Virus record (IMG/VR): IMGVR_UViG_3300044716_000655
Coordinates: 1 to 57,854 of that record
Length of the DNA stretch: 57,854 bases
Origin: a virus
Reading direction: 5' to 3' (one strand)
Part shown: one piece after another, positions 1 to 57,854 of the stretch
How the letters are laid out: the number at the start of each line of letters is the position of its first letter
Position numbering within the stretch: position 1 is the stretch's first letter
Translations under genes and position numbers: made by a program
The notes under the pieces: generated by a model
Told to the model about the DNA's origin: nothing
The model's input: the letters and a program-made list of their open reading frames with translations, nothing else
Database searches by the model: none

Positions 1-2
1 CT

Positions 3-395
3 GCCATCGCTACTATTAAAGAATTAAAAACTAAAGACTATAATTACTTATGGGACTTAGGAAATATGTTAGATAAAGGTATTAAAGAAACAGCAGCTAA
101 ATATAATCTAGATATTACATTCGCTGGAGATGCTTTAAGACATAATTTATCTTTTAATTCAAATACTTATGAAGACGCAGATGGATTAAAAGCATTATTT
201 TATCAAGAAATGGTAAAACAAAACATATTGTTTCCAAATGTAGTTTACATCCAGTTCTCTCATACTAAAAAAGATATTGAGAAAACAATTAAAGCAGCTG
301 ATAAAGCATTTAAATTTGTAAGTGAAAACTTAAATAATATAGATAATGCTTTGGAAGGAAAACGAAGTGTGGCTATTTTTAGAAAAAATAATTAA
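3..395 (+). CDS. Class III PLP aminotransferase, C-terminal part (5' end outside window)
   Basis: The open frame enters from the left edge and 130 codons precede the stop, so only the C-terminal domain is present. The tail, with FYQEMVKQNILFP followed by FSHTKKDIEKTIKAADKAF, matches the small domain of glutamate-1-semialdehyde-aminomutase-type (class III) aminotransferases, which end in an HT..DI..T..A helix. The PLP-binding lysine would lie upstream of the window. It stops five bases before the next gene in a sugar cassette, so it probably aminates a keto-sugar or related intermediate; the substrate is inferred from context only. Another fold-type I aminotransferase is possible. Confidence 0.6.
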   Translation, partial: AIATIKELKTKDYNYLWDLGNMLDKGIKETAAKYNLDITFAGDALRHNLSFNSNTYEDADGLKALFYQEMVKQNILFPNVVYIQFSHTKKDIEKTIKAADKAFKFVSENLNNIDNALEGKRSVAIFRKNN

Positions 396-400
396 TACTA

Positions 401-991
401 ATGAAAGAATACTCTTATAAATCTTATCAATATGATGTTTTTTGTGAACATTATTTTAAATATGATCGTCATAATCCATTTAGTATTGAACCTGAAAAAA
501 TATTAGTAGATTGTTTTGATCTTATTCCAAGTTATGTAGATACTTTTATTCAATTTGGATGCGCTAATGGAAGAGATTTTATCCCATTTCAAGATAATTT
601 TCAATGTATTGGGTTTGATTTAGCCCCATTAGGATATATAGAATGGGTATGTAAAACCAAGAATCTAACTTACAACCAATGTAGTATTGAAGATTACTTA
701 GACCATTTTGATCACTCTAATGAAGACTTATCAAAATGTTTAGTTTACACCCAAGGAACTTTAATGTATGCATCAGAAGAATATCAAAATCGATTTATTC
801 AGCATCTCTTAGATCATAATTGTAAAAATATAATAATACATGAATATCCACCTGAGTATGCTGGTCCACATGAAAAATTCAATCCTGACCCGAAATATGT
901 AAATATGTTTGAAAGAAAACATTTTAGACCATTAATAGGAGATCAAGTAATAGAAGACCAACCAACAGGATTTATATATTTAAATAAATAA
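401..991 (+). CDS. SAM-dependent methyltransferase-like protein
   Basis: A 196-aa protein with a Rossmann-type motif I, FGCANGRDFIPF, at about residues 52-63 and a following acidic strand end (GFDLAPL) expected to contact the adenosine of SAM. This is the class I methyltransferase layout. A paralogue lies at 9782-10309 with the same NIGCASGRDFIPF signature and a similar C-terminal IxHE motif. It sits between an aminotransferase end and a cytidylyltransferase, two bases before the next start, which suggests a role in modifying a sugar or glycan. Acceptor unknown; no other motif fixes the substrate. Confidence 0.6.
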   Translation: MKEYSYKSYQYDVFCEHYFKYDRHNPFSIEPEKILVDCFDLIPSYVDTFIQFGCANGRDFIPFQDNFQCIGFDLAPLGYIEWVCKTKNLTYNQCSIEDYLDHFDHSNEDLSKCLVYTQGTLMYASEEYQNRFIQHLLDHNCKNIIIHEYPPEYAGPHEKFNPDPKYVNMFERKHFRPLIGDQVIEDQPTGFIYLNK

Positions 992-992
992 T

Positions 993-1682
993 ATGAAAAG
1001 TATAAATGATATAGTTTTTATTATTCAAGCTAGAACTCAATCAACTAGAGTCCCTAATAAAATGCTTAAACCATTTGCCGACTCTAGCTTATTTGAGATA
1101 GCAGTTAATAAAATTCTCCAATCAGATCTTATTCCTAAAGAAAATTTCTATTTGTCCATTATGGATCAAGAGCTAATAGATATTGCTGAAAAGTATAATA
1201 TAAATTATTTTATTAGAAGTGAAGAGTCAACTCAAGAGCCAATTACATTACAGAAAGTATTTGAATGGCATGATAAACTTCCATTTAAATATTTTGTGAT
1301 TATCAATGCTTGTAATCCTTTATTAAAAATAGAAACAATAGATAATTTTGTTAAACGTTTTTTAGAAGTAGATTCAAATGGATTATTTGGAGTGTTTGAA
1401 AAGAAAACATTTTTGTTTAATAAGGAAGGTGCTATGTTAAATCGTTTCTTTGGAGAAGATAAATACTTAGCTACATTAGAAACTAAATTTGTAGAAACAT
1501 GTTATGAAGCAGCTCATTCATTATATGCTGGTTCAACTGAAGATGTTAGTAATGGAATATACATGGGTACATTTAAAGCACCTGGTAATCCAAACTTCTT
1601 TGTAATGGATGAAATAGAATGTTTTGATATTGATTGGCCGTGGCAATTTGAAGTAGCTGAAAAATTATATTTAAATAAATGA
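993..1682 (+). CDS. Acylneuraminate cytidylyltransferase-like protein (NeuA/SpsF type)
   Basis: A 229-aa nucleotidyltransferase. The N-terminal IIQARTQSTRVPNKML carries the QAR.qS.R.P.Kml signature of the CMP-nonulosonate/CMP-KDO synthetase family, and INACNPLL at about residues 102-109 corresponds to the second nucleotide-binding loop. Family members activate a sialic-type acid with CTP to give the CMP-sugar donor. The stop overlaps the next start as ATGA, so the genes are translationally coupled. With a NeuB-type synthase 800 bases downstream, the pair would make and activate a nonulosonic acid. The identity of the sugar (sialic, legionaminic, pseudaminic) cannot be read from sequence. Confidence 0.75.
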   Translation: MKSINDIVFIIQARTQSTRVPNKMLKPFADSSLFEIAVNKILQSDLIPKENFYLSIMDQELIDIAEKYNINYFIRSEESTQEPITLQKVFEWHDKLPFKYFVIINACNPLLKIETIDNFVKRFLEVDSNGLFGVFEKKTFLFNKEGAMLNRFFGEDKYLATLETKFVETCYEAAHSLYAGSTEDVSNGIYMGTFKAPGNPNFFVMDEIECFDIDWPWQFEVAEKLYLNK

Positions 1683-2488
1683 AAGCGATTGTAATTGGAG
1701 GTGGTTCTATAGGTAAAAGACACTCAACAAACTTAAATAAATTTGGAGTTAAAACTCGTATAGTTGATATTGATGAGATAGACAATATAGATAATATATT
1801 AAGTGAAGGGTTTGATATGGGTTTAGTTTGCACTCCAAACATAAATCATATAGAACATTGCTTAAAATTAGCTAATCATAATATACCTATATTCTGTGAA
1901 AAACCATTTTACACATCAAATGAAGGATTAGATGAACTATTAAAAATAGTAAAAGAAAAAAATCTAATCACAATGGTTGGTTGTAATCTAAGATTTACTC
2001 CTGAAGTGCAACAAATTGATCCTGAAAGTAAATATATTAATGTTTATTTTGGGTATGATCTTAAAAAATGGAGACCTATGACTGACCATTTAAAATCATA
2101 TAGTGCCAACAAACATTTAGGAGGAGGAATATTATTAGATGCTATACATGAGTTAGACTATCTTTACTTTAAGTTTGGAGAAATAGAAGACATTTCTTAT
2201 CTTCATAGAAAACTTACTAACATAACAAATGATACAGAAGATTTAACTACAGGTACTATTAAATTTAAAAATGGTACTGTAGCTGATTTTCATTTAAATT
2301 ATCTATCTGAAGATTATTTAAGATATTATGATGTGTTGAAAGATAATAGATTAAGAAGAACAGAATTTGTTTTAGATAATAGTATGTACATTAATGAAAT
2401 ATTTTATTTTGTAGATAATGTTGTGAATAAAACTCAATGTATGAATAATTTTGAAGAAGCAAGTAAGTTATTAAAACACTTAATATGA
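1679..2488 (+). CDS. Gfo/Idh/MocA-family sugar dehydrogenase
   Basis: A 269-aa NAD(P)-dependent oxidoreductase. It opens with the Rossmann loop VIGGGSIGKRHS (residues 4-15), then CTPNINHIEH and the family hallmark CEKPF at about residue 76 with the conserved lysine. GGGILLDAIHELDY matches the G..lDigiH.iD substrate-binding helix. Members oxidise or reduce a sugar carbon. ATGA overlaps exist at both ends, so it belongs to the neuA-neuB operon. In sialic-like pathways such enzymes act on the precursor sugar; that exact role is inferred. Slightly shorter than the usual 320-350 aa, mainly in the C-terminal sheet. Confidence 0.8.
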   Translation: MKAIVIGGGSIGKRHSTNLNKFGVKTRIVDIDEIDNIDNILSEGFDMGLVCTPNINHIEHCLKLANHNIPIFCEKPFYTSNEGLDELLKIVKEKNLITMVGCNLRFTPEVQQIDPESKYINVYFGYDLKKWRPMTDHLKSYSANKHLGGGILLDAIHELDYLYFKFGEIEDISYLHRKLTNITNDTEDLTTGTIKFKNGTVADFHLNYLSEDYLRYYDVLKDNRLRRTEFVLDNSMYINEIFYFVDNVVNKTQCMNNFEEASKLLKHLI

Positions 2489-3459
2489 AAACATTTGTAA
2501 TAGCAGAGGCAGGAGCTAATCATAATAAAAATTTTAATCAAGCCCTAAAACTGATAGACGTAGCTAAAGAATCAGGAGCCCAAGCTGTTAAATTTCAAAC
2601 ATACTCATCAGAAACTCTTTATAGTAAAAATACTCCTAATTTTGCTGGGTATAAAAATATAAATCAACTTATTAAAGATATTGAATTGCCTCGTGAGTGG
2701 CAAAAAGATCTAAAGCAATACTGTGATGAGATAGGTATTGAGTTTATGTCCACCCCATTTGATGAAAATGCAGTTGATGAGTTAGTTAACTTAGGAGTTA
2801 AACGATTAAAAATAGCTGGGTTTGAATCTACAGATTTTAGATTTGTTGACATGGTAGCTTCATCTAAATTACCTTTAGTTATATCTTTAGGTATTGGATT
2901 TGAAATGAATTATTTAGGTAAAATATTTGACATAGCTAACAAATATGGAAACCATTTAAGTTTTATGTATGCTAATAATGCTTACCCAACTCCAATTGAA
3001 GATGCTGGGGTAGGAATTGTTAGACAATTAGCCCAAGATACAAGATACAGTTGGGGTTTATCTGATCATACTGAAAGTACTTTAACACCTGCTTTAGCAG
3101 TAGCTGCCGGAGCAACAATAATTGAAAAACATTTTACTTTAAGTAAACATTTACCTGGACCTGATCATCCATTTGCTTTAGAACCAAACGAATTAAAAGA
3201 GATGATTCAAAATATTATATTTGCTGAAAAATCTATTTCGAAACAAACATCAAATGGAATATCAGACTCAGAACAAGCATTCAAACAAGCAATGCGTTCG
3301 GTAGTAGCTAAAACAGATATTAAACCTGGAGAGATTTTAACTATAGATAATATTACAACTAAAAGACCTTTTTTAGAAGGATGTACGCCCGCTAGTGAGT
3401 TTGAATCATTGTTAGGTATAGTCGCTACTAAAGAATATAAATACGATGATTTTATATGA
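2485..3459 (+). CDS. neuB: N-acetylneuraminate/nonulosonate synthase
   Basis: A 324-aa protein with full NeuB architecture. The N-terminal TIM barrel starts FVIAEAGANHN and contains KFQTY, FMSTPFD and GLSDHT, ending in IIEKHFTL; these are the conserved metal- and PEP-binding signatures. A C-terminal SAF (antifreeze-like) domain follows from about residue 265, with RSVVAKTDIKPGE. The family condenses phosphoenolpyruvate with an N-acyl amino-hexose to make a nine-carbon nonulosonic acid. Length is only slightly under the normal 335-350 aa and all key motifs are intact, so activity is plausible. It lies inside a tightly coupled operon. Sialic, legionaminic and pseudaminic synthases are not separated by eye. 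Confidence 0.87.
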   Translation: MKTFVIAEAGANHNKNFNQALKLIDVAKESGAQAVKFQTYSSETLYSKNTPNFAGYKNINQLIKDIELPREWQKDLKQYCDEIGIEFMSTPFDENAVDELVNLGVKRLKIAGFESTDFRFVDMVASSKLPLVISLGIGFEMNYLGKIFDIANKYGNHLSFMYANNAYPTPIEDAGVGIVRQLAQDTRYSWGLSDHTESTLTPALAVAAGATIIEKHFTLSKHLPGPDHPFALEPNELKEMIQNIIFAEKSISKQTSNGISDSEQAFKQAMRSVVAKTDIKPGEILTIDNITTKRPFLEGCTPASEFESLLGIVATKEYKYDDFI

Positions 3460-3875
3460 TATTAAGAGAGGCAACATTTAATGATTGGAAAACTCTCCTT
3501 GATTGGAGAAATGATCCTTCCACTAGAGAAAACTCATTCACTACAGAAGAAATATCAGAATCAACTCATAAACAATGGTTCACAGATAGTTTATCTAATG
3601 AAAAAAGAAAAATCTATATTCTAGAAACTAATTTTATTCCTGTAGGATCTATTAGATCAGATGTTTTAGATACAGATAAGTATATTCTATCTTGGAGTAT
3701 TGCTCCAAACCAAAGAGGAAAAGGATATGGCACTAAAATATTAGAAATTTATTTACAAGGTAAAAAAGGTGAGTTTGTAGCTGAGATTAAATCAGAGAAT
3801 ATAGCCTCTATTAAAATGGTTATGAATAATGGATTTGAACAAGTTGATGAATTAAAATATATTAAAAAACAATAA
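3456..3875 (+). CDS. GNAT-family N-acetyltransferase (RimJ/PseH-like)
   Basis: A 139-aa protein of the GCN5-related fold. It begins with LREATFNDWKTLLDWRND, typical of the RimJ/PseH branch, and has the acetyl-CoA-binding loop NQRGKGYGTKIL at about residues 90-101 (Q/R-x-x-G-x-G/A). PseH-type enzymes N-acetylate a 4-amino sugar nucleotide on the way to pseudaminic acid. Placement immediately after neuB with an ATGA overlap favours that role over ribosomal-protein acetylation. The last 30 residues hold the usual helix ENIASIKMVMNNGF. Confidence 0.78.
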   Translation: MILREATFNDWKTLLDWRNDPSTRENSFTTEEISESTHKQWFTDSLSNEKRKIYILETNFIPVGSIRSDVLDTDKYILSWSIAPNQRGKGYGTKILEIYLQGKKGEFVAEIKSENIASIKMVMNNGFEQVDELKYIKKQ

Positions 3876-3876
3876 C

Positions 3877-4062
3877 ATGACTGATTTAGAAATAATTGAT
3901 GAAATTCAAAAAGTAAGAGGAAATAATAATGTAAACTGGATGGATATATTACGTATAGCTTTTACTCATGCTCCTAAAGAAACAAGAGAAGTATTTAAAC
4001 GTATTACAAATGATGATAATACTATAAATGAACTATCTAAAAAATTAGCTAATAACGGATAA
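3877..4062 (+). CDS. Small protein in the sugar operon, function unknown
   Basis: A 61-aa mostly helical, soluble protein with a distinctive NNNVNWMDILRIAF stretch in the middle. There is no signal peptide and no membrane segment. It starts one base after the acetyltransferase and its stop overlaps the next start as ATGA-like coupling, so it is transcribed with the nonulosonate genes. It may be an accessory or tailoring partner, but nothing in the sequence fixes a function. Confidence 0.55.
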   Translation: MTDLEIIDEIQKVRGNNNVNWMDILRIAFTHAPKETREVFKRITNDDNTINELSKKLANNG

Positions 4063-4925
4063 TGAGTTATATAAACCATAACTGGAAAGACATAGCTAAA
4101 GGTAATACAGCATTTTGTATTTTAGGAGGTCCATCTGTCAAACAGGTTGATGATATTCAAACTATCATTAATAATAACTTTACTATTACTGTTAATCATA
4201 ATATAAAAGACTATCCTAACTGTGATTTATATATAACTGCTGATAATTCTATTGCTAGAGAGTATTTTGAAGACAAAGAATTCTGTCTATTTAAATTTAC
4301 AGGAGGTAAATTATTAGAAAACCAATCAGGATTTACATATGATAAAAATCCAATATGGATTCAAGGTAAAAAAGAAATACTACAACAAAATCCTAATTTA
4401 ATTAAGATAATAGCTTGCAATGAATTTCCAATTTACAATTATTCATTCACAACAGGTCAATTATCAAAACATCATGGAGAAGAATATTGCAAAACTACTC
4501 CTCATACTCACCTATGCATTGAATATAGAAATGAACAAGGTGAGTCTTGGCCTATATTAAGCCCAACAATACCTGAAAGTTTAACTAAATATGGTACTAA
4601 CCCATATGAGTTAATATCAGGAGGAAATGTATCAGGAATATTATTTCAATTGCTATGGTTTATGGGATTTGATAAAGTGATAGTAGTAGGATATGGTGAC
4701 AATGGAACTTCAAACGGATATGAAATGAATACAATATTTGAATGGAGTAATGAAGAAATACATGCTATGACAACTCACCATACAAAATGGGGAGACAGAT
4801 TAAAATCACTCCACGGCTCAGAAATTTGTAGAGAGTATTGTGATTTTAAACAAGCGTCATATGATGAGTTAGAAACTACTCCTGATAAGAAAAATGAATT
4901 AATTTTAAAACTGCTTACATTATGA
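4062..4925 (+). CDS. DUF115/Maf-like protein, possible nonulosonate transferase
   Basis: A 287-aa protein. The N-terminal AFCILGGPSVKQVDDI resembles the GPSLd loop of DUF115/MptE-like and motility accessory factor (Maf) proteins. A second conserved-looking part, KVIVVGYGD near residue 210, matches their GYD/GxD segment with the following charged helix. Maf proteins attach pseudaminic or legionaminic acid to flagellin, so a DUF115-like protein directly after neuB/neuA would be a natural transferase for the CMP-activated product. The family assignment is by motif shape and moderate; the transferase role is inferred. Confidence 0.5.
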   Translation: MSYINHNWKDIAKGNTAFCILGGPSVKQVDDIQTIINNNFTITVNHNIKDYPNCDLYITADNSIAREYFEDKEFCLFKFTGGKLLENQSGFTYDKNPIWIQGKKEILQQNPNLIKIIACNEFPIYNYSFTTGQLSKHHGEEYCKTTPHTHLCIEYRNEQGESWPILSPTIPESLTKYGTNPYELISGGNVSGILFQLLWFMGFDKVIVVGYGDNGTSNGYEMNTIFEWSNEEIHAMTTHHTKWGDRLKSLHGSEICREYCDFKQASYDELETTPDKKNELILKLLTL

Positions 4926-5782
4926 AAAAAATTCATTTAACAATTCATATATTCCCTAAGGAAATAGATGACTATGAATTTACTATAAATCAATTAAAAG
5001 TAGCCTCTAAATTTATAACTAACTTACAGATAGATGCTAATGTTATTTTAAATTTAAATGATAAAATAATTGATTGGGATAAATCATCTTTGCCTAAAGA
5101 GTATTTTGTAGAAAGATTTAAACATATAAATACAAAACTTGACTGGGTAACTAATTTAGAAGAAGAAATAACATACAAGCAAGAGTATCATGGTTATCTA
5201 GAAAAAAGAATAGCCAATACTAAGCTAGAAGGATATGATGCATTTTGGTGGCAAGATGTAGATCTAATTTTAGATGATCTTATACTATATGGATTAGAAT
5301 CTACTTTAGACACTATTACTGAGCCAGATTATATAATAAGTCCTCAAATATATAAATTTTGGGACACATCATGGGATGTAATATCAGCTGTTCCTAGTAG
5401 TGATATTGATGTAGACACATTTGATAGTTTTAATACTAAACTACTCCAATATGATAGAAGTATAGGGTTAATACCTAATAAAAACATTAAATTTGCAGGA
5501 GGTTGGTTTACTATTTTAAGTGACTCGTTTGTTAAACAAATTCCATTTCCTGGTAATACAAAAGGATATGGTAGAGAAGATACATTAGCTTTAGAAATAG
5601 GTAAAAAGGTTAATGTAACTCAATATGTGATGAAAGGAATAATAGTTCAAGAAAATAGAAAATATTTAAGTAATGCTTTGTATAATAAATTTGTTCATTA
5701 TAATATAGATTATCTAAAACCTATTAATGAACAATCTTTACAAACATTTTATAATTTAATAAACAACATATGGAAAAAATAA
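4922..5782 (+). CDS. Putative GT-A type glycosyltransferase
   Basis: A 286-aa protein with a plausible DxD site, WWQDVDLILDD at about residues 104-114. Late in the chain come a GGWFTILS segment and YGREDTLAL, the acidic E/ED motif that supplies the catalytic base in many GT-A enzymes. The N-terminus is a simple beta strand with no signal peptide, so the protein is cytoplasmic. It is coupled by ATGA to the gene before and overlaps the next by 13 bases. Donor and acceptor unknown; a family-2-like enzyme acting on the same glycan as its neighbours is the simplest reading. Confidence 0.55.
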   Translation: MKKIHLTIHIFPKEIDDYEFTINQLKVASKFITNLQIDANVILNLNDKIIDWDKSSLPKEYFVERFKHINTKLDWVTNLEEEITYKQEYHGYLEKRIANTKLEGYDAFWWQDVDLILDDLILYGLESTLDTITEPDYIISPQIYKFWDTSWDVISAVPSSDIDVDTFDSFNTKLLQYDRSIGLIPNKNIKFAGGWFTILSDSFVKQIPFPGNTKGYGREDTLALEIGKKVNVTQYVMKGIIVQENRKYLSNALYNKFVHYNIDYLKPINEQSLQTFYNLINNIWKK

Positions 5783-6954
5783 CATTTTGCATTCCTAGCA
5801 AATCAAACCTAAGATACCTTAAAACATGTATCCCATCAATTAGAAAAAATTCTTATCGTGATGATCATGATATAATTATTTTTGTTGACTCTGATGAAGA
5901 TGGAACAGTTAAATGGTTAGAACAAGTTAAAGACAAATATAACTTAAGCTATTTTGTTAATCCTAATTTAGGTGAGAGTTTGTTTGGTATAGGTAAAGCA
6001 TATGATTTTTGTATAGAGCACTCTAAAACGGATATTTTTATAATATTCCATGCTGATATGATGTTAGGTAAAAACGCCGATATAAACGCTTATAACCACT
6101 TAAAATCTAAGACAGTAGTATGTTCTACAAGAGTAGAACCACCTATACATCCTAATAATGGTGAGAAAATAATATCAGATTTTGGGATGTGGCCTGAAGA
6201 ATTTAAGGAAGAAGAATTTAATTCATATGTTGAGTCACAATTAGACGAAACTAAAACTACAAATGGTATTTTTGCCCCATGGATGATGTATAAGAAAGAA
6301 TACCTTGAAATAGGAGGTCATGACCCAATCTTAAAATCATGCCGTGAGGACTCAGACATATTCAATAGAATGAAATTAGCTGAATTTGAGTTTATTCAAC
6401 CTTGGAACTCATTAGTATATCATTTAACAGGTAGAGGAGCAGGCAGTTTTGATGGTGATACTGAGCGTCATTTAGCTTGGCAGAAAGAAATGAATAACTC
6501 AACTAAAGAATTTATTCGCAAGTGGGGTTCAAATGTTAGACATACTGACTTAATGGAACCTATTGTGCCGCCAAAGTATAACATTGCGTTTGTAGTTGAC
6601 AACTGTAATTTACAATTACTTGAAATTCTAGAGCCAATGTGTGATAGAATATATGTAGATGAAGTATTCCAAATTGGTCGATCACAAGATTATATAGAAG
6701 CATTTCAAGAATCTACATCATTTGATCTACAGAAGAGAGTATTAACTAAACAATATAATGACCCTGAGGGTGAAAATGATATTATTGTACATTTTGATGC
6801 TAATAAATTCACTCAACAATCATTTTATTTCCTACACCAAATACCAGATATAATTAAAGGTAGTGGTGAGGTTGGATTATTTGAGTTAGATATATTTACA
6901 ATCAATATTATAAACCTTCAAGAGTACCAAAACCAACTTATAAAAATATCTTAA
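5770..6954 (+). CDS. Family 2-like glycosyltransferase with C-terminal extension
   Basis: A 394-aa protein. The first 230 residues are a GT-A domain: FCIPSKSNLRYLKTCIPSI at the N-terminus, IFVDSDEDG near residue 37, the metal-binding HADM at about 94-97, and CREDSDIFNRM near 197 as the acidic catalytic motif. The remaining 150 residues look like a separate alpha/beta domain without a motif I recognise. It overlaps the upstream glycosyltransferase gene and is followed by a new promoter, so it closes the sugar operon. It probably transfers a hexose or hexosamine onto the glycan being built here. Confidence 0.72.
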   Translation: MEKITFCIPSKSNLRYLKTCIPSIRKNSYRDDHDIIIFVDSDEDGTVKWLEQVKDKYNLSYFVNPNLGESLFGIGKAYDFCIEHSKTDIFIIFHADMMLGKNADINAYNHLKSKTVVCSTRVEPPIHPNNGEKIISDFGMWPEEFKEEEFNSYVESQLDETKTTNGIFAPWMMYKKEYLEIGGHDPILKSCREDSDIFNRMKLAEFEFIQPWNSLVYHLTGRGAGSFDGDTERHLAWQKEMNNSTKEFIRKWGSNVRHTDLMEPIVPPKYNIAFVVDNCNLQLLEILEPMCDRIYVDEVFQIGRSQDYIEAFQESTSFDLQKRVLTKQYNDPEGENDIIVHFDANKFTQQSFYFLHQIPDIIKGSGEVGLFELDIFTINIINLQEYQNQLIKIS

Positions 6955-6959
6955 TAAGC

Positions 6960-6990
6960 TTGGATTTTACTATATACTTATTATATTTAC
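6960..6990 (+). promoter_or_regulatory. Promoter, TTGG / TATATTTAC type
   Basis: TTGG at 6960-6963 and TATATTTAC at 6982-6990 give Bacteroidota-like -33 and -7 elements directly after the sugar operon. The downstream gene starts at 6999, leaving a very short leader. Confidence 0.5.
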
Positions 6991-6998
6991 AATAAAAA

Positions 6999-7166
6999 AT
7001 GCTAACATATTACTTTTATAGCAAACAAGATCCCAATAAGGAAATTATTGATAAGATTCAAGCTAAAGATTTAGAGACAGCTGTTCATTATTTCTTAGGG
7101 AGAAAAAATCTTACAAGAGAAAAATTCTTCGATATATATGGGGTTGGTATTAAAAATCTAAAATAA
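6999..7166 (+). CDS. Small protein, function unknown
   Basis: A 55-aa acidic-basic mixed protein starting MLTYYFYSKQDPNKEI, with no signal or membrane segment. It ends directly against the ATG at 7167. The ORF follows a promoter-like sequence, which supports its reality. No family recognised. Confidence 0.55.
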   Translation: MLTYYFYSKQDPNKEIIDKIQAKDLETAVHYFLGRKNLTREKFFDIYGVGIKNLK

Positions 7167-7559
7167 ATGGATTTGAAAAACTTTGGACAAAAACTAAAAT
7201 TTGAGGAAAGTAATAAAAGCAAAGAGAAAAAAATAAAAGAACTATTCATGAGTATTGTAGATACTTTAGAATATAAGTTCCATAGCTCAACAGCTTTATT
7301 TACTGAATTCAATATAGAAATCTTCCGATATGAAGAAGATTACTATAAAATAATTGAGAATTTACTTTTATTACATTTTGGATTATGGAAAACTGAATTA
7401 ATCCTTTGGTATGTATATGAAGGTAAAGACGAAAATGGTGTACCTAACAGTATAGATATTGAATTACCAACAGGTGAAACCCAAACAATGAAATTCTCTA
7501 CGACTAGTAGTCTATGGAATTTTATGACAAAATTAGACAAACAATTAAACAAACAATGA
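7167..7559 (+). CDS. Conserved-looking phage protein, function unknown
   Basis: A 130-aa soluble protein. The first 25 residues are lysine-rich; the rest is mixed with an aromatic stretch LWKTELILWYVYEG near the middle. It starts immediately after the previous stop, and its TGA overlaps the ATG at 7556. That places it in one unit with the zinc-finger and HNH-like genes that follow. No domain recognised. Confidence 0.55.
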   Translation: MDLKNFGQKLKFEESNKSKEKKIKELFMSIVDTLEYKFHSSTALFTEFNIEIFRYEEDYYKIIENLLLLHFGLWKTELILWYVYEGKDENGVPNSIDIELPTGETQTMKFSTTSSLWNFMTKLDKQLNKQ

Positions 7560-7897
7560 TTATGAGAAAATGCTCAGTGTGTGGGGAGGAAATTAATCCA
7601 AAACGAATAGAGATTTTACCTAATACTCAAACATGTGTTCAACACTCTACAGTAGAGAAAAAAGCAGCTGTAACTGTACAGATGGGAGAAGGAGATCATA
7701 CGTGGACTGAAACATTCGCAGTCGATAGAGAAGAGTATCGCAAATTAGAAGAAATGGAGAATAATTTTAGAAAAACAACTGACCCTTCTTCTAAAATAGA
7801 TATAGTTGATTTTGATGAGGAAGATCAAGAGGAAGAGGAAATGGCTGATACTAAACATAACCTCAATTTAGATGATCTTATTGATATTATAGAATAA
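7556..7897 (+). CDS. DksA/TraR-type zinc-finger protein
   Basis: The frame is open further upstream, but the ATG at 7556 overlaps the preceding TGA (ATGA) and begins just before the zinc finger, so I chose it; this gives 113 aa. Residues 6-29 hold CSVCGEEINPKRIEILP and then TCVQH, the layout of the DksA/TraR C4 finger with the last cysteine replaced by histidine. The tail is very acidic (DFDEEDQEEEEM). Family members bind the RNA polymerase secondary channel and alter promoter choice, so this protein may redirect host transcription. The finger could also serve only structure. Confidence 0.65.
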   Translation: MIMRKCSVCGEEINPKRIEILPNTQTCVQHSTVEKKAAVTVQMGEGDHTWTETFAVDREEYRKLEEMENNFRKTTDPSSKIDIVDFDEEDQEEEEMADTKHNLNLDDLIDIIE

Positions 7898-8544
7898 TGC
7901 CTTTACCAAAACCATTAAGTAAAGAACAGATAATAGCAGCTATGGGTAAAACCAAGTCAAATAGAGCTGCTGCTAGATATCTTAATGTAAGTTATATACA
8001 TTATAAGGGTTGGGCGAAGTTATATAAAGATGAAGAAGGAGGAATATCTTTATTTGAAAAACATAAAAACCAATCAGGAAAAGGCATTCCTAAATTTTTA
8101 AATAACGGTAAAAAAGATCCAGCCCTATTAGATGTGATTGAAGGGCGAATAGATCCTTCTCATTTTAATCCACAGAAAATAAAATACCGTTTATTAGAAG
8201 AAGGGTATATAAAAGAAGAATGTTCTAAATGTGGGTTCCATGAGCGTAGAGTTATAGATTACAAAATGCCTATTTTACTCTATTTTAAAGATGGAAACAA
8301 ACAACATTATAAATTAGATAATTTAGAAATGTTATGTTATAATTGTTTCTTTTTATATTATGGAGATGTATTTACTGATAAGGATCTTCAACAGTTAGAA
8401 GATCATAAACCGCTAAATGAAACAAGTGAAGCAGTGAATATGGAATTAGATGATTATCAAGTTCAAAGACTGAAAGAATTAGGATTATATGATTCTAATG
8501 AAAGTGAAAACGATGACCCATACTCGTTGGTTTCAAAACTTTAA
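7897..8544 (+). CDS. HTH plus HNH-like zinc protein
   Basis: A 215-aa protein. Residues 8-45 look like a helix-turn-helix (SKEQIIAAMGKTKSNRAAA then LNVSYIHYKGWAKLY). Residues 109-150 form an HNH-like treble clef with paired cysteines CSKCG (109, 112) and CYNC (147, 150) separated by YFKDGNKQHYKLDNLEML. The second catalytic histidine expected after the last cysteine pair is missing (NCFFLYY), so nuclease activity is doubtful. A sequence-specific DNA-binding or transcription-related role fits better. It overlaps the zinc-finger gene by one base. Confidence 0.58.
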   Translation: MPLPKPLSKEQIIAAMGKTKSNRAAARYLNVSYIHYKGWAKLYKDEEGGISLFEKHKNQSGKGIPKFLNNGKKDPALLDVIEGRIDPSHFNPQKIKYRLLEEGYIKEECSKCGFHERRVIDYKMPILLYFKDGNKQHYKLDNLEMLCYNCFFLYYGDVFTDKDLQQLEDHKPLNETSEAVNMELDDYQVQRLKELGLYDSNESENDDPYSLVSKL

Positions 8545-8558
8545 AAATATTTATAAAC

Positions 8559-8714
8559 ATGAAAAATAAAAATCATGATAAAATAACTAAAGATTACAAT
8601 AAAGCTAAATCACAGCATTTAGAAAAATTGGCTACTAAAATGTTAAAACAAGATGAAGTAGCTAATCAATTGAAATCTAAAGAAATTAATCCTGATTTTT
8701 TAAACCTATTTTAA
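8559..8714 (+). CDS. Small charged protein, function unknown
   Basis: A 51-aa lysine-rich, helical protein (MKNKNHDKITKDYNKAKS). The sequence ATATTTATA at 8547-8555, just ahead of the ATG, is the motif also seen before virion genes. Spacing of two bases to the next gene suggests co-transcription. No family recognised. Confidence 0.5.
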   Translation: MKNKNHDKITKDYNKAKSQHLEKLATKMLKQDEVANQLKSKEINPDFLNLF

Positions 8715-8716
8715 TT

Positions 8717-9076
8717 ATGGCTACAGAATTTACCCTTAATAATAGTGAGGAGTTCCAGAAGATGATAAATGATAAGGACTTCAGGATAGCCCAAGCAATT
8801 GTAACAACTATTTTAAACAACATAACTACTAAAAAGAAACATATTCATGTATTATCAGTTAGCTGTTTGGAAGAAAATGCTACATATGACATTACTTTAG
8901 AAAAAAAACACTTTGTTGATACATTAGAAGAAAATTTAAAGTATTACATTGAACATGAATTATATGAAGATTGTACTAAAATAGTACAAGCTATAAATAA
9001 GTTAAAAGAAACACCAACACCAACACCTAAAACCACACCTAAGAAAAATGGCAAAAGCAAAACAATCAGCGACTAG
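8717..9076 (+). CDS. Conserved-looking phage protein, function unknown
   Basis: A 119-aa mainly helical soluble protein ending in a threonine-proline-lysine linker (PTPTPKTTPKK). The tail overlaps the start of the next gene by 29 bases in another frame. Its neighbours are very small basic proteins, a pattern seen among head or internal proteins, but no motif supports a specific role. Confidence 0.5.
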   Translation: MATEFTLNNSEEFQKMINDKDFRIAQAIVTTILNNITTKKKHIHVLSVSCLEENATYDITLEKKHFVDTLEENLKYYIEHELYEDCTKIVQAINKLKETPTPTPKTTPKKNGKSKTISD

Positions 9077-9191
9077 AACATTTATCGCTAAACCAAGAAA
9101 AAAAAGACCAGGCGTACATAGTAAGAAAAAACAAAGTAAGAATAAGAATAGTAAAAACTATACTAAACCTTACAACAAACAAGGTAAATAA
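9048..9191 (+). CDS. Very basic small protein
   Basis: A 47-aa protein with about one third lysine and arginine (for example KPRKKRPGVHSKKKQSK) and no acidic residues. Such a protein would bind nucleic acid non-specifically, as internal head proteins or small ribosomal proteins do. It overlaps the upstream gene in a different frame. The start at 9048 is the only ATG that covers the basic region. Confidence 0.45.
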   Translation: MAKAKQSATRTFIAKPRKKRPGVHSKKKQSKNKNSKNYTKPYNKQGK

Positions 9192-9209
9192 ATAAATAAA
9201 AATAAAGTT

Positions 9210-9368
9210 ATGAGTAAAAACAGTGCATTACAAAATTACGATTGTCTAAAATCTTATATTCAAGTTTTAGAAAATAAACGTAAACGTAGTCCTAGACCCA
9301 ACAAGAAAAAAGAACGCGATCTATTAAATTACCACCCTGCTCTAAAATATAATGAAGACAACATTTAG
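9210..9368 (+). CDS. Small basic protein, function unknown
   Basis: A 52-aa protein with an internal basic stretch ENKRKRSPRPNKKKERD. It follows an A-rich leader (aaataaagtt before the ATG). The last 17 bases overlap the next gene. No homology recognised. Confidence 0.45.
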   Translation: MSKNSALQNYDCLKSYIQVLENKRKRSPRPNKKKERDLLNYHPALKYNEDNI

Positions 9369-9507
9369 TTTGTTAGAATATATTCTTAAACTACCAGATG
9401 ATTCTTTAATTACTTTAGTTAAAACAGATTGGGGAGGATTAGAAATGATTTGTGGTTTTTTATCTATTGAATTAAATATAGAAGAAAATAGCGAGAATTT
9501 AAATTAG
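9352..9507 (+). CDS. Small acidic protein, function unknown
   Basis: A 51-aa acidic, probably helical protein (MKTTFSLLEYILKLPDD). Its stop TAG ends on the first base of the 9-bp hairpin at 9507-9529. No family recognised; supported by tight packing with neighbours. Confidence 0.45.
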   Translation: MKTTFSLLEYILKLPDDSLITLVKTDWGGLEMICGFLSIELNIEENSENLN

Positions 9508-9529
9508 GTGTATTTATAGCAAATACACC
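9507..9529 (+). promoter_or_regulatory. 9-bp inverted repeat, possible operator or RNA hairpin
   Basis: GGTGTATTT at 9507-9515 and AAATACACC at 9521-9529 pair perfectly around the loop ATAGC. No T-run follows, so this is not a normal intrinsic terminator. It contains TATTTATA, the candidate late-promoter motif, so it could be an operator over a promoter for the membrane protein at 9533. Confidence 0.4.
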
Positions 9530-9532
9530 ATA

Positions 9533-9775
9533 ATGAAACACTTCCCGTTTTTATTTTTATCTATATGGTTAATGGGGTTTATGTATGTGTTTATATTATG
9601 GGTAGTATCTATAGATGTTATATCTGTATCTATACTGTTTGGGATATTAATGGGATTAATAGCTTTAGGAATGACTGTTGTCCAATTTGCATTAAGTAAA
9701 CATTTGTTTTACTTACTAAGAGGATTTATCATTATGAGGAAAATTAAGACTAAAAAATCTAAAAATAGACCATAA
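9533..9775 (+). CDS. Small membrane protein, two transmembrane helices
   Basis: An 80-aa protein with two long hydrophobic segments, about residues 4-27 and 30-52, and a basic C-terminal tail (MRKIKTKKSKNRP) that would stay in the cytoplasm. The size and topology would suit a holin or accessory membrane factor, but it is far from the endolysin and nothing more specific is visible. Confidence 0.5.
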   Translation: MKHFPFLFLSIWLMGFMYVFILWVVSIDVISVSILFGILMGLIALGMTVVQFALSKHLFYLLRGFIIMRKIKTKKSKNRP

Positions 9776-9781
9776 TAAATA

Positions 9782-10309
9782 ATGGAGGAGTATAGTCATT
9801 GGTTCCATTGGAGTCATTATTTTAGAGCTAATTACGAATGGTTACATAAACCTGAAAAGTTCTTATATGATATTGAACAACAATTGCCCTCATACATTAC
9901 TCAGATAGTAAATATAGGATGCGCTTCAGGTAGAGATTTTATACCTTTTAATGGTAAATATGATTTAATAGGCATTGATATAGCTCCTTATGATCAGATA
10001 AATTGGGTTGATGATTTTAAAAACCTAACTTATTATACATGCTATATAAAAGACTTTAGTGGTTTAGATGTATTACAAGATTTATCAACATCATTCATCT
10101 ATACTCAAAATACAATGATGTATGAAACTGAAGAAGGACAAAGAGATTTTTATGAAAGTATATTAGAACGAGGATGTAAGAATATGCTATTTCATGAACA
10201 TGAAGGTTTTGATTATAATACTGAGGGATTTAAATTGGACCCTAATGATTTTGAGATTACTCAATTTAGACCCCCAGTAAATGCTTACTTAAAATTAACA
10301 CATTTATGA
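9782..10309 (+). CDS. SAM-dependent methyltransferase-like protein, paralogue
   Basis: A 175-aa paralogue of the protein at 401-991. It keeps NIGCASGRDFIPFNG (motif I) and GIDIAPYD (motif II), then the same order of IYTQNTMMYETEE and LFHEHEGF blocks near the C-terminus. The N-terminal 30 residues are rich in tryptophan and histidine. It is ATGA-coupled to the next gene. Two copies in one phage suggest a duplicated sugar or protein methylation step; the acceptor is unknown. Confidence 0.58.
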   Translation: MEEYSHWFHWSHYFRANYEWLHKPEKFLYDIEQQLPSYITQIVNIGCASGRDFIPFNGKYDLIGIDIAPYDQINWVDDFKNLTYYTCYIKDFSGLDVLQDLSTSFIYTQNTMMYETEEGQRDFYESILERGCKNMLFHEHEGFDYNTEGFKLDPNDFEITQFRPPVNAYLKLTHL

Positions 10310-10470
10310 CTAATGACGAATTGATTGAAGAGTTACTTTGGGAAGCTCACACTAAAGGTATAGGTAAAGACATGATTAACCTAGCAAATAAGTATATTAC
10401 TGAAGATAAAATGAGAAAAAGTTTTGCATACCAAAAGGCATATGAAGAACTTCAGGTAGAATTTTATTAA
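10306..10470 (+). CDS. Small helical protein, function unknown
   Basis: A 54-aa acidic helical protein (MTNDELIEELLWEAHTKGIG). The ATG overlaps the TGA of the methyltransferase, so it is probably translated by coupling. The stop lies 15 bases before the first promoter of the early-type family. Confidence 0.5.
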   Translation: MTNDELIEELLWEAHTKGIGKDMINLANKYITEDKMRKSFAYQKAYEELQVEFY

Positions 10471-10484
10471 AGATTTTAAAAAAG

Positions 10485-10524
10485 TTTGGCTTTTAGATTT
10501 TTATATATTATCTTTATAGTATAA
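10485..10524 (+). promoter_or_regulatory. Promoter, TTTGG variant of the TATCTTTATAG family
   Basis: TTTGGCTTTTAGATT at 10485-10499, then TTATCTTTATAGTATAA ending at 10524. The upstream element is a classical Bacteroidota -33 TTTG in place of CCTAGA. The same upstream sequence recurs at 18349. It drives the gene at 10546. Confidence 0.75.
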
Positions 10525-10545
10525 ATTAAAATTTAAATAAAGGTT

Positions 10546-10869
10546 ATGAATAAATCAATTACTCTTGAAAACAACCACGAGTTGCAATTAGTACCAGATA
10601 CATGGGACAAAACAATTACTGTGTATTTATTTGATACAATTAATGACACTCGAGTAACATTAACTACTTTTGAAGGTGGTAAATGGAGTTCTATATCTCA
10701 ATCACATATTGACAAATTCTTTGAATTAGTTAAATCTCATCCTAAAATTAGAGTCGCTTTAAAGAAAATATTTGGTGAATTAAGAGAAGAAGGTACACCT
10801 GATTTTGTTACTTCAATGAAGTGTTTGCGTCGTAGGATTAATATTCAAATTAAAAAAATTCTTAAATAA
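10546..10869 (+). CDS. Early-type protein, function unknown
   Basis: A 107-aa soluble protein, first gene behind the promoter at 10485-10524, with the A-rich leader AAAATTTAAATAAAGGTT. The N-terminal half is beta-like and the C-terminus is strongly basic (MKCLRRRINIQIKKILK), which may point to nucleic-acid binding. No family recognised. Confidence 0.5.
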   Translation: MNKSITLENNHELQLVPDTWDKTITVYLFDTINDTRVTLTTFEGGKWSSISQSHIDKFFELVKSHPKIRVALKKIFGELREEGTPDFVTSMKCLRRRINIQIKKILK

Positions 10870-10877
10870 TAAAAACT

Positions 10878-11153
10878 ATGAGAGATATTACTGTTGATGT
10901 AGATATAGACTTAGATGATGTCTATGAAGCAATGCATGACCGAGACATAGAACAAATGATTATGTGGTTAGATGATGATGGTTATTTAGATAAATTTAAA
11001 TCACAATCTGTTGTTTTAGGATTTGATGGACATAAATTATCTAGATTAGAAGAAGAATTTGTTATTAAATTGATCAAATTAGCTCCTAAATTCCATTCTA
11101 TAAGTAATGAAGAGTTAGAATTAATTGAGAATATCTGTAAAAAATATTGTTAA
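10878..11153 (+). CDS. Acidic early-type protein, function unknown
   Basis: A 91-aa acidic protein with an aspartate-rich N-terminus (DITVDVDIDLDDVYEAMHDRD) and helical remainder. Strong negative charge would suit a DNA mimic or a binding partner of a basic protein, but that is only a charge argument. Its TAA overlaps the next ATG. Confidence 0.5.
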   Translation: MRDITVDVDIDLDDVYEAMHDRDIEQMIMWLDDDGYLDKFKSQSVVLGFDGHKLSRLEEEFVIKLIKLAPKFHSISNEELELIENICKKYC

Positions 11154-11347
11154 TGAATTTAAGTGAAGTTAAAGTATATCCTAGAGTCTACAATATTATT
11201 GAAACAGTAGACTCTAGGTTTGCGACTGGGGGTGAAATCAAAGTATGTCATGTCAATGATGATTCACTGTTAGTAGCTATAGGATCAGGCTTAGCATTTC
11301 CAATAAGTAAAAAAGAAGCAGAACAAATAAAAGTCCAACCAAGATGA
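11153..11347 (+). CDS. Small protein, function unknown
   Basis: A 64-aa protein. A TTG at 11147 would add two residues, but the ATG at 11153 overlaps the previous stop (TAATG) and is preferred. Beta-rich with a loop FATGGEIKVCHVNDDSLLVA. Its stop overlaps the next ATG, so four genes here read as one coupled unit. Confidence 0.5.
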   Translation: MNLSEVKVYPRVYNIIETVDSRFATGGEIKVCHVNDDSLLVAIGSGLAFPISKKEAEQIKVQPR

Positions 11348-11679
11348 AAAAGTTATTTTTAATGTTACCACTTGTAGGATTAATGGCGTGTGAAGGATCA
11401 ACTCCACAACCAATAATTATTCCTCATGTTGACACTATTATAGTGAAACCAGACCCAATTATACCAACAGATACTACTAAGGCATGGCCTATTAAAGTTG
11501 TAACTGTAGAAAGAAATGTGGATAAAAGTATTAATATGAAGTGGGAAGTAGTAACTGAGAACGGAGTTATGTATTATACTAATCATAAACCACAAATTGG
11601 CGATATTGCTTTTTGTCTTGGAATGGATGAAGAGATTGTTGATTGTGAATGTAATAAACTAAAAACAAATAAACCATGA
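11344..11679 (+). CDS. Predicted lipoprotein
   Basis: A 111-aa protein with a signal peptide KKLFLMLPLVGLMAC whose final LMAC is a lipobox, so Cys16 would be lipidated and the protein anchored in the envelope. A proline-rich linker (residues 20-45) precedes a compact domain with three cysteines near the end (FCLG, CECN). Phage lipoproteins of this size often act in superinfection exclusion; no direct evidence for that here. Confidence 0.6.
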   Translation: MKKLFLMLPLVGLMACEGSTPQPIIIPHVDTIIVKPDPIIPTDTTKAWPIKVVTVERNVDKSINMKWEVVTENGVMYYTNHKPQIGDIAFCLGMDEEIVDCECNKLKTNKP

Positions 11680-12062
11680 AAAAAATATTAGTTACACTAC
11701 TAATATGTGTATGCTCACTAATAGCATTCTCACAACCTGTATTTGCCAAATCAAACACAGTAGCAATCGGAATTAAAAACACAGTAGGAACATTTGACTG
11801 GGATGCACCTCAGGTCACAAGCGATATTCTAGTTAAAATAGATGCTGCTGAAATTAATGTTCATTCTAAAGTACACCAACAGTATCATCTCTACTTAGAT
11901 GTAAATGAATTAAATGATGATGATACAGCATGTTGGATGGCATATGATAAAGATGGGGAGCGATGTAGGGTTTATCTACTTAGGAACGATGTTGGTGATT
12001 CATTTTTAATGATAGAATATAATGATATATCTTGGATTTATAATTTAATAATGGTAAAATAA
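11676..12062 (+). CDS. Exported protein, function unknown
   Basis: A 128-aa protein with a clear Sec signal peptide (MKKILVTLLICVCSLIAFSQ, likely cleavage after PVFA). The mature part is about 100 residues, beta-rich and acidic, and lacks a lipobox, so it should be periplasmic. It overlaps the lipoprotein gene by four bases. The pair may act together in the envelope. Confidence 0.55.
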   Translation: MKKILVTLLICVCSLIAFSQPVFAKSNTVAIGIKNTVGTFDWDAPQVTSDILVKIDAAEINVHSKVHQQYHLYLDVNELNDDDTACWMAYDKDGERCRVYLLRNDVGDSFLMIEYNDISWIYNLIMVK

Positions 12063-12310
12063 TGGCAGAATTTAGTAAACAATGGGTCGAAATGAATGAC
12101 TCGGAAATGGGATGGGATTTTGATATTGATCAAATAGTATCTGAATTACCCACTAATCATATGATTCCTTACATTTGTGAAGGATTTGGATTCATTGCGA
12201 TTGGAAAAAATGAACAGGATCAAATCTTCTTAGCTATGCCTACAGGTAACTTTAGTGAAGAAGGATCTGAAGTAGATTGGAAACCAATAGAGGAGGTGAT
12301 CAATGGATAA
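12062..12310 (+). CDS. Small acidic protein, function unknown
   Basis: An 82-aa acidic soluble protein rich in tryptophan and glycine (EMGWDFDIDQIV). It overlaps both neighbours by a few bases, so it is part of the run that ends at 12545. No family recognised. Confidence 0.5.
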   Translation: MAEFSKQWVEMNDSEMGWDFDIDQIVSELPTNHMIPYICEGFGFIAIGKNEQDQIFLAMPTGNFSEEGSEVDWKPIEEVING

Positions 12311-12545
12311 AATGATGTCACTGTATGAATACTTAGGTAAAGCAGCAGGTGGGCACTTAGGTAAGGAAGTATATATTCGTGCCCTACAAGATGGTGTTAG
12401 ATGGGAGAAGAAAAAAGTATCTAACCCTAAATACACAGGTGATGTAATGACATATCCTGAGTCGTTTTTAAAAGAGTATTTTAATCCATCAATTAAATCT
12501 TCTCCTCTTTCTTCTATAGAGGATGAAAGTGACACTCCTTTTTAA
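12303..12545 (+). CDS. Small protein, function unknown
   Basis: An 80-aa protein, YEYLGKAAGGHLGKEVY near the N-terminus and a serine-rich C-terminus. The stop comes just before an ATTTATT motif and a 32-base spacer to the endolysin gene. No family recognised. Confidence 0.5.
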   Translation: MDKMMSLYEYLGKAAGGHLGKEVYIRALQDGVRWEKKKVSNPKYTGDVMTYPESFLKEYFNPSIKSSPLSSIEDESDTPF

Positions 12546-12576
12546 TATTTATTAGTAACACTTTATTACTAAAAAT

Positions 12577-13401
12577 ATGTTACTAAAAAACGGATCAAAA
12601 GGAGAAGAAGTTAAACAACTTCAAGCAAAATTAGGATTAAACGCAGACGGTAATTTTGGTCCTATGACTGAAACTAAAGTCAAAGAATGGCAAGCAGCAA
12701 ATGGATTAGCAGCTGACGGTATTGTAGGAGACGGTACATGGGGTAAAATGTTTGGAGCAGCAGCTCCAACCCCTGTTGCAACTGTAGCTATCCCGCCAAG
12801 TTCATTCAAACTAGATGCTTTAAAGGGACATATCCCTGATGCTGTAATAGCCCAAATCCCAGATACAGCAGCTAAATTCAACATTACAAATCCATTACGT
12901 CTAGCTCATTTCTTAGCACAATGTGGACATGAATCAGGTGGATTCAAATTCATTAATGAGAATTTAAACTACTCAGCTGATGGTTTAAAGAAGATATTCG
13001 GAAAATACTTCCCAGGCGATCTAGCTGCTTCATATGCTCGCAACCCAGAAAAAATTGCTTCTCGTGTTTATGGAGCAAGAATGGGTAATGGAGATGAATC
13101 AACAGGTGAAGGATATAAATATCGTGGACGTGGTTATATCCAATTAACTGGTAAATCTAACTACACCAATTTTGCTAAATTTATAGGAGAAGATACAGTC
13201 GCCAACCCCGATCTAGTAGCAACCAAATACCCATTAGCATCAGCAGCATTTTTCTTCGATTCAAATAAATTATGGTCAATATGTGATAAAGGAGCTGATG
13301 AAGCAACTGTCACAGCAGTCACTAAACGAGTAAACGGTGGTACAATTGGTTTACCTGATCGTATTAAGCATTTTAACGAGTACTATAACTTATTGAAATG
13401 A
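12577..13401 (+). CDS. Endolysin: peptidoglycan-binding domain plus GH19 glycosidase
   Basis: A 274-aa lysis enzyme. Residues 2-60 form a PG_binding_1 domain (GSKGEEVKQLQAKLGL and DGIVGDGTWGKM). After a proline linker, residues 85-270 are a GH19 chitinase/lysozyme-like domain with HFLAQCGHESGGFK carrying the expected catalytic glutamate, then YRGRGYIQLTGKSNY and the C-terminal VNGGTIGLPDR. It cleaves the peptidoglycan glycan backbone to release progeny. There is no signal peptide, so it needs a holin or other route. It lies directly upstream of the histidine-kinase cassette. ATTTATTA at 12545-12552 may be its promoter. Confidence 0.9.
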   Translation: MLLKNGSKGEEVKQLQAKLGLNADGNFGPMTETKVKEWQAANGLAADGIVGDGTWGKMFGAAAPTPVATVAIPPSSFKLDALKGHIPDAVIAQIPDTAAKFNITNPLRLAHFLAQCGHESGGFKFINENLNYSADGLKKIFGKYFPGDLAASYARNPEKIASRVYGARMGNGDESTGEGYKYRGRGYIQLTGKSNYTNFAKFIGEDTVANPDLVATKYPLASAAFFFDSNKLWSICDKGADEATVTAVTKRVNGGTIGLPDRIKHFNEYYNLLK

Positions 13402-14216
13402 TGGCTGAGGAGAAAAAATACAGAAATACATTAACTTCCCGATTAGTATACCTAAACCCAGATTTTACTCCTGAGGACTCAAGTAGTTTAGAATTAATAC
13501 CTGTTAATAAAGATGGAGATGGAACTGTTGAGGTATCATTAACCGCCGCTAGTGGGAGTGCAGTAATAGACTCATCTGAGAATATATTATCACAAGATTT
13601 TAGAATTGGTGAGAATGGAATAATTGAAATTTCTTTTAAACAAGGTTGGATTACAGATACTTTTAGAAAATTTATAAATAAATATAAAGGTTCTAGATGG
13701 CAAGTGCAATTTAAAGTTATAATTAATCTTAATAGTGGAAATTTTCCTAAAAATACTTATAAAGATATAATATACTTTAATTTTATTGATATAGAATTAG
13801 GTTCTTTTGAACAATCAAATGAAGCAAATAATATTAGAATCTTAACTGAATCAGAAATAAGTAAGGATATACTTCAAATAAAATCAAATTTTAAAACTGT
13901 AGAGGAGGATTATATTTTAGCTAAAAAGCAATACGAAGCCCAGTTAAAATCTAATGTTGATCTAGAAATTGATACAGTCAATCCCTACGAACCAAGGTCA
14001 TTTAAAACTGTTATCACTCGTTTATTAGAATTTCAAGAAGGCACTATCAATCCATCTTTAGACTATACTAAGGTTGCAGGGTTGGATAGTGAGTATAAAA
14101 AACTAGAAGTCATAAATAAGCTAATTACCAACTTAACGAGAATGTATCCGTCTATCACTATTAAGGATGGTGAAGGCATCCCATACAACGGCAAAGAAGT
14201 GCAATTAGAAAAATAA
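13398..14216 (+). CDS. Conserved-looking phage protein, possibly structural
   Basis: A 272-aa protein overlapping the endolysin stop as ATGA. The first half is beta-rich with ordered repeats of hydrophobic and polar residues. The second half has a predicted coiled coil around LTESEISKDILQIKSNF. No export signal. The size and composition fit a virion or baseplate protein, but I recognise no domain. Confidence 0.45.
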   Translation: MMAEEKKYRNTLTSRLVYLNPDFTPEDSSSLELIPVNKDGDGTVEVSLTAASGSAVIDSSENILSQDFRIGENGIIEISFKQGWITDTFRKFINKYKGSRWQVQFKVIINLNSGNFPKNTYKDIIYFNFIDIELGSFEQSNEANNIRILTESEISKDILQIKSNFKTVEEDYILAKKQYEAQLKSNVDLEIDTVNPYEPRSFKTVITRLLEFQEGTINPSLDYTKVAGLDSEYKKLEVINKLITNLTRMYPSITIKDGEGIPYNGKEVQLEK

Positions 14217-14233
14217 ACAATAGAAATACTAAC

Positions 14234-15313
14234 ATGGGTTATTTAAAAAACATAGTCACTTATTTCTACAAAATATTATTCAGCTCAGAGATAAATGAAG
14301 CTGATAAATTTATTGATAAAGCTGCCATCATCTCTATAACTGATGAGCGTGGTAAGATAATCTATGTTAATGATAAGTTTGAGAAGGTTTCTGGGTGGAC
14401 ATTAGATGAGGTTAGAGGTAAAGATCATTCTATAGTCAATTCCGGGACGCAACCAGATGGCTATTGGGGTAAGATGTATGAGACTGTGTTGAAGGGTGAA
14501 GTGTGGAATGATATTGTATGTAATGTAACTAAAGAGGGTAAACATTATTGGGTAGACACTTATATTAGAGCCCGTTTTAATAAATGTGGAAAACTAAAAG
14601 GATTCTCATCTATTAGACAGGACGTCACTGCGCTTATGGAGCAGTCTGTTGAGTTAAATAGAAAGAATACATATCTAGAACACGCTGCTAAAATTCTTAG
14701 GCACGACATGCACTCAGGTATAAACACTTACATACCAAGAGGTATTAGTTCATTAGAAAGAAGACTCAAACCAGAAGATATTCAAAAGTTAAAAATAGAA
14801 GCTCCTCTTAAGATGATTAAAGAGGGGCTAACTCATGCTCAAAAAGTTTATAAAGGTGTTTATGAGTTTACCAATTTGGTTAAAAAAGATGTTGTGTTAG
14901 ATAAAGAGTTATATGATTTAAAACAAATATTAAACTCATATCTAGCATCAACTTCATATAAAAGTCAAGTAATAATCAAAGATTTATCTACTGTAGAAGT
15001 CAATGAAGCATTATTTTGTACAGCTGTAGATAACCTAATTCGCAATGGGTTAAAATACAACGACTCAGATACTAAAATAGTAACTATATTTATGGAGGAT
15101 GATTCTACTCTTGCTATTCAAGATAATGGTAGAGGAATAACTCAAGAAGATTTTAATTATTTATCTAGACCTTACACTCGTAAAGAAGGACAAAAAGAAG
15201 CAGGTACTGGTTTAGGTTTAAATATATGTGTTGCAATTTTAAAAGAGCATGGTTTTGATATTACATGTGAAAAAAATGAGGTTGGAACCAAAATGAAAAT
15301 TAAAATAAAATGA
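14234..15313 (+). CDS. PAS-domain sensor histidine kinase
   Basis: A 359-aa soluble kinase. Residues 30-135 are a PAS domain (SITDERGKIIYVNDKFEKVS, then GYWGKMYETVLKGEVW and the PAC-like end). A helical DHp segment holds LRHDMHSGINTY, where His157 is the likely phospho-acceptor. The ATPase domain shows the N box DNLIRNGLKYN, the G1 box DNGRG and the G2 box GTGLGLN. All catalytic boxes look intact. No membrane segment, so the signal should be cytoplasmic. The kinase half is nearly the same as that of the protein at 15939-17246. Function in the phage, perhaps lysis timing or host sensing, is inferred. Confidence 0.85.
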   Translation: MGYLKNIVTYFYKILFSSEINEADKFIDKAAIISITDERGKIIYVNDKFEKVSGWTLDEVRGKDHSIVNSGTQPDGYWGKMYETVLKGEVWNDIVCNVTKEGKHYWVDTYIRARFNKCGKLKGFSSIRQDVTALMEQSVELNRKNTYLEHAAKILRHDMHSGINTYIPRGISSLERRLKPEDIQKLKIEAPLKMIKEGLTHAQKVYKGVYEFTNLVKKDVVLDKELYDLKQILNSYLASTSYKSQVIIKDLSTVEVNEALFCTAVDNLIRNGLKYNDSDTKIVTIFMEDDSTLAIQDNGRGITQEDFNYLSRPYTRKEGQKEAGTGLGLNICVAILKEHGFDITCEKNEVGTKMKIKIK

Positions 15314-15942
15314 GAACACTATTACTATTAAGTTTCTTATTAATATCATCACTAGGATTTAGCCAAACTAAATACCCTATCCAAACTATATTCAGAGGTG
15401 ACTCAGTTGTTATTCTAACTATTAAACAATCTTTTGGTATTAATAAAGCAATTGAAACCCAAAAAAGAATTATCCGAGACCAGAATAAAAAAATACTCGC
15501 TCTAAATAAAACAATTGATAGTTTAAATAGGATAAATAATAGAGTTAATACTGTTATTGATAGTATACAATATATTGCAGACACAACATATAAGTGGGCT
15601 GACGAATTTAATATGGTTATCAGAGAACGAGCTATAGGTCCATGTTTACTTTATACCATACCTCCTTATAACAGTGTATTCTTTTTAGATTTAAGTCGTT
15701 ATAGAATGTATAGTACAGAATACGGTGAAAAAATTGAATTAGAATTAATGTCAGATAAACAATATGCCGAGTTTAAAAGACTACAAGATTTATATTTTGA
15801 TAGATACTACCCTACTTTAGATTATTATAAAGAGATTGGGTTTAAAGATTTTAATACTGAGATTGAATTATACGAGAAGGCAATTTGGAAGACTAAAAAT
15901 ATAATGAAGTTAATGATAAAACAAGAAGAAAAGAAAAAATGA
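15310..15942 (+). CDS. Exported protein inside the kinase cassette
   Basis: A 210-aa protein with a Sec signal peptide (RTLLLLSFLLISSLGFSQ). After it comes a helical coiled-coil region (residues 45-90, rich in N, K and I) and then a mixed C-terminal domain ending in EEKKK. No lipobox and no other membrane span. It overlaps the kinase genes on both sides by four bases, which suggests a periplasmic partner that feeds the transmembrane kinase behind it. No family recognised. Confidence 0.6.
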   Translation: MRTLLLLSFLLISSLGFSQTKYPIQTIFRGDSVVILTIKQSFGINKAIETQKRIIRDQNKKILALNKTIDSLNRINNRVNTVIDSIQYIADTTYKWADEFNMVIRERAIGPCLLYTIPPYNSVFFLDLSRYRMYSTEYGEKIELELMSDKQYAEFKRLQDLYFDRYYPTLDYYKEIGFKDFNTEIELYEKAIWKTKNIMKLMIKQEEKKK

Positions 15943-17246
15943 AAAAAATAATATCATTACTTATAGTCTTACTTGTATCTATAAATTTATACTCCCAAGA
16001 GATAAATTATAAAGACACTCTAGTAGATAACATAGAAACAACTTGGATTGATAGCGATACAGCGACATTGGCCGCTATGGGTATTCAAGAAATTGTTACT
16101 ACTTGGATTGAACCAGAACCAGAGCCAGAACCTGAACCTGTTGACATGACACAGTTATCAGAAACTGATTTAGTCAACATTGCTCAGGATGTACAATTCC
16201 TATCAGAATTGCCTAAGTCATATACTGATTTACCTAAAGAGGATTTAAAGAATGTTTTAGTTCAAATTGATAATAAACTTAATAAATTAACGGCTGAGCG
16301 AGATTCATTATTAGCACAAGCAACTAGAAATGATGAATTAATTAAATCAAAAGAAAATACAATTAACGCCTTAGGAAAAGAAAAGAACATCATTGGTTTA
16401 ACTTTAGAAACTGGTGATTTAATAGTTGAGAAAACAGATTTAGAAAAGCAAAGAGAAACATTAAAAAAATATCTCTATTGGGCTGTTGGTATAGTAATAT
16501 TATTTAGTTTAATACTTGCTGTTGTATTACAAAGAAAGAAAATACAAGTACAGGACGTAGAAATTGAAGAACAACTTAATGACATATCTAAAAAGAATAG
16601 TTACTTAGAACACGCTGCGAGAATTATCCGCCACGACATGCACTCAGGTATAAACACATACATGCCTAGAGGTATTAGTTCACTTGAAAAACGATTAACA
16701 CCTGAAGACATTCAAAAGTTAAAAATAGAAGGTGCTTTAAAAATGGTTAAAGAAGGTTTAAACCATACACAGCGAGTATATAAAAGTGTTTATGAATTTA
16801 CTAACTTAGTGAAATCAGATGTTGTATTGAATAAAACCAAAGTTAATCTAAAAGATTTGCTTCAAAACTACATTACCCCAAACTCATATAGCTCACAGGT
16901 TGAAATTAGTGACTTAGAAGAATTAGAAGTAAATGAAATTTTATTTTGCAATGCAGTTGAAAATTTAATTAAAAATGGATTATCATATAATGATAGCCAA
17001 GAAAAGAAAGTCAAAATATATATTGACAACGACAGTTTAGTAATCGAAGATAATGGTCGAGGATTTACACAAAAACAATTTGATAAACATTTAACAAAAT
17101 ACTCAAAGAAAACAAATGTTACAGGTGATGAAAATGGACTCGGTTTGAATATATGCGTTGCTATATTAGAGGAGCATGGTTTTAAATTAAGTTGTGAAGG
17201 AAACAATGTAGGAACTAAAATGAAAATTAAAATTAAAAATGACTGA
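15939..17246 (+). CDS. Transmembrane histidine kinase with periplasmic sensor
   Basis: A 435-aa kinase. Residues 1-20 are a signal/anchor, then an EPEPEPEPEP linker at 58-67, a long coiled coil (about 100-178), a transmembrane helix at about 180-198, and the kinase core. The DHp helix has RHDMHSGINTYMPRG with His232 as likely phospho-acceptor, and the ATPase boxes ENLIKNGLSYN, DNGRG and GLGLN are present. The core from SYLEHAARIIRHDMHS onward is closely similar to that of the soluble kinase at 14234, so one arose by duplication and sensor exchange. Coupled to the receiver gene by an eight-base overlap. Confidence 0.83.
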   Translation: MKKIISLLIVLLVSINLYSQEINYKDTLVDNIETTWIDSDTATLAAMGIQEIVTTWIEPEPEPEPEPVDMTQLSETDLVNIAQDVQFLSELPKSYTDLPKEDLKNVLVQIDNKLNKLTAERDSLLAQATRNDELIKSKENTINALGKEKNIIGLTLETGDLIVEKTDLEKQRETLKKYLYWAVGIVILFSLILAVVLQRKKIQVQDVEIEEQLNDISKKNSYLEHAARIIRHDMHSGINTYMPRGISSLEKRLTPEDIQKLKIEGALKMVKEGLNHTQRVYKSVYEFTNLVKSDVVLNKTKVNLKDLLQNYITPNSYSSQVEISDLEELEVNEILFCNAVENLIKNGLSYNDSQEKKVKIYIDNDSLVIEDNGRGFTQKQFDKHLTKYSKKTNVTGDENGLGLNICVAILEEHGFKLSCEGNNVGTKMKIKIKND

Positions 17247-17691
17247 CTTGAACATGATTGAATCTATTTTATTAGTAGATGATGAGGATTTATTCCACTT
17301 AGTATTTGAAGATGCTTGTAGCCTATTAGACATAACTTTGTCTTTGGAAGCTATAAACAGTGCTGATGAAGCCGAAAAACGATTTAAAAAATGGTTTGAT
17401 ACCGGTGATATATCTGATAAACCAAAATGTGTATTTGTTGATTTAAATATCATAGGATCATCGTTTGATGGTATTGAATTAATTCGACGAATTAACTTTA
17501 TGTATGGTAACCATGTAGTAGTTGGAATTATATCATCAAGTAATGAAGCAGAAGAACAAGCCAAAGCACTTCAAGCCGGGGCCCAATTTTGGATCATTAA
17601 ATCAGATGATATTGAACCACGATTGGAAGAATTTAGAAAAGACTACCAGGCGTATGAAGCTAGAACAGCCCCATTTAAAATATATAGATAA
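17239..17691 (+). CDS. Single-domain response regulator
   Basis: A 150-aa CheY-like receiver without output domain. The acidic pair sits in LLVDDED (Asp14-Asp15), the phospho-acceptor is Asp68 in VFVDLNI, and SSS at 99-101 and Lys121 (WIIKSDD) complete the active site. With two kinases upstream it should take the phosphate from one or both. Lacking a DNA-binding domain, it must signal through protein contact or act as a phosphate sink. It overlaps the last kinase by eight bases and meets the next gene at its stop. Confidence 0.83.
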   Translation: MTDLNMIESILLVDDEDLFHLVFEDACSLLDITLSLEAINSADEAEKRFKKWFDTGDISDKPKCVFVDLNIIGSSFDGIELIRRINFMYGNHVVVGIISSSNEAEEQAKALQAGAQFWIIKSDDIEPRLEEFRKDYQAYEARTAPFKIYR

Positions 17692-18341
17692 TGATAGTAG
17701 GAAAGGTTACAAAAGAGCAGTTATTAAATGTATACAAGACAAAGAACATATGTCTTGAGGGTAACATTCTGAAATTAATTGACCCTGAGGATGACACTGA
17801 ATTCACAGAGTATTTGAAGATATGTGCTGATAGAGATAAAGATAGTAGACGTAAGCGTTTGGAAATAACTAAACGTATCCAAACTCAGAACAATGAACTT
17901 ACTGAAGCCCAACAACAAAATGAAAAATTGATGTTGGAGCTACAGTCTTCTTTAGAAGAAATGGAAACTTCTAAAGCACAGATCGAATGCCAAAATAAAG
18001 AATTGCTACAGTGGAAAGAGGAGAATGAAAAAATGGATGAAGATCTACGTGAAGCATTAAGAATTGCTGAGAATGCTAAATTAGCAGCTGAGGGTGATTT
18101 AGATCTAATGCAGAAAAAAACTCAATTTGAATTAATAAATAGCATTGTAAAAGTAGCATTATATATTATTTTAGGTGTAGGTATTGTAACCACAGGGATG
18201 TTTGTATTTGCAATGGTAATGGGCTACGACACAACAATTCTTAGTTCAGCATGGTCTAATATGTTTGGTATATTATTAACTAACTCATTCAGCATAGTAG
18301 GTACTATAATGGGAGTTAAATATGCTTCTGAAAAAAAGTAA
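17691..18341 (+). CDS. Coiled-coil membrane protein, candidate output of the cassette
   Basis: A 216-aa protein. Residues 55-150 form a long acidic coiled coil (for example NELTEAQQQNEKLMLELQSS). Two transmembrane helices follow, at about 152-176 and 186-208. It starts on the stop of the receiver gene and is the last gene before a new promoter at 18349, so it belongs to the two-component unit. A membrane-anchored effector, or a scaffold holding kinase and receiver, is a reasonable guess. Holin-like pore formation cannot be excluded, given the endolysin nearby. Confidence 0.6.
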   Translation: MIVGKVTKEQLLNVYKTKNICLEGNILKLIDPEDDTEFTEYLKICADRDKDSRRKRLEITKRIQTQNNELTEAQQQNEKLMLELQSSLEEMETSKAQIECQNKELLQWKEENEKMDEDLREALRIAENAKLAAEGDLDLMQKKTQFELINSIVKVALYIILGVGIVTTGMFVFAMVMGYDTTILSSAWSNMFGILLTNSFSIVGTIMGVKYASEKK

Positions 18342-18348
18342 AAGAAAG

Positions 18349-18388
18349 TTTGGCTTTTAGATTTTTATATATTATCTTTATAGTATAA
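18349..18388 (+). promoter_or_regulatory. Promoter, TTTGG variant of the TATCTTTATAG family
   Basis: TTTGGCTTTTAGATT then TTATCTTTATAGTATAA, with the upstream part the same as at 10485. It opens the transcription unit of the gene at 18404. Confidence 0.75.
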
Positions 18389-18403
18389 GAAAATTTAAAG
18401 GTT

Positions 18404-18940
18404 ATGAAAACACAACAACAAATCACAAAAAATCAATTATTACAAATACTATCTGATCTAGATGGTAAACAAGCTATGTTTGTTTCACTAACAGCTGAAG
18501 TAGATGCTCGTTTAAAAAAGACAGATAACAAATATGCTAAAGACACAGTCACTAAATTAAACAAATACTCAGGTTTAATTAATTATAATTACGCTAATAG
18601 TGTAAATAATCAACGACTAAGAGAAGATAAAGTAGCTGATTTTAAAGCTAAGTCCACTTATGCTAATAAAATTAATGATATGTATAATGGTTGTTTAGCA
18701 ACACATAATACAACAGGTCAAGTTTATTTAGTATTTAAGGAACAAAGTTCACAAAAACCAACTTATAAAATTAATGGTAAGGAAGTTGATATTGATACTG
18801 AAAACTATTTGAAACAATTTAGAGTTGAGAAAAAAGTTTATCAATCACAAAATGTTGATAAGCAAATTGAACATAGAAATGTTAAGTTAGAGAATATTAG
18901 AACTTTAAACATTAATAATATTGAATATATTATAATTTAA
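18404..18940 (+). CDS. Protein of unknown function upstream of tRNA genes
   Basis: A 178-aa lysine- and asparagine-rich soluble protein. The N-terminal 100 residues are helical, and a small beta-rich domain follows from about residue 95 (HNTTGQVYLVFKEQSSQKP). It has its own promoter and its stop lies four bases before the tRNA-Leu gene, so the tRNAs may be read from the same transcript. No family recognised. Confidence 0.5.
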   Translation: MKTQQQITKNQLLQILSDLDGKQAMFVSLTAEVDARLKKTDNKYAKDTVTKLNKYSGLINYNYANSVNNQRLREDKVADFKAKSTYANKINDMYNGCLATHNTTGQVYLVFKEQSSQKPTYKINGKEVDIDTENYLKQFRVEKKVYQSQNVDKQIEHRNVKLENIRTLNINNIEYIII

Positions 18941-18944
18941 AGTA

Positions 18945-19030
18945 GGCCGGGTGGTGAAACAGGTAGACACGCAGGACTTAAAATCCTGTTGCCCAAAAGA
19001 GCAGTGTGGGTTCGATTCCCACCCCGGCTA
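18945..19030 (+). tRNA. tRNA-Leu (UAA)
   Basis: An 86-nt class II tRNA. Acceptor GGCCGGG pairs with CCCGGCT (one G-U at the end), the discriminator is A, and CCA is not encoded. The D arm reads GTGAAACAGGTAGACAC and the anticodon arm GGACTTAAAATCC with anticodon TAA. A long variable arm follows, then T arm GTGGGTTCGATTCCCAC. All expected elements are present, so it should be functional and read UUA/UUG, codons common in this AT-rich genome. Confidence 0.92.
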
Positions 19031-19143
19031 CTAAAGTACATGCTACGCTACCCATAAGAACAGCGTCCCAGAGTATGGCTTTTGCTAAAGAGGATAAAAT
19101 GCGTAGTAGCCTCAGGAGTCTGCAGCTCCACTACGCTCCATTA
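19031..19143 (+). ncRNA. Structured RNA between two tRNAs, unassigned
   Basis: A 113-base spacer far too structured to be empty. GCGTAGT (19101-19107) pairs with ACTACGC (19130-19136), with an inner 4-bp stem GGAG/CTCC closing the 7-base loop TCTGCAG. A second stem, CCATA (19052-19056) with TATGG (19074-19078), lies upstream. The 7-base loop resembles an anticodon arm (TGC), but acceptor, D and T arms are not found. It could be an independent small RNA or a degenerate tRNA. Confidence 0.45.
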
Positions 19144-19217
19144 GCGCCCTTAGCTCATTCGGTTAGAGCAACTGACTCATAATCAGTAGGTGCCTGGTTC
19201 GATCCCAGGAGGGCGCA
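19144..19217 (+). tRNA. tRNA with CAU anticodon (Met or Ile2)
   Basis: A 74-nt canonical tRNA. Acceptor GCGCCCT/AGGGCGC, D arm TAGCTCATTCGGTTAGAGC, anticodon arm ACTGACTCATAATCAGT with anticodon CAT, T arm CCTGGTTCGATCCCAGG, discriminator A, no encoded CCA. CAT could be elongator Met or, after lysidine modification, an Ile tRNA reading AUA. The sequence alone does not decide; the AT-rich codon use would favour need for AUA decoding. Confidence 0.92.
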
Positions 19218-19239
19218 CTAAAAAGTTTTTTAAATATAG

Positions 19240-19279
19240 TTTGGCTTTTCAAAAAAATTATATTATCTTTATAGTGTAA
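19240..19279 (+). promoter_or_regulatory. Promoter, TTTGG variant of the TATCTTTATAG family
   Basis: TTTGGCTTTTC at 19240-19250 and TTATCTTTATAGTGTAA ending at 19279; the last part has GTGTAA for GTATAA. It sits 22 bases after the tRNA and drives the gene at 19309. Confidence 0.7.
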
Positions 19280-19308
19280 ATTAAAAACAAATAAATAAAT
19301 AAAAAGTT

Positions 19309-19566
19309 ATGAACAAAATGTCTACGACACAAACAACTCGCCAGTATCGCCAGTTGAACAAAACAGCTAAACAAGCATTCTTTACAGCACGTCGCCGCAA
19401 CGGAGATGTAACTAAAGTTGCTAAGATGAGTAATCAATCTATTAGTCACGTGTCTAATATTATGTCAGGTCGTCGCAGTGTTAATCAAGAAGTTGCAAAT
19501 GCAATGTATATGGTTTCACGTCGTCGCCTAAAAAACACTGAGAGACAACTCAGTAAAGTTGCCTAA
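19309..19566 (+). CDS. HTH DNA-binding protein (XRE-like)
   Basis: An 85-aa very basic protein. Residues 28-65 look like an XRE-type helix-turn-helix (GDVTKVAKMSNQSISHVSN then MSGRRSVNQEVANAMYMV), with basic flanks (ARRRN, VSRRRLKN). A monocistronic gene with its own promoter and a strong terminator, it is a likely transcription regulator of phage or host genes. A TTG or second ATG at 19318 could also be used. Confidence 0.68.
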   Translation: MNKMSTTQTTRQYRQLNKTAKQAFFTARRRNGDVTKVAKMSNQSISHVSNIMSGRRSVNQEVANAMYMVSRRRLKNTERQLSKVA

Positions 19567-19591
19567 GAGGCAAGCCATGTTGTGTGTTGGA

Positions 19592-19617
19592 TTAGGGGGC
19601 TTTGCCCCCTAATTTTT
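19592..19617 (+). terminator. Intrinsic terminator
   Basis: A 9-bp stem TTAGGGGGC/GCCCCCTAA with loop TTT, followed by TTTTT. It ends the HTH gene unit directly ahead of the next promoter. Confidence 0.85.
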
Positions 19618-19620
19618 AAT

Positions 19621-19660
19621 CCTAGATTCTTAAATAAATTTTATTATCTTTATAGTATAA
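19621..19660 (+). promoter_or_regulatory. Promoter, CCTAGA / TATCTTTATAG
   Basis: CCTAGATTCTTAAATAAA then TTATCTTTATAGTATAA. It drives the DNA-repair-like gene at 19670 with a short A-rich leader. Confidence 0.8.
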
Positions 19661-19669
19661 ATAAAAATT

Positions 19670-20143
19670 ATGAATATATTTTACATCCATGAAGATCCAG
19701 TTATCGCCGCTCAAATGTTAGCTGATGATCACATTCGCAAAATGCAAATTGAATCAGCTCAAATGTGTTGTACAGCGCATTGGGAGACAGGAAATGAAGC
19801 ACCATATAAACGTGCTCATAAGAATCATCCATCAACAATATGGGTTAGACAATCAGTACAACACTATAAATGGTTAGTGAAACATGGCCTAGAGATATGC
19901 AAAGAGTTTGAATTACGTTATGGTAAACGTCATGCTACACAAAATGTGCTTGAATGGTGTGAAAAAAATATACCTAACATATCAAACAATACATTTAAAG
20001 AACCACCATTATGCATGCCAGATGAATTTAAAGTAGGTGGTACAATTGAATCATATCGTAATTTTTATGTTAATGATAAGATTAAAATTAAAGGATTAGA
20101 TTGGAAAAAAATACCAAATAAGAAACCAAACTGGGTAATATGA
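19670..20143 (+). CDS. Pyrimidine-dimer DNA glycosylase-like protein (Pyr_excise type)
   Basis: A 157-aa protein. The N-terminal FYIHEDPVIAAQMLADDHIRK and the ESAQMCCTAHW helix match the layout of phage and bacterial proteins grouped with T4 endonuclease V (DenV), which incise DNA at UV-induced pyrimidine dimers. Several conserved histidines occur near the N-terminus. The lysine-rich C-terminus could contact DNA. Many such phage homologues are uncharacterised, so activity is uncertain. ATGA overlap with the next gene. Confidence 0.55.
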   Translation: MNIFYIHEDPVIAAQMLADDHIRKMQIESAQMCCTAHWETGNEAPYKRAHKNHPSTIWVRQSVQHYKWLVKHGLEICKEFELRYGKRHATQNVLEWCEKNIPNISNNTFKEPPLCMPDEFKVGGTIESYRNFYVNDKIKIKGLDWKKIPNKKPNWVI

Positions 20144-20343
20144 CACCAAAAGAAAAAGCAGAACAATTAGTAAACAAAATGTTTAACTGGATTCAAGGCG
20201 GAAGCGTAATAGAATATGAAACAGCTAAAGAATGTGCCTTGATAGCAGTAGATGAGATATTAAAAGTAGCGTCATTTTACAATGATTCACAAGCCGAAGT
20301 AACTTATTGGCAAGAAGTTAAACAAGAAATAGAAAAATTATGA
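20140..20343 (+). CDS. Small helical protein, function unknown
   Basis: A 67-aa acidic helical protein (MTPKEKAEQLVNKMFNW). Both ends overlap its neighbours by four bases, so it is translated with the repair gene and the phosphoesterase. The pattern resembles the small EKEQI-type family at 26227 and elsewhere, but the family signature is absent. Confidence 0.5.
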   Translation: MTPKEKAEQLVNKMFNWIQGGSVIEYETAKECALIAVDEILKVASFYNDSQAEVTYWQEVKQEIEKL

Positions 20344-21071
20344 GCAAGACAATTATATTAGGAGACACACACGGTCGTAACATTTGGAAAGAGATCGTGT
20401 TTCAAGAAAAAGCAGATAGAGTTATTTTTATCGGAGACTACTTTGATAGCTTTGATATAGGCCCTGCTGAGCAAATGCATAATTTTCAAGAGATTATTGA
20501 CTTTAAAGAGAAGGGTGAGTGTGAAGTTATTTTATTAATTGGTAACCATGACTTTCATTACTACCCAGGCGGCGAGACATACTCAGGATATAAAGCAGGC
20601 GCAGCCCCAGCTATTAGACAGATGTTACAAGAAAATGATCACCATATGCAAATGTGTTATCAACTTGATAATATCTTATTCACACATGCTGGTATTGGTC
20701 ATGACTGGTTAGTGTATCAAAACCAATATGAACCATTTACAGATCAAGATACTGTAACCAACATAGCTGATTTTGTAAACGCAATTTGGAAATATCAACC
20801 TAATCGTTTTATGTTTTATGGAATTGATCCATACGGTGATAGTAAAACACAAACACCGATTTGGATACGCCCACAATCATTAATAGCGGGTAATCGAGGT
20901 ACATTCTTGAAAACAGATTATATCCAAGTAGTAGGTCATACTCATGTCGCTAAGATTGATATTGAGGGTAAATCGACAGGCGGTAGATATTATTTCATCG
21001 ATACATTTGACACCTCAGGTCAATTTTTAGTTTATGAAAATAAGGAGTTCAGATTAGGAGAATATCCTTAA
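20340..21071 (+). CDS. Calcineurin-like metallophosphoesterase
   Basis: A 243-aa enzyme with every metal-binding motif of the family: GDTHGR (residues 8-13), GDYFDS (32-37), GNHDFHYY (62-69) and GHTHV near residue 199. These coordinate a two-metal site that hydrolyses phosphomonoesters, diesters or nucleotides. It lacks a signal peptide. In this region it sits close to a P-loop kinase and an RNA ligase, so an RNA 2',3'-cyclic end or ribonucleotide substrate is conceivable, but host (p)ppNpp-like or protein substrates are equally possible. Confidence 0.8.
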   Translation: MSKTIILGDTHGRNIWKEIVFQEKADRVIFIGDYFDSFDIGPAEQMHNFQEIIDFKEKGECEVILLIGNHDFHYYPGGETYSGYKAGAAPAIRQMLQENDHHMQMCYQLDNILFTHAGIGHDWLVYQNQYEPFTDQDTVTNIADFVNAIWKYQPNRFMFYGIDPYGDSKTQTPIWIRPQSLIAGNRGTFLKTDYIQVVGHTHVAKIDIEGKSTGGRYYFIDTFDTSGQFLVYENKEFRLGEYP

Positions 21072-21079
21072 CTTTTTAT

Positions 21080-21119
21080 CCTAGGCTTTTAAATTAAATT
21101 TATTATCTTTATAGTATAA
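21080..21119 (+). promoter_or_regulatory. Promoter, CCTAGG / TATCTTTATAG
   Basis: CCTAGGCTTTTAAATTAAA then TTATCTTTATAGTATAA; drives the small membrane gene at 21129 and the run that follows. Confidence 0.8.
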
Positions 21120-21128
21120 GAAAAAATT

Positions 21129-21248
21129 ATGAAAAATAAAATAAATGGTAACGCGGTTGATCTAATAGTAGGAATAGCTGCTGTATTTGGAGTAATGACA
21201 ATATTATTCTCTGCTGTTGGGATGATTATTAAATTAACATTTGGTTAA
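21129..21248 (+). CDS. Single-helix membrane peptide
   Basis: A 39-aa protein made almost entirely of one transmembrane helix (residues 9-35, DLIVGIAAVFGVMTILFSAV). First gene behind its own promoter. It may be an envelope-acting peptide; no family recognised. Confidence 0.5.
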   Translation: MKNKINGNAVDLIVGIAAVFGVMTILFSAVGMIIKLTFG

Positions 21249-21249
21249 T

Positions 21250-21855
21250 ATGGTTGATAATTTTGAGAAAATACGCTACAGGTTGAAATTTGAGGATGAT
21301 TATTTTTATTTCATCCAGATTATACAGCGGAGTAAAGAAAATCCTGAATTAGGTTCAAACAATAGAATTATTCGTTCTTATAATATTGATTCATTAGAAA
21401 AGTTTGATAAAAATAAGGATGAAATAACAATACTGTGTGATACATTTAATGCTCGAGCTTATATTCATTTGAATAGAAGAAAGTGGAGTAAGGTTGCACT
21501 TGAATGCTTAAGACATAATGCCGAATTAATTGCTAATAACCAACACAGTGGTATTAAGTCAAGTTTTGAGACTGTAATTGGACGTAACAATGGTGAATCA
21601 AGTGAAACTAAGACATGGATCATTGATATTGATATGAATGATTTAGAGGTTGTAAATAAAATTGAACGTATCATTAATAGTGTAGAACCTATAGATAGAA
21701 CTGTAACTAAATTAATGTATGTTCTTCCTACCAAGAATGGGTTTCATATGATCACTAAACCATTCAATAGAGCTGAATTTACTAAGTATATGCAGTTGCA
21801 AGGTGATACACCTGATATTCATACTGATAACCCAACAATATTATACGCAATATGA
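21250..21855 (+). CDS. AEP-primase-like protein
   Basis: A 201-aa protein. A TTG start at 21241 is possible but the ATG at 21250 directly follows the previous stop and is preferred. WIIDIDMND at about residues 121-129 supplies a DxD pair, and TKNGFHMITKPF near 166-177 supplies the following G-x-H block. This is the order of motifs I and II in archaeo-eukaryotic primase and PrimPol-like domains. The N-terminal 100 residues are unassigned. The match is by motif only; it may be an inactive or RNA-repair-linked relative. ATGA overlap with the kinase gene. Confidence 0.45.
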   Translation: MVDNFEKIRYRLKFEDDYFYFIQIIQRSKENPELGSNNRIIRSYNIDSLEKFDKNKDEITILCDTFNARAYIHLNRRKWSKVALECLRHNAELIANNQHSGIKSSFETVIGRNNGESSETKTWIIDIDMNDLEVVNKIERIINSVEPIDRTVTKLMYVLPTKNGFHMITKPFNRAEFTKYMQLQGDTPDIHTDNPTILYAI

Positions 21856-22250
21856 AAACATTAATATTATTAAGAGGATTACCTGGATCGGGTAAATCAA
21901 CATTAGCTAAAATGTTAGTCGGGGATAAAGATTACCGACACAAAGAGGCTGATATGTTTTTCGTCGACGGTGAGGGTAATTACAAGTTTGAACCATCAAA
22001 AATCAAAGATGCTCATGCTTGGTGTCAAGAGGAGGTTGATTTCCTAATGAGATATGAGCATTCGCCAGTGGTAGTGTCAAACACATTCACACAAGAGTGG
22101 GAGATGGATGCTTATTTTGAATTAGCTGAGAAGTATGATTACCAAACATCTTGCCTTATAGTAGAAAATAGACACGGTGGAGTAAATGAACATGGTGTAC
22201 CCGCAGACAAATTAGAACAAATGAAAAATCGTTTTGAAATAAAATTATAA
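21852..22250 (+). CDS. P-loop kinase (PNKP/N4BP2-like)
   Basis: A 132-aa P-loop protein. Walker A is RGLPGSGKST (residues 8-17). EADMFFVD follows, as in AAA_33/zeta-toxin-like kinases, and VVVSNTFTQEWEMDAYFELA near the middle matches the NTN/NTF motif of N4BP2-like and polynucleotide 5'-kinase domains. Such enzymes phosphorylate nucleic-acid 5' ends or small molecules. Being 260 bases upstream of an RNA ligase supports an end-healing role; substrate not proven. Confidence 0.7.
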   Translation: MKTLILLRGLPGSGKSTLAKMLVGDKDYRHKEADMFFVDGEGNYKFEPSKIKDAHAWCQEEVDFLMRYEHSPVVVSNTFTQEWEMDAYFELAEKYDYQTSCLIVENRHGGVNEHGVPADKLEQMKNRFEIKL

Positions 22251-22264
22251 AAATAACAAACAAA

Positions 22265-22513
22265 ATGAAAATTACAGTAATCCACAACCCAGATGAAGAA
22301 AATTGGGGACAATATGCAGGAGTTGAAACAATTTTAACTACTAATGAAGGCACAGAATCAGTCAACTTTGCTGGAGGTGAACCTGAAGACATGAGTATTG
22401 CTAGAGATTTGAGTGATGCCTGGAGCATTAAAGAATTATTAGTTAGAGCATATAATGCAGGTAAGAATGGCGAAACATTAGAAATCGAAGAAATAACAGA
22501 AGACGACGAATAA
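22265..22513 (+). CDS. Small acidic protein between kinase and RNA ligase
   Basis: An 82-aa acidic protein with a strongly negative C-terminus (EIEEITEDDE). It lies between the kinase and the RNA ligase with its stop touching the ligase start, so it is part of the same unit. It may be an accessory factor; no family recognised. Confidence 0.5.
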   Translation: MKITVIHNPDEENWGQYAGVETILTTNEGTESVNFAGGEPEDMSIARDLSDAWSIKELLVRAYNAGKNGETLEIEEITEDDE

Positions 22514-23677
22514 ATGGAAAACAATAATTCAGTGTGCTATGTAGCACGTATAAACGAAATCAACCCAATCCCAGGAGCAGATAATATCGAACAAGGTGTT
22601 ATCGGAGGATGGAATTGTATTATCAAGAAAGGAGAATACAAAGTAGATGACTTAGTTGTAGTAGCAACCACAGACGCAGTTATTCCTGTAGAGCTATCAG
22701 ATGCAATGAACGTAACCAATTACTTACGTAAGGGTCAACGTGTGCGTACTGTTAAGTTAAGAGGTGTTTACAGTGAGTGTTTGATTATACCTTTAAGATA
22801 CGCTCGTCAATCTGCTAAATACACTAAATTGGAGTGGAATGAAGGTAAGGATGTAATGGAATTGTTAGGTATCTTCAAGTATGAACCACCAGTACGCCAA
22901 GTACAAGTGGCAGGGGGTCGTAAGATTAAATATAAAGACAACCCTAATTTCCAGGTTTATTATAAATTCCCCAACATAAAAAATGTGAATGGAATGTTTA
23001 ATGAAGAAGATTATGTACAAATTACTCGTAAGATACATGGTACAAATGCTCGTTATGGTATTGTTAAGAAACATAAGTTATCATTTTGGGATAAGTGTAA
23101 AAAATTCTTACGATTAGCTGATGAGTGGATTGAGTATGAATATGTTTATGGTTCACATAACGTTGAGAAAGGTTCTGATACACAAGGTTTCTACTCAACT
23201 GATGTTTGGAGAGAGGTAGCTGATAAGTATCAAATCAAAGATAAGTTGTGGGCGTTTGTTAAGAATCACACACCAACTGAAGTTGGAACTGGAGTAATAG
23301 TATATGGTGAGATATACGGACCTGGTATTCAAAAGAACTATGACTACGGATTGAAGGAGTTAGAGTTTGCTGGTTTTGATGTTGTATGGAATGGTAAATA
23401 TTTTTGTGGTGAATTAACTCATCTTACAATGATTGGTAAGCATAATGACTTTATCGACGGTGTTGATTTGCCTCACGTACCTATTTTATATGTTGGACTT
23501 TGGTCTCAAGAGATTCAAGATAAGTTCACATTCAACAACTTTATTGAAGGAACTAAAGTACCACATGAAGGTATTGTAATCAAACACACAAGTGGACAAA
23601 GAGAAAAAGTAGCTAAAGTAATTAACCCAGACTATCTCATCTATGGAGAGAAACATGATGTAGGAGATTCACACTAA
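22514..23677 (+). CDS. RNA ligase (Rnl5/DraRnl-like)
   Basis: A 387-aa ligase. Residues 1-100 form an N-terminal OB-like domain (INPIPGADNIEQGVIGGW). The nucleotidyltransferase motif I is KIHGTN, with Lys173 as the AMP-binding lysine. Motif III-like VYGEIYGPGIQ, motif IV EGIVIKHTSG and motif V KVINPDYL follow in order. This architecture with an N-terminal OB fold is that of the Deinococcus DraRnl/Rnl5 group, which seals 3'-OH/5'-P nicks in RNA strands. It probably repairs tRNA or other RNA cut by host nucleases. All catalytic blocks look intact. Confidence 0.85.
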   Translation: MENNNSVCYVARINEINPIPGADNIEQGVIGGWNCIIKKGEYKVDDLVVVATTDAVIPVELSDAMNVTNYLRKGQRVRTVKLRGVYSECLIIPLRYARQSAKYTKLEWNEGKDVMELLGIFKYEPPVRQVQVAGGRKIKYKDNPNFQVYYKFPNIKNVNGMFNEEDYVQITRKIHGTNARYGIVKKHKLSFWDKCKKFLRLADEWIEYEYVYGSHNVEKGSDTQGFYSTDVWREVADKYQIKDKLWAFVKNHTPTEVGTGVIVYGEIYGPGIQKNYDYGLKELEFAGFDVVWNGKYFCGELTHLTMIGKHNDFIDGVDLPHVPILYVGLWSQEIQDKFTFNNFIEGTKVPHEGIVIKHTSGQREKVAKVINPDYLIYGEKHDVGDSH

Positions 23678-23687
23678 GACTTTTTAT

Positions 23688-23725
23688 CCTAGGCTTTTAA
23701 ATAAGATTTATTATCTTTATAGTAT
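23688..23725 (+). promoter_or_regulatory. Promoter, CCTAGG / TATCTTTATAG, giving a nearly leaderless gene
   Basis: CCTAGGCTTTTAAATAAG then TATCTTTATAGTATG. The ATG of the next gene (23724) replaces the ATAA part of the core, so transcription should begin at or very near the start codon. Confidence 0.75.
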
Positions 23726-24374
23726 GAAAATAGAATTAAAACCCCACCAAGGATTATGGTTTACAAGTGATACTCACTACAACCATGCTAACATATGTCG
23801 AGCGACTACAAGATGGACTGATGCAGATGCTGTGACTCGTGACTTTAGTTCATTAGAGAAAATGAATGAGACATTAGTATCTAACATTAACAAATATGTT
23901 CAACAAGATGATATCCTGATTCATTTAGGTGATTGGTCATTTGGTGGTTTTGAGAGTATTAAAGAGTTTAGAGATAGGATTGTATGCCAAAACATACATT
24001 TAGTACTCGGAAACCATGATCATCATATTTCAAACAACAGAGACGATATCCAATCTATATTCAGTTCAGTAAATCAATACTTAGATTTAGATGTTAGATG
24101 GTGGGTTGCTGGTAAGATAAAAGAACACGCTCGTTTCATCTGTATGCATTATCCTATAGCGAGTTGGAATGGAATGAATGATGGGGCAGTTCACTTACAT
24201 GGACACGTTCATTTACCTAAACATTTAAGAATGGCAGCTGGCAAGGCAATGGATGTAGGAGTAGATGGAAATGATTTGGAGCCAATTGAAATGGATGATA
24301 TATTAATTAAAATGGTATCTAGACCAATCGATAAATTAACATTACCAAAAGATCATCACGTTAAAAGAATATAA
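23724..24374 (+). CDS. Calcineurin-like phosphoesterase
   Basis: A 216-aa enzyme with SDTHYNHANICR (residues 15-26), HLGDWSFGG near 72, VLGNHDHH near 98 and HLHGHVH near 158, a full two-metal site. This type is widespread in phages and resembles bacterial YfcE/ MJ0936-type phosphodiesterases. It is placed directly after the RNA ligase but on its own promoter. It could remove 2'-phosphate or cyclic-phosphate ends, or act on nucleotides; substrate unknown. Confidence 0.8.
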   Translation: MKIELKPHQGLWFTSDTHYNHANICRATTRWTDADAVTRDFSSLEKMNETLVSNINKYVQQDDILIHLGDWSFGGFESIKEFRDRIVCQNIHLVLGNHDHHISNNRDDIQSIFSSVNQYLDLDVRWWVAGKIKEHARFICMHYPIASWNGMNDGAVHLHGHVHLPKHLRMAAGKAMDVGVDGNDLEPIEMDDILIKMVSRPIDKLTLPKDHHVKRI

Positions 24375-24375
24375 T

Positions 24376-24540
24376 ATGGAAAATTTACAAATTAAAATTG
24401 TAATCACCGATGGTGAAAAAGAGGCTAAGACATCAATCAATATTGAGGATTATCAAATGATGAAAGAACTACACGGTGTTAGTTTAATAGACGAGCAAGT
24501 TGATGTTTTACTTAATGAAATCAAAAAATCATCACATTAA
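24376..24540 (+). CDS. Small protein, function unknown
   Basis: A 54-aa acidic protein starting MENLQIKIVITDGEKEAK, one base after the phosphoesterase stop. Probably alpha/beta. No family recognised. Confidence 0.5.
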   Translation: MENLQIKIVITDGEKEAKTSINIEDYQMMKELHGVSLIDEQVDVLLNEIKKSSH

Positions 24541-24551
24541 AAACAAATAAT

Positions 24552-24944
24552 ATGGAAGATAGAATACAAATAAATGGAACATGGTATGTTCGTGAACAAC
24601 CAGATGCTGAACTAGAAGCGATATTACACCCATTCAGAAAAGAAGTAAAACCATTAAAGAGAGAAGATGTAACTTTTTTTAAAGGATTTGTGTATGAAAC
24701 AGATAAATTCTGTTATGAAGCAATTATCCCAGAATATCATGTTCATATTGATATTAAATTCACTGACAAACGTATTAAACCATGGGTAGAAGACCACTGG
24801 GATAGTATGGCTTGGTTTAAGGGAGTGTCAGAAAACAACCCAGACTCAATTAACTCATTAATAAATGAAAATGAAATGGAGGCTGAGGATATATTAAAGT
24901 TTAGATCATTTTTAGCATTTTTAAAACAACAAGGATGGCTGTAA
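24552..24944 (+). CDS. Protein of unknown function
   Basis: A 130-aa acidic soluble protein, with IQINGTWYVREQP at the N-terminus and several tryptophans and histidines in the middle (YHVHIDIKFTDKRIKPWVED). A-rich leader upstream. It overlaps the next gene by ten bases. No family recognised. Confidence 0.5.
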   Translation: MEDRIQINGTWYVREQPDAELEAILHPFRKEVKPLKREDVTFFKGFVYETDKFCYEAIIPEYHVHIDIKFTDKRIKPWVEDHWDSMAWFKGVSENNPDSINSLINENEMEAEDILKFRSFLAFLKQQGWL

Positions 24945-25285
24945 GAACATATATAAGAGTAACATATGTAGCAGTATCAGAATGGGGTAAGCCAATAATG
25001 ACTGCTTATACACAAGAGGACCTTAAAGCAGGTTTAGATGAGTATTATGGAATAGGAACAGACCCAAAAGCGAAATACCTTGATTGGACTCCATATGATA
25101 GCAAGTATCCGGATGAGTTTGAAGGAACATATCGATATGAGGTAGATGACATGAATGGAGGTTTGGAGCCAGAGGATGTTAGGGTATATTGTATAGAATT
25201 TTATCCAACAACAAGATATGAAGTGGATACTCAAAAAGAAGCACTCATTGAATTAACAAATATAAACTTAGAAGATGAAAACTAA
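24935..25285 (+). CDS. Protein of unknown function
   Basis: A 116-aa acidic protein, MAVRTYIRVTYVAVSEWGK at the start, then a repeated short pattern of tyrosine and aspartate. It overlaps both neighbours by about ten bases. No domain recognised. Confidence 0.5.
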   Translation: MAVRTYIRVTYVAVSEWGKPIMTAYTQEDLKAGLDEYYGIGTDPKAKYLDWTPYDSKYPDEFEGTYRYEVDDMNGGLEPEDVRVYCIEFYPTTRYEVDTQKEALIELTNINLEDEN

Positions 25286-25532
25286 AACAGTAGAACGCCT
25301 AATGAATGAGACACCAGAGCATATCAAACAACAAGTTAGTGAATATGCTGATAATGTAGTTCAAAACAACGCATCATTTGTATTTAAGCCATCTCCTAAA
25401 TATGTGGGTTGTTATTGTTTAGGAGGTAAGACAGGAATGTGTGTTTACTTTGAATACAAACCTAACTGGTTTCATAGAACAATGATGAAGGCGTGTTTAG
25501 GGTGGGAATGGAAAGATGATAATAGAATATAA
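25275..25532 (+). CDS. Protein of unknown function with paired cysteines
   Basis: An 85-aa protein. The core YVGCYCLGGKTGMCVYFEY carries three closely spaced cysteines, and WFHRTMMKACLGWEWKDD follows. Such a compact Cys-rich core could bind metal, but the spacing fits no standard finger. It is found three bases before the next gene. Confidence 0.5.
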   Translation: MKTKTVERLMNETPEHIKQQVSEYADNVVQNNASFVFKPSPKYVGCYCLGGKTGMCVYFEYKPNWFHRTMMKACLGWEWKDDNRI

Positions 25533-25535
25533 GTT

Positions 25536-25817
25536 ATGAATAACGAAATTGAAATAAAACCAGTATCCGAAATGGAAGCTGACACAAGACGACTTTGTGA
25601 AATACGATTTGATTGTATGGTAACAATGCATGATGTTGCGTTTAAAAAGTATAAGGGAGTATTAGGACACCAGCAACAATCTAAAACACCTCAATGGTTT
25701 AAGTCCAACACTGCACTCACATTAGAGTTTATTAAAGACGCTGAACCTCAACTTATAGGGGAACACATCAAACAAATGTTTCACCAATTAGAACAAACAA
25801 TAGAAAGTTATGAGTAA
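25536..25817 (+). CDS. Small protein, paralogue of 36557-36841
   Basis: A 93-aa protein sharing a long pattern with the protein at 36557: ...RLCEIRFDCMVTMHDVAFKK, then QWFKSN, IKQMFHQLEQTIESYE. The match extends over the full length, so the two arose by duplication. The preserved central MHDVAxKKYKGV suggests a folded domain. Function unknown. Confidence 0.55.
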   Translation: MNNEIEIKPVSEMEADTRRLCEIRFDCMVTMHDVAFKKYKGVLGHQQQSKTPQWFKSNTALTLEFIKDAEPQLIGEHIKQMFHQLEQTIESYE

Positions 25818-25968
25818 CACAAAGGCACACTTAATAACAACAGCAATCCTATTAGGACTATTAGGGTTCGCAGTATCAATGTTCCTATGGCCAGCAGTAG
25901 GGATACTATTACTAATGGTAACAATGATCTACGTTGTAGTATACGATAACATAAAGAAAGGACGATAA
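25810..25968 (+). CDS. Small membrane protein, two helices
   Basis: A 52-aa protein with two hydrophobic helices (LITTAILLGLLGFAVSMFLW and AVGILLLMVTMIYVVVY) and a short basic tail. It overlaps the previous gene by eight bases. Function unknown. Confidence 0.5.
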   Translation: MSNTKAHLITTAILLGLLGFAVSMFLWPAVGILLLMVTMIYVVVYDNIKKGR

Positions 25969-25976
25969 ATAAAACA

Positions 25977-26240
25977 ATGGCAAAGTACAGAAAGAAACCA
26001 ATAGTGATAGAAGCAGTACAGTTCACAAGAGCGAACTGGGAAGCAGTACAATCATTCACACAAGGCAAGGCACACACTCTTACAATCGAGAAGAGAATAG
26101 ATGGCAAATGTACTTGTATCATTCCAACCTTAGAAGGGCAACATATAGCTACAGAAGGGGATTGGATCATTAAAGGTGTAGCTGGAGAGTTTTATCCTTG
26201 CAAACCAGATATATTTAAACAAACATATGAATCATACTAA
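25977..26240 (+). CDS. Conserved phage protein with PGDYG-like end
   Basis: An 87-aa basic protein. KYRKKPIVIEAVQF at the N-terminus and EGDWIIKGVAGEFYPCKPDIFKQTYE at the C-terminus (here in two parts) are the signature of a small family present in very many phages of Gram-positive and Bacteroidota hosts. The family has no assigned biochemical role. It overlaps the next gene by 14 bases. Confidence 0.75.
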   Translation: MAKYRKKPIVIEAVQFTRANWEAVQSFTQGKAHTLTIEKRIDGKCTCIIPTLEGQHIATEGDWIIKGVAGEFYPCKPDIFKQTYESY

Positions 26241-26469
26241 ACAAACCGCACTACAATGGTATATTAAACAATGTGAAAACATTAAATATAACCCATTAGA
26301 AAAAAATGGATACACCATTGCTAAAGAAAAAATTATTAAGCAAGCACTTGAAATGGAGAAGGAGCAGATATTGGATGCCGTAAAATATGGCTGCTCAGAT
26401 TGGGGAAGTGCTAAAGATGCTGAACAATACTACAACGAAACTTACGGAGGTCAAGATGAAACACTTTAA
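26227..26469 (+). CDS. ETYGG small-protein family, copy 1
   Basis: An 80-aa helical protein: KQTALQWYIKQ at the start, EMEKEQI in the middle and QYYNETYGG at the end. The same three blocks recur at 26731, 27281, 36148 and in part at 36828 and 43814. The DNA of the last block is nearly identical between copies (tacaacgaaacttacgga). Proteins of this shape are common in Bacteroidota phages and hosts but have no known function. Confidence 0.65.
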   Translation: MNHTKQTALQWYIKQCENIKYNPLEKNGYTIAKEKIIKQALEMEKEQILDAVKYGCSDWGSAKDAEQYYNETYGGQDETL

Positions 26470-26734
26470 AATTATGGGTAGGATAGTCCTACTGTTTAGT
26501 ATAATAATGTTCATGTCTTTTATCCCTGATTCTTTTCCCGAGTTCTTTGGAGACTGGTACTGTAATGGAGGTAACTATTATAAACAAGAAGGATGCTTAT
26601 ATGGCCCAGCTGCTATTCACGGCCCTACATTGCATTGGGGATTCCGTCATTACATATGGGTGTTTATGGGTATTACTCTGTTTATCTATAATGCTGTAAT
26701 TATGGTAATTAAATTAGATAAAGAATCAAGATGA
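26456..26734 (+). CDS. Membrane protein, two helices
   Basis: The frame is open upstream, but the ATG at 26456 follows the overlap pattern of the operon; it gives 92 aa. Two hydrophobic segments at about residues 5-22 and 66-85 flank an extracytoplasmic loop with two cysteines (WYCNGGNYYKQEGC) that could form a disulphide. ATGA overlap with the next gene. Function unknown. Confidence 0.55.
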   Translation: MKHFKIMGRIVLLFSIIMFMSFIPDSFPEFFGDWYCNGGNYYKQEGCLYGPAAIHGPTLHWGFRHYIWVFMGITLFIYNAVIMVIKLDKESR

Positions 26735-26985
26735 ATAAGCAAACTGCGGTTGAATTTTTAATAAAAGAATTTAATGATATTCTTGGTCCGTTAGACACTA
26801 AACCAATGCAAGATTTATTAATGATGGATGCAATGAAAAGAGCCAAGCATATGGAGAAGTGGCAGATTAAAGGGGCTTACCAAAAAGGCAGATTTAGTGG
26901 CCAAACTAATTGGGGTTACGGTAATGATGTAACAGCAGAACAATACTACAACGAAACTTACGGAGGTAACAATAACATACAATGA
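26731..26985 (+). CDS. ETYGG small-protein family, copy 2
   Basis: An 84-aa copy with KQTAVEFLIKEFNDI, HMEKWQI and QYYNETYGG. It differs from copy 1 mostly in the central linker, which has been replaced by a basic loop YQKGRFSGQTNWGYGN. Function unknown. Confidence 0.62.
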   Translation: MNKQTAVEFLIKEFNDILGPLDTKPMQDLLMMDAMKRAKHMEKWQIKGAYQKGRFSGQTNWGYGNDVTAEQYYNETYGGNNNIQ

Positions 26986-27002
26986 TAAAACAATAGAAAG
27001 TT

Positions 27003-27284
27003 ATGAGAATAAACATTAGAATGACCGAGTCATATACAACGTATGTTATTAGAGACTCATTTGTAATTGATACTGACGACTACCCTGAACTACAAGGTAT
27101 GAGTGAAATAGATATGATGAAATATGTTCATGAAAACAGTGAGAACATAGAGCATAAAGAATGGGAACAATCGTTGTGGGACGCTGCAAGTGAGATGGAT
27201 GTGTTAAGAGATAAGATAACAGACGATACACGTGAGTTTCATGTTGAAGCATTAGTAGATGGACATCCAATAAAAATAAAATGA
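27003..27284 (+). CDS. Protein of unknown function
   Basis: A 93-aa acidic protein, beta strand then helices (SYTTYVIRDSFVIDTDDYPE). It separates copies 2 and 3 of the ETYGG family. The TGA overlaps the next ATG. No family recognised. Confidence 0.5.
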   Translation: MRINIRMTESYTTYVIRDSFVIDTDDYPELQGMSEIDMMKYVHENSENIEHKEWEQSLWDAASEMDVLRDKITDDTREFHVEALVDGHPIKIK

Positions 27285-27562
27285 AGACACAAACCGCAGT
27301 TGAATGGTTGGAAGAGCAAATAAAAGATATTTTTTATGTTGCTGAAGCATCTGAAATGACTAAAAAGTTCAAAAGTGTTTATGAACAAGCCAAGCAAATG
27401 GAGAAGGAGCAGATTGATAACTTTATTGATTTTATAAATGAAAGACATTTTAATCGATTTACATTATCAAAAGATGAAGCAGAAATATATTACAACGAAA
27501 CTTACGGAGGTAATATAACACCACGCATGAGTGAAGATTATACATTTGAAGATGGAGTTTAA
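27281..27562 (+). CDS. ETYGG small-protein family, copy 3
   Basis: A 93-aa copy with QTAVEWLEEQIKDIFY, QMEKEQIDNFIDFI and IYYNETYGG, followed by an acidic C-terminal extension (PRMSEDYTFEDGV) absent from other copies. Three copies within 1.4 kb suggest recent local duplication. Confidence 0.62.
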   Translation: MKTQTAVEWLEEQIKDIFYVAEASEMTKKFKSVYEQAKQMEKEQIDNFIDFINERHFNRFTLSKDEAEIYYNETYGGNITPRMSEDYTFEDGV

Positions 27563-27576
27563 CCTTAATCTTTTAA

Positions 27577-27615
27577 CCTAGATTTTTAAATAAAATATAT
27601 TATCTTTATAGTATG
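27577..27615 (+). promoter_or_regulatory. Promoter, CCTAGA / TATCTTTATAG, nearly leaderless
   Basis: CCTAGATTTTTAAATAAA then TATCTTTATAGTATG; the ligase ATG (27613) takes the place of the terminal ATAA, as at 23724. Confidence 0.75.
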
Positions 27616-28713
27616 AAATTAAATACATTATACAAAAGAGCAGTAAACGGTAAAATAAATGAATGGACCGTTGAAACATTAGATAATTGTTTTAGAACAA
27701 TATCAGGTTATACAGATGGAGTTAAAACCACTTCTGAATGGACATGCTGTGCTGGTAAGAACATTGGTAAGAAAAATGAGACAACACCTGAACAACAAGC
27801 ATTAGCTGAAGCTAAAGCGATGTGGACTAAAAAATTAGAGTTAGGTAGTTATGAATCAATAGATGATATTGATACACCTAAGTTTTTTAATCCAATGTTA
27901 GCTCATAAGTTTGAAGACCATAAAGATAAAATTGAATACCCAGTTTATAGTCAACCTAAATTAGATGGTATTAGATGTATTGTTAGAGCAGATGGTATGT
28001 GGAGTAGAAATGGTAAGAAAATTATCTCAGCACCTCACATTTATGAAGCTATGAAACCATTGTTTGAATCTAATCCTGATTTAATATTTGATGGTGAGTT
28101 ATATGCTGATAAATTTGCGAATGACTTTAATGCTATTTGTTCATTAGTTAAGAAAACTAAACCAACAAATGATGATTTAAAGAAAAGTAAAGAATCAATT
28201 CAATACCACATTTATGATTTGCCTAGTTGTAATGGTACATTCATTAAACGATTATCTGAATTAACTAATTTAGAGTCTAATTTACCTTCATGTTGTGAGG
28301 TAGTAGCTACAAATTTTGTTAAAAACGAAAGTGAAATTGATGAATGGTATAGTGATTATGTTAATCAAGGTTATGAAGGACAAATGATTCGTTTAGATAA
28401 AGAATATGAATCAAAACGTTCTAAATCATTACTTAAACATAAGTCGTTTATTGATGAAGAATATACTATCTTAGATGTAGTTGAAGGTGAAGGTAATAAA
28501 ACAGGAATGGTAGGTTCATTTGTATTTAAGAGTAAGACAGGACATATATTTAATTCGTCACCTAAATTTAACTGGGAGGAATGTAAGGCGATGTGGAACA
28601 ATAAAAATGAATTAATTGGCAAATCAGCTACAGTTAAGTACTTTAACTTAACACCAGATGGTGTTCCAAGATTTCCATATGTAATTAAAATTGATAGAGA
28701 GAGTTACGAATGA
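27613..28713 (+). CDS. ATP-dependent DNA ligase
   Basis: A 366-aa ligase. Residues 1-80 look like a WGR-type DNA-binding module (MKLNTLYKRAVNGKINEWTV). Motif I is QPKLDGIR with Lys116 adenylated; then FDGELY (motif III), EGQMIRL (motif IV) and SLLKHK (motif V), followed by the OB domain to the C-terminus. It seals nicks during phage DNA replication and repair. Both catalytic and OB domains appear complete. It is coupled by ATGA to a zinc-finger gene. Confidence 0.88.
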   Translation: MKLNTLYKRAVNGKINEWTVETLDNCFRTISGYTDGVKTTSEWTCCAGKNIGKKNETTPEQQALAEAKAMWTKKLELGSYESIDDIDTPKFFNPMLAHKFEDHKDKIEYPVYSQPKLDGIRCIVRADGMWSRNGKKIISAPHIYEAMKPLFESNPDLIFDGELYADKFANDFNAICSLVKKTKPTNDDLKKSKESIQYHIYDLPSCNGTFIKRLSELTNLESNLPSCCEVVATNFVKNESEIDEWYSDYVNQGYEGQMIRLDKEYESKRSKSLLKHKSFIDEEYTILDVVEGEGNKTGMVGSFVFKSKTGHIFNSSPKFNWEECKAMWNNKNELIGKSATVKYFNLTPDGVPRFPYVIKIDRESYE

Positions 28714-28937
28714 AGAAATGCTTTGATTGTAAACGAACATACCCACTATTTATGTTCACCAGAAACCCTAGACCATATCAGCGACCTGAGCATCAGGGTA
28801 AGAATTTAGTGTGTAGACATTGTACTTACAAACGTTGGAGTAAAGATATGTTTGCTTGGGTTGTTAATTCAAATAATAAATTTGAACGAATTGAATTTAA
28901 ATCAAAATTAGAAATTATTAAAAAACTATTTATATGA
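28710..28937 (+). CDS. Small zinc-finger-like protein
   Basis: A 75-aa basic protein with CFDCKRTYPLFMF and CRHCTYKRW, two CxxC pairs 27 residues apart, which would form one zinc site. Such fingers occur in phage recombination and HNH-associated proteins. It is ATGA-coupled to the DNA ligase, so a role in DNA handling is plausible. Confidence 0.6.
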   Translation: MKKCFDCKRTYPLFMFTRNPRPYQRPEHQGKNLVCRHCTYKRWSKDMFAWVVNSNNKFERIEFKSKLEIIKKLFI

Positions 28938-29062
28938 TACCAGCAGCAATTATTTCATTTACATTAGCACTTATAATAGCAGTGTTAATGGTTCGAGGAA
29001 TAAATTATATGGAAAAAAATCACCCTGATTATGATGGGAAGGATTTGTTTGATGAAGAGTAA
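28934..29062 (+). CDS. Single-helix membrane peptide
   Basis: A 42-aa protein: one transmembrane helix (AAIISFTLALIIAVLMV) and an acidic tail (DYDGKDLFDEE). It overlaps the stop of the zinc-finger gene. Function unknown. Confidence 0.5.
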   Translation: MIPAAIISFTLALIIAVLMVRGINYMEKNHPDYDGKDLFDEE

Positions 29063-29085
29063 ATTAACACCTTTATTAAAGTAAA

Positions 29086-29125
29086 CTTGGATTCTCAAGC
29101 ATATTATATTATCTTTATAGTATAA
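29086..29125 (+). promoter_or_regulatory. Promoter, CTTGGA / TATCTTTATAG
   Basis: CTTGGATTCTCAAGCATA then TTATCTTTATAGTATAA, an upstream part in between the TTTGG and CCTAGA types. Drives 29141. Confidence 0.75.
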
Positions 29126-29140
29126 ATTAAAATAAAAGTT

Positions 29141-29401
29141 ATGGCATTATCATCACGTTCGATTAGAAAAGGTATCACCATTAAATTTGATGGTCATATT
29201 GTAGACAAACAAGTTGTTTTAGAAGCAAGTAAAACATGGGAAGCAAGACATGAAGCACTATTTACAAAGTTGTTAAAACAAGGTGGTAAATTTACTACTA
29301 ATGGAGTTGTAGTGGAAGTAATACCACAAGAACAAATGCTAACATCACGTGGTGAGAAAGATGGTGGCATCACAGTATCAGATCCATTAGCGCGATTTTA
29401 A
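29141..29401 (+). CDS. Protein of unknown function
   Basis: An 86-aa basic protein, starting ALSSRSIRKGITIKFDGH, with a helix ASKTWEARHEALFTKLLKQ in the middle. Monocistronic with its own promoter and followed 17 bases later by the next. No family recognised. Confidence 0.5.
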   Translation: MALSSRSIRKGITIKFDGHIVDKQVVLEASKTWEARHEALFTKLLKQGGKFTTNGVVVEVIPQEQMLTSRGEKDGGITVSDPLARF

Positions 29402-29417
29402 AATCTAAACTCTTAGC

Positions 29418-29457
29418 CCTAGATTCTTAAATAAATTTTATTATCTTTATAGTATAA
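29418..29457 (+). promoter_or_regulatory. Promoter, CCTAGA / TATCTTTATAG
   Basis: CCTAGATTCTTAAATAAA then TTATCTTTATAGTATAA, almost the same as at 19621. Drives 29473. Confidence 0.8.
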
Positions 29458-29472
29458 ATTAAAATAAAAGTT

Positions 29473-29682
29473 ATGAAAAACAAAGTTTGGCACAAAGTAG
29501 TTATTGGGACAGAAGAACAAAATGTTGAAATCTTCCCGACAGAAGGGTTTGATGGTATTATCATACAAACAAAAGAATTGGATGATAAGACATATAGCCC
29601 AAGATTGTATCTTACTGAAGACGAAATGGAACTATTGATTTCCAAAATGAGAGAGATGATGGATTACGTAACTAAAAACTAA
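29473..29682 (+). CDS. Small protein, function unknown
   Basis: A 69-aa acidic protein, beta-rich first half and a C-terminal helix (EDEMELLISKMREMMDYV). A 5' A-rich leader (aaattaaaataaaagtt). No family recognised. Confidence 0.5.
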   Translation: MKNKVWHKVVIGTEEQNVEIFPTEGFDGIIIQTKELDDKTYSPRLYLTEDEMELLISKMREMMDYVTKN

Positions 29683-29688
29683 GTAATT

Positions 29689-29961
29689 GTGGAAGATCAA
29701 AAAAATATCCATTATTTCAATTACGATAACCCAAATGCTAAATTTGGTATTGAACCAAATGAAATTTTAAATCTAAACAAAACAACAATGGAAGGTAAAT
29801 ATGTAATCATAGATCTAAGGACTATGGATTTCATGAAGGATGGAAATGGTATTATAAAGTACTATGATACTGAAGAAGAAGCAGGTATTGTATGTGGTGT
29901 ATATGAGCACGAAAACGCTTGGATATTAAAATTAATATATAATCATATAGAAGCACAATGA
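29689..29961 (+). CDS. Protein of unknown function, GTG start
   Basis: A 90-aa acidic protein. The start is GTG at 29689, seven bases after the previous stop; no ATG is close by. The middle reads GKYVIIDLRTMDFMKDGNG, a beta strand and turn. Its stop overlaps the next ATG. No family recognised. Confidence 0.45.
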   Translation: MEDQKNIHYFNYDNPNAKFGIEPNEILNLNKTTMEGKYVIIDLRTMDFMKDGNGIIKYYDTEEEAGIVCGVYEHENAWILKLIYNHIEAQ

Positions 29962-30101
29962 TGGATCAAATAGCATATGGTATATTGTTTGCCTTACAAG
30001 GACTAGCAATAGCGTTTATAGTATATATTGGAGTGTGGATGCCTAAAGATAAAATGAAGGGTCACGCCGGTAGAGACAAATGTAAATGTTGTAAAGATTA
30101 A
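29958..30101 (+). CDS. Small membrane protein with Cys-rich tail
   Basis: A 47-aa protein: one transmembrane helix (GILFALQGLAIAFIVYIGVW) then a basic tail ending KCKCCKD, whose clustered cysteines could bind metal in the cytoplasm. ATGA overlap with the gene before. Function unknown. Confidence 0.5.
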   Translation: MMDQIAYGILFALQGLAIAFIVYIGVWMPKDKMKGHAGRDKCKCCKD

Positions 30102-30113
30102 AAAATAAAGGTT

Positions 30114-30320
30114 ATGAAAAAAGCATTAAAAATAATTTTAGCATTTATTGTAATAAATGTAATCATGGGTATTGGTGTTTGGGGAGTAATTACTAACGAA
30201 AGTGATACAGAACCAGGATGGCAAGTATGGGGATGGTTTTTAGCAGTACTTACAATTGCATGGCCAGCTATTAGTTTTTGGTGGGATAGAATGCTTTGGT
30301 TATTAGATTTAGAAGATTAA
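30114..30320 (+). CDS. Small membrane protein, two helices
   Basis: A 68-aa protein with two transmembrane helices (about residues 4-25 and 39-58) rich in tryptophan. Last coding gene before a 990-base RNA region. Function unknown. Confidence 0.5.
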   Translation: MKKALKIILAFIVINVIMGIGVWGVITNESDTEPGWQVWGWFLAVLTIAWPAISFWWDRMLWLLDLED

Positions 30321-30329
30321 AATAATTAG

Positions 30330-30345
30330 CCCCGCTCGCGAGGGG
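30330..30345 (+). terminator. Hairpin at the start of the RNA region
   Basis: CCCC (30330-30333) and GGGG (30342-30345) around GCTCGCGA, itself partly palindromic. There is no T-run, so it may pause or separate transcripts rather than end them. Confidence 0.35.
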
Positions 30346-30444
30346 ATCGTAAAACACAGTAAGCCTCTGACACAAGCTCAAGTAACTGTTCTCATCGTAT
30401 AGGAGATAGAGTTAGCCTACTCGACGTCGTTTAAAAAGGCAGCA
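30346..30444 (+). ncRNA. Unassigned structured spacer at the head of the RNA array
   Basis: Non-coding. It includes CTCAAGTA at 30377-30384, a motif that recurs at 30810 and 31102, and TCTC-ATCGTATA-GGAGA near 30390, which forms a small hairpin. No known RNA family recognised; it probably belongs to the same transcript as the four tRNA-like elements. Confidence 0.35.
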
Positions 30445-30511
30445 AGTCAGGTAACTTAATTGGCAAAGCTCCTAACAAGGAAGATTGCGGGTTCGAATCC
30501 CGCCCTGACTA
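30445..30511 (+). ncRNA. tRNA-like element 1, shrunken anticodon arm
   Basis: AGTCAGG (30445-30451) pairs with CCTGACT (30504-30510), discriminator A. The T arm is GCGGGTTCGAATCCCGC and the D arm ACTTAATTGGCAAAGC, all normal. Between them the anticodon arm is reduced to TCCT-AACA-AGGA, four pairs and a four-base loop, so no standard anticodon can be displayed. Length 67 nt. It may be a processing signal, a decoy or a degenerate tRNA. Confidence 0.6.
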
Positions 30512-30776
30512 CGATGAGTGAGAGATCCTCAGGCAGATTGGCTACATTCTGTAAAAAAAGTAGTGGTAGTAAAAAGCCCCCGACCTTAATGGGGAATCGA
30601 TTCGGGTTAAAGTGAAGCATATCCGCAGCTCCGACGTATAGGATTGACAGGTTTTTATGTGGTAAGACACTAATGAAAAAGACCGACTGAGCGAAAGGCA
30701 GAAGGGGATATGGTTCTCGAAATAGTTAGAGAAACCCGTTAAAATCTACTCACTGAGATCTCAGGTGGGGCAATAT
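30512..30776 (+). ncRNA. Structured non-coding spacer between tRNA-like elements 1 and 2
   Basis: A 265-base stretch with no ORF of note. GGTTCTC/GAGAAACC forms a hairpin near 30712-30737, CACTGA-GATC-TCAGGTG another near 30751-30767, and GAATCGATTC is a 10-base palindrome near 30595. CGTATAGGA recurs here (near 30637) as in the head spacer. Not recognised as an intron, tmRNA or RNase P RNA. Confidence 0.35.
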
Positions 30777-30939
30777 AGTCAGGTGGCGGAATTGGTAGAC
30801 GCTATCGTACTCAAGTAAGGCAAAGCAATGTAGATGAAACGTCGTCACATGGTGAGTTAACACCTAAAAGTCTTTGGACTTGAAATCCAAAAAACCTTGA
30901 GTATGTTCTACAATACAGGTTCGAATCCTGTCCTGACTA
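30777..30939 (+). ncRNA. tRNA-like element 2, 163 nt, with insert and Ser(UGA)-like arm
   Basis: Acceptor AGTCAGG/CCTGACT, D arm GTGGCGGAATTGGTAGACGC of class II type, and T arm ACAGGTTCGAATCCTGT are normal. Between D arm and T arm lie about 110 bases. Within them CGTACTCAAG (30806-30815) pairs with CTTGAGTATG (30896-30905) over ten bases with one G-U. Inside that helix TTTGGA-CTTGAAA-TCCAAA (30873-30891) is a perfect anticodon-type arm with anticodon TGA. Either a tRNA-Ser with an inserted 70-base segment, or a larger tRNA-scaffolded RNA. ACTCAAG also resembles a Leu(CAA) loop. Confidence 0.6.
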
Positions 30940-31017
30940 CGCACCTACAATTGGGTAGGAAGTTGGCCGCCAACCAACAAGGGACAAAGGCTGACACCTC
31001 GGAAAGACGAGGAACAT
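30940..31017 (+). ncRNA. Three-hairpin RNA between tRNA-like elements 2 and 3
   Basis: Three perfect 5-bp hairpins in a row: CCTAC/GTAGG (30944-30959), GTTGG/CCAAC (30962-30974) and CCTCG/CGAGG (30997-31012, loop GAAAGA). The order and regularity suggest a folded RNA released between two tRNA-like elements. No known family recognised. Confidence 0.45.
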
Positions 31018-31087
31018 AGACAGGTAGTTTAATTGGTAAAATGTTCTCATACTGAGAAGAATACAGGTTCGAATCCTGTCCTGACTA
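31018..31087 (+). ncRNA. tRNA-like element 3, five-base anticodon loop
   Basis: Acceptor AGACAGG/CCTGACT with an A-A mismatch at the third pair, D arm GTTTAATTGGTAAAAT, T arm the same as in element 2. The anticodon stem TTCTC/GAGAA closes a loop of only ATACT. Read with a four-pair stem the loop would be CATACTG, which lacks the universal U33. It is therefore tRNA-shaped but unlikely to decode. Length 70 nt. Confidence 0.6.
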
Positions 31088-31189
31088 CAAAAACACATTA
31101 ACTCAAGTACCCATACTGAGGACGATGGGCTAAGTAAGATACAATTCCGTCATGCAGGGAGTAGAATGCTTGAGAATGTGTTTAAATAT
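31088..31189 (+). ncRNA. RNA closed by a 15-bp helix, between tRNA-like elements 3 and 4
   Basis: AAACACATT (31091-31099) pairs with AATGTGTTT (31175-31183), and after a two-base bulge CTCAAG (31102-31107) pairs with CTTGAG (31169-31174). Inside, CCCAT (31110-31114) pairs with ATGGG (31125-31129). The long closing helix makes an independent folded RNA likely. Function unknown. Confidence 0.5.
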
Positions 31190-31294
31190 AGTCAGGTGAT
31201 TTTTGGAAAACGCAGCACCTTCCAGGGTTGAGACTAACAGCTAATGGCACTCAGAATGATAAAGCTGAAGCAGGTTCGATTCCTGTCCTGACTA
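31190..31294 (+). ncRNA. tRNA-like element 4, 105 nt, with non-canonical centre
   Basis: Acceptor AGTCAGG/CCTGACT, discriminator A, T arm GCAGGTTCGATTCCTGT. A D-arm-like TGATTTTTGGAAAACGC follows the acceptor. The roughly 55 bases where the anticodon arm should be contain no 7-base loop on a 5-bp stem; TGAG/CTCA and CTTCCAG/CTGAAG pairings are possible. It resembles element 2 in plan but not in the insert sequence. Confidence 0.55.
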
Positions 31295-31310
31295 CTAAAA
31301 ATAAAAATAT

Positions 31311-31553
31311 ATGGCAAAAGTAACAATTGAATTTGACCGTGATGAAGAAGCAAATGAGCTCCGCACCACACTAGATGGGAATAAGTATAAACATCTTATC
31401 TGGGAACTAGACCAAAAACTACGTAGTGTACATAAGTACGGAGCCGCTCTTGAAGGTGGTGGTGAAGCAACTGAAGCTGAAATGGAGGTATGTTATAAAT
31501 TAAGAGACATTATTAGAGAAATGTTATTAAATGATAATTTAACAATAGAATAA
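31311..31553 (+). CDS. Protein of unknown function after the RNA array
   Basis: An 80-aa acidic protein, KVTIEFDRDEEANELRTTL at the start and helical after. First coding gene behind the RNA array, 17 bases from element 4, with no separate promoter of the main type, so it may be co-transcribed with the RNAs. No family recognised. Confidence 0.5.
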   Translation: MAKVTIEFDRDEEANELRTTLDGNKYKHLIWELDQKLRSVHKYGAALEGGGEATEAEMEVCYKLRDIIREMLLNDNLTIE

Positions 31554-31555
31554 AT

Positions 31556-31957
31556 ATGATTATATATTTAGATGATATACGAACACCAATTGAGACAGAT
31601 TGGGTTGTTGTTAGAAATTATGATGAGTTTGTATCTAAAATAACTGAAATTGGTTTAGATGATATTGAACTAATATCATTAGATCATGACCTAGGCGATT
31701 CAGCTATGAGGGAATGGCACACCAATGTATATCACAACTACACCTTAGACTATAATAACATTACAGAGAAGACTGGAATGGATTGTGCTAGATGGTTAGT
31801 GGAACAATGGTTAAATGGAGCCCCAGTATGCCAAGTAATGATTCACTCAGCTAACGCTGTTGGTAGTGCTAACATGATGGGTTATATTAACAACTATAAA
31901 CATATCCATCATTTAGAACAAGACTGTGCTCGATGGGTAATACCACATACAATATAA
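31556..31957 (+). CDS. Cyclic-phosphate-processing receiver-like domain (cREC family)
   Basis: A 133-aa protein. The opening YLDDIRTP, the SLDHDLGD block near residue 42 and HSANAVGSANM near 100 are the signature of the receiver-like cREC family, predicted to act on cyclic phosphates and found near RNA-repair genes. The pattern is distinct from a true response regulator, since no phospho-acceptor/lysine set of CheY type is seen. Its place just behind the RNA array supports a part in RNA end processing. Enzymatic activity of the family is a prediction. Confidence 0.65.
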   Translation: MIIYLDDIRTPIETDWVVVRNYDEFVSKITEIGLDDIELISLDHDLGDSAMREWHTNVYHNYTLDYNNITEKTGMDCARWLVEQWLNGAPVCQVMIHSANAVGSANMMGYINNYKHIHHLEQDCARWVIPHTI

Positions 31958-31976
31958 ACAACTAAAATTTAAATAT

Positions 31977-32144
31977 ATGTTTTCACTTATTTTATTTTCA
32001 GCATTAATTATTATGAATTATTATTCATATAAATTACATAACGCAGATGGATCACGTGGTTGGGCTAACTTCTGTATGTTTAACATAGGGTTATGTTTTG
32101 TACAGGCTTTAGAAGCATTGGTAAAAGTATTAAATAATCTTTAA
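31977..32144 (+). CDS. Small membrane protein
   Basis: A 55-aa protein with a hydrophobic N-terminal helix (MFSLILFSALIIMNYYSY) and a second weaker one near residues 34-52. Followed by a promoter at 32160. Function unknown. Confidence 0.5.
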   Translation: MFSLILFSALIIMNYYSYKLHNADGSRGWANFCMFNIGLCFVQALEALVKVLNNL

Positions 32145-32159
32145 ACCTTAACTTCTTAT

Positions 32160-32199
32160 CCTAGGCTTTTAGATATTTTATATTATCTTTATAGTATAA
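32160..32199 (+). promoter_or_regulatory. Promoter, CCTAGG / TATCTTTATAG
   Basis: CCTAGGCTTTTAGATATT then TTATCTTTATAGTATAA; drives the DUF932-type gene at 32220. Confidence 0.8.
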
Positions 32200-32219
32200 A
32201 TTAAAAACAAATAAAAGTT

Positions 32220-33023
32220 ATGTTAGAAATCGACAATTCATCATTTCTCAGCAAAGCTGAGATTAAAGAACGTGCCTCATCAGTATTTACTACTGTAAAA
32301 GGTGAAGCAACAAGTGAAAAATACACTCATATTCCAACTGACCAAGTCATAGATGACATGGAAAAGTTAGGATGGGGAGTAGTAGACGCTAAACAAGTAC
32401 GCGCTCGTAAGGGTGTAGGTTATCAAAAACATTTAGTTGTGTTTCGCAATCCGAATGTAGCTATTAATGGTGAGGATGGTGATGATGTGTTTCCACAAAT
32501 TCTATTAACAAATTCACATGATGGTAAAAACGCATTTACTTTCACAGCTGGGTTGTTTAGAATGGTATGTGAGAATGGTTTAGTAATATCAACTCAAGAG
32601 TTTGAGAATCTAAAGATTCGCCACATGGGTTATAGTTTTACTGAGTTACAAGCGACAATTACATCAATGGTAGAAAAATTACCACTAACTGTTGACAGTA
32701 TGAACAAGCTAAAAGCAACTAAACTAAATCAAGAACAAAAAATTGATTTTGCTAAACGAGCACTTGAGACAAGATTTAGTAAAGAGGAGGTAGCTAACGT
32801 AACTATTAATATTGATGAGTTATTAGAACCAACACGTAAAGAAGATAGTGGTGATGATATTTGGAGCGTGTTTAATGTTATTCAAGAAAAGTTAATTCAT
32901 GGCATGTTTGAGTACAAAACAGGAACCAAAGCGAGAAAAGCTCGCAAAATTAAGAACTTCAATCAGGACTTAAAAGTGAATGAGAAGTTATTTGAACTGG
33001 CGCTTGAATATGTAGCCGCATAA
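32220..33023 (+). CDS. DUF932-family protein
   Basis: A 267-aa protein. The order HIPTDQVIDDMEKLGWGVVD, KHLVVFRNPNV, ILLTNSHDGKNAFTF and GLFRMVCENGLVI matches the DUF932 family found on plasmids and in phages. The family has no proven function. It has its own promoter and a strong terminator, so it is an independent unit, probably expressed early in large amounts. Confidence 0.75.
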   Translation: MLEIDNSSFLSKAEIKERASSVFTTVKGEATSEKYTHIPTDQVIDDMEKLGWGVVDAKQVRARKGVGYQKHLVVFRNPNVAINGEDGDDVFPQILLTNSHDGKNAFTFTAGLFRMVCENGLVISTQEFENLKIRHMGYSFTELQATITSMVEKLPLTVDSMNKLKATKLNQEQKIDFAKRALETRFSKEEVANVTINIDELLEPTRKEDSGDDIWSVFNVIQEKLIHGMFEYKTGTKARKARKIKNFNQDLKVNEKLFELALEYVAA

Positions 33024-33029
33024 TAAAAT

Positions 33030-33050
33030 GGGGCTACGGCCCCTTTTTTT
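33030..33050 (+). terminator. Intrinsic terminator
   Basis: GGGGC/GCCCC stem with loop TACG, followed by a T-run; ends the DUF932 gene. Confidence 0.85.
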
Positions 33051-33072
33051 TACAAATATAAAATAAAATAAA

Positions 33073-33249
33073 ATGAAAAAAGTTATGTTCACTGCGTTGC
33101 TGTTTATCCTAGCAAACGCGGGTATGTTATGGTTATGGTTGATACTATTTAGATCACCGTTACCCTGGATAACATGGATCGGGATTGTTACTCACATCTT
33201 TGTATTGTTTGGTCTCCCATATGAAAAAATGTTTAATATAAATAAATAA
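33073..33249 (+). CDS. Small membrane protein, two helices
   Basis: A 58-aa protein with two transmembrane helices (about 5-26 and 32-48) joined by a short loop with RSPLPW. A six-base gap to the SPFH lipoprotein suggests a common transcript and perhaps a common membrane site. Function unknown. Confidence 0.5.
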   Translation: MKKVMFTALLFILANAGMLWLWLILFRSPLPWITWIGIVTHIFVLFGLPYEKMFNINK

Positions 33250-33255
33250 ATAAAA

Positions 33256-34035
33256 ATGAAAAAAGTAGTTCTATTCTCAGCCGCTGCTGCGGCGATGTTA
33301 TTCACAGCATGTAACCCTGTTCAACCTAATTTTGAAGGGGTATTAATGCAAAATTATGGCCGAAATGGAGTTCAAGACTTCAGTATTGTAACTGGTACTC
33401 AAGGTATGTTAGGCCCAGGTACTGAGTTATATCAGGTACCAATGTATGAACAAACAGCTGACCCTACTCAGGTAACTATTACTGCTAAGGACGCAGGTGT
33501 ATTTACAGTAGATCCATCATTCACATATGAAGCAATTCGTGGTAAAGGTATTGATATTGTATTTAATTACAAGCATACTGGGTTTGATGATAATATGGAT
33601 AACTTGGAAAATATGATTTTGAATCCAATTGTTATCAATGCGTTTAGGGAGGAAGCACGTAGTTTTACTACTGACTCATTGATGAATAATCTAAATATGT
33701 TCGAGTCTAGAGTACAGGAGCGTTTACGTGCTGAGTTTGAGAGTAAATTCTTTAAACTAAATAGTTTAACATCGGGTCTAACCCCACCAACTAGTATGGC
33801 TCAAGCAATTGAATCTCGAAATAACCAAAAGCAAATGGCTGAGCAGGTTCGGAATGAACTTGAAGTAGCACGTATGCAAAAGGAAAAAGCTCAAATTGAA
33901 CAAGAAACTAATAAGATTATTTCTCAAGGTTTGACTAAGGAAATTTTATCACAACAGTGGATTGAAGCAATCCGTAACACAAGTAATAAGATTATTATTA
34001 CAGACGGTAAAACACCAGTGATGTTACAACAATAA
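33256..34035 (+). CDS. SPFH/Band 7-like lipoprotein
   Basis: A 259-aa protein. The signal peptide ends in FTAC, so Cys19 is the lipidation site. The core (residues 25-170) resembles the SPFH/Band 7 fold of stomatins and prohibitins, with a strand-rich part and the helix FREEARSFTTDSLMNN. The C-terminal EVARMQKEKAQIEQETNK is the coiled coil seen in this family. Such proteins form rings on membranes and protect or sort membrane proteins. A phage copy tethered to the outer face may block superinfection or host proteases; this is inference. Confidence 0.7.
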   Translation: MKKVVLFSAAAAAMLFTACNPVQPNFEGVLMQNYGRNGVQDFSIVTGTQGMLGPGTELYQVPMYEQTADPTQVTITAKDAGVFTVDPSFTYEAIRGKGIDIVFNYKHTGFDDNMDNLENMILNPIVINAFREEARSFTTDSLMNNLNMFESRVQERLRAEFESKFFKLNSLTSGLTPPTSMAQAIESRNNQKQMAEQVRNELEVARMQKEKAQIEQETNKIISQGLTKEILSQQWIEAIRNTSNKIIITDGKTPVMLQQ

Positions 34036-34062
34036 GAATTAGTTTCTTATAATGTTATACTT

Positions 34063-34087
34063 AGCCCCGACCTAACCAGTCGGGGCT
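34063..34087 (+). terminator. Terminator hairpin
   Basis: A 9-bp stem AGCCCCGAC/GTCGGGGCT with loop CTAACCA; only a short T-run (ACTTTAT). Ends the SPFH unit. Confidence 0.75.
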
Positions 34088-34108
34088 ACTTTATCCTTAA
34101 CCTTTCAT

Positions 34109-34148
34109 CCTAGACTCTTAAGTCTTTTATGTTATCTTTATAGTATAA
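34109..34148 (+). promoter_or_regulatory. Promoter, CCTAGA / TATCTTTATAG
   Basis: CCTAGACTCTTAAGTCTT then TTATCTTTATAGTATAA; drives 34164. Confidence 0.8.
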
Positions 34149-34163
34149 ATTAAAAACAATAAT

Positions 34164-34448
34164 ATGAAATTAACGTTATCTAAAGCATGGATGAGTGATT
34201 GTCCCGAGTTAGTAGAAATTATTCAAGCGCAAAGGTTACAAGAAATTATTGATTACGCTAATGAAAGTATTGATAAAGCTAATGCAACATTAAAACGCCT
34301 AAATGAAATCCGTGAGTCAGCTATACTGGCATCTGAGATAAATGAATTGGTAGAAAATATAAATATGGTATTAGAACATATCTGGAACTGTGAGGCGTCA
34401 CTTGAATGGGCACGAGCAGAAATGAAGGGAATGTTTTTTATGAATTAA
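34164..34448 (+). CDS. Helical coiled-coil protein
   Basis: A 94-aa nearly all-helical protein (IQAQRLQEIIDYANESIDKA) with heptad-like spacing, likely to self-associate. No signal peptide. The stop is 14 bases before the next gene. Function unknown. Confidence 0.5.
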   Translation: MKLTLSKAWMSDCPELVEIIQAQRLQEIIDYANESIDKANATLKRLNEIRESAILASEINELVENINMVLEHIWNCEASLEWARAEMKGMFFMN

Positions 34449-34462
34449 AACAACACAAATAT

Positions 34463-34603
34463 ATGACTAAAAAAGAATTAGCAGCCGAGATCAAAGAACT
34501 AAATAAGTACTTAGATAAGAACCCATGGGATATAATCAAACGCCAAGAACGTTCTTTACTTATAGAAGAGTTATGCGACGCCATTTTAAAATTAACCGAG
34601 TAA
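34463..34603 (+). CDS. Small helical protein, function unknown
   Basis: A 46-aa protein. The open frame extends upstream into the previous gene, but the ATG at 34463 after ACAAATAT matches the A-rich start context. Helical, charged (TKKELAAEIKELNKYLD). The stop directly precedes a promoter. Confidence 0.5.
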   Translation: MTKKELAAEIKELNKYLDKNPWDIIKRQERSLLIEELCDAILKLTE

Positions 34604-34609
34604 TTTCAT

Positions 34610-34649
34610 CCTAGATTTTCAAGCAAACTGTATTATCTTTATAGTATAA
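34610..34649 (+). promoter_or_regulatory. Promoter, CCTAGA / TATCTTTATAG
   Basis: CCTAGATTTTCAAGCAAA then TTATCTTTATAGTATAA; drives the RecA/RadA-like gene at 34661. Confidence 0.8.
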
Positions 34650-34660
34650 ATTAAAAACAT

Positions 34661-35383
34661 ATGGAAAAAATTTCAATTACTAGAGGTATTGACCTCAAAT
34701 TCAACGACTCAATTATGAGACCGATGAAAACTAACTCTGAGTTAGATGTGATATTATCAGAAAATGGCGGTTTAATGCCCGCCACAAATATGGTAATAGC
34801 AGGTGGACCTGGTTCAGGTAAAACAACATTAACATTAGATATGTTAGCGCGTTTAACTGAAGAAGGACATAAAACACTATTCATCTCAGGTGAAATGGAT
34901 GAGATTGGTTATTTTAAATACTGTAAACGATTGCCTCGTATCGCTAAAGTACCAGTTTTGTTTTTGAAAAATTATGCTGATAAGTTAGCGCCAACACTTA
35001 TTCAAGTATTAGATGAAGGATATGATGTAGTAGTAATTGATAGTGTAGCGGAAGTATTAGGTATGTTTAGAGACATATATAAAACGACTGAAGTAGCTGG
35101 TGAACGTTGGTTATTAGAGTTACAAGATAAACATAAAATGGGTAATAACTCAGCTAATACACATACTTGTTTTATCAATATTCAACAAGTAACTAAAGCA
35201 GGTCAATTTGCAGGTAGTAATAGATTGAAACATATGACTGATGCAATGGGTATTATTAAACGTGATTCAGATACAGCTGAAAGAAGATTACAATTCGATA
35301 AGAACCGAGATGGTAATACAGATCAAGTTGTAACGTTTACAATCAGACCAGATTTTATTGAATATGGGTTTGAGAGTATATAA
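34661..35383 (+). CDS. RecA/RadA-like ATPase
   Basis: A 240-aa P-loop ATPase of the RecA superfamily. Walker A is GGPGSGKTT (about residues 47-55), Walker B VVVIDSV near 126, and FINIQQVTKAGQFAGSNRLKHMTD follows as in RadA/Sms and DnaB-like folds. It lacks the N-terminal zinc finger and the C-terminal Lon-like domain of RadA. It probably assists strand exchange or fork processing; a DnaB-type helicase fragment is less likely given the size. Nearby ligase supports DNA-repair/recombination use. Confidence 0.75.
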   Translation: MEKISITRGIDLKFNDSIMRPMKTNSELDVILSENGGLMPATNMVIAGGPGSGKTTLTLDMLARLTEEGHKTLFISGEMDEIGYFKYCKRLPRIAKVPVLFLKNYADKLAPTLIQVLDEGYDVVVIDSVAEVLGMFRDIYKTTEVAGERWLLELQDKHKMGNNSANTHTCFINIQQVTKAGQFAGSNRLKHMTDAMGIIKRDSDTAERRLQFDKNRDGNTDQVVTFTIRPDFIEYGFESI

Positions 35384-35416
35384 GTGGTGAGGAAATAATA
35401 ATAAATAAATCAAAGT

Positions 35417-35635
35417 ATGAGTAAAAAAGTAGGGAGAGTAACGAATTTGTACAACAAAGCTAAACGTCAATTAGAAAAGAACCAATTAGAAGATGCTAGG
35501 GATACATTAGATACATGTTTGCTAGTGTTAGCTATGGAGACAGAACACGGGTTAGAAACAATTGATAATGTTAAAACAGATTTATGGAAGGATCGTGTAT
35601 GGTTGTTACTAGAAGAGAAACAACTATTATATTAA
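35417..35635 (+). CDS. Small helical protein, function unknown
   Basis: A 72-aa helical protein with NKAKRQLEKNQLEDARDTLD, a TPR-like helix pair. It follows the ATPase by 33 bases with an A-rich leader. No family recognised. Confidence 0.5.
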   Translation: MSKKVGRVTNLYNKAKRQLEKNQLEDARDTLDTCLLVLAMETEHGLETIDNVKTDLWKDRVWLLLEEKQLLY

Positions 35636-35654
35636 GTACACTCAAACTTTTTAT

Positions 35655-35694
35655 CCTAGACTTTTAAATAAGATGTATTATCTTTATAGTATAA
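35655..35694 (+). promoter_or_regulatory. Promoter, CCTAGA / TATCTTTATAG
   Basis: CCTAGACTTTTAAATAAG then TTATCTTTATAGTATAA, close to the consensus; drives 35711. Confidence 0.85.
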
Positions 35695-35710
35695 ATTAAA
35701 AACATATAAT

Positions 35711-35959
35711 ATGAGATTTAGATTAGAAAATGAAGCACCACAAACAACGATTGAAATAACAATCGAGAATATCTTAACTGATAGTGGTATTGAACAAAGT
35801 GAGATCCAATTCCGAGGTGATAAACGTTATTTAAGAGTGGGGTATTGGAACCGTTTAAGTGAAGATATATTAGCTAGGTTAAACAATTATGTCAAAGGCG
35901 AGTCCGAGATGTATGATGAGGATTGTGGTTATTTATTTTATTACGAAATCAAACACTAA
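35711..35959 (+). CDS. Small protein, function unknown
   Basis: An 82-aa acidic protein, beta-rich N-terminus (FRLENEAPQTTIEITIEN) and a C-terminal CGYLFYYEIKH. First of a run of small genes to 37524. No family recognised. Confidence 0.5.
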   Translation: MRFRLENEAPQTTIEITIENILTDSGIEQSEIQFRGDKRYLRVGYWNRLSEDILARLNNYVKGESEMYDEDCGYLFYYEIKH

Positions 35960-35964
35960 CATAT

Positions 35965-36141
35965 ATGAGAAAATTTACAATTGAGTACTCAGGCAAAACG
36001 ATGGATCAATTTCCTGAACATAGATTTAACCCATACCCAGCAACAGCACCAGCATGGGAGGTGTTAGATCAAAACGGAGCATCTAGGTTTGTTGGTTCAT
36101 ACCAAGCATGTGAGAATTTTATTCAAATATTCAGTAACTAA
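35965..36141 (+). CDS. Small protein, function unknown
   Basis: A 58-aa protein. The frame is open earlier, but the ATG at 35965 (after CACTAACATAT) starts MRKFTIEYSGKTMDQF and avoids overlap. Contains FNPYPATAPAWEVLD, unusual proline/aromatic content. No family recognised. Confidence 0.45.
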   Translation: MRKFTIEYSGKTMDQFPEHRFNPYPATAPAWEVLDQNGASRFVGSYQACENFIQIFSN

Positions 36142-36147
36142 ATAACT

Positions 36148-36390
36148 ATGGAAAAGAAACAAACTGCGGTTGATACCCTTATTGAAATATTAGTTCAAGA
36201 ATGTGGGTTTGATAATGAAACAGAAACAGCTCAACGAGTTATTTTATTAGCCAAAAAAATGGAGAAGGAGCAGATTGAAATGGCTTGTAACCAACAAGAA
36301 TTTGAGGATATTGATGGTCTTGGAATCTGCGAAACAATTTCTAAAGGTGAACAATACTACAACGAAACTTACGGAGAAACTAAAAACTAA
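36148..36390 (+). CDS. ETYGG small-protein family, copy 4
   Basis: An 80-aa copy with KQTAVDTLIEILVQE, KMEKEQIEMACNQQE and QYYNETYGE. Middle region diverged from copies 1-3, ends of the protein conserved. It is 9 kb away from copies 1-3, in a second cluster. Confidence 0.62.
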   Translation: MEKKQTAVDTLIEILVQECGFDNETETAQRVILLAKKMEKEQIEMACNQQEFEDIDGLGICETISKGEQYYNETYGETKN

Positions 36391-36396
36391 ATAACT

Positions 36397-36564
36397 ATGG
36401 AAAAAGAAAAGAAAAAATACGATTTTAATAAACCATCTAAAGAACTTCCAACTGATGAGGAAATATATGAACTTGCTGAAAAAATATTAGCGGTTGATTA
36501 TCTGAGTTTCACGGAAGGTGCTAAATGGATGAGAGATAAAATCAAAGGAGGTAACAATGAGTAA
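36397..36564 (+). CDS. Small charged protein, function unknown
   Basis: A 55-aa protein, lysine-rich N-terminus (MEKEKKKYDFNKPSKE) then a helix (EEIYELAEKILAVDYL). It overlaps the next gene by eight bases. The end GGNNE resembles tails of the ETYGG family, so it may be a divergent relative. Confidence 0.45.
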   Translation: MEKEKKKYDFNKPSKELPTDEEIYELAEKILAVDYLSFTEGAKWMRDKIKGGNNE

Positions 36565-36841
36565 TCTAGAAATAACAAAGGTCTCTGAATTAGAAGCAAA
36601 CACTACAAGAGTATGTGAAATCAAATTTAATTGTCTAGTCACAATGCATGATGTTGCTTACAAAAAATATAAAGGTGTATGGGGTCAAGAAAAACAATCA
36701 AAGATACCACAATGGTTTAAAGCAAACCAAACAATAACATTAGAAGGTGTTAAAGATGCTGACCCATATGAACTTGGAATGAGGATTAAACAAATGTTTA
36801 ATCAAATGGAAGACACAATTAACAAGTATGAAAATGAGTAA
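36557..36841 (+). CDS. Small protein, paralogue of 25536-25817
   Basis: A 94-aa protein matching the one at 25536 over its whole length: RVCEIKFNCLVTMHDVAYKK, then QWFKAN and IKQMFNQMEDTINKYENE. In both places it neighbours a member of the ETYGG family, so a two-gene block may have been duplicated. Function unknown. Confidence 0.55.
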   Translation: MSNLEITKVSELEANTTRVCEIKFNCLVTMHDVAYKKYKGVWGQEKQSKIPQWFKANQTITLEGVKDADPYELGMRIKQMFNQMEDTINKYENE

Positions 36842-37031
36842 ACAAACAGCGGTTGAATGGTTGGAAGAGCAATACTATGAATCAGAAGGTAAATTAACAA
36901 GACATGATTTTGACCAAGCCAAGCAAATGGAAAAGGAGCAGATTGTTGAATCCCACCACGATGGATACAATGACGGTTATTCAAAAAACAATGCTTCATC
37001 AGCTAAATACTATCACGAAAATTATAAATAA
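36828..37031 (+). CDS. ETYGG small-protein family, copy 5 (truncated end)
   Basis: A 67-aa copy with KQTAVEWLEEQYYESEG and QAKQMEKEQIVESHHD, but the C-terminal block is changed to KYYHENYK. ATG at 36828 or 36834. It overlaps the previous gene by 14 bases. Confidence 0.58.
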   Translation: MKMSKQTAVEWLEEQYYESEGKLTRHDFDQAKQMEKEQIVESHHDGYNDGYSKNNASSAKYYHENYK

Positions 37032-37038
37032 ACACAAC

Positions 37039-37524
37039 ATGAACGTAGCAGAAATCAAACACAAAGTAGCAGAGCTAATACTCGAATCAAAGACAAAATG
37101 GGAAAAAACATTTAATGGTATTGAACCACCCACACAAGCAGAACGAGACGAATATGAACAACATCATAAACTCACTAACAGCAAAATCAAACAAATCGTT
37201 CCACGAGAACTACAACTGAGCATAGGTTTAACTGGGTGTGCTAAGACAGTGTGGAATGGTGATGTTGATAGAGAGATTGAAGCAGAGTTTGGTAAAGGTA
37301 ATGGTGTGTATTGTGATAGTGAGTCAGGTATGTTTTATGCTAAAGCATCACCTAAAATGGTTCATAAATTGATTCGATTCATTGATTATAAGTTTCCAAA
37401 CGAACTTGAACTAAGTATATCACCAACAGGTGATTGGGATGATAATGGTAACCCATGGTTTTACAATTGGAATAGTATGGAACGTTATTTTAAGGAGTTA
37501 GAACAAGATGCCGAAAACTCTTAA
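37039..37524 (+). CDS. Protein of unknown function
   Basis: A 161-aa protein. A longer open frame exists from 36904, but the ATG at 37039 follows the previous stop with ACACAAC context and begins MNVAEIKHKVAEL. Middle includes GLTGCAKTVWNGDVDREIEAE, and the C-terminus is aromatic (NPWFYNWNSMERYF). Its stop overlaps the next promoter by one base. No family recognised. Confidence 0.5.
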   Translation: MNVAEIKHKVAELILESKTKWEKTFNGIEPPTQAERDEYEQHHKLTNSKIKQIVPRELQLSIGLTGCAKTVWNGDVDREIEAEFGKGNGVYCDSESGMFYAKASPKMVHKLIRFIDYKFPNELELSISPTGDWDDNGNPWFYNWNSMERYFKELEQDAENS

Positions 37525-37564
37525 CCTAGACTTTTAAGTGAATTGTATTATCTTTATAGTATAA
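37525..37564 (+). promoter_or_regulatory. Promoter, CCTAGA / TATCTTTATAG
   Basis: CCTAGACTTTTAAGTGAA then TTATCTTTATAGTATAA; the element starts right at the stop codon of the gene before. Drives 37576. Confidence 0.85.
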
Positions 37565-37575
37565 ATTAAAAACAT

Positions 37576-37764
37576 ATGACAACAAAAGAACTAACACAAC
37601 AGACAAGACTGTTAATGGTGAAACACCCCGAACTGAAAGAAACATTTATGAGCCTACACGAACTAGCTATAACTGAAATACAAGATGGTGGTAACGAGTC
37701 AGTAGAATGTGAACGAGCATTAGAAGACATGAATGAAGAGATTAAAGAGTACCTTAACTCTTAA
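37576..37764 (+). CDS. Small helical protein, function unknown
   Basis: A 62-aa acidic helical protein (TTKELTQQTRLLMVKHPELK). Monocistronic between two promoters; the stop overlaps the next -33 region. No family recognised. Confidence 0.5.
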   Translation: MTTKELTQQTRLLMVKHPELKETFMSLHELAITEIQDGGNESVECERALEDMNEEIKEYLNS

Positions 37765-37765
37765 T

Positions 37766-37805
37766 CCTAGATCCTCAAGTATATTATATTATCTTTATAG
37801 TATAA
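37766..37805 (+). promoter_or_regulatory. Promoter, CCTAGA / TATCTTTATAG
   Basis: CCTAGATCCTCAAGTATA then TTATCTTTATAGTATAA; drives 37822. Confidence 0.8.
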
Positions 37806-37821
37806 ATTAAAAACATATAAT

Positions 37822-38031
37822 ATGAAATTTCAATGTATTAAAGGTTTCGCAACATCAGATAACATATCTGTAGTTGCAATGGAAGGTGATGTGGTTATGT
37901 TAATTTCAACTGATGAAGGCGAAGTTTTAGTTACAGGAATAGCTGGGTGGTGTAATGGATTTGAATTAAACTTCACACCAAGAGAATTCACTACACATTT
38001 CAGAACAGTTGGAATCACATATACCATTTAA
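37822..38031 (+). CDS. Small protein, function unknown
   Basis: A 69-aa beta-rich protein (FQCIKGFATSDNISVVAMEG), a short barrel-like or SH3-like composition. Followed by a second gene in the same unit. No family recognised. Confidence 0.5.
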   Translation: MKFQCIKGFATSDNISVVAMEGDVVMLISTDEGEVLVTGIAGWCNGFELNFTPREFTTHFRTVGITYTI

Positions 38032-38058
38032 GATAAAATAAATCAAAAATATATAATT

Positions 38059-38565
38059 ATGAGTAACTTAAAAGGACAATTAGACGCATTACAAGCGCAA
38101 TTAGAAGATTTACGATCACAATTTACATTGAAACAACCAACAGAGTTTGAGCCGTGTTGTACTGATGAATGTACGTGTGAAGAATCTGAAAAAGTGGAAC
38201 GTACTAAATTCACAGTTATAGCAGATGATAATGGGCCTGAATATGACAGTGCAGGGTTTAGTGAAGCAGATCGCGAACCAGAACAAACAATCACATTTAC
38301 TAAAGAAGAACTAATCACACTTGCCGCTAAATTAATGGAACGAGCCATATCAGCAGTTAAAGAAGCAGTTGATGATACTAATTTAGACGCTGATAATTTA
38401 GTTGATTTATCAATGGGTTATGGTTATCAAATCGAGATTGAATTAGATACAGATCAGATTACCAGGTCTATCAATGATGAAATTGATAATACTATTGAGT
38501 TAGATAATGACTCAGTTGAAGATGAGTTATATGATATTTTGAGAGAAATGGAGAAAGTAAGTTAA
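38059..38565 (+). CDS. Acidic coiled-coil protein
   Basis: A 168-aa acidic protein. The N-terminal LKGQLDALQAQLEDLRSQF is a coiled coil, then a Cys cluster CCTDECTCEE at about residues 32-41 that could bind zinc. The rest is acidic and helical. Ends its unit before a strong terminator. Function unknown. Confidence 0.5.
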   Translation: MSNLKGQLDALQAQLEDLRSQFTLKQPTEFEPCCTDECTCEESEKVERTKFTVIADDNGPEYDSAGFSEADREPEQTITFTKEELITLAAKLMERAISAVKEAVDDTNLDADNLVDLSMGYGYQIEIELDTDQITRSINDEIDNTIELDNDSVEDELYDILREMEKVS

Positions 38566-38593
38566 TGTGTGTGTGTTTTAATTTATAACAATT

Positions 38594-38617
38594 GTGGGGG
38601 TTAACACCCCCACTTTT
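38594..38617 (+). terminator. Intrinsic terminator
   Basis: GTGGGGG/CCCCCAC stem with loop TTAACA and TTTT after it. Confidence 0.85.
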
Positions 38618-38620
38618 AAT

Positions 38621-38660
38621 CCTAGACTCCCAAGTAAACGATATTATCTTTATAGTATAA
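38621..38660 (+). promoter_or_regulatory. Promoter, CCTAGA / TATCTTTATAG
   Basis: CCTAGACTCCCAAGTAAA then TTATCTTTATAGTATAA directly after the terminator; drives 38672. Confidence 0.85.
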
Positions 38661-38671
38661 ATTAAAAACAT

Positions 38672-39148
38672 ATGATTAAATTTATCGAAACAGATTCAGG
38701 ACGTATCAGCAGTGGATACACTCATGAACACAACGACTGCACAGTGCGAGCATTAGCAGAAGTAACTGGTGCAAGTTATGCCCAAGCACATTCATTTTGG
38801 ACAAAGTTAGGTCGCACACCACGTCATGGTTCATATATGAGTTGGTTAGATGATTATTTAATTAAGAATAATAATGAATTGTTTGGTTGGAAAGTGGTTA
38901 GACATAGAATACCATATCATGATCACGAACGTGAACGTGATCCAATTACACGCAAACCAACAGTAAAACGCCTTAATGTTAAAACATTTATACAACAAAA
39001 CCCAAAAGGTCGATTCATGACAATTAATCGTAGCCATGCTAAAGCAATTGTTAATGGTGAGATACGAGATTTAGATCAGGGAATATATAGTGAGTTAATG
39101 TTGGTATATGAATTTAAAGACTCTAGATTTTCAACCCTAGACTTTTAA
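38672..39148 (+). CDS. Papain-like cysteine hydrolase-type protein
   Basis: A 158-aa protein. HNDCTVRALAEVTG at residues 20-33 places a cysteine (Cys23) at the start of a helix, and FMTINRSHAKAIVNGEIRDLD near 123-143 provides a histidine on a strand and a following acidic residue. This is the order of a papain/C39-like Cys-His-Asp triad. A basic central loop (HDHERERDP) separates them. The final residues STLDF are encoded by the next promoter's upstream element. Substrate unknown; a deamidase or protease acting on a host protein is possible. Confidence 0.5.
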   Translation: MIKFIETDSGRISSGYTHEHNDCTVRALAEVTGASYAQAHSFWTKLGRTPRHGSYMSWLDDYLIKNNNELFGWKVVRHRIPYHDHERERDPITRKPTVKRLNVKTFIQQNPKGRFMTINRSHAKAIVNGEIRDLDQGIYSELMLVYEFKDSRFSTLDF

Positions 39149-39175
39149 GTGAGTTACATTATCTTTATAGTATAA
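39136..39175 (+). promoter_or_regulatory. Promoter inside the end of the upstream gene
   Basis: CCTAGACTTTTAAGTGAG then TTATCTTTATAGTATAA; the CCTAGACTTTTAA part encodes the last codons and stop of 38672-39148. Drives 39192. Confidence 0.85.
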
Positions 39176-39191
39176 ATTAAAAACATATAAT

Positions 39192-39434
39192 ATGACAGTT
39201 AGACAATTAAGAGAAATGTTAGCGGATTTTGACGCAGACATGGAGGTACGATTCGCATACAACTATGGCGATTATTGGAACAGCGAAGTCGCAGCAGATA
39301 TAACTGAAGCAGACATAGGACAAGTCCAATACTCAGCATATCATAAATCAGACAAGGTTGTTGACCCTGATAAAGATAATGATGATGACAGCATAAATGC
39401 CTTAACCGCCCCACACGTAGTGATTTTAAGATAA
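39192..39434 (+). CDS. Acidic protein, function unknown
   Basis: An 80-aa acidic protein (VRQLREMLADFDADMEVRFA and a D-rich DPDKDNDDD). The start resembles proteins at 43388 (TISELIQNLTELKAEHGD), a common small-phage pattern in which a helix is followed by D/E-rich strands. No defined function. Confidence 0.5.
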   Translation: MTVRQLREMLADFDADMEVRFAYNYGDYWNSEVAADITEADIGQVQYSAYHKSDKVVDPDKDNDDDSINALTAPHVVILR

Positions 39435-39453
39435 ATAATAAAAATAACATAAC

Positions 39454-39738
39454 ATGAAAAGAACATTTTTTAACCCTAAAAAGATAAACTGGGCAAGAAT
39501 TGCCCAAGCAGAATGGAGTAATATAAAAGACGATATTAGAGAGATGTATGGGGATAAGGCTATACGTACAACATATAATGACCAACGTGTATATGGTCGT
39601 CGTATTAAGTTTAGAACCCATCCAGATGTAAGTAGAGATGAAGTGATCGGATTTATTAAGGGTAAAGGATACATGGCAGAACGACATCCACAAGGATATG
39701 TCCTGGCATATTTTGGATCACCTGAAAGCTGGCTCTAA
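39454..39738 (+). CDS. Basic protein, function unknown
   Basis: A 94-aa basic protein with RRIKFRTHPDVSRDEVIGF and GKGYMAERHPQGYV. The basic alpha/beta composition may allow nucleic-acid binding. Ends its unit ahead of a promoter. No family recognised. Confidence 0.5.
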   Translation: MKRTFFNPKKINWARIAQAEWSNIKDDIREMYGDKAIRTTYNDQRVYGRRIKFRTHPDVSRDEVIGFIKGKGYMAERHPQGYVLAYFGSPESWL

Positions 39739-39747
39739 ACTCTTAAC

Positions 39748-39787
39748 CCTAGACTCTTAAATATAATACATTATCTTTATAGTATAA
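39748..39787 (+). promoter_or_regulatory. Promoter, CCTAGA / TATCTTTATAG
   Basis: CCTAGACTCTTAAATATA then TTATCTTTATAGTATAA; drives 39805. Confidence 0.8.
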
Positions 39788-39804
39788 ATTAAAAACATAA
39801 AACA

Positions 39805-40182
39805 ATGACAATTTCACTAACCCCATCAGAATCAGAAGAGTATTTTTACAACGCATTATGTAACGGCTTACATGAATTAGCAGGTAACGGTGTTGAACTT
39901 GATTTTGACAAAGATGATTTTGATTCATCACGAGCAACATTAGGACCAAACGCACCATGTTTTGAAGACATATTGATGCAAATGTTACGTGATGGTTATA
40001 GATTAGATTTTATTGATGAGGAAGCAGAAGACACTGTATCAATCACAATGAATGATGTTCATGCAAAAGTACAAACAACAATACCACGCCATTTACTTGA
40101 TATGATAAATGAACAAGACGATGCTGTAACAGCAGATGTTATATTACAAACAGTTATATATGGTGAGGTTGTCTATGGATAA
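39805..40182 (+). CDS. Acidic protein, function unknown
   Basis: A 125-aa acidic protein (SEYFYN is absent; the start reads MTISLTPSESEEYFYNALC) with two alternating helix/strand blocks and no signal peptide. Monocistronic between promoters at 39748 and 40197. No family recognised. Confidence 0.5.
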   Translation: MTISLTPSESEEYFYNALCNGLHELAGNGVELDFDKDDFDSSRATLGPNAPCFEDILMQMLRDGYRLDFIDEEAEDTVSITMNDVHAKVQTTIPRHLLDMINEQDDAVTADVILQTVIYGEVVYG

Positions 40183-40196
40183 CCTTAATCTTCTAT

Positions 40197-40236
40197 CCTA
40201 GATTATTAGGTGTATTGTATTATCTTTATAGTATAA
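40197..40236 (+). promoter_or_regulatory. Promoter, CCTAGA / TATCTTTATAG
   Basis: CCTAGATTATTAGGTGTA then TTATCTTTATAGTATAA; drives the run 40257-41155. Confidence 0.8.
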
Positions 40237-40256
40237 ATTAAAAACATATAACATTT

Positions 40257-40448
40257 ATGGTAATTAAACGAGAACAATGTAAAGTAGATTCAATAACCAC
40301 TAAATATAATGGTGAGGAATATACATACACCGAATGGACATTTGACAATAATACAGTAGATTGGGAAGTGACAGATGAATATGGGACAGTAGTTCACGAT
40401 GATAGAATTATCAATTTTATGGCGGATGAATATGAAGAAACACTATAA
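40257..40448 (+). CDS. Small protein, function unknown
   Basis: A 63-aa acidic, beta-rich protein (KYNGEEYTYTEWTFDNNTVD). Similar in composition to the next gene product (40468), both with YTxxxTxEWxxx-like strands; they may be distant paralogues. Confidence 0.48.
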   Translation: MVIKREQCKVDSITTKYNGEEYTYTEWTFDNNTVDWEVTDEYGTVVHDDRIINFMADEYEETL

Positions 40449-40467
40449 TTAAAAAATACATAATAAA

Positions 40468-40689
40468 ATGGAACTACTGAAACATGAAGTTTATTCACAG
40501 ACAATTGAAAACACTTACACAATCAACCACCCAACAGAAGGAGTATTGATCTATAAAGAATGGATTGATAGTAATGGTGGGGAATGTCTGGATTTTGTTT
40601 TACGAAGTAAGGATGGTTATGAGATTGATGAAGCAGTATTGATAGAAGAAATTCAGGAGTTTGTAGATAATTTAGAAACAATTAAATAA
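40468..40689 (+). CDS. Small protein, function unknown
   Basis: A 73-aa acidic protein (TIENTYTINHPTEGVLIYKE) with a C-terminal helix. Two bases before the next gene. No family recognised. Confidence 0.5.
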   Translation: MELLKHEVYSQTIENTYTINHPTEGVLIYKEWIDSNGGECLDFVLRSKDGYEIDEAVLIEEIQEFVDNLETIK

Positions 40690-40691
40690 TT

Positions 40692-40958
40692 ATGATATAC
40701 CTAACCTTAATGACCGGTGCAGCTTTGATCGTGCTGCACCGGAACAACAAAACATTTCATCTACGAAACCAAATCACAGATATGTGTGGTGAGTACACAT
40801 TAAAACAGATACGTGATGGTGTCTATGATGATAACGCGTTAGAATGGTGTGATGATCAATTACCATCATATAATAAAATGGTATTGTCATTTCATAAACG
40901 ATTACGTATCCAAGACTGGTTAACAACAGAACAAATCACTAAATTAAATAATATATGA
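40692..40958 (+). CDS. Protein of unknown function with an internal RNA hairpin
   Basis: An 88-aa protein. The hydrophobic first 16 residues (IYLTLMTGAALIVLH) are encoded by a region with a perfect 10-bp inverted repeat, CCGGTGCAGC (40714-40723) and GCTGCACCGG (40733-40742). The rest is helical (EYTLKQIRDGVYDDNALEW). The hairpin so close to the start could restrict translation, or the true start may lie further downstream. Stop overlaps the next ATG. Confidence 0.45.
   Translation: MIYLTLMTGAALIVLHRNNKTFHLRNQITDMCGEYTLKQIRDGVYDDNALEWCDDQLPSYNKMVLSFHKRLRIQDWLTTEQITKLNNI
40714..40742 (+). repeat. Perfect 10-bp inverted repeat inside a coding region
   Basis: CCGGTGCAGC and GCTGCACCGG around a nine-base loop, GC-rich in an AT-rich setting; 22 bases after the ATG at 40692. 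Possible attenuator or translational hairpin. Confidence 0.5.
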
Positions 40959-41155
40959 ACGCAGATATTCACTTCACAGACGACCAAGGTAATGAATTTT
41001 ATGTTGGGATAAGAAATGGCGAGTTAAGTCAAGTTTGGAAAAACAAAATGGACATAAGAGATTTTAGAGTTTATGTTGAAGAATTATATGACATAGAACC
41101 CAAACCTGGAATGTATATAGATGGTGATGAATGGGAACGTGAAATGGGTAGATAA
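40955..41155 (+). CDS. Small protein, function unknown
   Basis: A 66-aa acidic protein (NADIHFTDDQGNEFYVGI) with alternating strands and a helix ELYDIEPK. ATGA overlap with the previous gene. Followed by a promoter. No family recognised. Confidence 0.5.
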   Translation: MNADIHFTDDQGNEFYVGIRNGELSQVWKNKMDIRDFRVYVEELYDIEPKPGMYIDGDEWEREMGR

Positions 41156-41171
41156 TACCCATATTTTTATA

Positions 41172-41211
41172 CCTAGACTTCTATATAAATTGTATTATCT
41201 TTATAGTATAA
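41172..41211 (+). promoter_or_regulatory. Promoter, CCTAGA / TATCTTTATAG
   Basis: CCTAGACTTCTATATAAA then TTATCTTTATAGTATAA; drives 41228. Confidence 0.8.
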
Positions 41212-41227
41212 ATTAAAAACATATAAT

Positions 41228-41452
41228 ATGGAACAATTAAAAATGTGGGTAGATGAGAACATGAATGTATTTTCACAATTAGATGAAAGTGAAATACAAG
41301 AACTCAACCCTGATTATTTAGATAATAATATAGTTAAGGAGTTAAAGACTAAACATAATATGAATAAACCATTTCTACATAATGGTATAGCCGTATATTA
41401 CTATGACGGTGTAGTATGTGTAGAAAATATGGATGTGGATGAGGAAAAATAA
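41228..41452 (+). CDS. Small acidic protein, function unknown
   Basis: A 74-aa acidic protein (EQLKMWVDENMNVFSQLDES) with a C-terminal CVENMDVDEEK. Monocistronic between a promoter and a strong terminator. No family recognised. Confidence 0.5.
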   Translation: MEQLKMWVDENMNVFSQLDESEIQELNPDYLDNNIVKELKTKHNMNKPFLHNGIAVYYYDGVVCVENMDVDEEK

Positions 41453-41456
41453 ATGT

Positions 41457-41486
41457 TTAGGGCGCTAACATAGCGCCCTAACTTTT
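41457..41486 (+). terminator. Intrinsic terminator
   Basis: A perfect 11-bp stem TTAGGGCGCTA/TAGCGCCCTAA with loop ACA, then CTTTTAT; the next promoter begins immediately after. Confidence 0.88.
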
Positions 41487-41489
41487 ATA

Positions 41490-41529
41490 CCTAGACTTTT
41501 AAGTATTATATATTATCTTTATAGTATAA
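41490..41529 (+). promoter_or_regulatory. Promoter, CCTAGA / TATCTTTATAG
   Basis: CCTAGACTTTTAAGTATT then TTATCTTTATAGTATAA; drives 41541. Confidence 0.85.
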
Positions 41530-41540
41530 ATTAAAAACAT

Positions 41541-41807
41541 ATGAGTAAAAAAATCAAAATCGAACCACACCAAACAAGACGCATCACAGAACACAAAATG
41601 GCCTACGACTTAGGCTCACTAATCGGTACAGTGCAAGCAGTATTACAATACGACGCTGTTGATGAAACAGCGAAGCGTTCATTATTGAGAGTGTTACGTG
41701 AAATAGAAGATGGTGTGAGTGAGTATAGTAAGTCCCGTATTGCTAAGTTAGAACAGTTAGCGGCTGAGAAAGGATTTGAATATTATATCCAAGACTCTCA
41801 ATCCTAG
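41541..41807 (+). CDS. Helical protein, function unknown
   Basis: An 88-aa helical protein: HQTRRITEHKMAYDLGSLIG then a coiled-coil-like half (SLLRVLREIEDGVSEYSKSR). The stop is the TAG inside the CCTAGA of the next promoter, so end of gene and promoter are the same bases. No family recognised. Confidence 0.5.
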   Translation: MSKKIKIEPHQTRRITEHKMAYDLGSLIGTVQAVLQYDAVDETAKRSLLRVLREIEDGVSEYSKSRIAKLEQLAAEKGFEYYIQDSQS

Positions 41808-41842
41808 ATAAATAGGAGGATTATTATATCTTTATAGTATAA
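41803..41842 (+). promoter_or_regulatory. Promoter, CCTAGATAAATAGG subclass
   Basis: CCTAGATAAATAGGAGGA then TATATCTTTATAGTATAA; overlaps the stop of the previous gene. Drives 41878. Confidence 0.8.
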
Positions 41843-41877
41843 ATTAAAATAATAAAACACATAAAAAACAACACAAC

Positions 41878-42243
41878 ATGGGTAAATTAAAACAGTACGA
41901 AATTGAAGCAATCATTAGTGCCATTCATGATCAAATCTTAGACACAAATAAAAATAACAGACGTGACGAGTTCGCACCTGCCGAAACTAAATTATCAAAA
42001 CTAATTAAACAGGAAAAGGAAGCATACGCGATTGCATCTAAATTGACCGAAAAGAGACGGAATTTATCAAACGAGTTAAGTAATGAATTAGACGCGTATT
42101 ATTGTAACGTAAAAGAAAAATTCCAACCAAGACAAAACATAAATAGATTAGAAATTAGAAACAAACTAATCTTATCACAAATTAGCCCAGACGCTAACAT
42201 AGATCAAATTATCAAAGACATAGTTAAAACTTACACTAAATAA
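41878..42243 (+). CDS. Helical coiled-coil protein
   Basis: A 121-aa, basic, helical protein (KLKQYEIEAIISAIHDQIL, then LSNELSNELDAYYCNVKEK). The periodicity suggests a two-stranded coiled coil. First gene behind its promoter, with a long A-rich leader. Function unknown. Confidence 0.5.
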   Translation: MGKLKQYEIEAIISAIHDQILDTNKNNRRDEFAPAETKLSKLIKQEKEAYAIASKLTEKRRNLSNELSNELDAYYCNVKEKFQPRQNINRLEIRNKLILSQISPDANIDQIIKDIVKTYTK

Positions 42244-42251
42244 TATAAAAC

Positions 42252-42470
42252 ATGACACAACAGTACGTTATTGACACATTAGCAGAAAACGGATTCACAT
42301 CTGAACACTATGACCAAGGAATGGAAATGGGTAGTGAGCAGTGGATGGACATAGTAGAAACCATAACAGGTAAGAACGCATACGACGACTCCGTATTGAC
42401 AGAGGACGATAATAAAACGATATGGGAGTTCCGAGTAGTAATGGGTGAGTTAGGTATTGAATGTTGGTAA
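42252..42470 (+). CDS. Small acidic protein, function unknown
   Basis: A 72-aa acidic protein (YVIDTLAENGFTSEHYDQGM). It includes the short EMGSEQWMDI block. Nine bases behind the previous gene. No family recognised. Confidence 0.5.
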   Translation: MTQQYVIDTLAENGFTSEHYDQGMEMGSEQWMDIVETITGKNAYDDSVLTEDDNKTIWEFRVVMGELGIECW

Positions 42471-42487
42471 ACACTTTAATCTTTATA

Positions 42488-42527
42488 CCTAGATTAAGGA
42501 GCAAACTATATTATCTTTATAGTATAA
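42488..42527 (+). promoter_or_regulatory. Promoter, CCTAGATTAAGGAG / TATCTTTATAG
   Basis: CCTAGATTAAGGAGCAAA then TTATCTTTATAGTATAA; drives 42544. Confidence 0.8.
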
Positions 42528-42543
42528 TTAAAAAATAATAATA

Positions 42544-42882
42544 ATGAAAGTTTATTCACCACAACCGAACAATGAATTGTTCAAAGTAACTAACTTAAAA
42601 GCGTTTACAACAAAACGTTTAACTAAATCACACCCGATGTGGGATGTATTAGACAAAATCGCAACACACTTAAAAATAAATGATGAACCATTAACAAAAA
42701 TATATGGTCACATATACTTTAATGAGAGTGGAGGTAGTTTTGATGAACAAGACCAAACATTGTATGTGTATGTAGCAGGTGATAGTGAAGTGAGTATTAC
42801 TAAATCATTAACAACATTTAGTAGAGGATATCAGAGTAAAAGTGGATGGGGTATTAAGAAATGGAATGAAATAAAACCATAA
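42544..42882 (+). CDS. Protein of unknown function
   Basis: A 112-aa basic protein, N-terminus FTTKRLTKSHPMWDVLDKI and a strand-rich second half (SGGSFDEQDQTLYVYVAGD). Monocistronic between two promoters. No family recognised. Confidence 0.5.
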   Translation: MKVYSPQPNNELFKVTNLKAFTTKRLTKSHPMWDVLDKIATHLKINDEPLTKIYGHIYFNESGGSFDEQDQTLYVYVAGDSEVSITKSLTTFSRGYQSKSGWGIKKWNEIKP

Positions 42883-42890
42883 CTTTTATA

Positions 42891-42930
42891 CCTAGATTAA
42901 AGAATATATTGTATTATCTTTATAGTATAA
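42891..42930 (+). promoter_or_regulatory. Promoter, CCTAGATTAAAGAA / TATCTTTATAG
   Basis: CCTAGATTAAAGAATATA then TTATCTTTATAGTATAA; drives 42950. Confidence 0.8.
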
Positions 42931-42949
42931 ATTAAAAACATATAATAAT

Positions 42950-43144
42950 ATGAAGTATTACGTAACAGAAATCATCCCAGCCACAATTGTTAGAAAATAT
43001 GTTGTGGAGGCAGAAACAGAATCGGAAGCAGTTGAATTGGTAAGTGAGGGAGGTAAGGGGTGGTATAAAGAAACTATTAAGGAACACCAAGACGATGCTG
43101 AGTTTGTGGCGCGTGAAAGCTTTGAAATAGATAACCAAAAATAA
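42950..43144 (+). CDS. Small protein, function unknown
   Basis: A 64-aa acidic protein beginning KYYVTEIIPATIVRKYVVEA; the form VEAETESEAVELVSEG resembles a small strand-helix-strand domain with an acidic helix. No family recognised. Confidence 0.5.
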   Translation: MKYYVTEIIPATIVRKYVVEAETESEAVELVSEGGKGWYKETIKEHQDDAEFVARESFEIDNQK

Positions 43145-43158
43145 TACCAGAATAAAAC

Positions 43159-43314
43159 ATGTATAGTTTAGATTGTAGTTATTATACAAAGTCATTTACA
43201 ACATTGAATGAGTTAATAAATGATATAGCAATGTCCGGTATGGACCCGAACTATGAAGTAACATTTAATGGTGAGGGAATAGGGGAAAAAGCAATTGATT
43301 TCCTAAACTTTTAA
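43159..43314 (+). CDS. Small protein, function unknown
   Basis: A 51-aa acidic protein (MYSLDCSYYTKSFTTLNELI). Its TAA is two bases before the next CCTAGA. No family recognised. Confidence 0.48.
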   Translation: MYSLDCSYYTKSFTTLNELINDIAMSGMDPNYEVTFNGEGIGEKAIDFLNF

Positions 43315-43315
43315 T

Positions 43316-43355
43316 CCTAGATTCTCAAGTGTTATATATTATCTTTATAATATAA
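43316..43355 (+). promoter_or_regulatory. Promoter, CCTAGA / TATCTTTATAATATAA
   Basis: CCTAGATTCTCAAGTGTT then TTATCTTTATAATATAA (G to A in the TAG); drives 43388. Confidence 0.78.
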
Positions 43356-43387
43356 GAAAAAATAATAAATAATTAAATAACAGTAAC

Positions 43388-43600
43388 ATGACAATTTCAG
43401 AACTAATCCAAAACTTAACAGAATTAAAAGCAGAACATGGCGACGTGGAAGTAGTATTATCAGTAAATGACCATACCGACTACACATACAATTTTGAACA
43501 CCCAGGATTTGATATCGGACCGGTGTATGACGAAGAATTTGAGAGTGAAGATGAAGACGGGAACGAAATCGACTATTGTGTATGTGAAATTAGTATATAA
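43388..43600 (+). CDS. Small acidic protein, function unknown
   Basis: A 70-aa strongly acidic protein (TISELIQNLTELKAEHGDVE and FESEDEDGNEIDY). Similar short beginnings occur in small proteins of many phages. No function known. Confidence 0.52.
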   Translation: MTISELIQNLTELKAEHGDVEVVLSVNDHTDYTYNFEHPGFDIGPVYDEEFESEDEDGNEIDYCVCEISI

Positions 43601-43629
43601 TATAGGTAAATAACCAAAATAGAACAATT

Positions 43630-43809
43630 ATGGCGAATAATAATAGATCAAGTGGGATCGGGTTTGGAACGATATTATTTCTAATATTCCTAACTCTAAA
43701 ACTAACAAATTATATTGATTGGAGTTGGTGGTGGATATTTAGTCCGTTGTGGATACCATTATTAGTAGCGGGGATATTGATATTGATTGTTATTAAGAGT
43801 AATAAATAA
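43630..43809 (+). CDS. Small transmembrane protein (Fragile-X-F type)
   Basis: A 59-aa protein: two membrane helices, IGFGTILFLIFLTLKLTN and SPLWIPLLVAGILILIVI, joined by YIDWSWWWIF. This composition and order match a family of very small phage and bacterial proteins called transmembrane Fragile-X-F proteins, whose role is unknown. It has an A-rich leader and no separate promoter of the main type. Confidence 0.65.
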   Translation: MANNNRSSGIGFGTILFLIFLTLKLTNYIDWSWWWIFSPLWIPLLVAGILILIVIKSNK

Positions 43810-43813
43810 TAAT

Positions 43814-44041
43814 ATGAAAGAACAAAACATGACCCCGGTTGAGTGGTTAGTAGATAGATGGATTGAACGTGGCACATTAGATCGTTGTGACATTAATAAA
43901 GCTAAATTGATGGAACAAAAAACAATAATCAACTATAACAAACGAGGTACATATATTCTATCGAATATCGAGTTAGTTATTTTAGGTGTGATTATAACCA
44001 TTATAGGGGTGTTAATATCGATTTTAGTTGTATTGTCATAA
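43814..44041 (+). CDS. Membrane protein with ETYGG-family-like N-terminus
   Basis: A 75-aa protein. MTPVEWLVDRWIERG and INKAKLMEQKTIINY resemble the first two blocks of the ETYGG family, but the third block is replaced by a transmembrane helix (LVILGVIITIIGVLISILVV). This would be a fusion or divergent copy. The frame is open upstream, but the ATG at 43814 follows the previous stop. Confidence 0.5.
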   Translation: MKEQNMTPVEWLVDRWIERGTLDRCDINKAKLMEQKTIINYNKRGTYILSNIELVILGVIITIIGVLISILVVLS

Positions 44042-44309
44042 TAAAATGTTGAACCATTTTTAATATAAATAATACAAATGTGACAAACATATGTGAGTGT
44101 GTTATAGGGAGACTATGTGGTGTGGTGGGTATGTGATGAACGGGTGATGAATGGGTGGTATGGAGTGGTGCGGTAGTGACTTGACATCGCCTGTTCAGAA
44201 CAGATCTTAACCATAACAAAAAATATATACAAAAATAAAAAACCAAAACAAAAAAATAAAAATAAAAGAAAATTAAAAAACAAAAGAAAAAAAAACCAAA
44301 AATTTTTAA
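44042..44309 (+). other. Non-coding region: G/T-rich tract, short palindrome, A-rich tract
   Basis: No gene is seen. About 80 bases (44090-44178) are rich in G and T with TGGTGTGGTGG-type repeats. CTGTTCAGAACAG near 44190 is a perfect inverted repeat. From about 44215 to 44300 the strand is almost all A with few C and T. Such strand asymmetry can mark an RNA or a replication element; nothing identifies it. Confidence 0.4.
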
Positions 44310-44349
44310 CCTAGATAAAGGGGTGAGTTAATATATCTTTATAGTATAA
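44310..44349 (+). promoter_or_regulatory. Promoter, CCTAGATAAAGGGG subclass
   Basis: CCTAGATAAAGGGGTGAG then TATATCTTTATAGTATAA; drives the 22-aa gene at 44367. Confidence 0.78.
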
Positions 44350-44366
44350 ATTTAATAAATAATAAT

Positions 44367-44435
44367 ATGAAAAAAGTATTGACCTGGGCTGAATTAGAAA
44401 GAATAGAGGAGTTTTACCAAGACTTTCAGCCCTAG
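44367..44435 (+). CDS. 22-aa peptide with its own promoter
   Basis: MKKVLTWAELERIEEFYQDF followed by two more residues, helical and acidic. The promoter at 44310 and the stop inside the CCTAGA of the promoter at 44431 leave no other coding option in the unit, so a real micro-gene is likely. Alternatively the unit may make an untranslated RNA. Confidence 0.45.
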   Translation: MKKVLTWAELERIEEFYQDFQP

Positions 44436-44470
44436 ATAAATAGGGAAATAGTATTATCTTTATAGTAATA
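44431..44470 (+). promoter_or_regulatory. Promoter, CCTAGATAAATAGG subclass
   Basis: CCTAGATAAATAGGGAAA then TTATCTTTATAGTAATA; overlaps the stop codon of the 22-aa gene. Drives 44487. Confidence 0.78.
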
Positions 44471-44486
44471 AATTAAATTAACACAC

Positions 44487-44693
44487 ATGATTAAAATTAG
44501 TGATTTAGGACCCGGATACAGTATATTCGGAAACAAAGGAAATGTATGGAGCAACACAGCACACGCCTACAAAAGCGGAGTAGGTAATGTATGCGGCACA
44601 CCAGCACTATCGAATAACTGGGCTAGGATAGAAGGGCTAACGCATGTAGGGTGCCCGGAGTGTATAGAGAAATTAAAAGAAAATAACCATTAA
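44487..44693 (+). CDS. Small protein with CxxC
   Basis: A 68-aa basic protein: LGPGYSIFGNKGNVW and then GNVCGTP and VGCPECIEKL. The three cysteines could hold zinc. Monocistronic between two promoters. No family recognised. Confidence 0.5.
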   Translation: MIKISDLGPGYSIFGNKGNVWSNTAHAYKSGVGNVCGTPALSNNWARIEGLTHVGCPECIEKLKENNH

Positions 44694-44700
44694 TTTCATA

Positions 44701-44740
44701 CCTAGGTAAATAGGGAGATTAATATATCTTTATAGTATAA
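44701..44740 (+). promoter_or_regulatory. Promoter, CCTAGGTAAATAGG subclass, in front of an RNA
   Basis: CCTAGGTAAATAGGGAGA then TATATCTTTATAGTATAA, followed by the hairpin RNA candidate at 44751. Confidence 0.8.
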
Positions 44741-44750
44741 GAAAAAAAAA

Positions 44751-44833
44751 TAAAGTGTATAGGTAATCATGTTACGTGAGCATGAAACAGGATTACAGTG
44801 AAGTAATAAGTTGAAATACGCCTATACACTTTA
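44751..44833 (+). ncRNA. 83-nt structured RNA candidate with own promoter
   Basis: A perfect 13-bp helix TAAAGTGTATAGG (44751-44763) with CCTATACACTTTA (44821-44833) encloses 57 bases. Inside, TAATC (44764-44768) can pair with GATTA, surrounding CATG/CATG. The TATAA of a family promoter lies 11 bases upstream, and no good ORF covers the sequence. It resembles a stable small RNA. Not recognised as tRNA, because D and T arm signatures are missing. Confidence 0.62.
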
Positions 44834-44854
44834 TACCATAATAAAATAAATTAT

Positions 44855-45028
44855 ATGAAAGACAACACAGACATCAAGATTTTAGTTATGTGCGTAGCAG
44901 CATTTGTGATATCAACATTAGGGATAGTAGTATCGCCTACAATAATGTCACAAATATTTTTCGCCGTTATTGATTTATTCATTGCTATTTTGATTATGTT
45001 TTTATTAGGTGAGATTAGAAAACCATAA
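44855..45028 (+). CDS. Small membrane protein, two helices
   Basis: A 57-aa protein with helices at about residues 8-26 and 32-51 (IKILVMCVAAFVISTLGIVV and IFFAVIDLFIAILIMFLL). It follows the RNA candidate by 21 bases and may share its promoter. Function unknown. Confidence 0.5.
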   Translation: MKDNTDIKILVMCVAAFVISTLGIVVSPTIMSQIFFAVIDLFIAILIMFLLGEIRKP

Positions 45029-45036
45029 CTATCCAT

Positions 45037-45076
45037 CTTAGACTTTTGAGTAAATTATTATATCTTTATATTAATA
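45037..45076 (+). promoter_or_regulatory. Promoter, CTTAGA variant / TATCTTTATATTAATA
   Basis: CTTAGACTTTTGAGTAAA then TATATCTTTATATTAATA, with TATTAAT in place of AGTATAA. Drives 45099. Confidence 0.72.
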
Positions 45077-45098
45077 AAATAAATTAATAATTAAAGTT

Positions 45099-45356
45099 AT
45101 GGCCAACAAAAAAGGTAGTTATGAATTAGTAGAAAGTGTAATGGTAGATTGTTATGGTGGTGGTTTAGGTGAGTATAATGAGAAGGTGATGAATGATTTT
45201 TATAGTAGTTTTGAGAAGGGTGTTGATGTGAGTAAAAATAAGTTTTTTGAGTTTTGTAATAAGTATATAGATGATGTAAGTGAGAGATATTATATTAGAT
45301 TAAATTGGGAGTTTATTATTAGTGGTGGTGATGAGAGTGTTTATGAGGAATGTTAA
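45099..45356 (+). CDS. Protein of unknown function
   Basis: An 85-aa acidic protein (YELVESVMVDCYGGGLGEYN, then FEKGVDVSKNKFFEFCNKY). Monocistronic, between a promoter and a strong terminator. No family recognised. Confidence 0.5.
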   Translation: MANKKGSYELVESVMVDCYGGGLGEYNEKVMNDFYSSFEKGVDVSKNKFFEFCNKYIDDVSERYYIRLNWEFIISGGDESVYEEC

Positions 45357-45361
45357 ATTAA

Positions 45362-45384
45362 GGGGGCAAATGCCCCCACTTTTT
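45362..45384 (+). terminator. Intrinsic terminator
   Basis: GGGGGC/GCCCCC stem with loop AAAT and a TTTTT run; next promoter three bases later. Confidence 0.85.
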
Positions 45385-45386
45385 AT

Positions 45387-45426
45387 CCTAGACTAGAAAA
45401 TGAGTTATTATATCTTTATAGTATAA
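45387..45426 (+). promoter_or_regulatory. Promoter, CCTAGACTAGAAAA / TATCTTTATAG
   Basis: CCTAGACTAGAAAATGAG then TATATCTTTATAGTATAA; drives 45447. Confidence 0.8.
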
Positions 45427-45446
45427 ATTAAAATAATATAAATAGT

Positions 45447-45635
45447 ATGTACCAAGAACTAAACACCTTTATTATCTTTCCAGAATCAAATAACATTTTT
45501 AATTATGTTACGTTTAAATGTCTCCCCGACGAATTAAATAATATGTTAATTAAGGAGGAAATGATTGGTCCGGAATATCATTATTCCGAGTTCAGTTGGG
45601 TTATTTTTAAGGACGGAGAAATGATTCAGGGTTAA
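45447..45635 (+). CDS. Small protein, function unknown
   Basis: A 62-aa acidic protein (MYQELNTFIIFPESNNIFNY). The hairpin at 45624-45644 overlaps its last codons. No family recognised. Confidence 0.5.
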   Translation: MYQELNTFIIFPESNNIFNYVTFKCLPDELNNMLIKEEMIGPEYHYSEFSWVIFKDGEMIQG

Positions 45636-45644
45636 CACCTGAAT
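45624..45644 (+). terminator. Weak hairpin over the stop codon
   Basis: A 7-bp stem ATTCAGG/CCTGAAT with loop GTTAACA covering the end of the gene; only TATT follows. Confidence 0.5.
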
Positions 45645-45651
45645 TATTCGT

Positions 45652-45690
45652 CCTAGATAATTAAGCGATATATAATATCTTTATATTAAT
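45652..45690 (+). promoter_or_regulatory. Promoter, CCTAGATAATTAAG / TATCTTTATATTAAT
   Basis: CCTAGATAATTAAGCGAT then TAATATCTTTATATTAAT; drives 45724. Confidence 0.75.
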
Positions 45691-45723
45691 AAAATAAATT
45701 AATAACTAAATAATTAGCACACC

Positions 45724-45900
45724 ATGCAAAGCGAACTACAAAAACTTATTAGCAGTTTAATTCAAAACGGTATCAACCAAGATCAAATTGATGCGTTCAC
45801 AGCATTATATAACGAAGCAGTAAAGTTAAAGTTTGAAGTGGACGACATTGACCAGTACGAACAAGACGGACCATTATATGTTACATTAAAAATAAAATAA
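45724..45900 (+). CDS. Small helical acidic protein
   Basis: A 58-aa protein MQSELQKLISSLIQNGINQD then an acidic middle DDIDQYEQDG. It has a long untranslated leader of about 30 bases for this genome. No family recognised. Confidence 0.5.
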   Translation: MQSELQKLISSLIQNGINQDQIDAFTALYNEAVKLKFEVDDIDQYEQDGPLYVTLKIK

Positions 45901-45917
45901 TAACCATAACTTTCACA

Positions 45918-45957
45918 CCTAGGTTATTAAGTAGTATATAATATCTTTATAGTATAA
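45918..45957 (+). promoter_or_regulatory. Promoter, CCTAGGTTATTAAG / TATCTTTATAG
   Basis: CCTAGGTTATTAAGTAGT then TAATATCTTTATAGTATAA; drives 45974. Confidence 0.78.
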
Positions 45958-45973
45958 ATTAAAATAATAAAAA

Positions 45974-46150
45974 ATGTACAATCCAAAATCAACTAATCCG
46001 TTTAAAGCATTTGCCGTGTTCGTAGCTATCATAACCACACTATTTCTAGTTGGGTGTAGCACACCACAACACGGTTACAATTATAAGTCGCATTCAAAAC
46101 ACCGTAACACTGGACCAAGTAAGTGTTATAAGCAACATAATAAGTGGTAA
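45974..46150 (+). CDS. Small lipoprotein
   Basis: A 58-aa protein. A basic start and hydrophobic helix (FKAFAVFVAIITTLFLVGC) end in a lipobox LVGC, so Cys28 would be lipidated. The mature part is 31 residues, rich in histidine, lysine and tyrosine (HGYNYKSHSKHRNTG), which could contact the peptidoglycan or metal. Could mediate exclusion; no family recognised. Confidence 0.6.
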   Translation: MYNPKSTNPFKAFAVFVAIITTLFLVGCSTPQHGYNYKSHSKHRNTGPSKCYKQHNKW

Positions 46151-46175
46151 GGAAATAATAACCATATATTTCACA

Positions 46176-46216
46176 CCTAGAAAATTAAGTTTTATATTAT
46201 ATCTTTATATTAATAA
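46176..46216 (+). promoter_or_regulatory. Promoter, CCTAGAAAATTAAG / TATCTTTATATTAATA
   Basis: CCTAGAAAATTAAGTTTT then TATATCTTTATATTAATAA; the last member of the family, drives the AT-hook gene. Confidence 0.75.
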
Positions 46217-46246
46217 ATTAAAATAATAAATAAATAATTAAAAATT

Positions 46247-46564
46247 ATGGAACAAACAAACACACCACAACTAGGCCGACCAGTTAATCCAAACAGCCGC
46301 CGCCAACAAGAATTAGCCGCTAAAGCGGAGCGCAGAGCATTAGGGTTAGTTAAACGAGGACGCCCAGTAGTTGAAGGTAGCAAACGCCAATTAGAATTGG
46401 AAGCCAAAATGGAGCGAATGATTAGTAATGGTGGGGTGGTTAGACGCGGCCGACCAGTTAATGGTGAGAGTAAGCGCCAACAACTATTAAACGCCAGAGC
46501 GGAATTGGCCGCTCTGGGTATTGTAAGAACACCGGGACGACCAAAAGTGGTTATTGCGGAGTAA
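46247..46564 (+). CDS. AT-hook-repeat DNA-binding protein
   Basis: A 105-aa basic protein with four GRP motifs (LGRPVNPNS, RGRPVVEGS, RGRPVNGES, PGRPKVV) about 27-32 residues apart, each followed by a helix RQxELxAxAExxxLG. GRP is the AT-hook core that inserts into the minor groove of AT-rich DNA; the R/K before G supports this. It would bind several sites at once and could compact or organise DNA, or mark the adjacent non-coding region. It has its own promoter. Confidence 0.65.
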   Translation: MEQTNTPQLGRPVNPNSRRQQELAAKAERRALGLVKRGRPVVEGSKRQLELEAKMERMISNGGVVRRGRPVNGESKRQQLLNARAELAALGIVRTPGRPKVVIAE

Positions 46565-47102
46565 TTTAATTATTTTATTAAGGGGGGGTGGGCGCCGCAA
46601 TGGCGCCTATCTCTGTCCCGTACCGCGTACGTACGCGTATACCACAACCCATATATATACCACGCGCGCTGCTATCCATACGCGGGTGCGGTGATACCGC
46701 TACCGGGATGGACGTATTAAGATATAAAGTATAATTATAGTGGGTAGGGTTTGTATATACTTATATACTTTGAGCCCACACCACATACCATACCACATCA
46801 TCACATCTCTTAACCATTACATCACCCTATATTAACTGCTGGGGTGTAAATTTTGGTATACGCCTTTTACACATGATTTCAAAGAACTAAAAGTAACTAG
46901 TAATAAAAATTTTACCCAGTAGCAAAAATATATACGTATCTACCACCCGTTGTGTTAACATGCTACATACTACGTTCTGTTTATCCTCTCTCTCTTTTCC
47001 CGTATTCCAAATATAACATGTATATGAGAACAGGCCAAGCTTAAAACAAAAAAAGTTTTTAAATTTGGCTCCACATAACCCCTTTATATATTCAGCAGTA
47101 AT
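46565..47102 (+). other. Structured non-coding region at the early/late boundary
   Basis: A 538-base stretch without a convincing gene, locally GC-rich in an AT-rich genome. It contains GGCGCC-GCAAT-GGCGCC (46591-46607), a perfect 14-base palindrome CGCGTACGTACGCG (46624-46637), and GCGGT-GAT-ACCGC near 46688. A nested pair follows: GTGGG/CCCAC (46740-46744, 46775-46779) around GTATAT-ACTT-ATATAC (46753-46768). GTGTAAA/TTTACAC (46844-46872) is a further inverted repeat. It separates the small-gene region from the virion genes and could be a replication origin, terminus or packaging site. Confidence 0.45.
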
Positions 47103-47441
47103 ATGCATTTACTAATAGGAATACTCTTTGGTATGTTAGCCCAGGCGCTAACGTTCCTACAGTTACAGGGCCAAATGAGATACACGTGGTTTAAAAACAA
47201 CTACTGGTTAGTAGTCCTAATGGGAATACCTATATCAATGTTATTTATGTACTCAGTTAAAAACATGATAACCTTTTTTAACGGCCAGATGTGGCCATCG
47301 CGCCTCATAGGTTTTTCCATTGGTACAATAGTGTTTATCATTATGTCGTATGCTCTTTTCCGCGAGCCGGTTACCACTAAAACGTTTATATGCTTGGTAT
47401 TAAGCGTAGTAATACTGTGTATTCAATTATTCATGAAGTGA
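47103..47441 (+). CDS. Membrane protein, about four helices
   Basis: A 112-aa protein with four hydrophobic segments (about 2-21, 33-54, 65-83 and 90-110), resembling half of a DMT/EamA-type transporter or a small phage membrane protein. No signal peptide or cysteines. It is the first gene after the structured region and ends at a terminator. Function unknown. Confidence 0.5.
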   Translation: MHLLIGILFGMLAQALTFLQLQGQMRYTWFKNNYWLVVLMGIPISMLFMYSVKNMITFFNGQMWPSRLIGFSIGTIVFIIMSYALFREPVTTKTFICLVLSVVILCIQLFMK

Positions 47442-47442
47442 T

Positions 47443-47466
47443 ACGCTAATTGATTTAAAGCGTTTT
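47443..47466 (+). terminator. Terminator hairpin
   Basis: ACGCT/AGCGT stem with an 11-base loop, then TTTT. Two short T-rich stretches with GGC/GCC pairing (47537-47558) follow. Confidence 0.55.
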
Positions 47467-47567
47467 ATACACCCTATAGTATCAAAAGTATATACGGATA
47501 TCTGGATGAAGGTGCGAAGTGTGAGGGTGTGTGCATGGCCTAGTAGAGAGCCTTTTTTTGCCCTAAG

Positions 47568-47600
47568 TTTGTAAACTGTAAATTTAGATGTTATCTTTAC
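47568..47600 (+). promoter_or_regulatory. Promoter, TTTG / TATCTTTAC
   Basis: TTTG at 47568-47571 and TTATCTTTAC at 47591-47600, a host-like Bacteroidota arrangement without CCTAGA. Drives 47616. Confidence 0.65.
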
Positions 47601-47615
47601 AATAAAATAAAAGTT

Positions 47616-48179
47616 ATGAGTAAAAAAGGATTAAAACACAATGTAGCAAATTTTGTAGGTGATTCAATGGATGCATATAAATCCGATCCTACGGGTTATG
47701 TAGTAACAGCAGCAGCTGGTGCCGTGGTTGCTAATCATGTTGGTAAACATATTGTTAAACCATTAATTTCAATTGCCTCACCTATTGTTTGGCCACTTGT
47801 TGCTATTGGATGGTTATGGTTAGGTTGGGGTTATGTTTTATCTAAAATCTTTAAAAACAACTTTATCAGTTATACTTTAGCTACAGTACCATATGGTTTA
47901 TTCTTTTATCTATGTTACTTAGGATTAACACCTAACGTTATATTAGCTAACATGATTATAGCTGGTGTTGGATTCTTTGGAGGCATCGCTTGGATATCAT
48001 ACCAGCTAAAGAAATTATGGCATGGTGAACCAGAGGTTATAGATTATTCAAAACCAGTATGGGATGCTGATCGTGGGTGTTATTATCAATTTAATTCTAA
48101 GACTAAAAAGTATCATTACTTTACTATGTATCCTGATGGATCTAGATATGAATGGTATACTAGAGATATGCCTTTCTAA
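47616..48179 (+). CDS. Membrane protein of unknown function
   Basis: A 187-aa protein. After a soluble 30-residue start come hydrophobic segments (about 31-45, 55-79, 88-106, 110-128), then a 60-residue soluble C-terminus rich in tyrosine (YYQFNSKTKKYHYFTMY). No catalytic motif. It may be a virion or envelope-associated protein. Confidence 0.5.
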   Translation: MSKKGLKHNVANFVGDSMDAYKSDPTGYVVTAAAGAVVANHVGKHIVKPLISIASPIVWPLVAIGWLWLGWGYVLSKIFKNNFISYTLATVPYGLFFYLCYLGLTPNVILANMIIAGVGFFGGIAWISYQLKKLWHGEPEVIDYSKPVWDADRGCYYQFNSKTKKYHYFTMYPDGSRYEWYTRDMPF

Positions 48180-48192
48180 TATTTATTAATAT

Positions 48193-48663
48193 ATGGAATT
48201 AGTTTCAACTTACATTTGTAAAAAAAGTGATATAGGAGTACACGACAATATGTTCGGAGGTACTCTTTTGTCATTAATAGACGATGCCTCAGCTTCATAC
48301 GCTGCTCAAATCTGTGATACCCCACGTATGATCACTATTAAAATTAGTGAATTACTATTTAAAAGACCTGTTAAAGTAGGTTCAATATTAAAAATATATG
48401 CTAAAGTTAGTGAGTTTGGGACTACATCTATTGGTTTATATGTAGAGGTAAGAAAACATAATGTTTATACTGGTGGGCAAGAAATTGTTACTCACACTAA
48501 TATTAAATTTGTTCGTATTGATGAAGATGGAAAACCTATTCCTATTTTACCATATGTAAAAGATAGATATTATGAGAGAATAGATAAATATGGTCAAGGG
48601 TTATTAACTAAAAATAATATTCACCCTGTAATAGAAGAATCATTTGTAAAATCAAATAATTAG
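48193..48663 (+). CDS. Hot-dog-fold acyl-CoA thioesterase-like protein
   Basis: A 156-aa hot-dog enzyme. MFGGTLLSLIDDASASYAA (residues 20-38) gives the N/G-x-x-GG..l.w.D....A helix with the catalytic aspartate, and ITIKISELLFKRPVKVGSIL is the typical central strand of YciA-type thioesterases. These hydrolyse acyl-CoA to fatty acid and CoA. A phage-encoded copy may shift host lipid metabolism. It sits among virion genes, three bases before a ClpP-like gene; the substrate is not known. Confidence 0.75.
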   Translation: MELVSTYICKKSDIGVHDNMFGGTLLSLIDDASASYAAQICDTPRMITIKISELLFKRPVKVGSILKIYAKVSEFGTTSIGLYVEVRKHNVYTGGQEIVTHTNIKFVRIDEDGKPIPILPYVKDRYYERIDKYGQGLLTKNNIHPVIEESFVKSNN

Positions 48664-48666
48664 TAT

Positions 48667-49236
48667 ATGACAAATAGAAGAAACAGATATTTTGATAAAG
48701 ATGATCAATTTAGGAGTATTATCTTAAGTAATGACATTGATAATGAGACTGTAGAAGAAGTAATGCAATTTATTATAGATGTAAACGCATATGATGAGGA
48801 TTTTGAGAACCAAATCAAAGACTATGAGCGTAAACCTATTAAAGTTATTATTAATAGTTTTGGTGGTTCAATATATGATGGTTTTGCTTTAGTAGGTGTT
48901 ATTGAAAACTCTATGACCCCAATTCATACTTACTGTTATGGTATAGCTATGTCTATGGCTTTACCTATATTCGCTTCTGGGCATGTTCGTTTTATGAGTA
49001 AGTTTTCTACACTTATGTATCATGAAGCTTTAACTTCACATCTTGATATGAAATTTTCTTTAATCAAAGATGACATGGATGAATGTAATCGTTTAATGAA
49101 ACAATATGATGAATATTTATTATCACGTTCATCAATGACTCAAAAACAACTTGACGAAGTTAAAAAATCAAGACGCGATTGGTATTTTACAGCTGATGAA
49201 GCGCTAAAATTAGAACTTATAGAAGCTATTATATGA
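48667..49236 (+). CDS. ClpP-like serine protease (S14)
   Basis: A 189-aa protein. INSFGGSIYDGFALVGVIE contains the oxyanion glycines, YGIAMSMALPIFASG carries Ser96, and MYHEAL supplies His119; the ClpP triad is therefore present except that the Asp cannot be assigned. Phages use ClpP-type enzymes as prohead proteases or to alter host proteolysis. Its place at the start of the virion region supports a head maturation role. It overlaps the next gene by four bases. Confidence 0.8.
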   Translation: MTNRRNRYFDKDDQFRSIILSNDIDNETVEEVMQFIIDVNAYDEDFENQIKDYERKPIKVIINSFGGSIYDGFALVGVIENSMTPIHTYCYGIAMSMALPIFASGHVRFMSKFSTLMYHEALTSHLDMKFSLIKDDMDECNRLMKQYDEYLLSRSSMTQKQLDEVKKSRRDWYFTADEALKLELIEAII

Positions 49237-49760
49237 TTAAACTAACTGAACTGCTTAAAGAAATAGAACAAGATAAAATTGACTTTTCTGAGTTAGATAA
49301 AATTGATGATGTTGTAAAAAATGCTATTGAAGCTGCCTCACACAAACAAAATGAAGTAGATATCACTAGTTTATCACTATTAGCTTTAGCAGCCCCAGGT
49401 ATAGTTAACAATGTAGCTAAAATTGTAAAAGCATTATTATCTAAAATTAATATTAAAAAAGGTGAGCAGCCTATAGATAAAGTAATTAGAATATCTGGTG
49501 AATTAGATAATAAATTAGATTCACCTATTAGGTTAATGCTTAAACCATTTGTTAAAGATGATGGTAAACGAAATAAAGCAGCTAATATTATAAAAGCATT
49601 AGTATTATTAATAGCTGGTATATTAACTAATGCTGATATATCTAAATCCCCTACATTAGTAGATGCCATAAAAGCTTATATGCCTGGTTCATGGCAAGAT
49701 GTTATTTCTATTAGATCATTACCCGATTTAGCTTCTAAAGCAAAGACGCTGTTTGCATAA
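49233..49760 (+). CDS. Helical protein, possibly structural
   Basis: A 175-aa protein coupled to the ClpP-like gene by ATGA. Starts MIKLTELLKEIEQDKIDFSE and has two hydrophobic stretches (LLALAAPGIV and IIKALVLLIAGIL) that may be membrane-active or buried helices. A substrate or partner of the protease, such as a scaffold, is possible. No family recognised. Confidence 0.5.
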   Translation: MIKLTELLKEIEQDKIDFSELDKIDDVVKNAIEAASHKQNEVDITSLSLLALAAPGIVNNVAKIVKALLSKINIKKGEQPIDKVIRISGELDNKLDSPIRLMLKPFVKDDGKRNKAANIIKALVLLIAGILTNADISKSPTLVDAIKAYMPGSWQDVISIRSLPDLASKAKTLFA

Positions 49761-49784
49761 TATGTATTATTAAAATACACAATT

Positions 49785-50024
49785 ATGAAAAAATTAATCT
49801 TATTAATCTCTCTCCTAACATTGGTAGCTTGTACCCCTCCAATGAAATCAGAACCAAATAAATGTAAATGCACACCAGAACATTGTTGTGCTGATACAGT
49901 CACTATCAAAGAAAATTTTCCTCCTTTCCCTGAACTTCAAACTGAGGATAATATTATTTTTGAAGAGCCCACCCCAGCTTATCAATATGAAGAAATCCCA
50001 ACTCATCATGAAGAGATAATCTAA
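49785..50024 (+). CDS. Small lipoprotein, Cys- and Pro-rich
   Basis: A 79-aa protein with signal peptide KKLILLISLLTLVAC and lipobox LVAC (Cys16). The mature part has a cysteine cluster (CKCTPEHCC) and an acidic proline-rich tail. The motif ATTATTAAAATACAC upstream differs from the main promoter family. Envelope function unknown. Confidence 0.55.
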   Translation: MKKLILLISLLTLVACTPPMKSEPNKCKCTPEHCCADTVTIKENFPPFPELQTEDNIIFEEPTPAYQYEEIPTHHEEII

Positions 50025-50063
50025 TTTCATATATTTATAATTAACACACAAATTTTATAAATT

Positions 50064-50351
50064 ATGAAAAACATATTTAATACTTTATTCACCTGGGTAG
50101 GTGGTATCTTTAAAGACGAAACTGGTAGTCCATCATCTAAACGAGTTGTAGGCATCATCGCTGGTGTTACACTTTGTATCACAATGTATCACAATAGCTT
50201 CACTACTGTAGACATCGCCCCAGCACAATACTTAGTTGACGCAGTAGCCTTATTAGCATTCGGTTGTTTAGGATTAGCATCTGTAGATAAGATTTTCGGT
50301 AAGAAGATTAATAGTGAAGAAATAAAAGATGAAAAATCTGAAAATAAATAA
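50064..50351 (+). CDS. Holin-like membrane protein
   Basis: A 95-aa protein with a soluble start containing FKDETGSPSSKRVVG, then two transmembrane helices (about 29-47 and 58-78) and an acidic, lysine-rich tail. The KDE.G.pSSKR block followed by two helices is seen in many holin-like phage membrane proteins. The endolysin is far away, so assignment to lysis is tentative. Confidence 0.5.
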   Translation: MKNIFNTLFTWVGGIFKDETGSPSSKRVVGIIAGVTLCITMYHNSFTTVDIAPAQYLVDAVALLAFGCLGLASVDKIFGKKINSEEIKDEKSENK

Positions 50352-50375
50352 TTATTGTTATAAAATAATAAACTG

Positions 50376-50756
50376 ATGAGCAAGGAATTATTAAAAATGC
50401 AAAAATTGGCTGGTATTATTACTGAAAGTCAATATAAAGAAAAATTAAACGAAACCGATAGTAATTTAGGTGATCTACTCACCCCAGATGATTTGCATAA
50501 ATTCTTACACACATTAAGAAATTCAATTAATACTGGTGATAAGAAGGCACCACTAGATATGGTTAATAAAGCAATATCATCTATCGCGGATAAATTAACT
50601 GAAGGTATTAATGATACTGCAGATAGTATTAAGTATAGTTATGACGATATGAGAGATGCGTTTCATGAAGGAATGCATATAGGTAGAACAACAAGTTATA
50701 GTGAACCATCTGAAGAAAAATTCTTAAAATTTATGGCTTCAAAAGGTTTAAATTAA
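50376..50756 (+). CDS. Conserved-looking phage protein, function unknown
   Basis: A 126-aa helical protein. The start ELLKMQKLAGIITESQYKEK resembles a short peptide seen at the N-termini of several virion proteins of marine phages. The C-terminal half is acidic with histidines (FHEGMHIGRTTS). Likely structural but not certain. Confidence 0.5.
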   Translation: MSKELLKMQKLAGIITESQYKEKLNETDSNLGDLLTPDDLHKFLHTLRNSINTGDKKAPLDMVNKAISSIADKLTEGINDTADSIKYSYDDMRDAFHEGMHIGRTTSYSEPSEEKFLKFMASKGLN

Positions 50757-50787
50757 CCAATATTTTTAAAAACATATTATATTAAAA

Positions 50788-50820
50788 TTTGGCCTTCGGG
50801 CCATTTTTTATTATCTTTAC
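50788..50820 (+). promoter_or_regulatory. Promoter, TTTG / TATCTTTAC, overlapping the terminator
   Basis: TTTG at 50788-50791 forms part of the TTCG hairpin, and TTATCTTTAC lies at 50811-50820. The ATG at 50826 leaves almost no leader. Confidence 0.55.
50790..50809 (+). terminator. Intrinsic terminator with UUCG tetraloop
   Basis: TGGCC/GGCCA stem with TTCG loop followed by TTTTTT; a very stable, classical terminator. Confidence 0.88.
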
Positions 50821-50825
50821 ATCGT

Positions 50826-50912
50826 ATGAAAAAATTAAAAATGAAGATTAAGGAGTGGTGGAGAAAACATATTATAGATGTATGCCCACCTCACCTCGAC
50901 GATATATTTTAA
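50826..50912 (+). CDS. 28-aa basic peptide
   Basis: MKKLKMKIKEWWRKHIIDVC and eight more residues (PPHLDDIF). The basic-amphipathic helix with two tryptophans may bind membranes or nucleic acid. Supported by the promoter directly upstream; no family recognised. Confidence 0.5.
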   Translation: MKKLKMKIKEWWRKHIIDVCPPHLDDIF

Positions 50913-50919
50913 GGCATTA

Positions 50920-50934
50920 AGCAGGCGTTCTTTG
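50920..50934 (+). repeat. 15-bp inverted repeat, left copy
   Basis: AGCAGGCGTTCTTTG; pairs perfectly with CAAAGAACGCCTGCT at 51269-51283. The two copies bracket the gene at 50964-51260. Confidence 0.75.
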
Positions 50935-50963
50935 ACATAAAAAATAATAAGGAGAAATAAATT

Positions 50964-51260
50964 ATGGAAACAATGTATTTTGTTTTAGGTATGCTCTCGA
51001 TTGTTGGTGCTATTATATTAGCAACAATTGTTTGGGGTGTAGTTAAGATTAACAGTTTGTTAAAAGAAGTTAAAAATAATGATGAAGAATTTAATAATTT
51101 AAATCGTATTATATGGGAAAACCATAACAATACACGCGAAGATTTAGATCATAGATTTAAAGATATGTATGATGAAATAAAGCATACTCACTCATATATC
51201 GATTCACGCATCGATAAAGTAACAGGCATATTAGGTGCTAAACAAGTAATTAAAGGATAA
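50964..51260 (+). CDS. Membrane-anchored coiled-coil protein inside an inverted repeat pair
   Basis: A 98-aa protein: one N-terminal transmembrane helix (residues 5-28) and a long charged coiled coil (LKEVKNNDEEFNNLNRIIWE). It resembles many small phage tail or membrane accessory proteins. It is the only gene between the 15-bp inverted repeats, with a TTTGACAT sequence just inside the left repeat that could be a promoter element. Function unknown. Confidence 0.55.
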   Translation: METMYFVLGMLSIVGAIILATIVWGVVKINSLLKEVKNNDEEFNNLNRIIWENHNNTREDLDHRFKDMYDEIKHTHSYIDSRIDKVTGILGAKQVIKG

Positions 51261-51268
51261 TATTAATC

Positions 51269-51283
51269 CAAAGAACGCCTGCT
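51269..51283 (+). repeat. 15-bp inverted repeat, right copy
   Basis: CAAAGAACGCCTGCT, the exact reverse complement of 50920-50934. No T-run follows, so it is not a plain terminator. Confidence 0.75.
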
Positions 51284-51304
51284 AAAAATATTATTATTAA
51301 AGTT

Positions 51305-51853
51305 ATGAGATATAAATTACAACACATCTGGGAAACATTTAGATATAGCATACCTGGATTTTTTAGAGCATTATGGGTATTCCGTAAAGCATTATGGAAT
51401 TATCGTTGGTATGGAGGACACCACTCAGTATTCCCACTTATGTCTGCTGCTATAAAAGATATGCATGTTAATATAGAAGAACGTGGTATTGAGGAATTGA
51501 TATCTAAAGGTAAAAAAGTAGAAGCAATGAAACGATGTGTTTACCTACTTGATTTATTTGCTGATGATGGTTTTGTAGATGCAGCGGAGAAAGAGTTAGG
51601 ATTAGAAATGATCTTTCGTAATCACTTTGAACCTTTAGAAGATAGACCAGAGTTATATGTATTAGTAGAAGACCTTACTGAAGAGGAAAAGAAAATCAAT
51701 GAGCGAGTACTAAGAAGAGCTCACGATATGCAAAAGAAAGGTTGGAAGGAACTTATGCATTTACTTAGTGGACAAAACTATTCCAAATTTAAAAAAGAAA
51801 TAGAGTTCTTAGACCAGTTTGATGGCTCAGGTATCCGTGGTTGGTGGGACTAA
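51305..51853 (+). CDS. Conserved-looking phage protein, function unknown
   Basis: A 182-aa protein. The N-terminal 45 residues are aromatic and basic (FFRALWVFRKALWNYRWYGG), then a helical domain EAMKRCVYLLDLFADDGFVD and an acidic linker with TEEEKKINERVLRRAHDMQK. Similar proteins lie beside virion genes in marine phages; no function known. Confidence 0.55.
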   Translation: MRYKLQHIWETFRYSIPGFFRALWVFRKALWNYRWYGGHHSVFPLMSAAIKDMHVNIEERGIEELISKGKKVEAMKRCVYLLDLFADDGFVDAAEKELGLEMIFRNHFEPLEDRPELYVLVEDLTEEEKKINERVLRRAHDMQKKGWKELMHLLSGQNYSKFKKEIEFLDQFDGSGIRGWWD

Positions 51854-51880
51854 TCATGAATATGCATATATTTATATACC

Positions 51881-52312
51881 ATGGACATTAATGATCTATT
51901 TAAATTATTCTCAGAAGAAGATAAAGAATCACCTAAAAATGACACCCCAACTTTAGATTTTACAGAACATCCAGTATATTGGGTAGGGATGTTTACTAAA
52001 ATTATTAAAAATCATAAGGGATTTGACTTATATATTAAAAAAATCTTCAATAAACTTACTCCTGAGTTAGAAATAGAGATAGATAAAATGGAGGAGTTAG
52101 GAGATTGGGTCACATTTAATCGGGCTTGGTTTTATATAGAAAAAATAAATCTAAAAAATGATTTCCATTATGAATATTTAACATCAACTGCTACTCCTGA
52201 TACCATAATGGCTTTAGATGTTACTATAGCTCATTTTGAGCGCCTTGAAGAATATGAAAAATGCGCTCATTTATCTGATATTAAAAATGAGTTAAAAGAT
52301 TTCATCAAATAG
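51881..52312 (+). CDS. Protein of unknown function
   Basis: A 143-aa helical acidic protein (DINDLFKLFSEEDKESPKND) with HPVYWVGMFTKIIKNHKG in the middle. ATATATTTATAT at 51867-51878 just before the ATG is a candidate late promoter. No family recognised. Confidence 0.5.
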   Translation: MDINDLFKLFSEEDKESPKNDTPTLDFTEHPVYWVGMFTKIIKNHKGFDLYIKKIFNKLTPELEIEIDKMEELGDWVTFNRAWFYIEKINLKNDFHYEYLTSTATPDTIMALDVTIAHFERLEEYEKCAHLSDIKNELKDFIK

Positions 52313-52314
52313 AC

Positions 52315-52345
52315 TTGGGAGTACTTAAATCTTATATTATATTAT
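52315..52345 (+). promoter_or_regulatory. Possible promoter, TTGG / TATATTATATTATAAC
   Basis: TTGGGAGTACTT then TATATTATATTATAA, a weak match to the -33/-7 pattern. Upstream of 52360. Confidence 0.35.
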
Positions 52346-52359
52346 AACAAAACAAAATT

Positions 52360-52557
52360 ATGAAAAACAGAGAAACTGTCTTAAAAAAATTAGATTCTAT
52401 TGAAGCTGGTTTGAATGTATTAAAATTTATGGTTAATAGACAAGAACCTATAGAAAATTTTATCAATAAAATTGAATCTACTAGAGAATTAGTAGACCAT
52501 GTTAAAGGATATATCGAAAATGAGCTTATAGCAGGAACTGAATTAAACCGTATTTAA
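52360..52557 (+). CDS. Small helical protein, function unknown
   Basis: A 65-aa helical protein (NRETVLKKLDSIEAGLNVLK) with heptad-like spacing. Upstream of the HD-domain gene by 17 bases. Function unknown. Confidence 0.5.
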   Translation: MKNRETVLKKLDSIEAGLNVLKFMVNRQEPIENFINKIESTRELVDHVKGYIENELIAGTELNRI

Positions 52558-52574
52558 TAATAAAAATAAAAGTT

Positions 52575-53336
52575 ATGATTTTAACAGCAGAAAAAATTCA
52601 ACAAAACTGGATTGACTTAGAAGAAGTAATTAAAGTATACATTGATGAACCACGCCGTTCACAATTACTTGATTTCTACTCAACATACTCAGAGCGCATT
52701 ATGATGATGCCTGCCTCTCATAAAAAAGAATACCACAATGCCTTCCCAGGTGGCTATGTAGATCATGTATTACGAGTAATAGATTGTGCTCTTAAATTAA
52801 ATGATGTATGGATTGAAATGGGGGTAGATAATTCTACTTATACTAAAGAAGAGTTAGTATTTGCTGCTTTAAATCATGATTTAGGTAAATTAGGTGATGC
52901 TGAAAATGAATCATATATCCCTCAAACTGACCAATGGCGTAAAGATAAATTAGGTGAAGATTATACTTTTAATAGTAAACTAGCTTTCGCCTCAGTACCA
53001 GATCGTGGATTATTTTTACTTCAACAACATGGTATTAAGTATACATTTAACGAAATGATTACTATTCAAACTCATGATGGTCTATATGATGAAGGTAATA
53101 AAAAATACTTAATGTCATGGTCACCTGAGCAAAAACCAAGAACAGCATTACCATTTATTGTTCACCAAGCTGATTTAATGGCTGCTCGTATTGAGTTCGA
53201 ACATGAGTGGTTACCTAAACTAAATAATCAAACAACTAAAACCCAAACCAAACCAACTACCAAAACTTCAGTTAAAACTAAAGCATTAGGAAATGTAAAA
53301 TCATCTGGTTTAATGGATTTATTAAATGACATATGA
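52575..53336 (+). CDS. HD-domain phosphohydrolase
   Basis: A 253-aa protein. GGYVDHVLRVIDCAL near residue 59 provides the first His, ALNHDLGKLG near 96-105 the central HD pair, TIQTHDGLYDE near 160 and VHQADLMAAR near 200 the remaining metal ligands. This is a complete HD-domain metal site, as in nucleotide or cyclic-nucleotide phosphohydrolases. The C-terminus is a flexible K/T/Q-rich linker and a short helix. It may clear host second messengers or nucleotides; substrate unknown. Confidence 0.8.
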   Translation: MILTAEKIQQNWIDLEEVIKVYIDEPRRSQLLDFYSTYSERIMMMPASHKKEYHNAFPGGYVDHVLRVIDCALKLNDVWIEMGVDNSTYTKEELVFAALNHDLGKLGDAENESYIPQTDQWRKDKLGEDYTFNSKLAFASVPDRGLFLLQQHGIKYTFNEMITIQTHDGLYDEGNKKYLMSWSPEQKPRTALPFIVHQADLMAARIEFEHEWLPKLNNQTTKTQTKPTTKTSVKTKALGNVKSSGLMDLLNDI

Positions 53337-53605
53337 TAGTATTATTAATAATATTAGGATTAATGGTCGTAGTACTTGGGTACACGACCTTTAATCTTCT
53401 TAAGAAAAATGAAAAAGCAGAAGACTTAATACTCAACTATGAGAATTATATTAAGACTTTAGCTATTACTTTATCAACAGCTGATAAAAAAATAAAAGAT
53501 ATTGATAGCAAAGGATTATTCGACAGCGATGATGAAATAGGATGGTTCTTTAATCATATTAAAGAAATTCAAGATGATTTAAATAAGTTTAATCCTAATT
53601 TATGA
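53333..53605 (+). CDS. Membrane-anchored helical protein
   Basis: A 90-aa protein: N-terminal transmembrane helix (IVLLIILGLMVVVLGYTTFN), coiled-coil helix, then an acidic motif LFDSDDEIGWFFNHIKEIQD. ATGA overlaps on both sides tie it to the HD gene and the sigma-like gene. Function unknown. Confidence 0.55.
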   Translation: MIVLLIILGLMVVVLGYTTFNLLKKNEKAEDLILNYENYIKTLAITLSTADKKIKDIDSKGLFDSDDEIGWFFNHIKEIQDDLNKFNPNL

Positions 53606-54483
53606 TAAGTACAATTACTAAACCTAAAAAAAGTGGTGTTTATTTCACCCAACAAACTGAGGATGCTATTATTAAATATAATAAATCCCAAGATTTTGAG
53701 GTTAAAAATAAAATATATGATAATGAAATTCATTATGCTTTTTTTAAGTTAACTGAGAATATAATACATACATTCAAATTTTATTATACTGAGGTAGATA
53801 ATATTGAAGATTTACAACATGAGGTAATTACTTTTTTACTCTCCAAAATACATCTTTATGATCATAAAAAGAATCTTCAAGATCGATTTAGGAATATAAT
53901 TACTAAAGAATTCAAAGAGGAGTATGAATCAAATTTTGAAGAATATGTAGGCGAGGTAGATAGAGTAACTCAAAGCCAAATAAATGACTTTATATCATTA
54001 CTAACAATCTCAGATGAGTGTAGAGATAAATTAAATAAACTTACCCCACCTAAAGCTTATTCTTATTTTGGTACTATTGCTAAACGATATTTAATACTAT
54101 ATAATACTAAAAATTATAAAAAACGAGTAGACTCAGTCCCAGTTGAGGAATTAGAACAAGATGAAACATATTCTTATTTAATAGACGAACCTACTAAAAA
54201 TGAATTTTTATCAACATATATAGATAAGTTTGTTGAACATTGTAGTTCTAATATATATAGTTTATTCCCTAAAGAGTATGACGCCCAAATAGCAGATGCT
54301 ATTCTAGAACTATTCCGTAAAAGAGAAAATATAGATATCTTTAATAAAAAAGCATTATATATCTACATTAGAGAAATAGTAGATGCTAAAACCCCAAAAA
54401 TAACTAAAATAGCTAACCAACTTTATAGTATTTTTAAAGGAGGATATATATCGTATTTAGAAAATGGGTATATAAAATTTTAA
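53602..54483 (+). CDS. Putative late-transcription sigma factor (gp55-like)
   Basis: A 293-aa soluble protein. The N-terminal TEDAIIKYNKSQDFEVKNKI, the central ENIIHTFKFYYT and HEVITFLLSKIHLYD, and PPKAYSYFGTIAKRYLILYN with a following KNYKKRV resemble in order the T4 gp55 family of short sigma factors that direct RNA polymerase to late promoters. There is an insertion of about 60 residues between the two conserved parts. The assignment is by pattern only. It would pair with the ATATTTAT motif seen before virion genes. Confidence 0.55.
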   Translation: MISTITKPKKSGVYFTQQTEDAIIKYNKSQDFEVKNKIYDNEIHYAFFKLTENIIHTFKFYYTEVDNIEDLQHEVITFLLSKIHLYDHKKNLQDRFRNIITKEFKEEYESNFEEYVGEVDRVTQSQINDFISLLTISDECRDKLNKLTPPKAYSYFGTIAKRYLILYNTKNYKKRVDSVPVEELEQDETYSYLIDEPTKNEFLSTYIDKFVEHCSSNIYSLFPKEYDAQIADAILELFRKRENIDIFNKKALYIYIREIVDAKTPKITKIANQLYSIFKGGYISYLENGYIKF

Positions 54484-54513
54484 TATTTCATATTTATATG
54501 AAAAATATACCGT

Positions 54514-54861
54514 ATGAGTGCATTAGACAATATAGTATTTGGTGACAAAAAATTCTCAGACATACTAGAAGAAATTTATAACAACCAAAAGAAAAAAGAA
54601 AAGCAAATATCAGCTCTTATAGCTGAATTGAAACCACTTGTAAACGAGATTGGAGATGCTACTTTAATTGTTCCTCTTATTAAAGAATACCTAGATGTGG
54701 GTGTTAAAAATGATGAGCAATTAATCAAAATGGCTACTATTATCCAACGAGTAGTTCAATCTAATGCTACCGCTGCAGGAGAGGGATTCACAATATCAGA
54801 TGAGGAAAAAGCACAACTTTTATCTGAGTTAAATAAAATCGAGTCTAAAACCGATAGATAA
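54514..54861 (+). CDS. Helical phage protein, probably structural
   Basis: A 115-aa helical acidic protein (SALDNIVFGDKKFSDILEEI, then QKKKEKQISALIAELK). It lies directly upstream of the baseplate spike-like gene with a one-base overlap. ATTTATATG at 54492 is a candidate late promoter. Probably a baseplate or tail component. Confidence 0.55.
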   Translation: MSALDNIVFGDKKFSDILEEIYNNQKKKEKQISALIAELKPLVNEIGDATLIVPLIKEYLDVGVKNDEQLIKMATIIQRVVQSNATAAGEGFTISDEEKAQLLSELNKIESKTDR

Positions 54862-56126
54862 TGATAGCACCTAAGTTTGGTTTAAAATCATCAGTTTCTT
54901 CTTTATCTAGAAATAAGGGAGGCGAATCTTTAGTAGGAAGAGCTCAACTTTCAACTATATATTCTGTTAGAGTATTAGATATAATTTTAGATGATACTCA
55001 TGAATTATTTGACGAATATGGAGGATGGAATTCTATAGGCACTATATTCTATGAATATGCTAATGCTCCTATAGCTCTTGTAAAACAAGATGTGCTACCT
55101 GCTTTTCCACTATCTCCTAATATTAAACAATACCCTACTATAAATGAGTTGGTTCCCCTAATATTTTTAGCAGACCAACAAGTTATAGATAACCCAAACG
55201 CAGTTAAGCCATATTATTTTCCTCCTATAAACATTTGGAATAGCATCCATCATAATGCTATACCAAACTTATTACATATTAGACAAGCTAATGTAAACGC
55301 TGATTATAGAGAATCTGAATTAGGTATAGTTAATAGAACTGTAGAAGATGGTGGCACTGATATAACTTTAGGAGAAACATTCAAAGAAAAAATAGATGTG
55401 CATCCTTTATTACCATATGAAGGAGATATAATATATGAAGGAAGATGGGGTAATTCTATTAGATTTAGCTCAACTGTTACTGATGCTGTTATTCCCAATG
55501 AGTGGTCTCAAAACTCAACAGAAAATGGTGATCCTATAACCCTAATTAGAAACGGCCAGCCAACAACCGGAATACCACCAGAACCTTGGATCCCTATAAC
55601 TGAAAATATAAATACAGATCAATCTTCTTTATATTTAACAACAACCCAAACAATACCTTTAGAAGCCAATATTTTAGATGCGTCATTCTCTACCTCAGAT
55701 AATTCACCCGCTAGTGTAAACACATATAATTCACCTCAAATATTACTTAATTCTGGTAGATTAGTTTTAAATGCTACATCTGACTCTGTCATTATAGGCT
55801 CACCTAAAACAATTCATCTATCCGCTCTAAACTCAGTTAATATAGATGGTGGAAATAAAACTACTATAGCATCCCCACAGATATTATTAGGAGCTAATAA
55901 CGCCTCTCAACAATTAATATTGGGTAATAAATTCATGGATGATTTTAAATTATTATTAGAATTATTACAAGATGTAAGTGATACTCTTTCTAACTTAGTA
56001 GGAGTACCACCTGGAGCACCATTAAATCCTGTTCTTACATTACAAGCTATAAATTTATCTAGTAAATGTGCTTCTTTATCTAATAACTTAAATAGTTATT
56101 TATCTAATACTACTAAAACTGTATAA
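54861..56126 (+). CDS. Baseplate hub/spike-like protein (T4 gp5-like)
   Basis: A 421-aa protein. The segment GRWGNSIRFSSTVTD followed by WSQNSTENGDPITLIRNGQP is typical of the gp5-like baseplate family in marine and T4-like phages. The C-terminal third has short repeats (ILLNSGRLVLNA, TIHLSALNSVNIDG, TTIASPQILLGANN) of the type that forms a beta-helical spike. A lysozyme domain is not seen. It would form the membrane-piercing centre of the baseplate. The next gene starts two bases after its stop codon. Confidence 0.72.
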   Translation: MIAPKFGLKSSVSSLSRNKGGESLVGRAQLSTIYSVRVLDIILDDTHELFDEYGGWNSIGTIFYEYANAPIALVKQDVLPAFPLSPNIKQYPTINELVPLIFLADQQVIDNPNAVKPYYFPPINIWNSIHHNAIPNLLHIRQANVNADYRESELGIVNRTVEDGGTDITLGETFKEKIDVHPLLPYEGDIIYEGRWGNSIRFSSTVTDAVIPNEWSQNSTENGDPITLIRNGQPTTGIPPEPWIPITENINTDQSSLYLTTTQTIPLEANILDASFSTSDNSPASVNTYNSPQILLNSGRLVLNATSDSVIIGSPKTIHLSALNSVNIDGGNKTTIASPQILLGANNASQQLILGNKFMDDFKLLLELLQDVSDTLSNLVGVPPGAPLNPVLTLQAINLSSKCASLSNNLNSYLSNTTKTV

Positions 56127-56128
56127 TA

Positions 56129-57854
56129 ATGTCTGTATATAAAGTTAGTGATGGGAGTATAATTACGTTTAAAAAACGTGGCCCCGAATTATCAGCTATA
56201 TTAACCACTCCTGATGGTAAGGTTATTACTGGGCCTTCAAGGATGGGTAACACTGAGGAAAAAGCCGCCAGAGAGATATTATTAGCTAGTAATATTGTAG
56301 ACCCTACTACAGGAGATCCTTTACCATATACTATTGAAGGTTCACCTCCTCCAACATCAACATCAACAGTACCCCCAGCTGGCTTACAACAACCAACACC
56401 TCCTCCTCTTCCCTTAAAACCTAATGCTAAAGTTACAATAACTGGAAAAGTTGTAGATAGTATTAGTAAACGACCTATAGAATTAATAATAGTAACTAAT
56501 GGCTCTGATAGTGTAGAAACTAATAAAAATGGAGAGTTTGTTTTTGAATATATATACTCCCCTGATAAAAATAACATAACATTTTTTGGGGTTGGTTATA
56601 CTCCTCTTTCTAAAGATATATCTACTGAGCCTAATAATAAAATAATTCTAGGAGAGGTTCTTCTTGAACCTGTACAACTATCAGCATTAGAAGTAGTAGG
56701 AAAACCCAACGTTTTTTTTATAAATGGGTTTGTAGTTGATAATAAAGGAAAATTCATCCCAGATGCTAAAGTAACTTTTAGTTATTTTATACCTATTAAT
56801 ATAGATGTTAATTTACCTACTGTTAATTCACCTGTTCCTCAGGTAAGTGTAGATTTATCTAGTGTTATCCCCCCCATTCCTCCTATCCCTCCTGTTCCTA
56901 TTAAAAAAATTAAAAATACTGATAGTAAAGGAATATTTGAATTTGGTGATGATTCTGATTTTAATTTAAAAGATGCTACATTAACTGTAACGGCTCCAAA
57001 TTACGAATCAGTCATTATAAATTTAACTAATGCCCCAAGCGAAGGAGTAAAGATATATAAAAACAAAAAAGGAGTTCCTGATTTAACATCTACCCCATAT
57101 GATGGTAAAATATATCCTATAGGAAGAATAGTTCTTCCTCCTAAAGCTACTGAAACTATTAGTGAGGAACAAATTAAACAAAAAGTTAAACGAACTAAAG
57201 ATAAATCAGACCCTGGGTTTATACAGCGTTTAATCCAATTAACAGTTAAAGCATATAATGCTGCTGTAGATAGATTAGTACCTTTTTTATTAAACATGTT
57301 AATCGCATTTGGTCCCGCTGCTGCTAATGCTGTTATGACTAATTCAAAAGTATTAGATAAAGTATGTCCCTCTCAAAGCACTATCAATAATATTATTAGG
57401 GCTAGAAACTCACTAGTAACCCAAATAAATGTACTATATAACAGCTTAAGAATACTATCATCAGCTTCATCAGCCACATCTACTTTTACCCAATCGCTTA
57501 CTACAGCTATTCAAGCGTATTATTTACTTCCTATTCCTGCGTCTACTTTATCAGCAGGAGCAGTAGCGTTTTTATTGGAAGCTAAAGATACTATAAAAGA
57601 AGATCTTAAAAAACAAACTAAAATATTAGATGGTATAGTAGCAATAATAGCTTATTGTGCGGCTATATTAGCTTACTTACTTACTATATTAAATTTATTA
57701 GACCAACTAATACTACTTTGCGCTGAAGAACAAGAAATACCTTTTAATCAACTCAATCCTGAAATCACAGCTACTATTAATAACTCTTTAAATAATGAAT
57801 TAGTGGAAAATCCTCCTATATATAAGGGCTTTAAACTAGAATTAGTTTTAGATG
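56129..57854 (+). CDS. Large virion protein with carboxypeptidase-regulatory-like repeats (3' end outside window)
   Basis: An open frame of 575 codons without a stop runs to the right edge. After a proline/threonine linker (residues 70-100), two modules look like CarbopepD_reg domains: ITGKVVDSISKRPIELIIV and FINGFVVDNKGKFIPDAKVT, each followed by a G-x-F/Y strand. Proline tracts (PPIPPIPPVP) separate them from a C-terminal helical part with hydrophobic segments (AIIAYCAAILAYLLTILNLL). Probably a baseplate or tail protein. Carbopep-type domains suit carbohydrate or protein recognition at the host surface. Confidence 0.6.
   Translation, partial: MSVYKVSDGSIITFKKRGPELSAILTTPDGKVITGPSRMGNTEEKAAREILLASNIVDPTTGDPLPYTIEGSPPPTSTSTVPPAGLQQPTPPPLPLKPNAKVTITGKVVDSISKRPIELIIVTNGSDSVETNKNGEFVFEYIYSPDKNNITFFGVGYTPLSKDISTEPNNKIILGEVLLEPVQLSALEVVGKPNVFFINGFVVDNKGKFIPDAKVTFSYFIPINIDVNLPTVNSPVPQVSVDLSSVIPPIPPIPPVPIKKIKNTDSKGIFEFGDDSDFNLKDATLTVTAPNYESVIINLTNAPSEGVKIYKNKKGVPDLTSTPYDGKIYPIGRIVLPPKATETISEEQIKQKVKRTKDKSDPGFIQRLIQLTVKAYNAAVDRLVPFLLNMLIAFGPAAANAVMTNSKVLDKVCPSQSTINNIIRARNSLVTQINVLYNSLRILSSASSATSTFTQSLTTAIQAYYLLPIPASTLSAGAVAFLLEAKDTIKEDLKKQTKILDGIVAIIAYCAAILAYLLTILNLLDQLILLCAEEQEIPFNQLNPEITATINNSLNNELVENPPIYKGFKLELVLD

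Follow-up and report, generated by a model that had tools for sequence, protein, structure and literature searches.

tRNA-shaped elements with variable centers in place of the anticodon arm: a large candidate family of phage RNAs

The viral sequence analyzed here, IMGVR_UViG_3300044716_000655 (57,854 nt in full; referred to below as the window), contains a 990-base gap without any listed gene, running from the end of one open reading frame (ORF) at position 30320 to the start of the next at 31311 and holding four tRNA-shaped elements. The parts of this island are given below together with the neighboring ORF and two ordinary tRNAs of the same sequence; the leucine set named there comprises A73, A15-U48, G18G19, and A20a.

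18945..19030, plus strand: ordinary tRNA-Leu(TAA), for comparison.
19144..19217, plus strand: ordinary tRNA-Met(CAT), for comparison.
30325..30441, plus strand: module X, a conserved noncoding RNA 5' of element 1, without a tRNA shell.
30445..30511, plus strand: tRNA-chassis element 1, 67 nt, with an AGTCAGG/CCTGACT acceptor, a D arm, and A73.
30512..30772, plus strand: module Y, a long noncoding RNA immediately 3' of element 1.
30777..30939, plus strand: tRNA-chassis element 2, 163 nt, with a full leucine-type shell and the leucine set.
30940..31014, plus strand: module V, a short RNA with three predicted hairpins.
31018..31087, plus strand: tRNA-chassis element 3, 70 nt, with a D arm, a T arm, A73, and the leucine set.
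31089..31189, plus strand: module Z, a conserved noncoding RNA with a 14-bp closing stem.
31190..31294, plus strand: tRNA-chassis element 4, 105 nt, with a center of class A, CACCTTCCAGGGTTGAGACTAACAGCTAATGGCACTCAGAATGATAAAGC.
31311..31553, plus strand: ORF of 80 amino acids without assigned function, context beside the island and outside the RNA.

The four elements have in common the AGTCAGG/CCTGACT acceptor, the T arm, and a discriminator A followed by C. Their 20-nt T-loop/acceptor end, TTCGANTCCTGTCCTGACTA, matches the window four times at up to three mismatches, always within an element, and was matched 0 times in 100 dinucleotide shuffles of the window, so that the four elements described in an earlier note on this DNA are indeed present. 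The single acceptor mismatch that the note had mentioned lies in element 3 (AGACAGG). The shortened loops it described are confirmed: where the anticodon arm is expected, element 1 carries the mini-hairpin UCCU-AACA-AGGA (4-bp stem, 4-nt loop), and direct reading of element 3 gives a stem of 5 bp and the 5-nt loop ATACT. D-arm-like segments, which had been assigned to all four, are found in elements 1 to 3, but the D arm of element 4 is degenerate. Element 1 also has a GCGGG/CCCGC T arm and the leucine set (A15, G18G19, A20a, and U48). The insert of element 2 is closed, on our reading of the sequence, by TACTCAAG (30808-30815) and CTTGAGTA (30896-30903), and TGTAGA (30829-30834) can pair outside the insert with TCTACA (30907-30912) in a possible pseudoknot; the whole element folds with a z score of -3.35 and has a relative in L210 (L numbers denote fetched loci). 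Elements 1, 3, and 4 have no 7-nt anticodon loop with U33, and element 2 has one only inside its insert, where a single 5-bp/7-nt stem-loop resembling an anticodon arm (TTGGA-CTTGAAA-TCCAA) sits deep in the insert, away from the anticodon position, and is absent from the L210 relative.

Standard tRNA detection handled these elements unevenly. The Rfam tRNA model (cutoff, 29 bits) scored element 1 at 43.4 bits and element 3 at 49.8 bits; of element 2 it aligned only the 3' half, partially and at a below-cutoff 25.1 bits, and it did not detect element 4. ARAGORN called only element 3 in the island, as a tRNA-Val(TAC) with A at the U33 position, whereas better pairing gives the 5-nt loop. The two ordinary tRNAs reported at 19 kb were recovered by ARAGORN and Rfam as tRNA-Leu(TAA) and tRNA-Met(CAT). 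Elsewhere in the window, two genes with histidine-kinase ATPase domains (14234-15313 and 15939-17246), one with a PAS domain, are unusual for a phage, and an RNA ligase (22514-23677) lies between two calcineurin-like phosphoesterases (20340-24374), a combination that might serve tRNA repair.

Comparison of loci indicates that the gaps between the elements (X, Y, V, and Z) are also conserved RNAs. Module X is 85 to 98% identical in L187 to L189, L212, L118, and L121, and a diverged copy bearing extra hairpin-like inserts occurs in L211 and L123. Module Y has a relative with 81% identity across 261 nt in L126 and weaker relatives in L012, L024, L063, and elsewhere, the match often starting immediately 3' of a tRNA or chassis element. 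Neither X nor Y has an Rfam match. The segment 30944-31017, corresponding to module V, folds with a z score of -4.18, 0 of 200 shuffles being as stable, and shows partial similarity to sequence 3' of chassis elements in L213/L011 and L223/L035. Module Z, for which no matching Rfam family was found, recurs in related form in 12 fetched loci (among them L121, L187, L211, L003, L012, L071, and L058), of which some nearly duplicate each other, and has a near-invariant core, TACAATT / GGGAGTAGAATGC. Across eight sequences of module Z, 99.1% of pair cells are standard, both sides have changed in 10 of the 14 pairs, and the covariation score exceeds that of all 500 shuffles. The variants in L012 and L071 hold GCGGTGAGTAACGGG, which by eye resembles a segment of 16S rRNA. 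The order of parts is X-Z-class A in L187 and L123 and X-class A in L118, and in the window elements 1 to 3 plus Y and V are inserted between X and Z; modules have been gained and lost.

The search of related phages for the same array that the earlier note had suggested was run and uncovered a family of hundreds. A scan of viral contigs for the exact 20-mer from T loop to A73 found it in at least 120 stretches, single loci among the matches listed holding as many as six copies; in 17 whole records, a nearly identical pattern had at least one match in 17 of 17 and a reversed control pattern had 0. Loci from the 20-mer, loci reached through a neighboring DUF932 gene, and nine GTDB contigs together gave a catalogue of 235 distinct elements in about 130 loci, 54 to 222 nt long (median, 103 nt). 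These elements avoid coding sequence, as only 25 of 216 (12%) overlap an ORF compared to 73% of random intervals. Because fixed acceptor/T-arm or 5' sequences served as the seeds, the conservation of the shell in this catalogue is partly a product of selection; this bias was checked in loci selected by the 5' end and by DUF932. When the 5' end alone (acceptor and D arm) served as the pattern in a second search, 91 of 104 new matches had a complementary acceptor and a T arm on their 3' side, with all 7 pairs formed in 81; these 91 elements are 74 to 247 nt long, with exactly CCTGACT in 68 and C74 in 86. Loci chosen by DUF932 only held 201 tRNA-like structures, of which 172 had a canonical anticodon arm, their acceptors differing widely; among the 29 without the arm, 13 had an AGTCAGG or AGTTAGG acceptor and 8 had GGTCAAG. 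Ordinary tRNAs from all loci used 334 different acceptors in 551 sequences. These counts argue that the link between the acceptor and the missing anticodon is not an artifact of the search.

Outside the center, the elements behave as tRNAs. The features found include the 7-bp acceptor, D and T arms, U8-A14, 15-48, G18G19, and the T loop. The T stem is fully paired in 227 of 235 elements despite 23 sequence versions, the D stem can close in 197, and U8-A14 is present in 199; the pattern indicates that both stems are maintained via compensating changes. The tertiary pair 15-48, A-U in 174 elements and with C48 in 7 of the 10 that have G15, covaries between A-U and G-C (P = 1.6e-6; P = 5e-6 with one element per center cluster), statistics that include related sequences and are inflated by them. 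A canonical 5-bp/7-nt arm with U33, sought anywhere in the center, occurred in 10 of 235 elements compared to 8.75 expected from shuffles (7 of 91 compared to 2.9 expected in the 5'-selected sample). By this measure the anticodon arm is lost from the elements, canonical arms occurring at about the chance rate.

The flanks point in the same direction. Element leaders have U at -1 in 193 of 234 cases, A at -2 in 170, and A at -4 in 167, and C74 follows in 231 of 235; ordinary tRNAs of the same loci have U-1 in 381 of 540, A-2 in 339, A-4 in 354, and C74 in 536, so that elements and ordinary tRNAs of the same contigs have the same leader and trailer base preferences. Element 1, with A at -1, is an exception to the leader preference. 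The ordinary phage tRNAs in the fetched loci encode a full CCA in 48 of 540 cases, as against C74 in nearly all. Bacterial RNase P is reported to favor U-1, with a further preference for A-2 in Bacillus subtilis, and to contact the leader through its protein from -4 (PMC4919922). Processing of the elements by RNase P, one of three uses proposed in the earlier note, is supported indirectly, in that the leader and trailer signature fits. The covariation of the shell, the near-chance frequency of anticodon arms, and the tRNA-type flanks lend strong support to the note's broader proposal that tRNA shape is under selection in the absence of decoding.

The elements retain the outer two-thirds of a tRNA, with leucine identity features in about half of them. 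Leucine identity in Escherichia coli includes A73, A15-U48, G18G19, and A20a, and E. coli tRNA-Leu can be charged even after removal of both its anticodon and variable arms (PMC9976931). A15, A20a, and U48 occur together in 117 of 235 elements, 57 of 57 ordinary tRNA-Leu, and 38 of 485 other tRNAs. In the window the leucine set is present in elements 1 to 3 and absent from element 4, and about half of all shells lack the full set. For elements that have it, charging by the host leucyl-tRNA synthetase (LeuRS) and binding of EF-Tu are plausible.

The centers are far more varied than the shell. Clustering of 263 centers gave 203 clusters, 170 of them singletons; with both samples, 323 centers gave 242 clusters, and 57 of the 91 new centers matched nothing in the first set, which indicates that the repertoire is far from exhausted. 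The predicted structure of the centers taken alone is only slightly better than that of shuffles (mean z score, -0.40). Most centers are singletons, and certain elements have extra hairpins in the D loop instead of the center. Recurring centers form conserved classes. The GGTCAAG class, found about 190 nt downstream of the DUF932 gene (L142, L150, L160, L162, L167, L169, L190, and L196), has 34 pairs including a pseudoknot, with pairing in 97.8% of cells, both partners altered in 10 pairs, and covariation above that of all 500 shuffles; the loop at the anticodon position is predicted to be engaged in the pseudoknot. Class A, the center of element 4, also occurs in L004, L011, L046, L118, L123, and L187 and is nearly identical in L187, although the flanking proteins there are 70 to 83% identical. 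It lies 15 to 16 nt upstream of the 80-amino-acid ORF, itself 68 to 75% identical in relatives, in L118 and L187 to L189 and near it in L123; in L004, L011, and L046, its surroundings are unrelated sequence, which argues for action in trans. A separate class of 156 to 176 nt with G73, varied acceptors, and the conserved inner motif GGGTTGACCAC was noted at L013:7997, L059:585 (minus-strand coordinates), and L104:836 and also in L042.

The conservation and covariation of the shell, the lost anticodon arm, the tRNA-type flanks, the payload classes, and the gain and loss of modules are all evident in these sequences. We think it probable, with some reserve, that the elements are tRNA-chassis RNAs of the phage which are matured by host pathways, perhaps leucylated, and display variable payload RNAs. 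Of the three uses proposed in the earlier note, that of carriers of other RNAs is the best fit, the recurring centers being conserved RNA classes. Under this proposal, RNase P of the host would cut the 5' end at the acceptor, and host tRNA maturation would trim and CCA-tail the 3' end as it does for ordinary tRNAs of the phage. A normal tRNA elbow would form from the acceptor, D, and T arms, and the payload, ranging from a 12-nt mini-hairpin to structured and sometimes pseudoknotted domains of at least 100 nt, would take the place of the anticodon branch. The chassis would supply stability and defined ends, and in about half of the elements its leucine set may allow charging by LeuRS and binding of EF-Tu. 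The payload would be the functional part, most likely binding a molecule of the host or of a rival phage, and would be swapped as a cassette among phages. Here we infer transcription, cleavage, charging, and payload activity. A more specific version, in which large Bacteroidota phages use one constant, leucine-charged, nondecoding chassis to display hundreds of swappable payloads against host defenses or rival phages, with the tRNA pathway of the host and EF-Tu providing stability, we consider possible but less likely than not. Searches for payload function found no antisense targets in the element's own contig or the window beyond those of shuffles, no rRNA complementarity or mimicry with E. 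coli rRNA as the reference, and no peptide coding, element ORFs being no longer than those in shuffles. The Bacteroidota-type promoter motif showed no excess over chance and none occurred in the island, and nothing convincing among PADLOC defense families was found beside the array.

Several other explanations were weighed. The elements may be decoys whose tRNA-like ends absorb, during infection, host enzymes that attack or modify the tRNA acceptor or elbow, such as CCA-targeting toxins, the centers merely diversifying the decoys. The retention of a full elbow, acceptor, and A73 without decoding would suit such a role, and an arms race could account for the variation within arrays. However, the recurring centers show conservation through compensating changes, together with a pseudoknot, for which a passive decoy has no need, and the missing anticodon loop argues against anticodon nucleases as the targets; we regard this explanation as unlikely. 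Somewhat less likely still is that the elements serve as cut sites at which RNase P and 3' processing would free X, Y, V, and Z. Conserved RNAs do occupy the gaps, with Y often immediately 3' of a tRNA-shaped end, and the elements carry a processing signature, but X and Z adjoin without an intervening element in L187 and L123, and a cut site alone would not require conserved and diverse centers. The position of element 4, 16 nt before the 80-amino-acid ORF with the spacing kept in L187 and L118, could instead suggest tRNA-like leaders that, like mimicry operators, lie in the 5' region of the gene that follows and act on it in cis; this seems improbable, because class A precedes unrelated sequence in L004, L011, and L046 and elements 1 to 3 are followed by noncoding RNA. 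The many unique centers (170 of 203 clusters) would be expected of functionless debris from tRNA duplication, which is already disfavored by shell covariation, intact processing flanks, and conserved center classes and which we consider very improbable. Least credible are split or intron-bearing tRNAs that decode once the insert is removed, as the anticodon-arm-like stem-loop in element 2 might suggest, since such arms are about as frequent as chance predicts, Rfam found no intron family in the window or ten element-rich loci, and elements 1 and 3 are too short for an intron.

The tRNA-chassis reading has its closest parallel in the laboratory tRNA scaffold, a layout used to make stable RNA (PMC3753655). 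In both, the acceptor, D, and T arms are kept, foreign RNA replaces the anticodon arm, and the tRNA pathway processes and stabilizes the product (in the elements, by proposal); the scaffold is engineered, whereas the phage elements are natural and bear hundreds of inserts. A natural array of the scaffold type appears to be undescribed. tmRNA likewise combines a tRNA-like domain lacking an anticodon with an inserted payload and is charged independently of an anticodon. In contrast, the elements have no reading-frame signal, a leucine-type rather than alanine-type shell, and many payloads, and neither the window nor ten element-rich loci matched the tmRNA covariance models of Rfam. By eye, the 5' portion of element 4 resembled the tRNA-like domain of a tmRNA, an idea dropped because no tmRNA model matched and there is no tag frame. 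YrlA, a bacterial Y RNA, is also a noncoding RNA with a tRNA-mimicking part, but in its Rfam model the T-arm-like part precedes the D-arm-like part, and membership was rejected at 17.8 bits against a cutoff of 69.

Viral tRNA mimicry is also known from plant-virus tRNA-like structures, which end RNA genomes, and from the TMER RNAs of gammaherpesviruses, which join a tRNA-like part to microRNA hairpins; the elements, unlike either, reside in a DNA phage and carry their inserts within the tRNA shape. Stable RNAs C and D of phage T4, small RNAs of unknown function in its tRNA cluster, are similar to the elements by description only. One of the plant-virus forms lacks an anticodon (PMC9976931). 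Soil metatranscriptomes have yielded polycistrons of allo-tRNA-like and irregular tRNAs (Mukai et al. 2017, according to PMC7609411), similar runs of odd tRNAs whose use is unknown, the irregular ones being set against the elements by description only. As described there, allo-tRNAs are 8/4 or 9/3 and serine type and have an anticodon, whereas the elements are leucine type with the arm replaced; allo-tRNA membership was rejected, the stems being 7/5 throughout. For GOLLD and other described large RNAs, Rfam searches of the window and ten element-rich loci gave tRNA only. Against 50,697 phage records, the whole island had no blastn match. A short T-arm query returned mostly ordinary tRNA fragments, none close to this acceptor, and other element classes and module Z gave no informative match among phages. 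No description of the array was found in Rfam, the phage database, or the literature searched, most subscription journals lying outside the latter. With hundreds of unrelated inserts borne by a single constant shell, we regard the system as new; a stricter reader may see a variant of tRNA-mimicking RNAs.

The carriers are large freshwater phages, probably of Bacteroidota. Matches in GTDB are mostly to Bacteroidota metagenome-assembled genomes, which may represent phage contigs binned with their hosts; host rRNA was sought in these genomes, and none was found. By DUF932, the nearest cultured relative is Flavobacterium phage immuto (MW353175, L225), at 44% identity. In this phage, whose host is Flavobacterium sp. 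LMO8, an 84-nt element (20246-20331; 20247-20330 in L225) is annotated as tRNA-Cys. ARAGORN does not call it, no ordinary anticodon arm is visible by eye, and an element in L091 has a matching acceptor and T arm; we treat the immuto element as a cousin and not as a member with the same shell because it lacks the AGTCAGG acceptor. Just as tRNA finders miss elements 2 and 4 and misname element 3 as an ordinary tRNA, the "tRNA-Cys" of immuto is probably also a chassis-like element misnamed as an ordinary tRNA. If expressed, the elements would constitute a large undescribed class of phage RNA, and phages would themselves have evolved the RNA-stabilizing scaffold used in laboratories. The catalogue would then offer hundreds of natural RNA payloads for target searches, and the question of why phages carry nondecoding tRNA-like RNAs becomes testable.

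Follow-up and report, generated by a model that had tools for sequence, protein, structure and literature searches.

A tRNA-like element of a T4-like phage as a probable non-decoding tRNA mimic with a separate folded insert, and the viral class to which it belongs

We consider it likely, with a probability of about 0.7, that tRNA-like element 2 of this virus is a non-decoding tRNA mimic, consisting of a tRNA chassis and a separate folded functional insert, within a noncoding RNA (ncRNA) array of a T4-like phage. The window, by which we mean the whole 57,854-nt stretch analyzed, contains four such elements (Table 1). The original prediction delimited element 2 correctly, from nucleotide A1 at 30777 to the discriminator A73 at 30939, and left a choice between a new kind of tRNA insertion and a functional RNA nested in a tRNA scaffold. 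The comparative evidence favors the nested RNA, for a whole class of elements and not for element 2 alone. This class, defined here and called the AGTCAGG class, has the acceptor AGTCAGG with at most one change, a T arm, a noncanonical center, and a place in a noncoding array, and element 2 shows each of these features. Its anatomy, its class, and the conservation, covariation, and array order described below are read from the sequences themselves.

Table 1. Positions of the tRNA-like elements, the array RNAs, the parts of element 2, and two context genes in the window
Feature	Position	Strand	Remarks
Conserved ncRNA up1, upstream of tRNA-like 1	30319..30441	+	97% over 132 nt (L038), 93% over 117 nt (L034/L054)
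tRNA-like 1	30445..30511	+	AGTCAGG acceptor; small noncanonical anticodon arm; near-identical center in L332, L337, L241
Conserved structured ncRNA sp12	30644..30776	+	immediately 5' of tRNA-like 2
tRNA-like element 2 (main finding)	30777..30939	+	163 nt, A1 to A73
Element 2, acceptor 5' strand	30777..30783	+	AGTCAGG; partner strand 30932-30938
Element 2, Leu-type D arm	30786..30802	+	GCG-GAATTGGTAGA-CGC; A14, A15, G18G19, A20a; stem GCG/CGC, 30786-30788/30800-30802
Element 2, insert	30803..30913	+	111 nt; replaces anticodon arm and variable region
Element 2, 10-bp helix, 5' strand	30806..30815	+	CGTACTCAAG
Element 2, anticodon-arm-like hairpin	30873..30891	+	TTTGGA-CTTGAAA-TCCAAA; about 50% folded; overlapped by rival hairpin AAGUC/GACUU
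Element 2, 10-bp helix, 3' strand	30896..30905	+	CTTGAGTATG
Element 2, U48 and T arm	30914..30931	+	U48, Levitt partner of A15; T arm ACAGG-TTCGAAT-CCTGT, 30915-30931
Element 2, acceptor 3' strand and discriminator	30932..30939	+	CCTGACT (30932-30938), then A73
Conserved hairpin sp23	30986..31016	+	immediately 5' of tRNA-like 3
tRNA-like 3	31018..31087	+	tRNA-Val(UAC) in ARAGORN; lacks U33; one acceptor mismatch
Conserved covarying ncRNA sp34	31089..31183	+	immediately 5' of tRNA-like 4
tRNA-like 4	31190..31294	+	insert in a 7-member family
cREC_REC protein	31556..31957	+	predicted cyclic-phosphate RNA-end processing; adjoins array; context only
RNA ligase	22514..23677	+	context only

The tRNA-type parts of element 2, namely a 7-bp acceptor, a T arm, and a D arm with its elbow contacts, are all present. 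Its predicted fold runs from the acceptor through the D stem, the 10-bp helix, and several inner hairpins to the T arm, includes the acceptor/T-arm stack, and has an energy of -47.4 kcal/mol compared with -34.6 ± 3.8 in dinucleotide shuffles (z -3.35). The ten-base pairing of CGTACTCAAG with CTTGAGTATG, noticed at the outset, was confirmed as nine Watson-Crick pairs and one G-U pair with probabilities of 0.92-1.00; as 8.8% of shuffled inserts contain a helix of at least 10 bp, the helix alone is not rare. The distance from the D arm to the anticodon-like arm, estimated earlier at about 70 bases, is 70 nt. That arm, described as being of textbook form, is indeed there as a sequence, but it is only half populated: the predicted pairing is split about 0.5 against 0.5 between it and an overlapping AAGUC-UUUG-GACUU hairpin, the pair lying at 30868-30891, and it is missing from both the MFE and the centroid structures. 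An arm of equal quality occurred in 0.6% of the insert shuffles, and among about 100 independent inserts of the class one as good is expected by chance. Because such arms are near chance level in the class and this one is half populated, we do not read the segment as a serine anticodon arm. Searching with the insert sequence retrieved as relative only G001, a 140-kb record of the same phage that is 100% identical over 12.3 kb, and selection on element 2's own insert is thus shown by folding alone. A further match, in L127, lies in coding DNA and was dismissed as chance.

Known RNA types fitted the element poorly. A decoding tRNA-Leu or tRNA-Ser was rejected, as 111 nt of insert stand where an anticodon arm with a 5-bp stem, a 7-nt loop, and U33 should follow the D stem; ARAGORN made no tRNA call for element 2, and the Rfam tRNA model reached 25.1 bits, below its cut-off of 29, with a different 5' part (from 30851 on). 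The proposed Ser(UGA) identity is unsupported, given A73, a Leu-type D arm, and an arm that is about half folded at best: among the 65 tRNA-Ser of the same loci, only 5 have A73. A group I intron had rightly been ruled out from the start, the Rfam model RF00028 finding no match at the locus and the insert being merely 111 nt. We also rejected tmRNA, for which neither ARAGORN nor Rfam gave a call at the locus, and YrlA, for which Rfam gave 17.8 bits at a neighboring place against a cut-off of 69 and the TROVE gene is absent from G001.

An exact scan of IMG/VR with the first 25 nt after A1 found at least 119 stretches. Nearly all of the matches listed had the same T arm and CCTGACT 68-161 nt downstream, with a differing insert between. 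With a structural finder we collected 372 distinct class elements (median length 104 nt) in 183 loci, a sample biased by exact-word retrieval and drawn from IMG/VR contigs that are fragments. A canonical anticodon arm was present in 14 of the 372 (4%); of the 1,094 ordinary tRNAs that these loci contain, which use 570 different acceptors, 1,041 (95%) have one. Under a stricter finder 249 of 315 noncanonical scaffolds belonged to the class, whereas among canonical scaffolds just 9 of 967 did, and a reversed-pattern control gave zero matches in 39 records. With 96% of its relatives lacking a canonical anticodon arm in place, the reading of element 2 as a new type of tRNA insertion is not supported. 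Nor are the class elements needed for decoding, because a related phage that has 25 ordinary tRNAs, all differing in their acceptors, also has about 14 of them; the window phage carries an ordinary tRNA-Leu and tRNA-Met. ARAGORN takes 65 of the 372 elements for tRNAs and assigns them about 40 different "anticodons," so that automatic counts overstate the number of tRNAs in such phages.

Outside IMG/VR, the AGTCAGG/Leu-type 25-mer yielded zero elements in the INPHARED phages. In GTDB genomes the matches fell in short MAG contigs, three in all, of which two contain elements and resemble phage DNA binned by mistake; a Neisseriaceae MAG contig (L124) has the 26-mer twice, at 28-53 and 716-741, the readable copy having no T arm within 200 nt. 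In the window and in eight loci of this kind, Rfam 15 recognized nothing but tRNAs, the class and the array ncRNAs being absent from that database, and we did not find the class described in the literature searched, whose coverage excludes most subscription journals. In the Flavobacterium phage vB_FspM_immuto (L353; NC_055915, tRNA region at 20.2-21.4 kb), an annotated tRNA-Cys at L353 20246-20331 with the acceptor AATCGGT has neither the D-loop GG nor a canonical anticodon arm, and the gaps between the tRNAs resemble ncRNAs; the region may be an instance of the phenomenon in a cultured phage. The gut Crassvirales phage cr4_1 (L148) contains at about 2950-3040 a possible tRNA-like element with an acceptor close to AGTAAG/CTTACT; the same 6 kb also contain a group I intron and a RAGATH-9 RNA.

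Across the class the acceptor, D arm, T arm, and elbow are conserved, and the parts lost are those needed for decoding. The Levitt pair 15-48 covaries, with A-U in 269 and G-C in 13 elements versus A-C in 5 and G-U in 4 (Fisher P = 1.5e-15, a guide only, the sequences being distinct but related). Compensatory pairs are found in the acceptor (TGTCAGG/CCTGACA, AGTCAAG/CTTGACT, and AGTCAGA/TCTGACT) and in the T stem (GATGG/CCATC, GTAGG/CCTAC, and ACAAG/CTTGT); some members have occasional acceptor mismatches. On this comparative record, the scaffold of the class is under tRNA-fold constraint. In five loci (L236 at 3683-3823, L196, L096, L087, and L046) a second hairpin is present in the D loop besides the anticodon-arm insert.

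The inserts are far more varied. Clustering the inserts of 287 elements gave 197 clusters, of which 149 were singletons. The mean fold z of inserts is about -1. Insert families nevertheless recur between diverged phages. One occurs on AGTCAGG scaffolds in three phages; two phages carry it on an ACTCAAG/CTTGAGT scaffold and another on a further variant, and five of its pairs show compensatory changes. The family of the element 4 insert, whose 7 members include other phages, is nearly invariant across seven loci. The largest cluster could not be folded as a single alignment. Where families exist, the inserts are conserved RNA domains, and this conservation, together with the ordinary tRNAs that the phages already carry, speaks against the tRNA-insertion reading. 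Two candidate class rules were rejected: hidden anticodon arms were found in 10 of 100 nonredundant inserts when 5.1 were expected, and a helix closing the base of the insert in 39% versus 30%, an unclear enrichment.

Charging by leucine in Escherichia coli depends on A73, A15-U48, G18G19, and A20a and not on the anticodon or the variable arm, and a tRNA-Leu without its anticodon arm is still charged (PMC9976931). Element 2 has the whole leucine-charging set, A14 included. The set (A14, A15-U48, GGNA, and A73) occurs in 123 of the 127 tRNA-Leu and in only 70 of 1,165 other tRNAs from the same loci. Element 2 may thus be leucylated without being able to decode. As the 25-mer probe selects for part of this set, we recomputed its frequency on loci fetched with ncRNA probes only, where 41% of class members have it in full. 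Since over half of the class lacks the full set, leucylation is not its common function.

The noncoding stretch at 30321-31310, in which the longest ORF has 54 aa, holds the four tRNA-like elements on one strand, separated by conserved RNAs. The sp12 RNA combines a conserved TGTGGTAAGACACTAATG with a variable middle hairpin, and its core occurs in 99 viral stretches. The sp34 core occurs in at least 119; the RNA, about 95 nt long, was seen in L044, L068, L080, L083, and about 80 other loci among the matches listed, has no Rfam family, and is a candidate new RNA family. Its covariation is strong, 23 of 47 sequences having changed on both sides at one outer-helix pair. A tRNA or tRNA-like element stands at a near-fixed distance 3' of sp34 in 45 of the 84 copies among the matches listed (4% at random positions), of sp23 in 13 of 18 (3%), and of sp12 in 47 of 57 (17%). 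In other phages the spacer RNAs of the window precede tRNA-Ser, tRNA-Leu, or tRNA-Asp, as named from their anticodons. Punctuation by tRNAs is not universal, because about half of the sp34 copies have no recognized tRNA directly 3'. In L034 and L054, a gene rather than a tRNA comes after up1. A promoter and terminator scan was uninformative.

The window comes from a T4-like myovirus, and G001 carries its terminase, portal, major head protein, and tail sheath. As the nearest named relatives are the Flavobacterium phages vB_FspM_immuto (60% identity in the terminase, 57% in the major capsid), the host is probably a flavobacterium or a relative. The RNA ligase gene is adjoined by one for a metallophosphoesterase (together 22514-24374), possibly an RNA-repair pair. 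The cREC_REC protein was rejected as an obligatory partner, being found in only 8 of the 36 related records. The CTP_transf_3, Gfo/Idh/MocA oxidoreductase, and NeuB genes at 993-3459 suggest that a sialic-acid-like sugar is synthesized or modified by the phage. Among the phage records retrieved by the tRNA-like probe, three encode TROVE (Ro60/Rsr) proteins (G018, 155335-156090; G010, 197310-197546; and G014, 27-188).

For the making of such RNAs we propose the following. The whole array would most likely be transcribed as one RNA, in which RNase P would cut the 5' end of each tRNA-like element or tRNA, and the 3' tRNA-maturation enzymes would trim the ends and add CCA. These cuts would release the intervening ncRNAs and the tRNA-like element itself, whose insert would gain protected tRNA-type ends; the insert would be the working part and could be exchanged between phages. 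RNase Z and the CCA enzyme recognize the acceptor, T arm, and elbow. RNase P gauges the acceptor/T-arm stack and the elbow (PMC4919913). Both RNase P and the 3' enzymes would be able to act on the tRNA-like elements because they read these conserved parts and not the missing anticodon arm. For element 2 we infer transcription, processing, charging, and a function of the insert. By a more elaborate form of the proposal, the phages would possess a cassette system with a conserved leucine-type chassis, the anticodon arm as the site of module exchange, tRNA-punctuated arrays that also express a set of additional undescribed structured RNAs, and non-decoding leucine charging; taken as a whole, this version is tentative, and we would sooner doubt it than accept it. 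As a counterpoint, tandem tRNA-like elements with the same acceptor could have spread by recombination alone.

Among other explanations, it is conceivable though unlikely that the elements are decoys or sponges, anticodon-less and perhaps leucylated mimics that occupy LeuRS, a tRNA-cutting defense enzyme, PNPase, or Ro60, with inserts shaped by an arms race. The retained leucine identity set, the extreme diversity of the inserts with several copies per genome, and the RNA-repair type genes of the phage would suit such a role, but insert families that stay nearly unchanged in several phages are unlike simple bulk decoys. A Ro60/Y-RNA mechanism in particular was rejected, since no more than 3 of the 36 related records contain TROVE (2 of them with scores over the Pfam cut-off) and the window phage lacks it. 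Less credible is a real tRNA with a novel small intron, whose splicing, perhaps by the phage RNA ligase and an end-processing activity, would leave a decoding tRNA-Leu or tRNA-Ser. The phage does encode the ligase and the cREC_REC protein, and the insert is closed by the 10-bp helix with the anticodon-like arm inside, yet no exon anticodon arm can be identified in an element whose class lacks one in 96% of cases, the inserts differ wholly between elements while being conserved domains within families, Rfam finds no intron at the locus, and the phages already have tRNA-Leu or large tRNA sets. We give equally little credence to a pure processing signal that would mark cut sites only: the fixed position after ncRNAs, where ordinary tRNAs serve equally, agrees with it, but inserts that were filler would show neither compensatory conservation nor better-than-shuffle folding. 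Degenerate relics, that is, decayed phage tRNA copies with random insertions, are the least probable of all despite the many copies and occasional acceptor mismatches, as the elbow and stems covary, the inserts contain compensatory changes, and the order with other ncRNAs is conserved; for the class, covariation refutes them.

The non-decoding mimic, our preferred reading, looks like a general, previously undescribed route to build and release small RNAs, because hundreds of viral relatives share the chassis while their inserts differ. Phages related to a Flavobacterium isolate carry this class of hundreds of members, whose inserts form about 200 unrelated clusters, and the array adds several structured RNAs that are widespread and have no Rfam 15 entry. 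The modular array may well merit a rank beyond that of a variant of tRNA-mimic ncRNA. To our knowledge, only a few types of natural tRNA mimics with a replaced anticodon arm are known, among them tmRNA and YrlA. In tmRNA, a large non-tRNA domain replaces the anticodon arm between tRNA-like ends; element 2 differs in having a true D stem. The bacterial Y RNA YrlA is likewise modular and non-decoding, with a domain like the tRNA D, T, and acceptor arms (PMC8394870), but it ends in its own long 5'/3' stem holding Rsr/Ro60, whereas the phage class ends in the acceptor. The viral tRNA-like parts of the MHV68 TMERs are not detectably charged and process attached noncoding RNAs (PMC12239594), a role proposed here as well; those, however, belong to a mouse herpesvirus with another polymerase and other enzymes, and the effector lies 3' of the tRNA and not inside it. 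The nearest biological precedent, compared by description, is T4 RNAC and RNAD, ncRNAs of unknown role in the tRNA region of T4-type phages (PMC3014915, PMC9697503), which are not described there as tRNA-scaffolded or modular; the class bears on a long-open question, namely the role and the production of the stable RNAs other than tRNAs that phage tRNA clusters encode. The same architecture is found in the engineered "tRNA scaffold," which keeps the acceptor stem, D arm, and T arm, takes its insertions in the anticodon stem-loop, and gives a processed, stable RNA (PMC3753655): that scaffold is artificial, while the phage class is natural and carries about 200 clusters of inserts.

Follow-up and report, generated by a model that had tools for sequence, protein, structure and literature searches.

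T4 RNAs C and D and lambda OOP are phage-encoded small RNAs, and in the packaging RNA (pRNA) of phage phi29 a terminal helix closes a three-way junction with two hairpins. Structured RNA is also found at the 5'-ends of bacterial mRNAs, in the form of stem-loop stabilisers of the ompA, papA and aprE type, which are named here from the reference list of PMC3997798. The locus described below lies in a 57,854-base IMG/VR record, the whole of which was analysed and is called the window. Among sequenced phages, Flavobacterium phage immuto provides the best match to two of the proteins encoded in the window, with identities of 45% and 44%. The locus contains an 85-nt element (44750-44834) that, like T4 RNAs C and D and lambda OOP, would form a short structured RNA within a phage coding run; unlike these RNAs, it has no terminator, no transcript boundary of its own and no known target, and the next gene is contiguous with it. 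The terminal helix, the three-way junction and the two hairpins recall the phi29 pRNA, but the element is smaller, belongs to an unrelated phage group, lies ahead of an ORF and has no match in Rfam. With the bacterial stabilisers it shares a stable stem-loop in the leader and a ribosome site outside of the structure. It differs from them in the three-way junction and in the phage origin of the gene, and its fold is a predicted one.

In the region from 34 to 46 kb of the window very small genes are arrayed, and nearly every gene has its own promoter of one family, with the consensus CCTAG ... TATTATCTTTATAGTATAA. About 33 near-identical copies (CCTAG ... TATCTTTATAGTATAA) span positions 10509-46250 and are dense at 34 to 46 kb. 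In three members, at 10509, 18373 and 19264, CCTAG is replaced by TTTGG, which is closer to the TTTG that the Bacteroidetes consensus has at -33. The initial annotation had placed a family promoter at 44701-44740, and this was borne out: CCTAG is found at 44701-44705 and TATCTTTATAGTATAA at 44725-44740, on the plus strand like the other parts of the locus, and with a position weight matrix (PWM) built from 33 sites the promoter at 44725 scored 41.3, while no non-member in the window scored above 1.5. The weakest of the 33 family promoters scored 25.6, so that the family was cleanly separated from the next best site. A mini-gene of 22 codons (MKKVLTWAELERIEEFYQDFQP) with its own promoter is located at 44367-44435 and is also present in the ~92%-identical relative; its TAG stop codon is part of the next promoter's CCTAG box.

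The 5'-arm of the closing helix begins about 10 nt past the promoter. The two arms, ATAAAGTGTATAGG and CCTATACACTTTAT (44750-44763 with 44821-44834), form a perfect inverted repeat of 14 bp, or 15 bp when one G-U pair is counted (44750-44764 with 44820-44834), and are separated by 57 nt. The helix of 13 bp described previously was thus found to be slightly longer. A search of the whole 57.8-kb window for inverted repeats with arms of at least 13 nt and a distance of at most 120 reported 18 repeats, and this one was the only one with 100% complementarity. The predicted architecture is a three-way junction composed of the 15-bp closing helix, with pair probabilities of 0.90-1.00, and two hairpins. 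The first hairpin (44767-44785, UCAUGUU-ACGUG-AGCAUGA) was present in both the MFE and the centroid structure; the second (44786-44812, AAC..AUUAC-AGUGAA-GUAAU..GUU) was present in the MFE structure, and its inner 5 bp also in the centroid. Concerning the two inner pairings that had been proposed, CATG/CATG is part of the first hairpin, whereas TAATC/GATTA is missing from the MFE structure, in which GATTAC favours GTAAT at 44803-44807 and the competing second hairpin is formed. The calculated energy was -27 kcal/mol, compared to -11.3 +/- 2.8 in shuffled sequences, none of 200 shuffles was as good, and the z values were -5.68 and -5.88. On the whole, the observation exceeds chance expectation. 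In a scan with 100-nt windows the site ranked about 12th in the whole stretch by GC-corrected energy, and thus the fold alone is not unique and the perfect helix and its position weigh more than the energy.

The notion that no plausible ORF starts inside the element needs to be qualified, because two overlapping 10-codon ORFs (44769-44801, MLREHETGLQ, and 44782-44814, MKQDYSEVIS) do start there; however, neither of them resembles a gene. Peptide matches were confined to copies of the same virus and were not found in relatives, and both ORFs probably exist by chance. It is very improbable that the element is a tiny gene cassette, in which the ORF at 44769 or that at 44782 is translated into a leader peptide or micro-protein. 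The first ATG does lie 44 nt past the promoter, inside the normal spacing of 12-56 nt, and the 22-codon mini-gene is present only two cassettes upstream. Yet the start codons of both ORFs are buried within the hairpin, peptide homologues are lacking in the relatives, and ORFs of 10 codons are expected by chance.

The next gene (44855-45028) encodes a protein of 57 aa, which is predicted to be a membrane protein from its hydrophobic sequence and for which no PHROG family was found. Its start codon is preceded by an AU-rich leader segment (44835-44854), and the last 13-14 nt of the leader together with the first coding bases are identical to the leader of a relative over exactly 20 nt. The initial annotation had assigned the promoter to a dedicated small RNA that would be separate from this gene, but according to the PWM the same promoter is the only one available for the 57-aa gene. 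The best score at positions 44795-44860 was -48.5; a degenerate second promoter in the 3'-arm, which had been suspected from its likeness to TATATCTTTATATTAATAAAATAAATT, was also ruled out by the PWM. Neither the terminator scan nor the sequence revealed a terminator or a T-run after the 3'-arm, while the scan did detect a terminator-like site elsewhere in the gene run (GGGGGCAAATGCCCCC-ACTTTTTAT at 45362). The element between the promoter at 44725 and the ATG at 44855 is thus contiguous with the gene, and because there is a single promoter and no T-run terminator, it is physically the leader of that gene.

At this site 130 nt separate the promoter from the ORF. Elsewhere in the two closest records the family promoters lie 12-56 nt from the next ORF, apart from one locus shared by both records, where the 22-codon mini-gene and a further promoter intervene and the distance is 152-153 nt. 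When 110 promoter sites from the window and from related loci were considered, the next ORF almost always began less than 60 nt from the promoter. Leaders in Flavobacterium johnsoniae have an average length of 33 nt, and local structure tunes the translation starts of this species (PMC6847099); compared to this mean, roughly 115 nt is an unusual leader length.

Judging from the arrangement of promoter, hairpin and gene, we give an even chance to the proposal that the element is a lineage-specific structured 5'-leader of the 57-aa gene mRNA and acts in cis. RNA polymerase starting near 44740 would generate a single transcript that folds co-transcriptionally and consists of about 10 A-rich nucleotides, the closed three-way junction of 85 nt, 20 AU-rich nucleotides and the ATG of the 57-aa protein. 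Most simply, the long closing helix would slow 5'-end-dependent decay or structurally insulate the mRNA. As the ribosome-loading segment would stay outside of the helix, the amount of the 57-aa protein might be tuned rather than switched off. The predicted mean openness from -20 to +15 around the ATG was 0.65 in the presence of the hairpin, compared to 0.59 in the relative that lacks it, and 20 nt separate the helix from the ATG; therefore, the hairpin is unlikely to simply mask the start. A point against a cis-acting leader is that the helix would probably be preceded by about 9-12 unpaired A-rich nucleotides, whereas the classic terminal stem-loop stabilisers of E. coli have fewer nucleotides there. 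In addition, the hairpin-free relative shows that the 57-aa gene needs no hairpin.

Two IMG/VR records contain relatives of the 57-aa gene. Over 16,204 bases the 140-kb record IMGVR_UViG_3300034061_003277 does not differ from the window, and it therefore represents the same virus; the covariance model found no second copy of the hairpin in it. In IMGVR_UViG_3300032224_000947 most long aligned blocks are about 88-93% identical, the gene order is kept, and the 57-aa homologue is 84-85% identical. In this nearest homologous locus any hairpin is absent, the slot is occupied by an extra cassette of a promoter and a small gene, and the 57-aa gene directly follows its own promoter at a distance of 26 nt (TATAGTATAAAATAAATTATATG). 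Compared to this relative, about 100 bp between GTATAA and AATAAATTATATG are present only in the window, and they may have been either gained in this virus or lost in the relative. Relatives carry widely different genes behind the 68-aa neighbour, so the slot is variable. On three related contigs, a structured intergenic stretch with the shared motif TAATTGCGGTCCATCGA was observed in the 230 nt that follow the 68-aa homologue. The strong folds found behind this homologue in relatives were partly ordinary terminator hairpins, and none resembled the hairpin element.

Absence of the element from the ~92%-identical relative, its perfect inverted termini, its occurrence as a single copy and the surrounding promoter repeats, which favour recombination, would also fit a palindromic DNA insertion or scar in the leader, i.e. 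a foldback or a small mobile or recombination product devoid of an RNA function. We regard this origin as unlikely, since neither the 140-kb virus nor its relatives contain a second copy, a target-site duplication was not seen, similarity to any other sequence is lacking, and structured inner hairpins would be unexpected for a simple scar.

Searches for homologues extended these comparisons. A covariance model built from the single sequence, the search recommended by the initial annotation, yielded nothing convincing in either 50 whole related records or 71 sources; in one hit with an E value of 0.005 per genome, nine closing-helix pairs were broken. When IMG/VR was scanned at the DNA level for the helix, only the same virus was retrieved; a scan for the inner core gave three unrelated hits that lacked the helix. 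In Rfam, searched with both strands, nothing reached the gathering scores, and the two hits below gathering were at chance level (E up to 10), so covariance models did not place the element in any Rfam family, ribozymes and riboswitches included. The site was not predicted to contain a tRNA or tmRNA, and the element had no blastn match in annotated phages. Because the sole other copy found belongs to the same virus (identical over 16 kb) and the element is missing from the nearest diverged relative, covariation, on which the case for a functional fold usually rests, cannot be read for the hairpin, and a single independent copy does not reveal selection on the pairing.

The view of the element as a dedicated phage small RNA was therefore supported in part: the observation itself was correct, and the protein-coding run does contain a structured RNA behind a family promoter, but an own promoter and an own transcript boundary found no support. 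Both the lack of a hairpin at the nearest homologous locus and the contiguity with the 57-aa gene, the two objections foreseen in the initial annotation, bear on this view. A small RNA acting in trans, with a transcript that is cut or ends after the 3'-arm and the 57-aa gene merely lying downstream, seems rather doubtful. The compact closed fold, whose helix would protect both ends, speaks for it, and so does the position in a slot in which relatives carry whole promoter-gene cassettes, as if the element were itself a cassette. However, the terminator is absent, the gene lacks a separate promoter and no record searched contained a homologue. A search for complementarity, a check suggested by the initial annotation, gave no support either: the longest complement in the rest of the window comprised 11 nt, within the range of 10-14 nt given by shuffled RNAs. 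Release of a small RNA from the leader by processing is possible. We consider it unlikely that the element is a new small structured RNA of one phage lineage, a non-coding cassette that would be processed from the leader and act in trans on host or phage. If a small RNA were nevertheless formed, it would be one in a phage related to Flavobacterium phage immuto; a limited literature search retrieved no published example from an immuto-related phage.

The hairpin leader represents a modest, testable finding. If the cis-acting leader is real, the phage would have added a structured leader to one gene within an array of single-gene cassettes. The hairpin-free relative would then offer a natural control for the effect of such a leader in Bacteroidota, the mRNAs of which, to our knowledge, are without Shine-Dalgarno sequences.

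Two further observations were made. When bacterial genomes were scanned for the arms, four hits were obtained in two Saprospiraceae MAGs and one in Richelia. The Saprospiraceae MAGs, CAKZSH01 and JALZVK01, contain many long intergenic palindromes with GTGTAT/AGGTGT units around TTG(A/T)CGAA...TTCG(A/T)CAA cores, which are candidates for terminators or REP-like elements. They share the arms AGTGTATAGG...CCTATACACT with the phage element, but differ from it in these units and TTGaCGAA cores, in their many copies per genome and in their chromosomal location. They were rejected as homologues after a comparison by hand, in which identity inside the arms was little above chance. Lastly, at positions 30445-30511 of the window Rfam, but not ARAGORN, indicated a tRNA (43 bits), which is possibly a degenerate or unusual tRNA.
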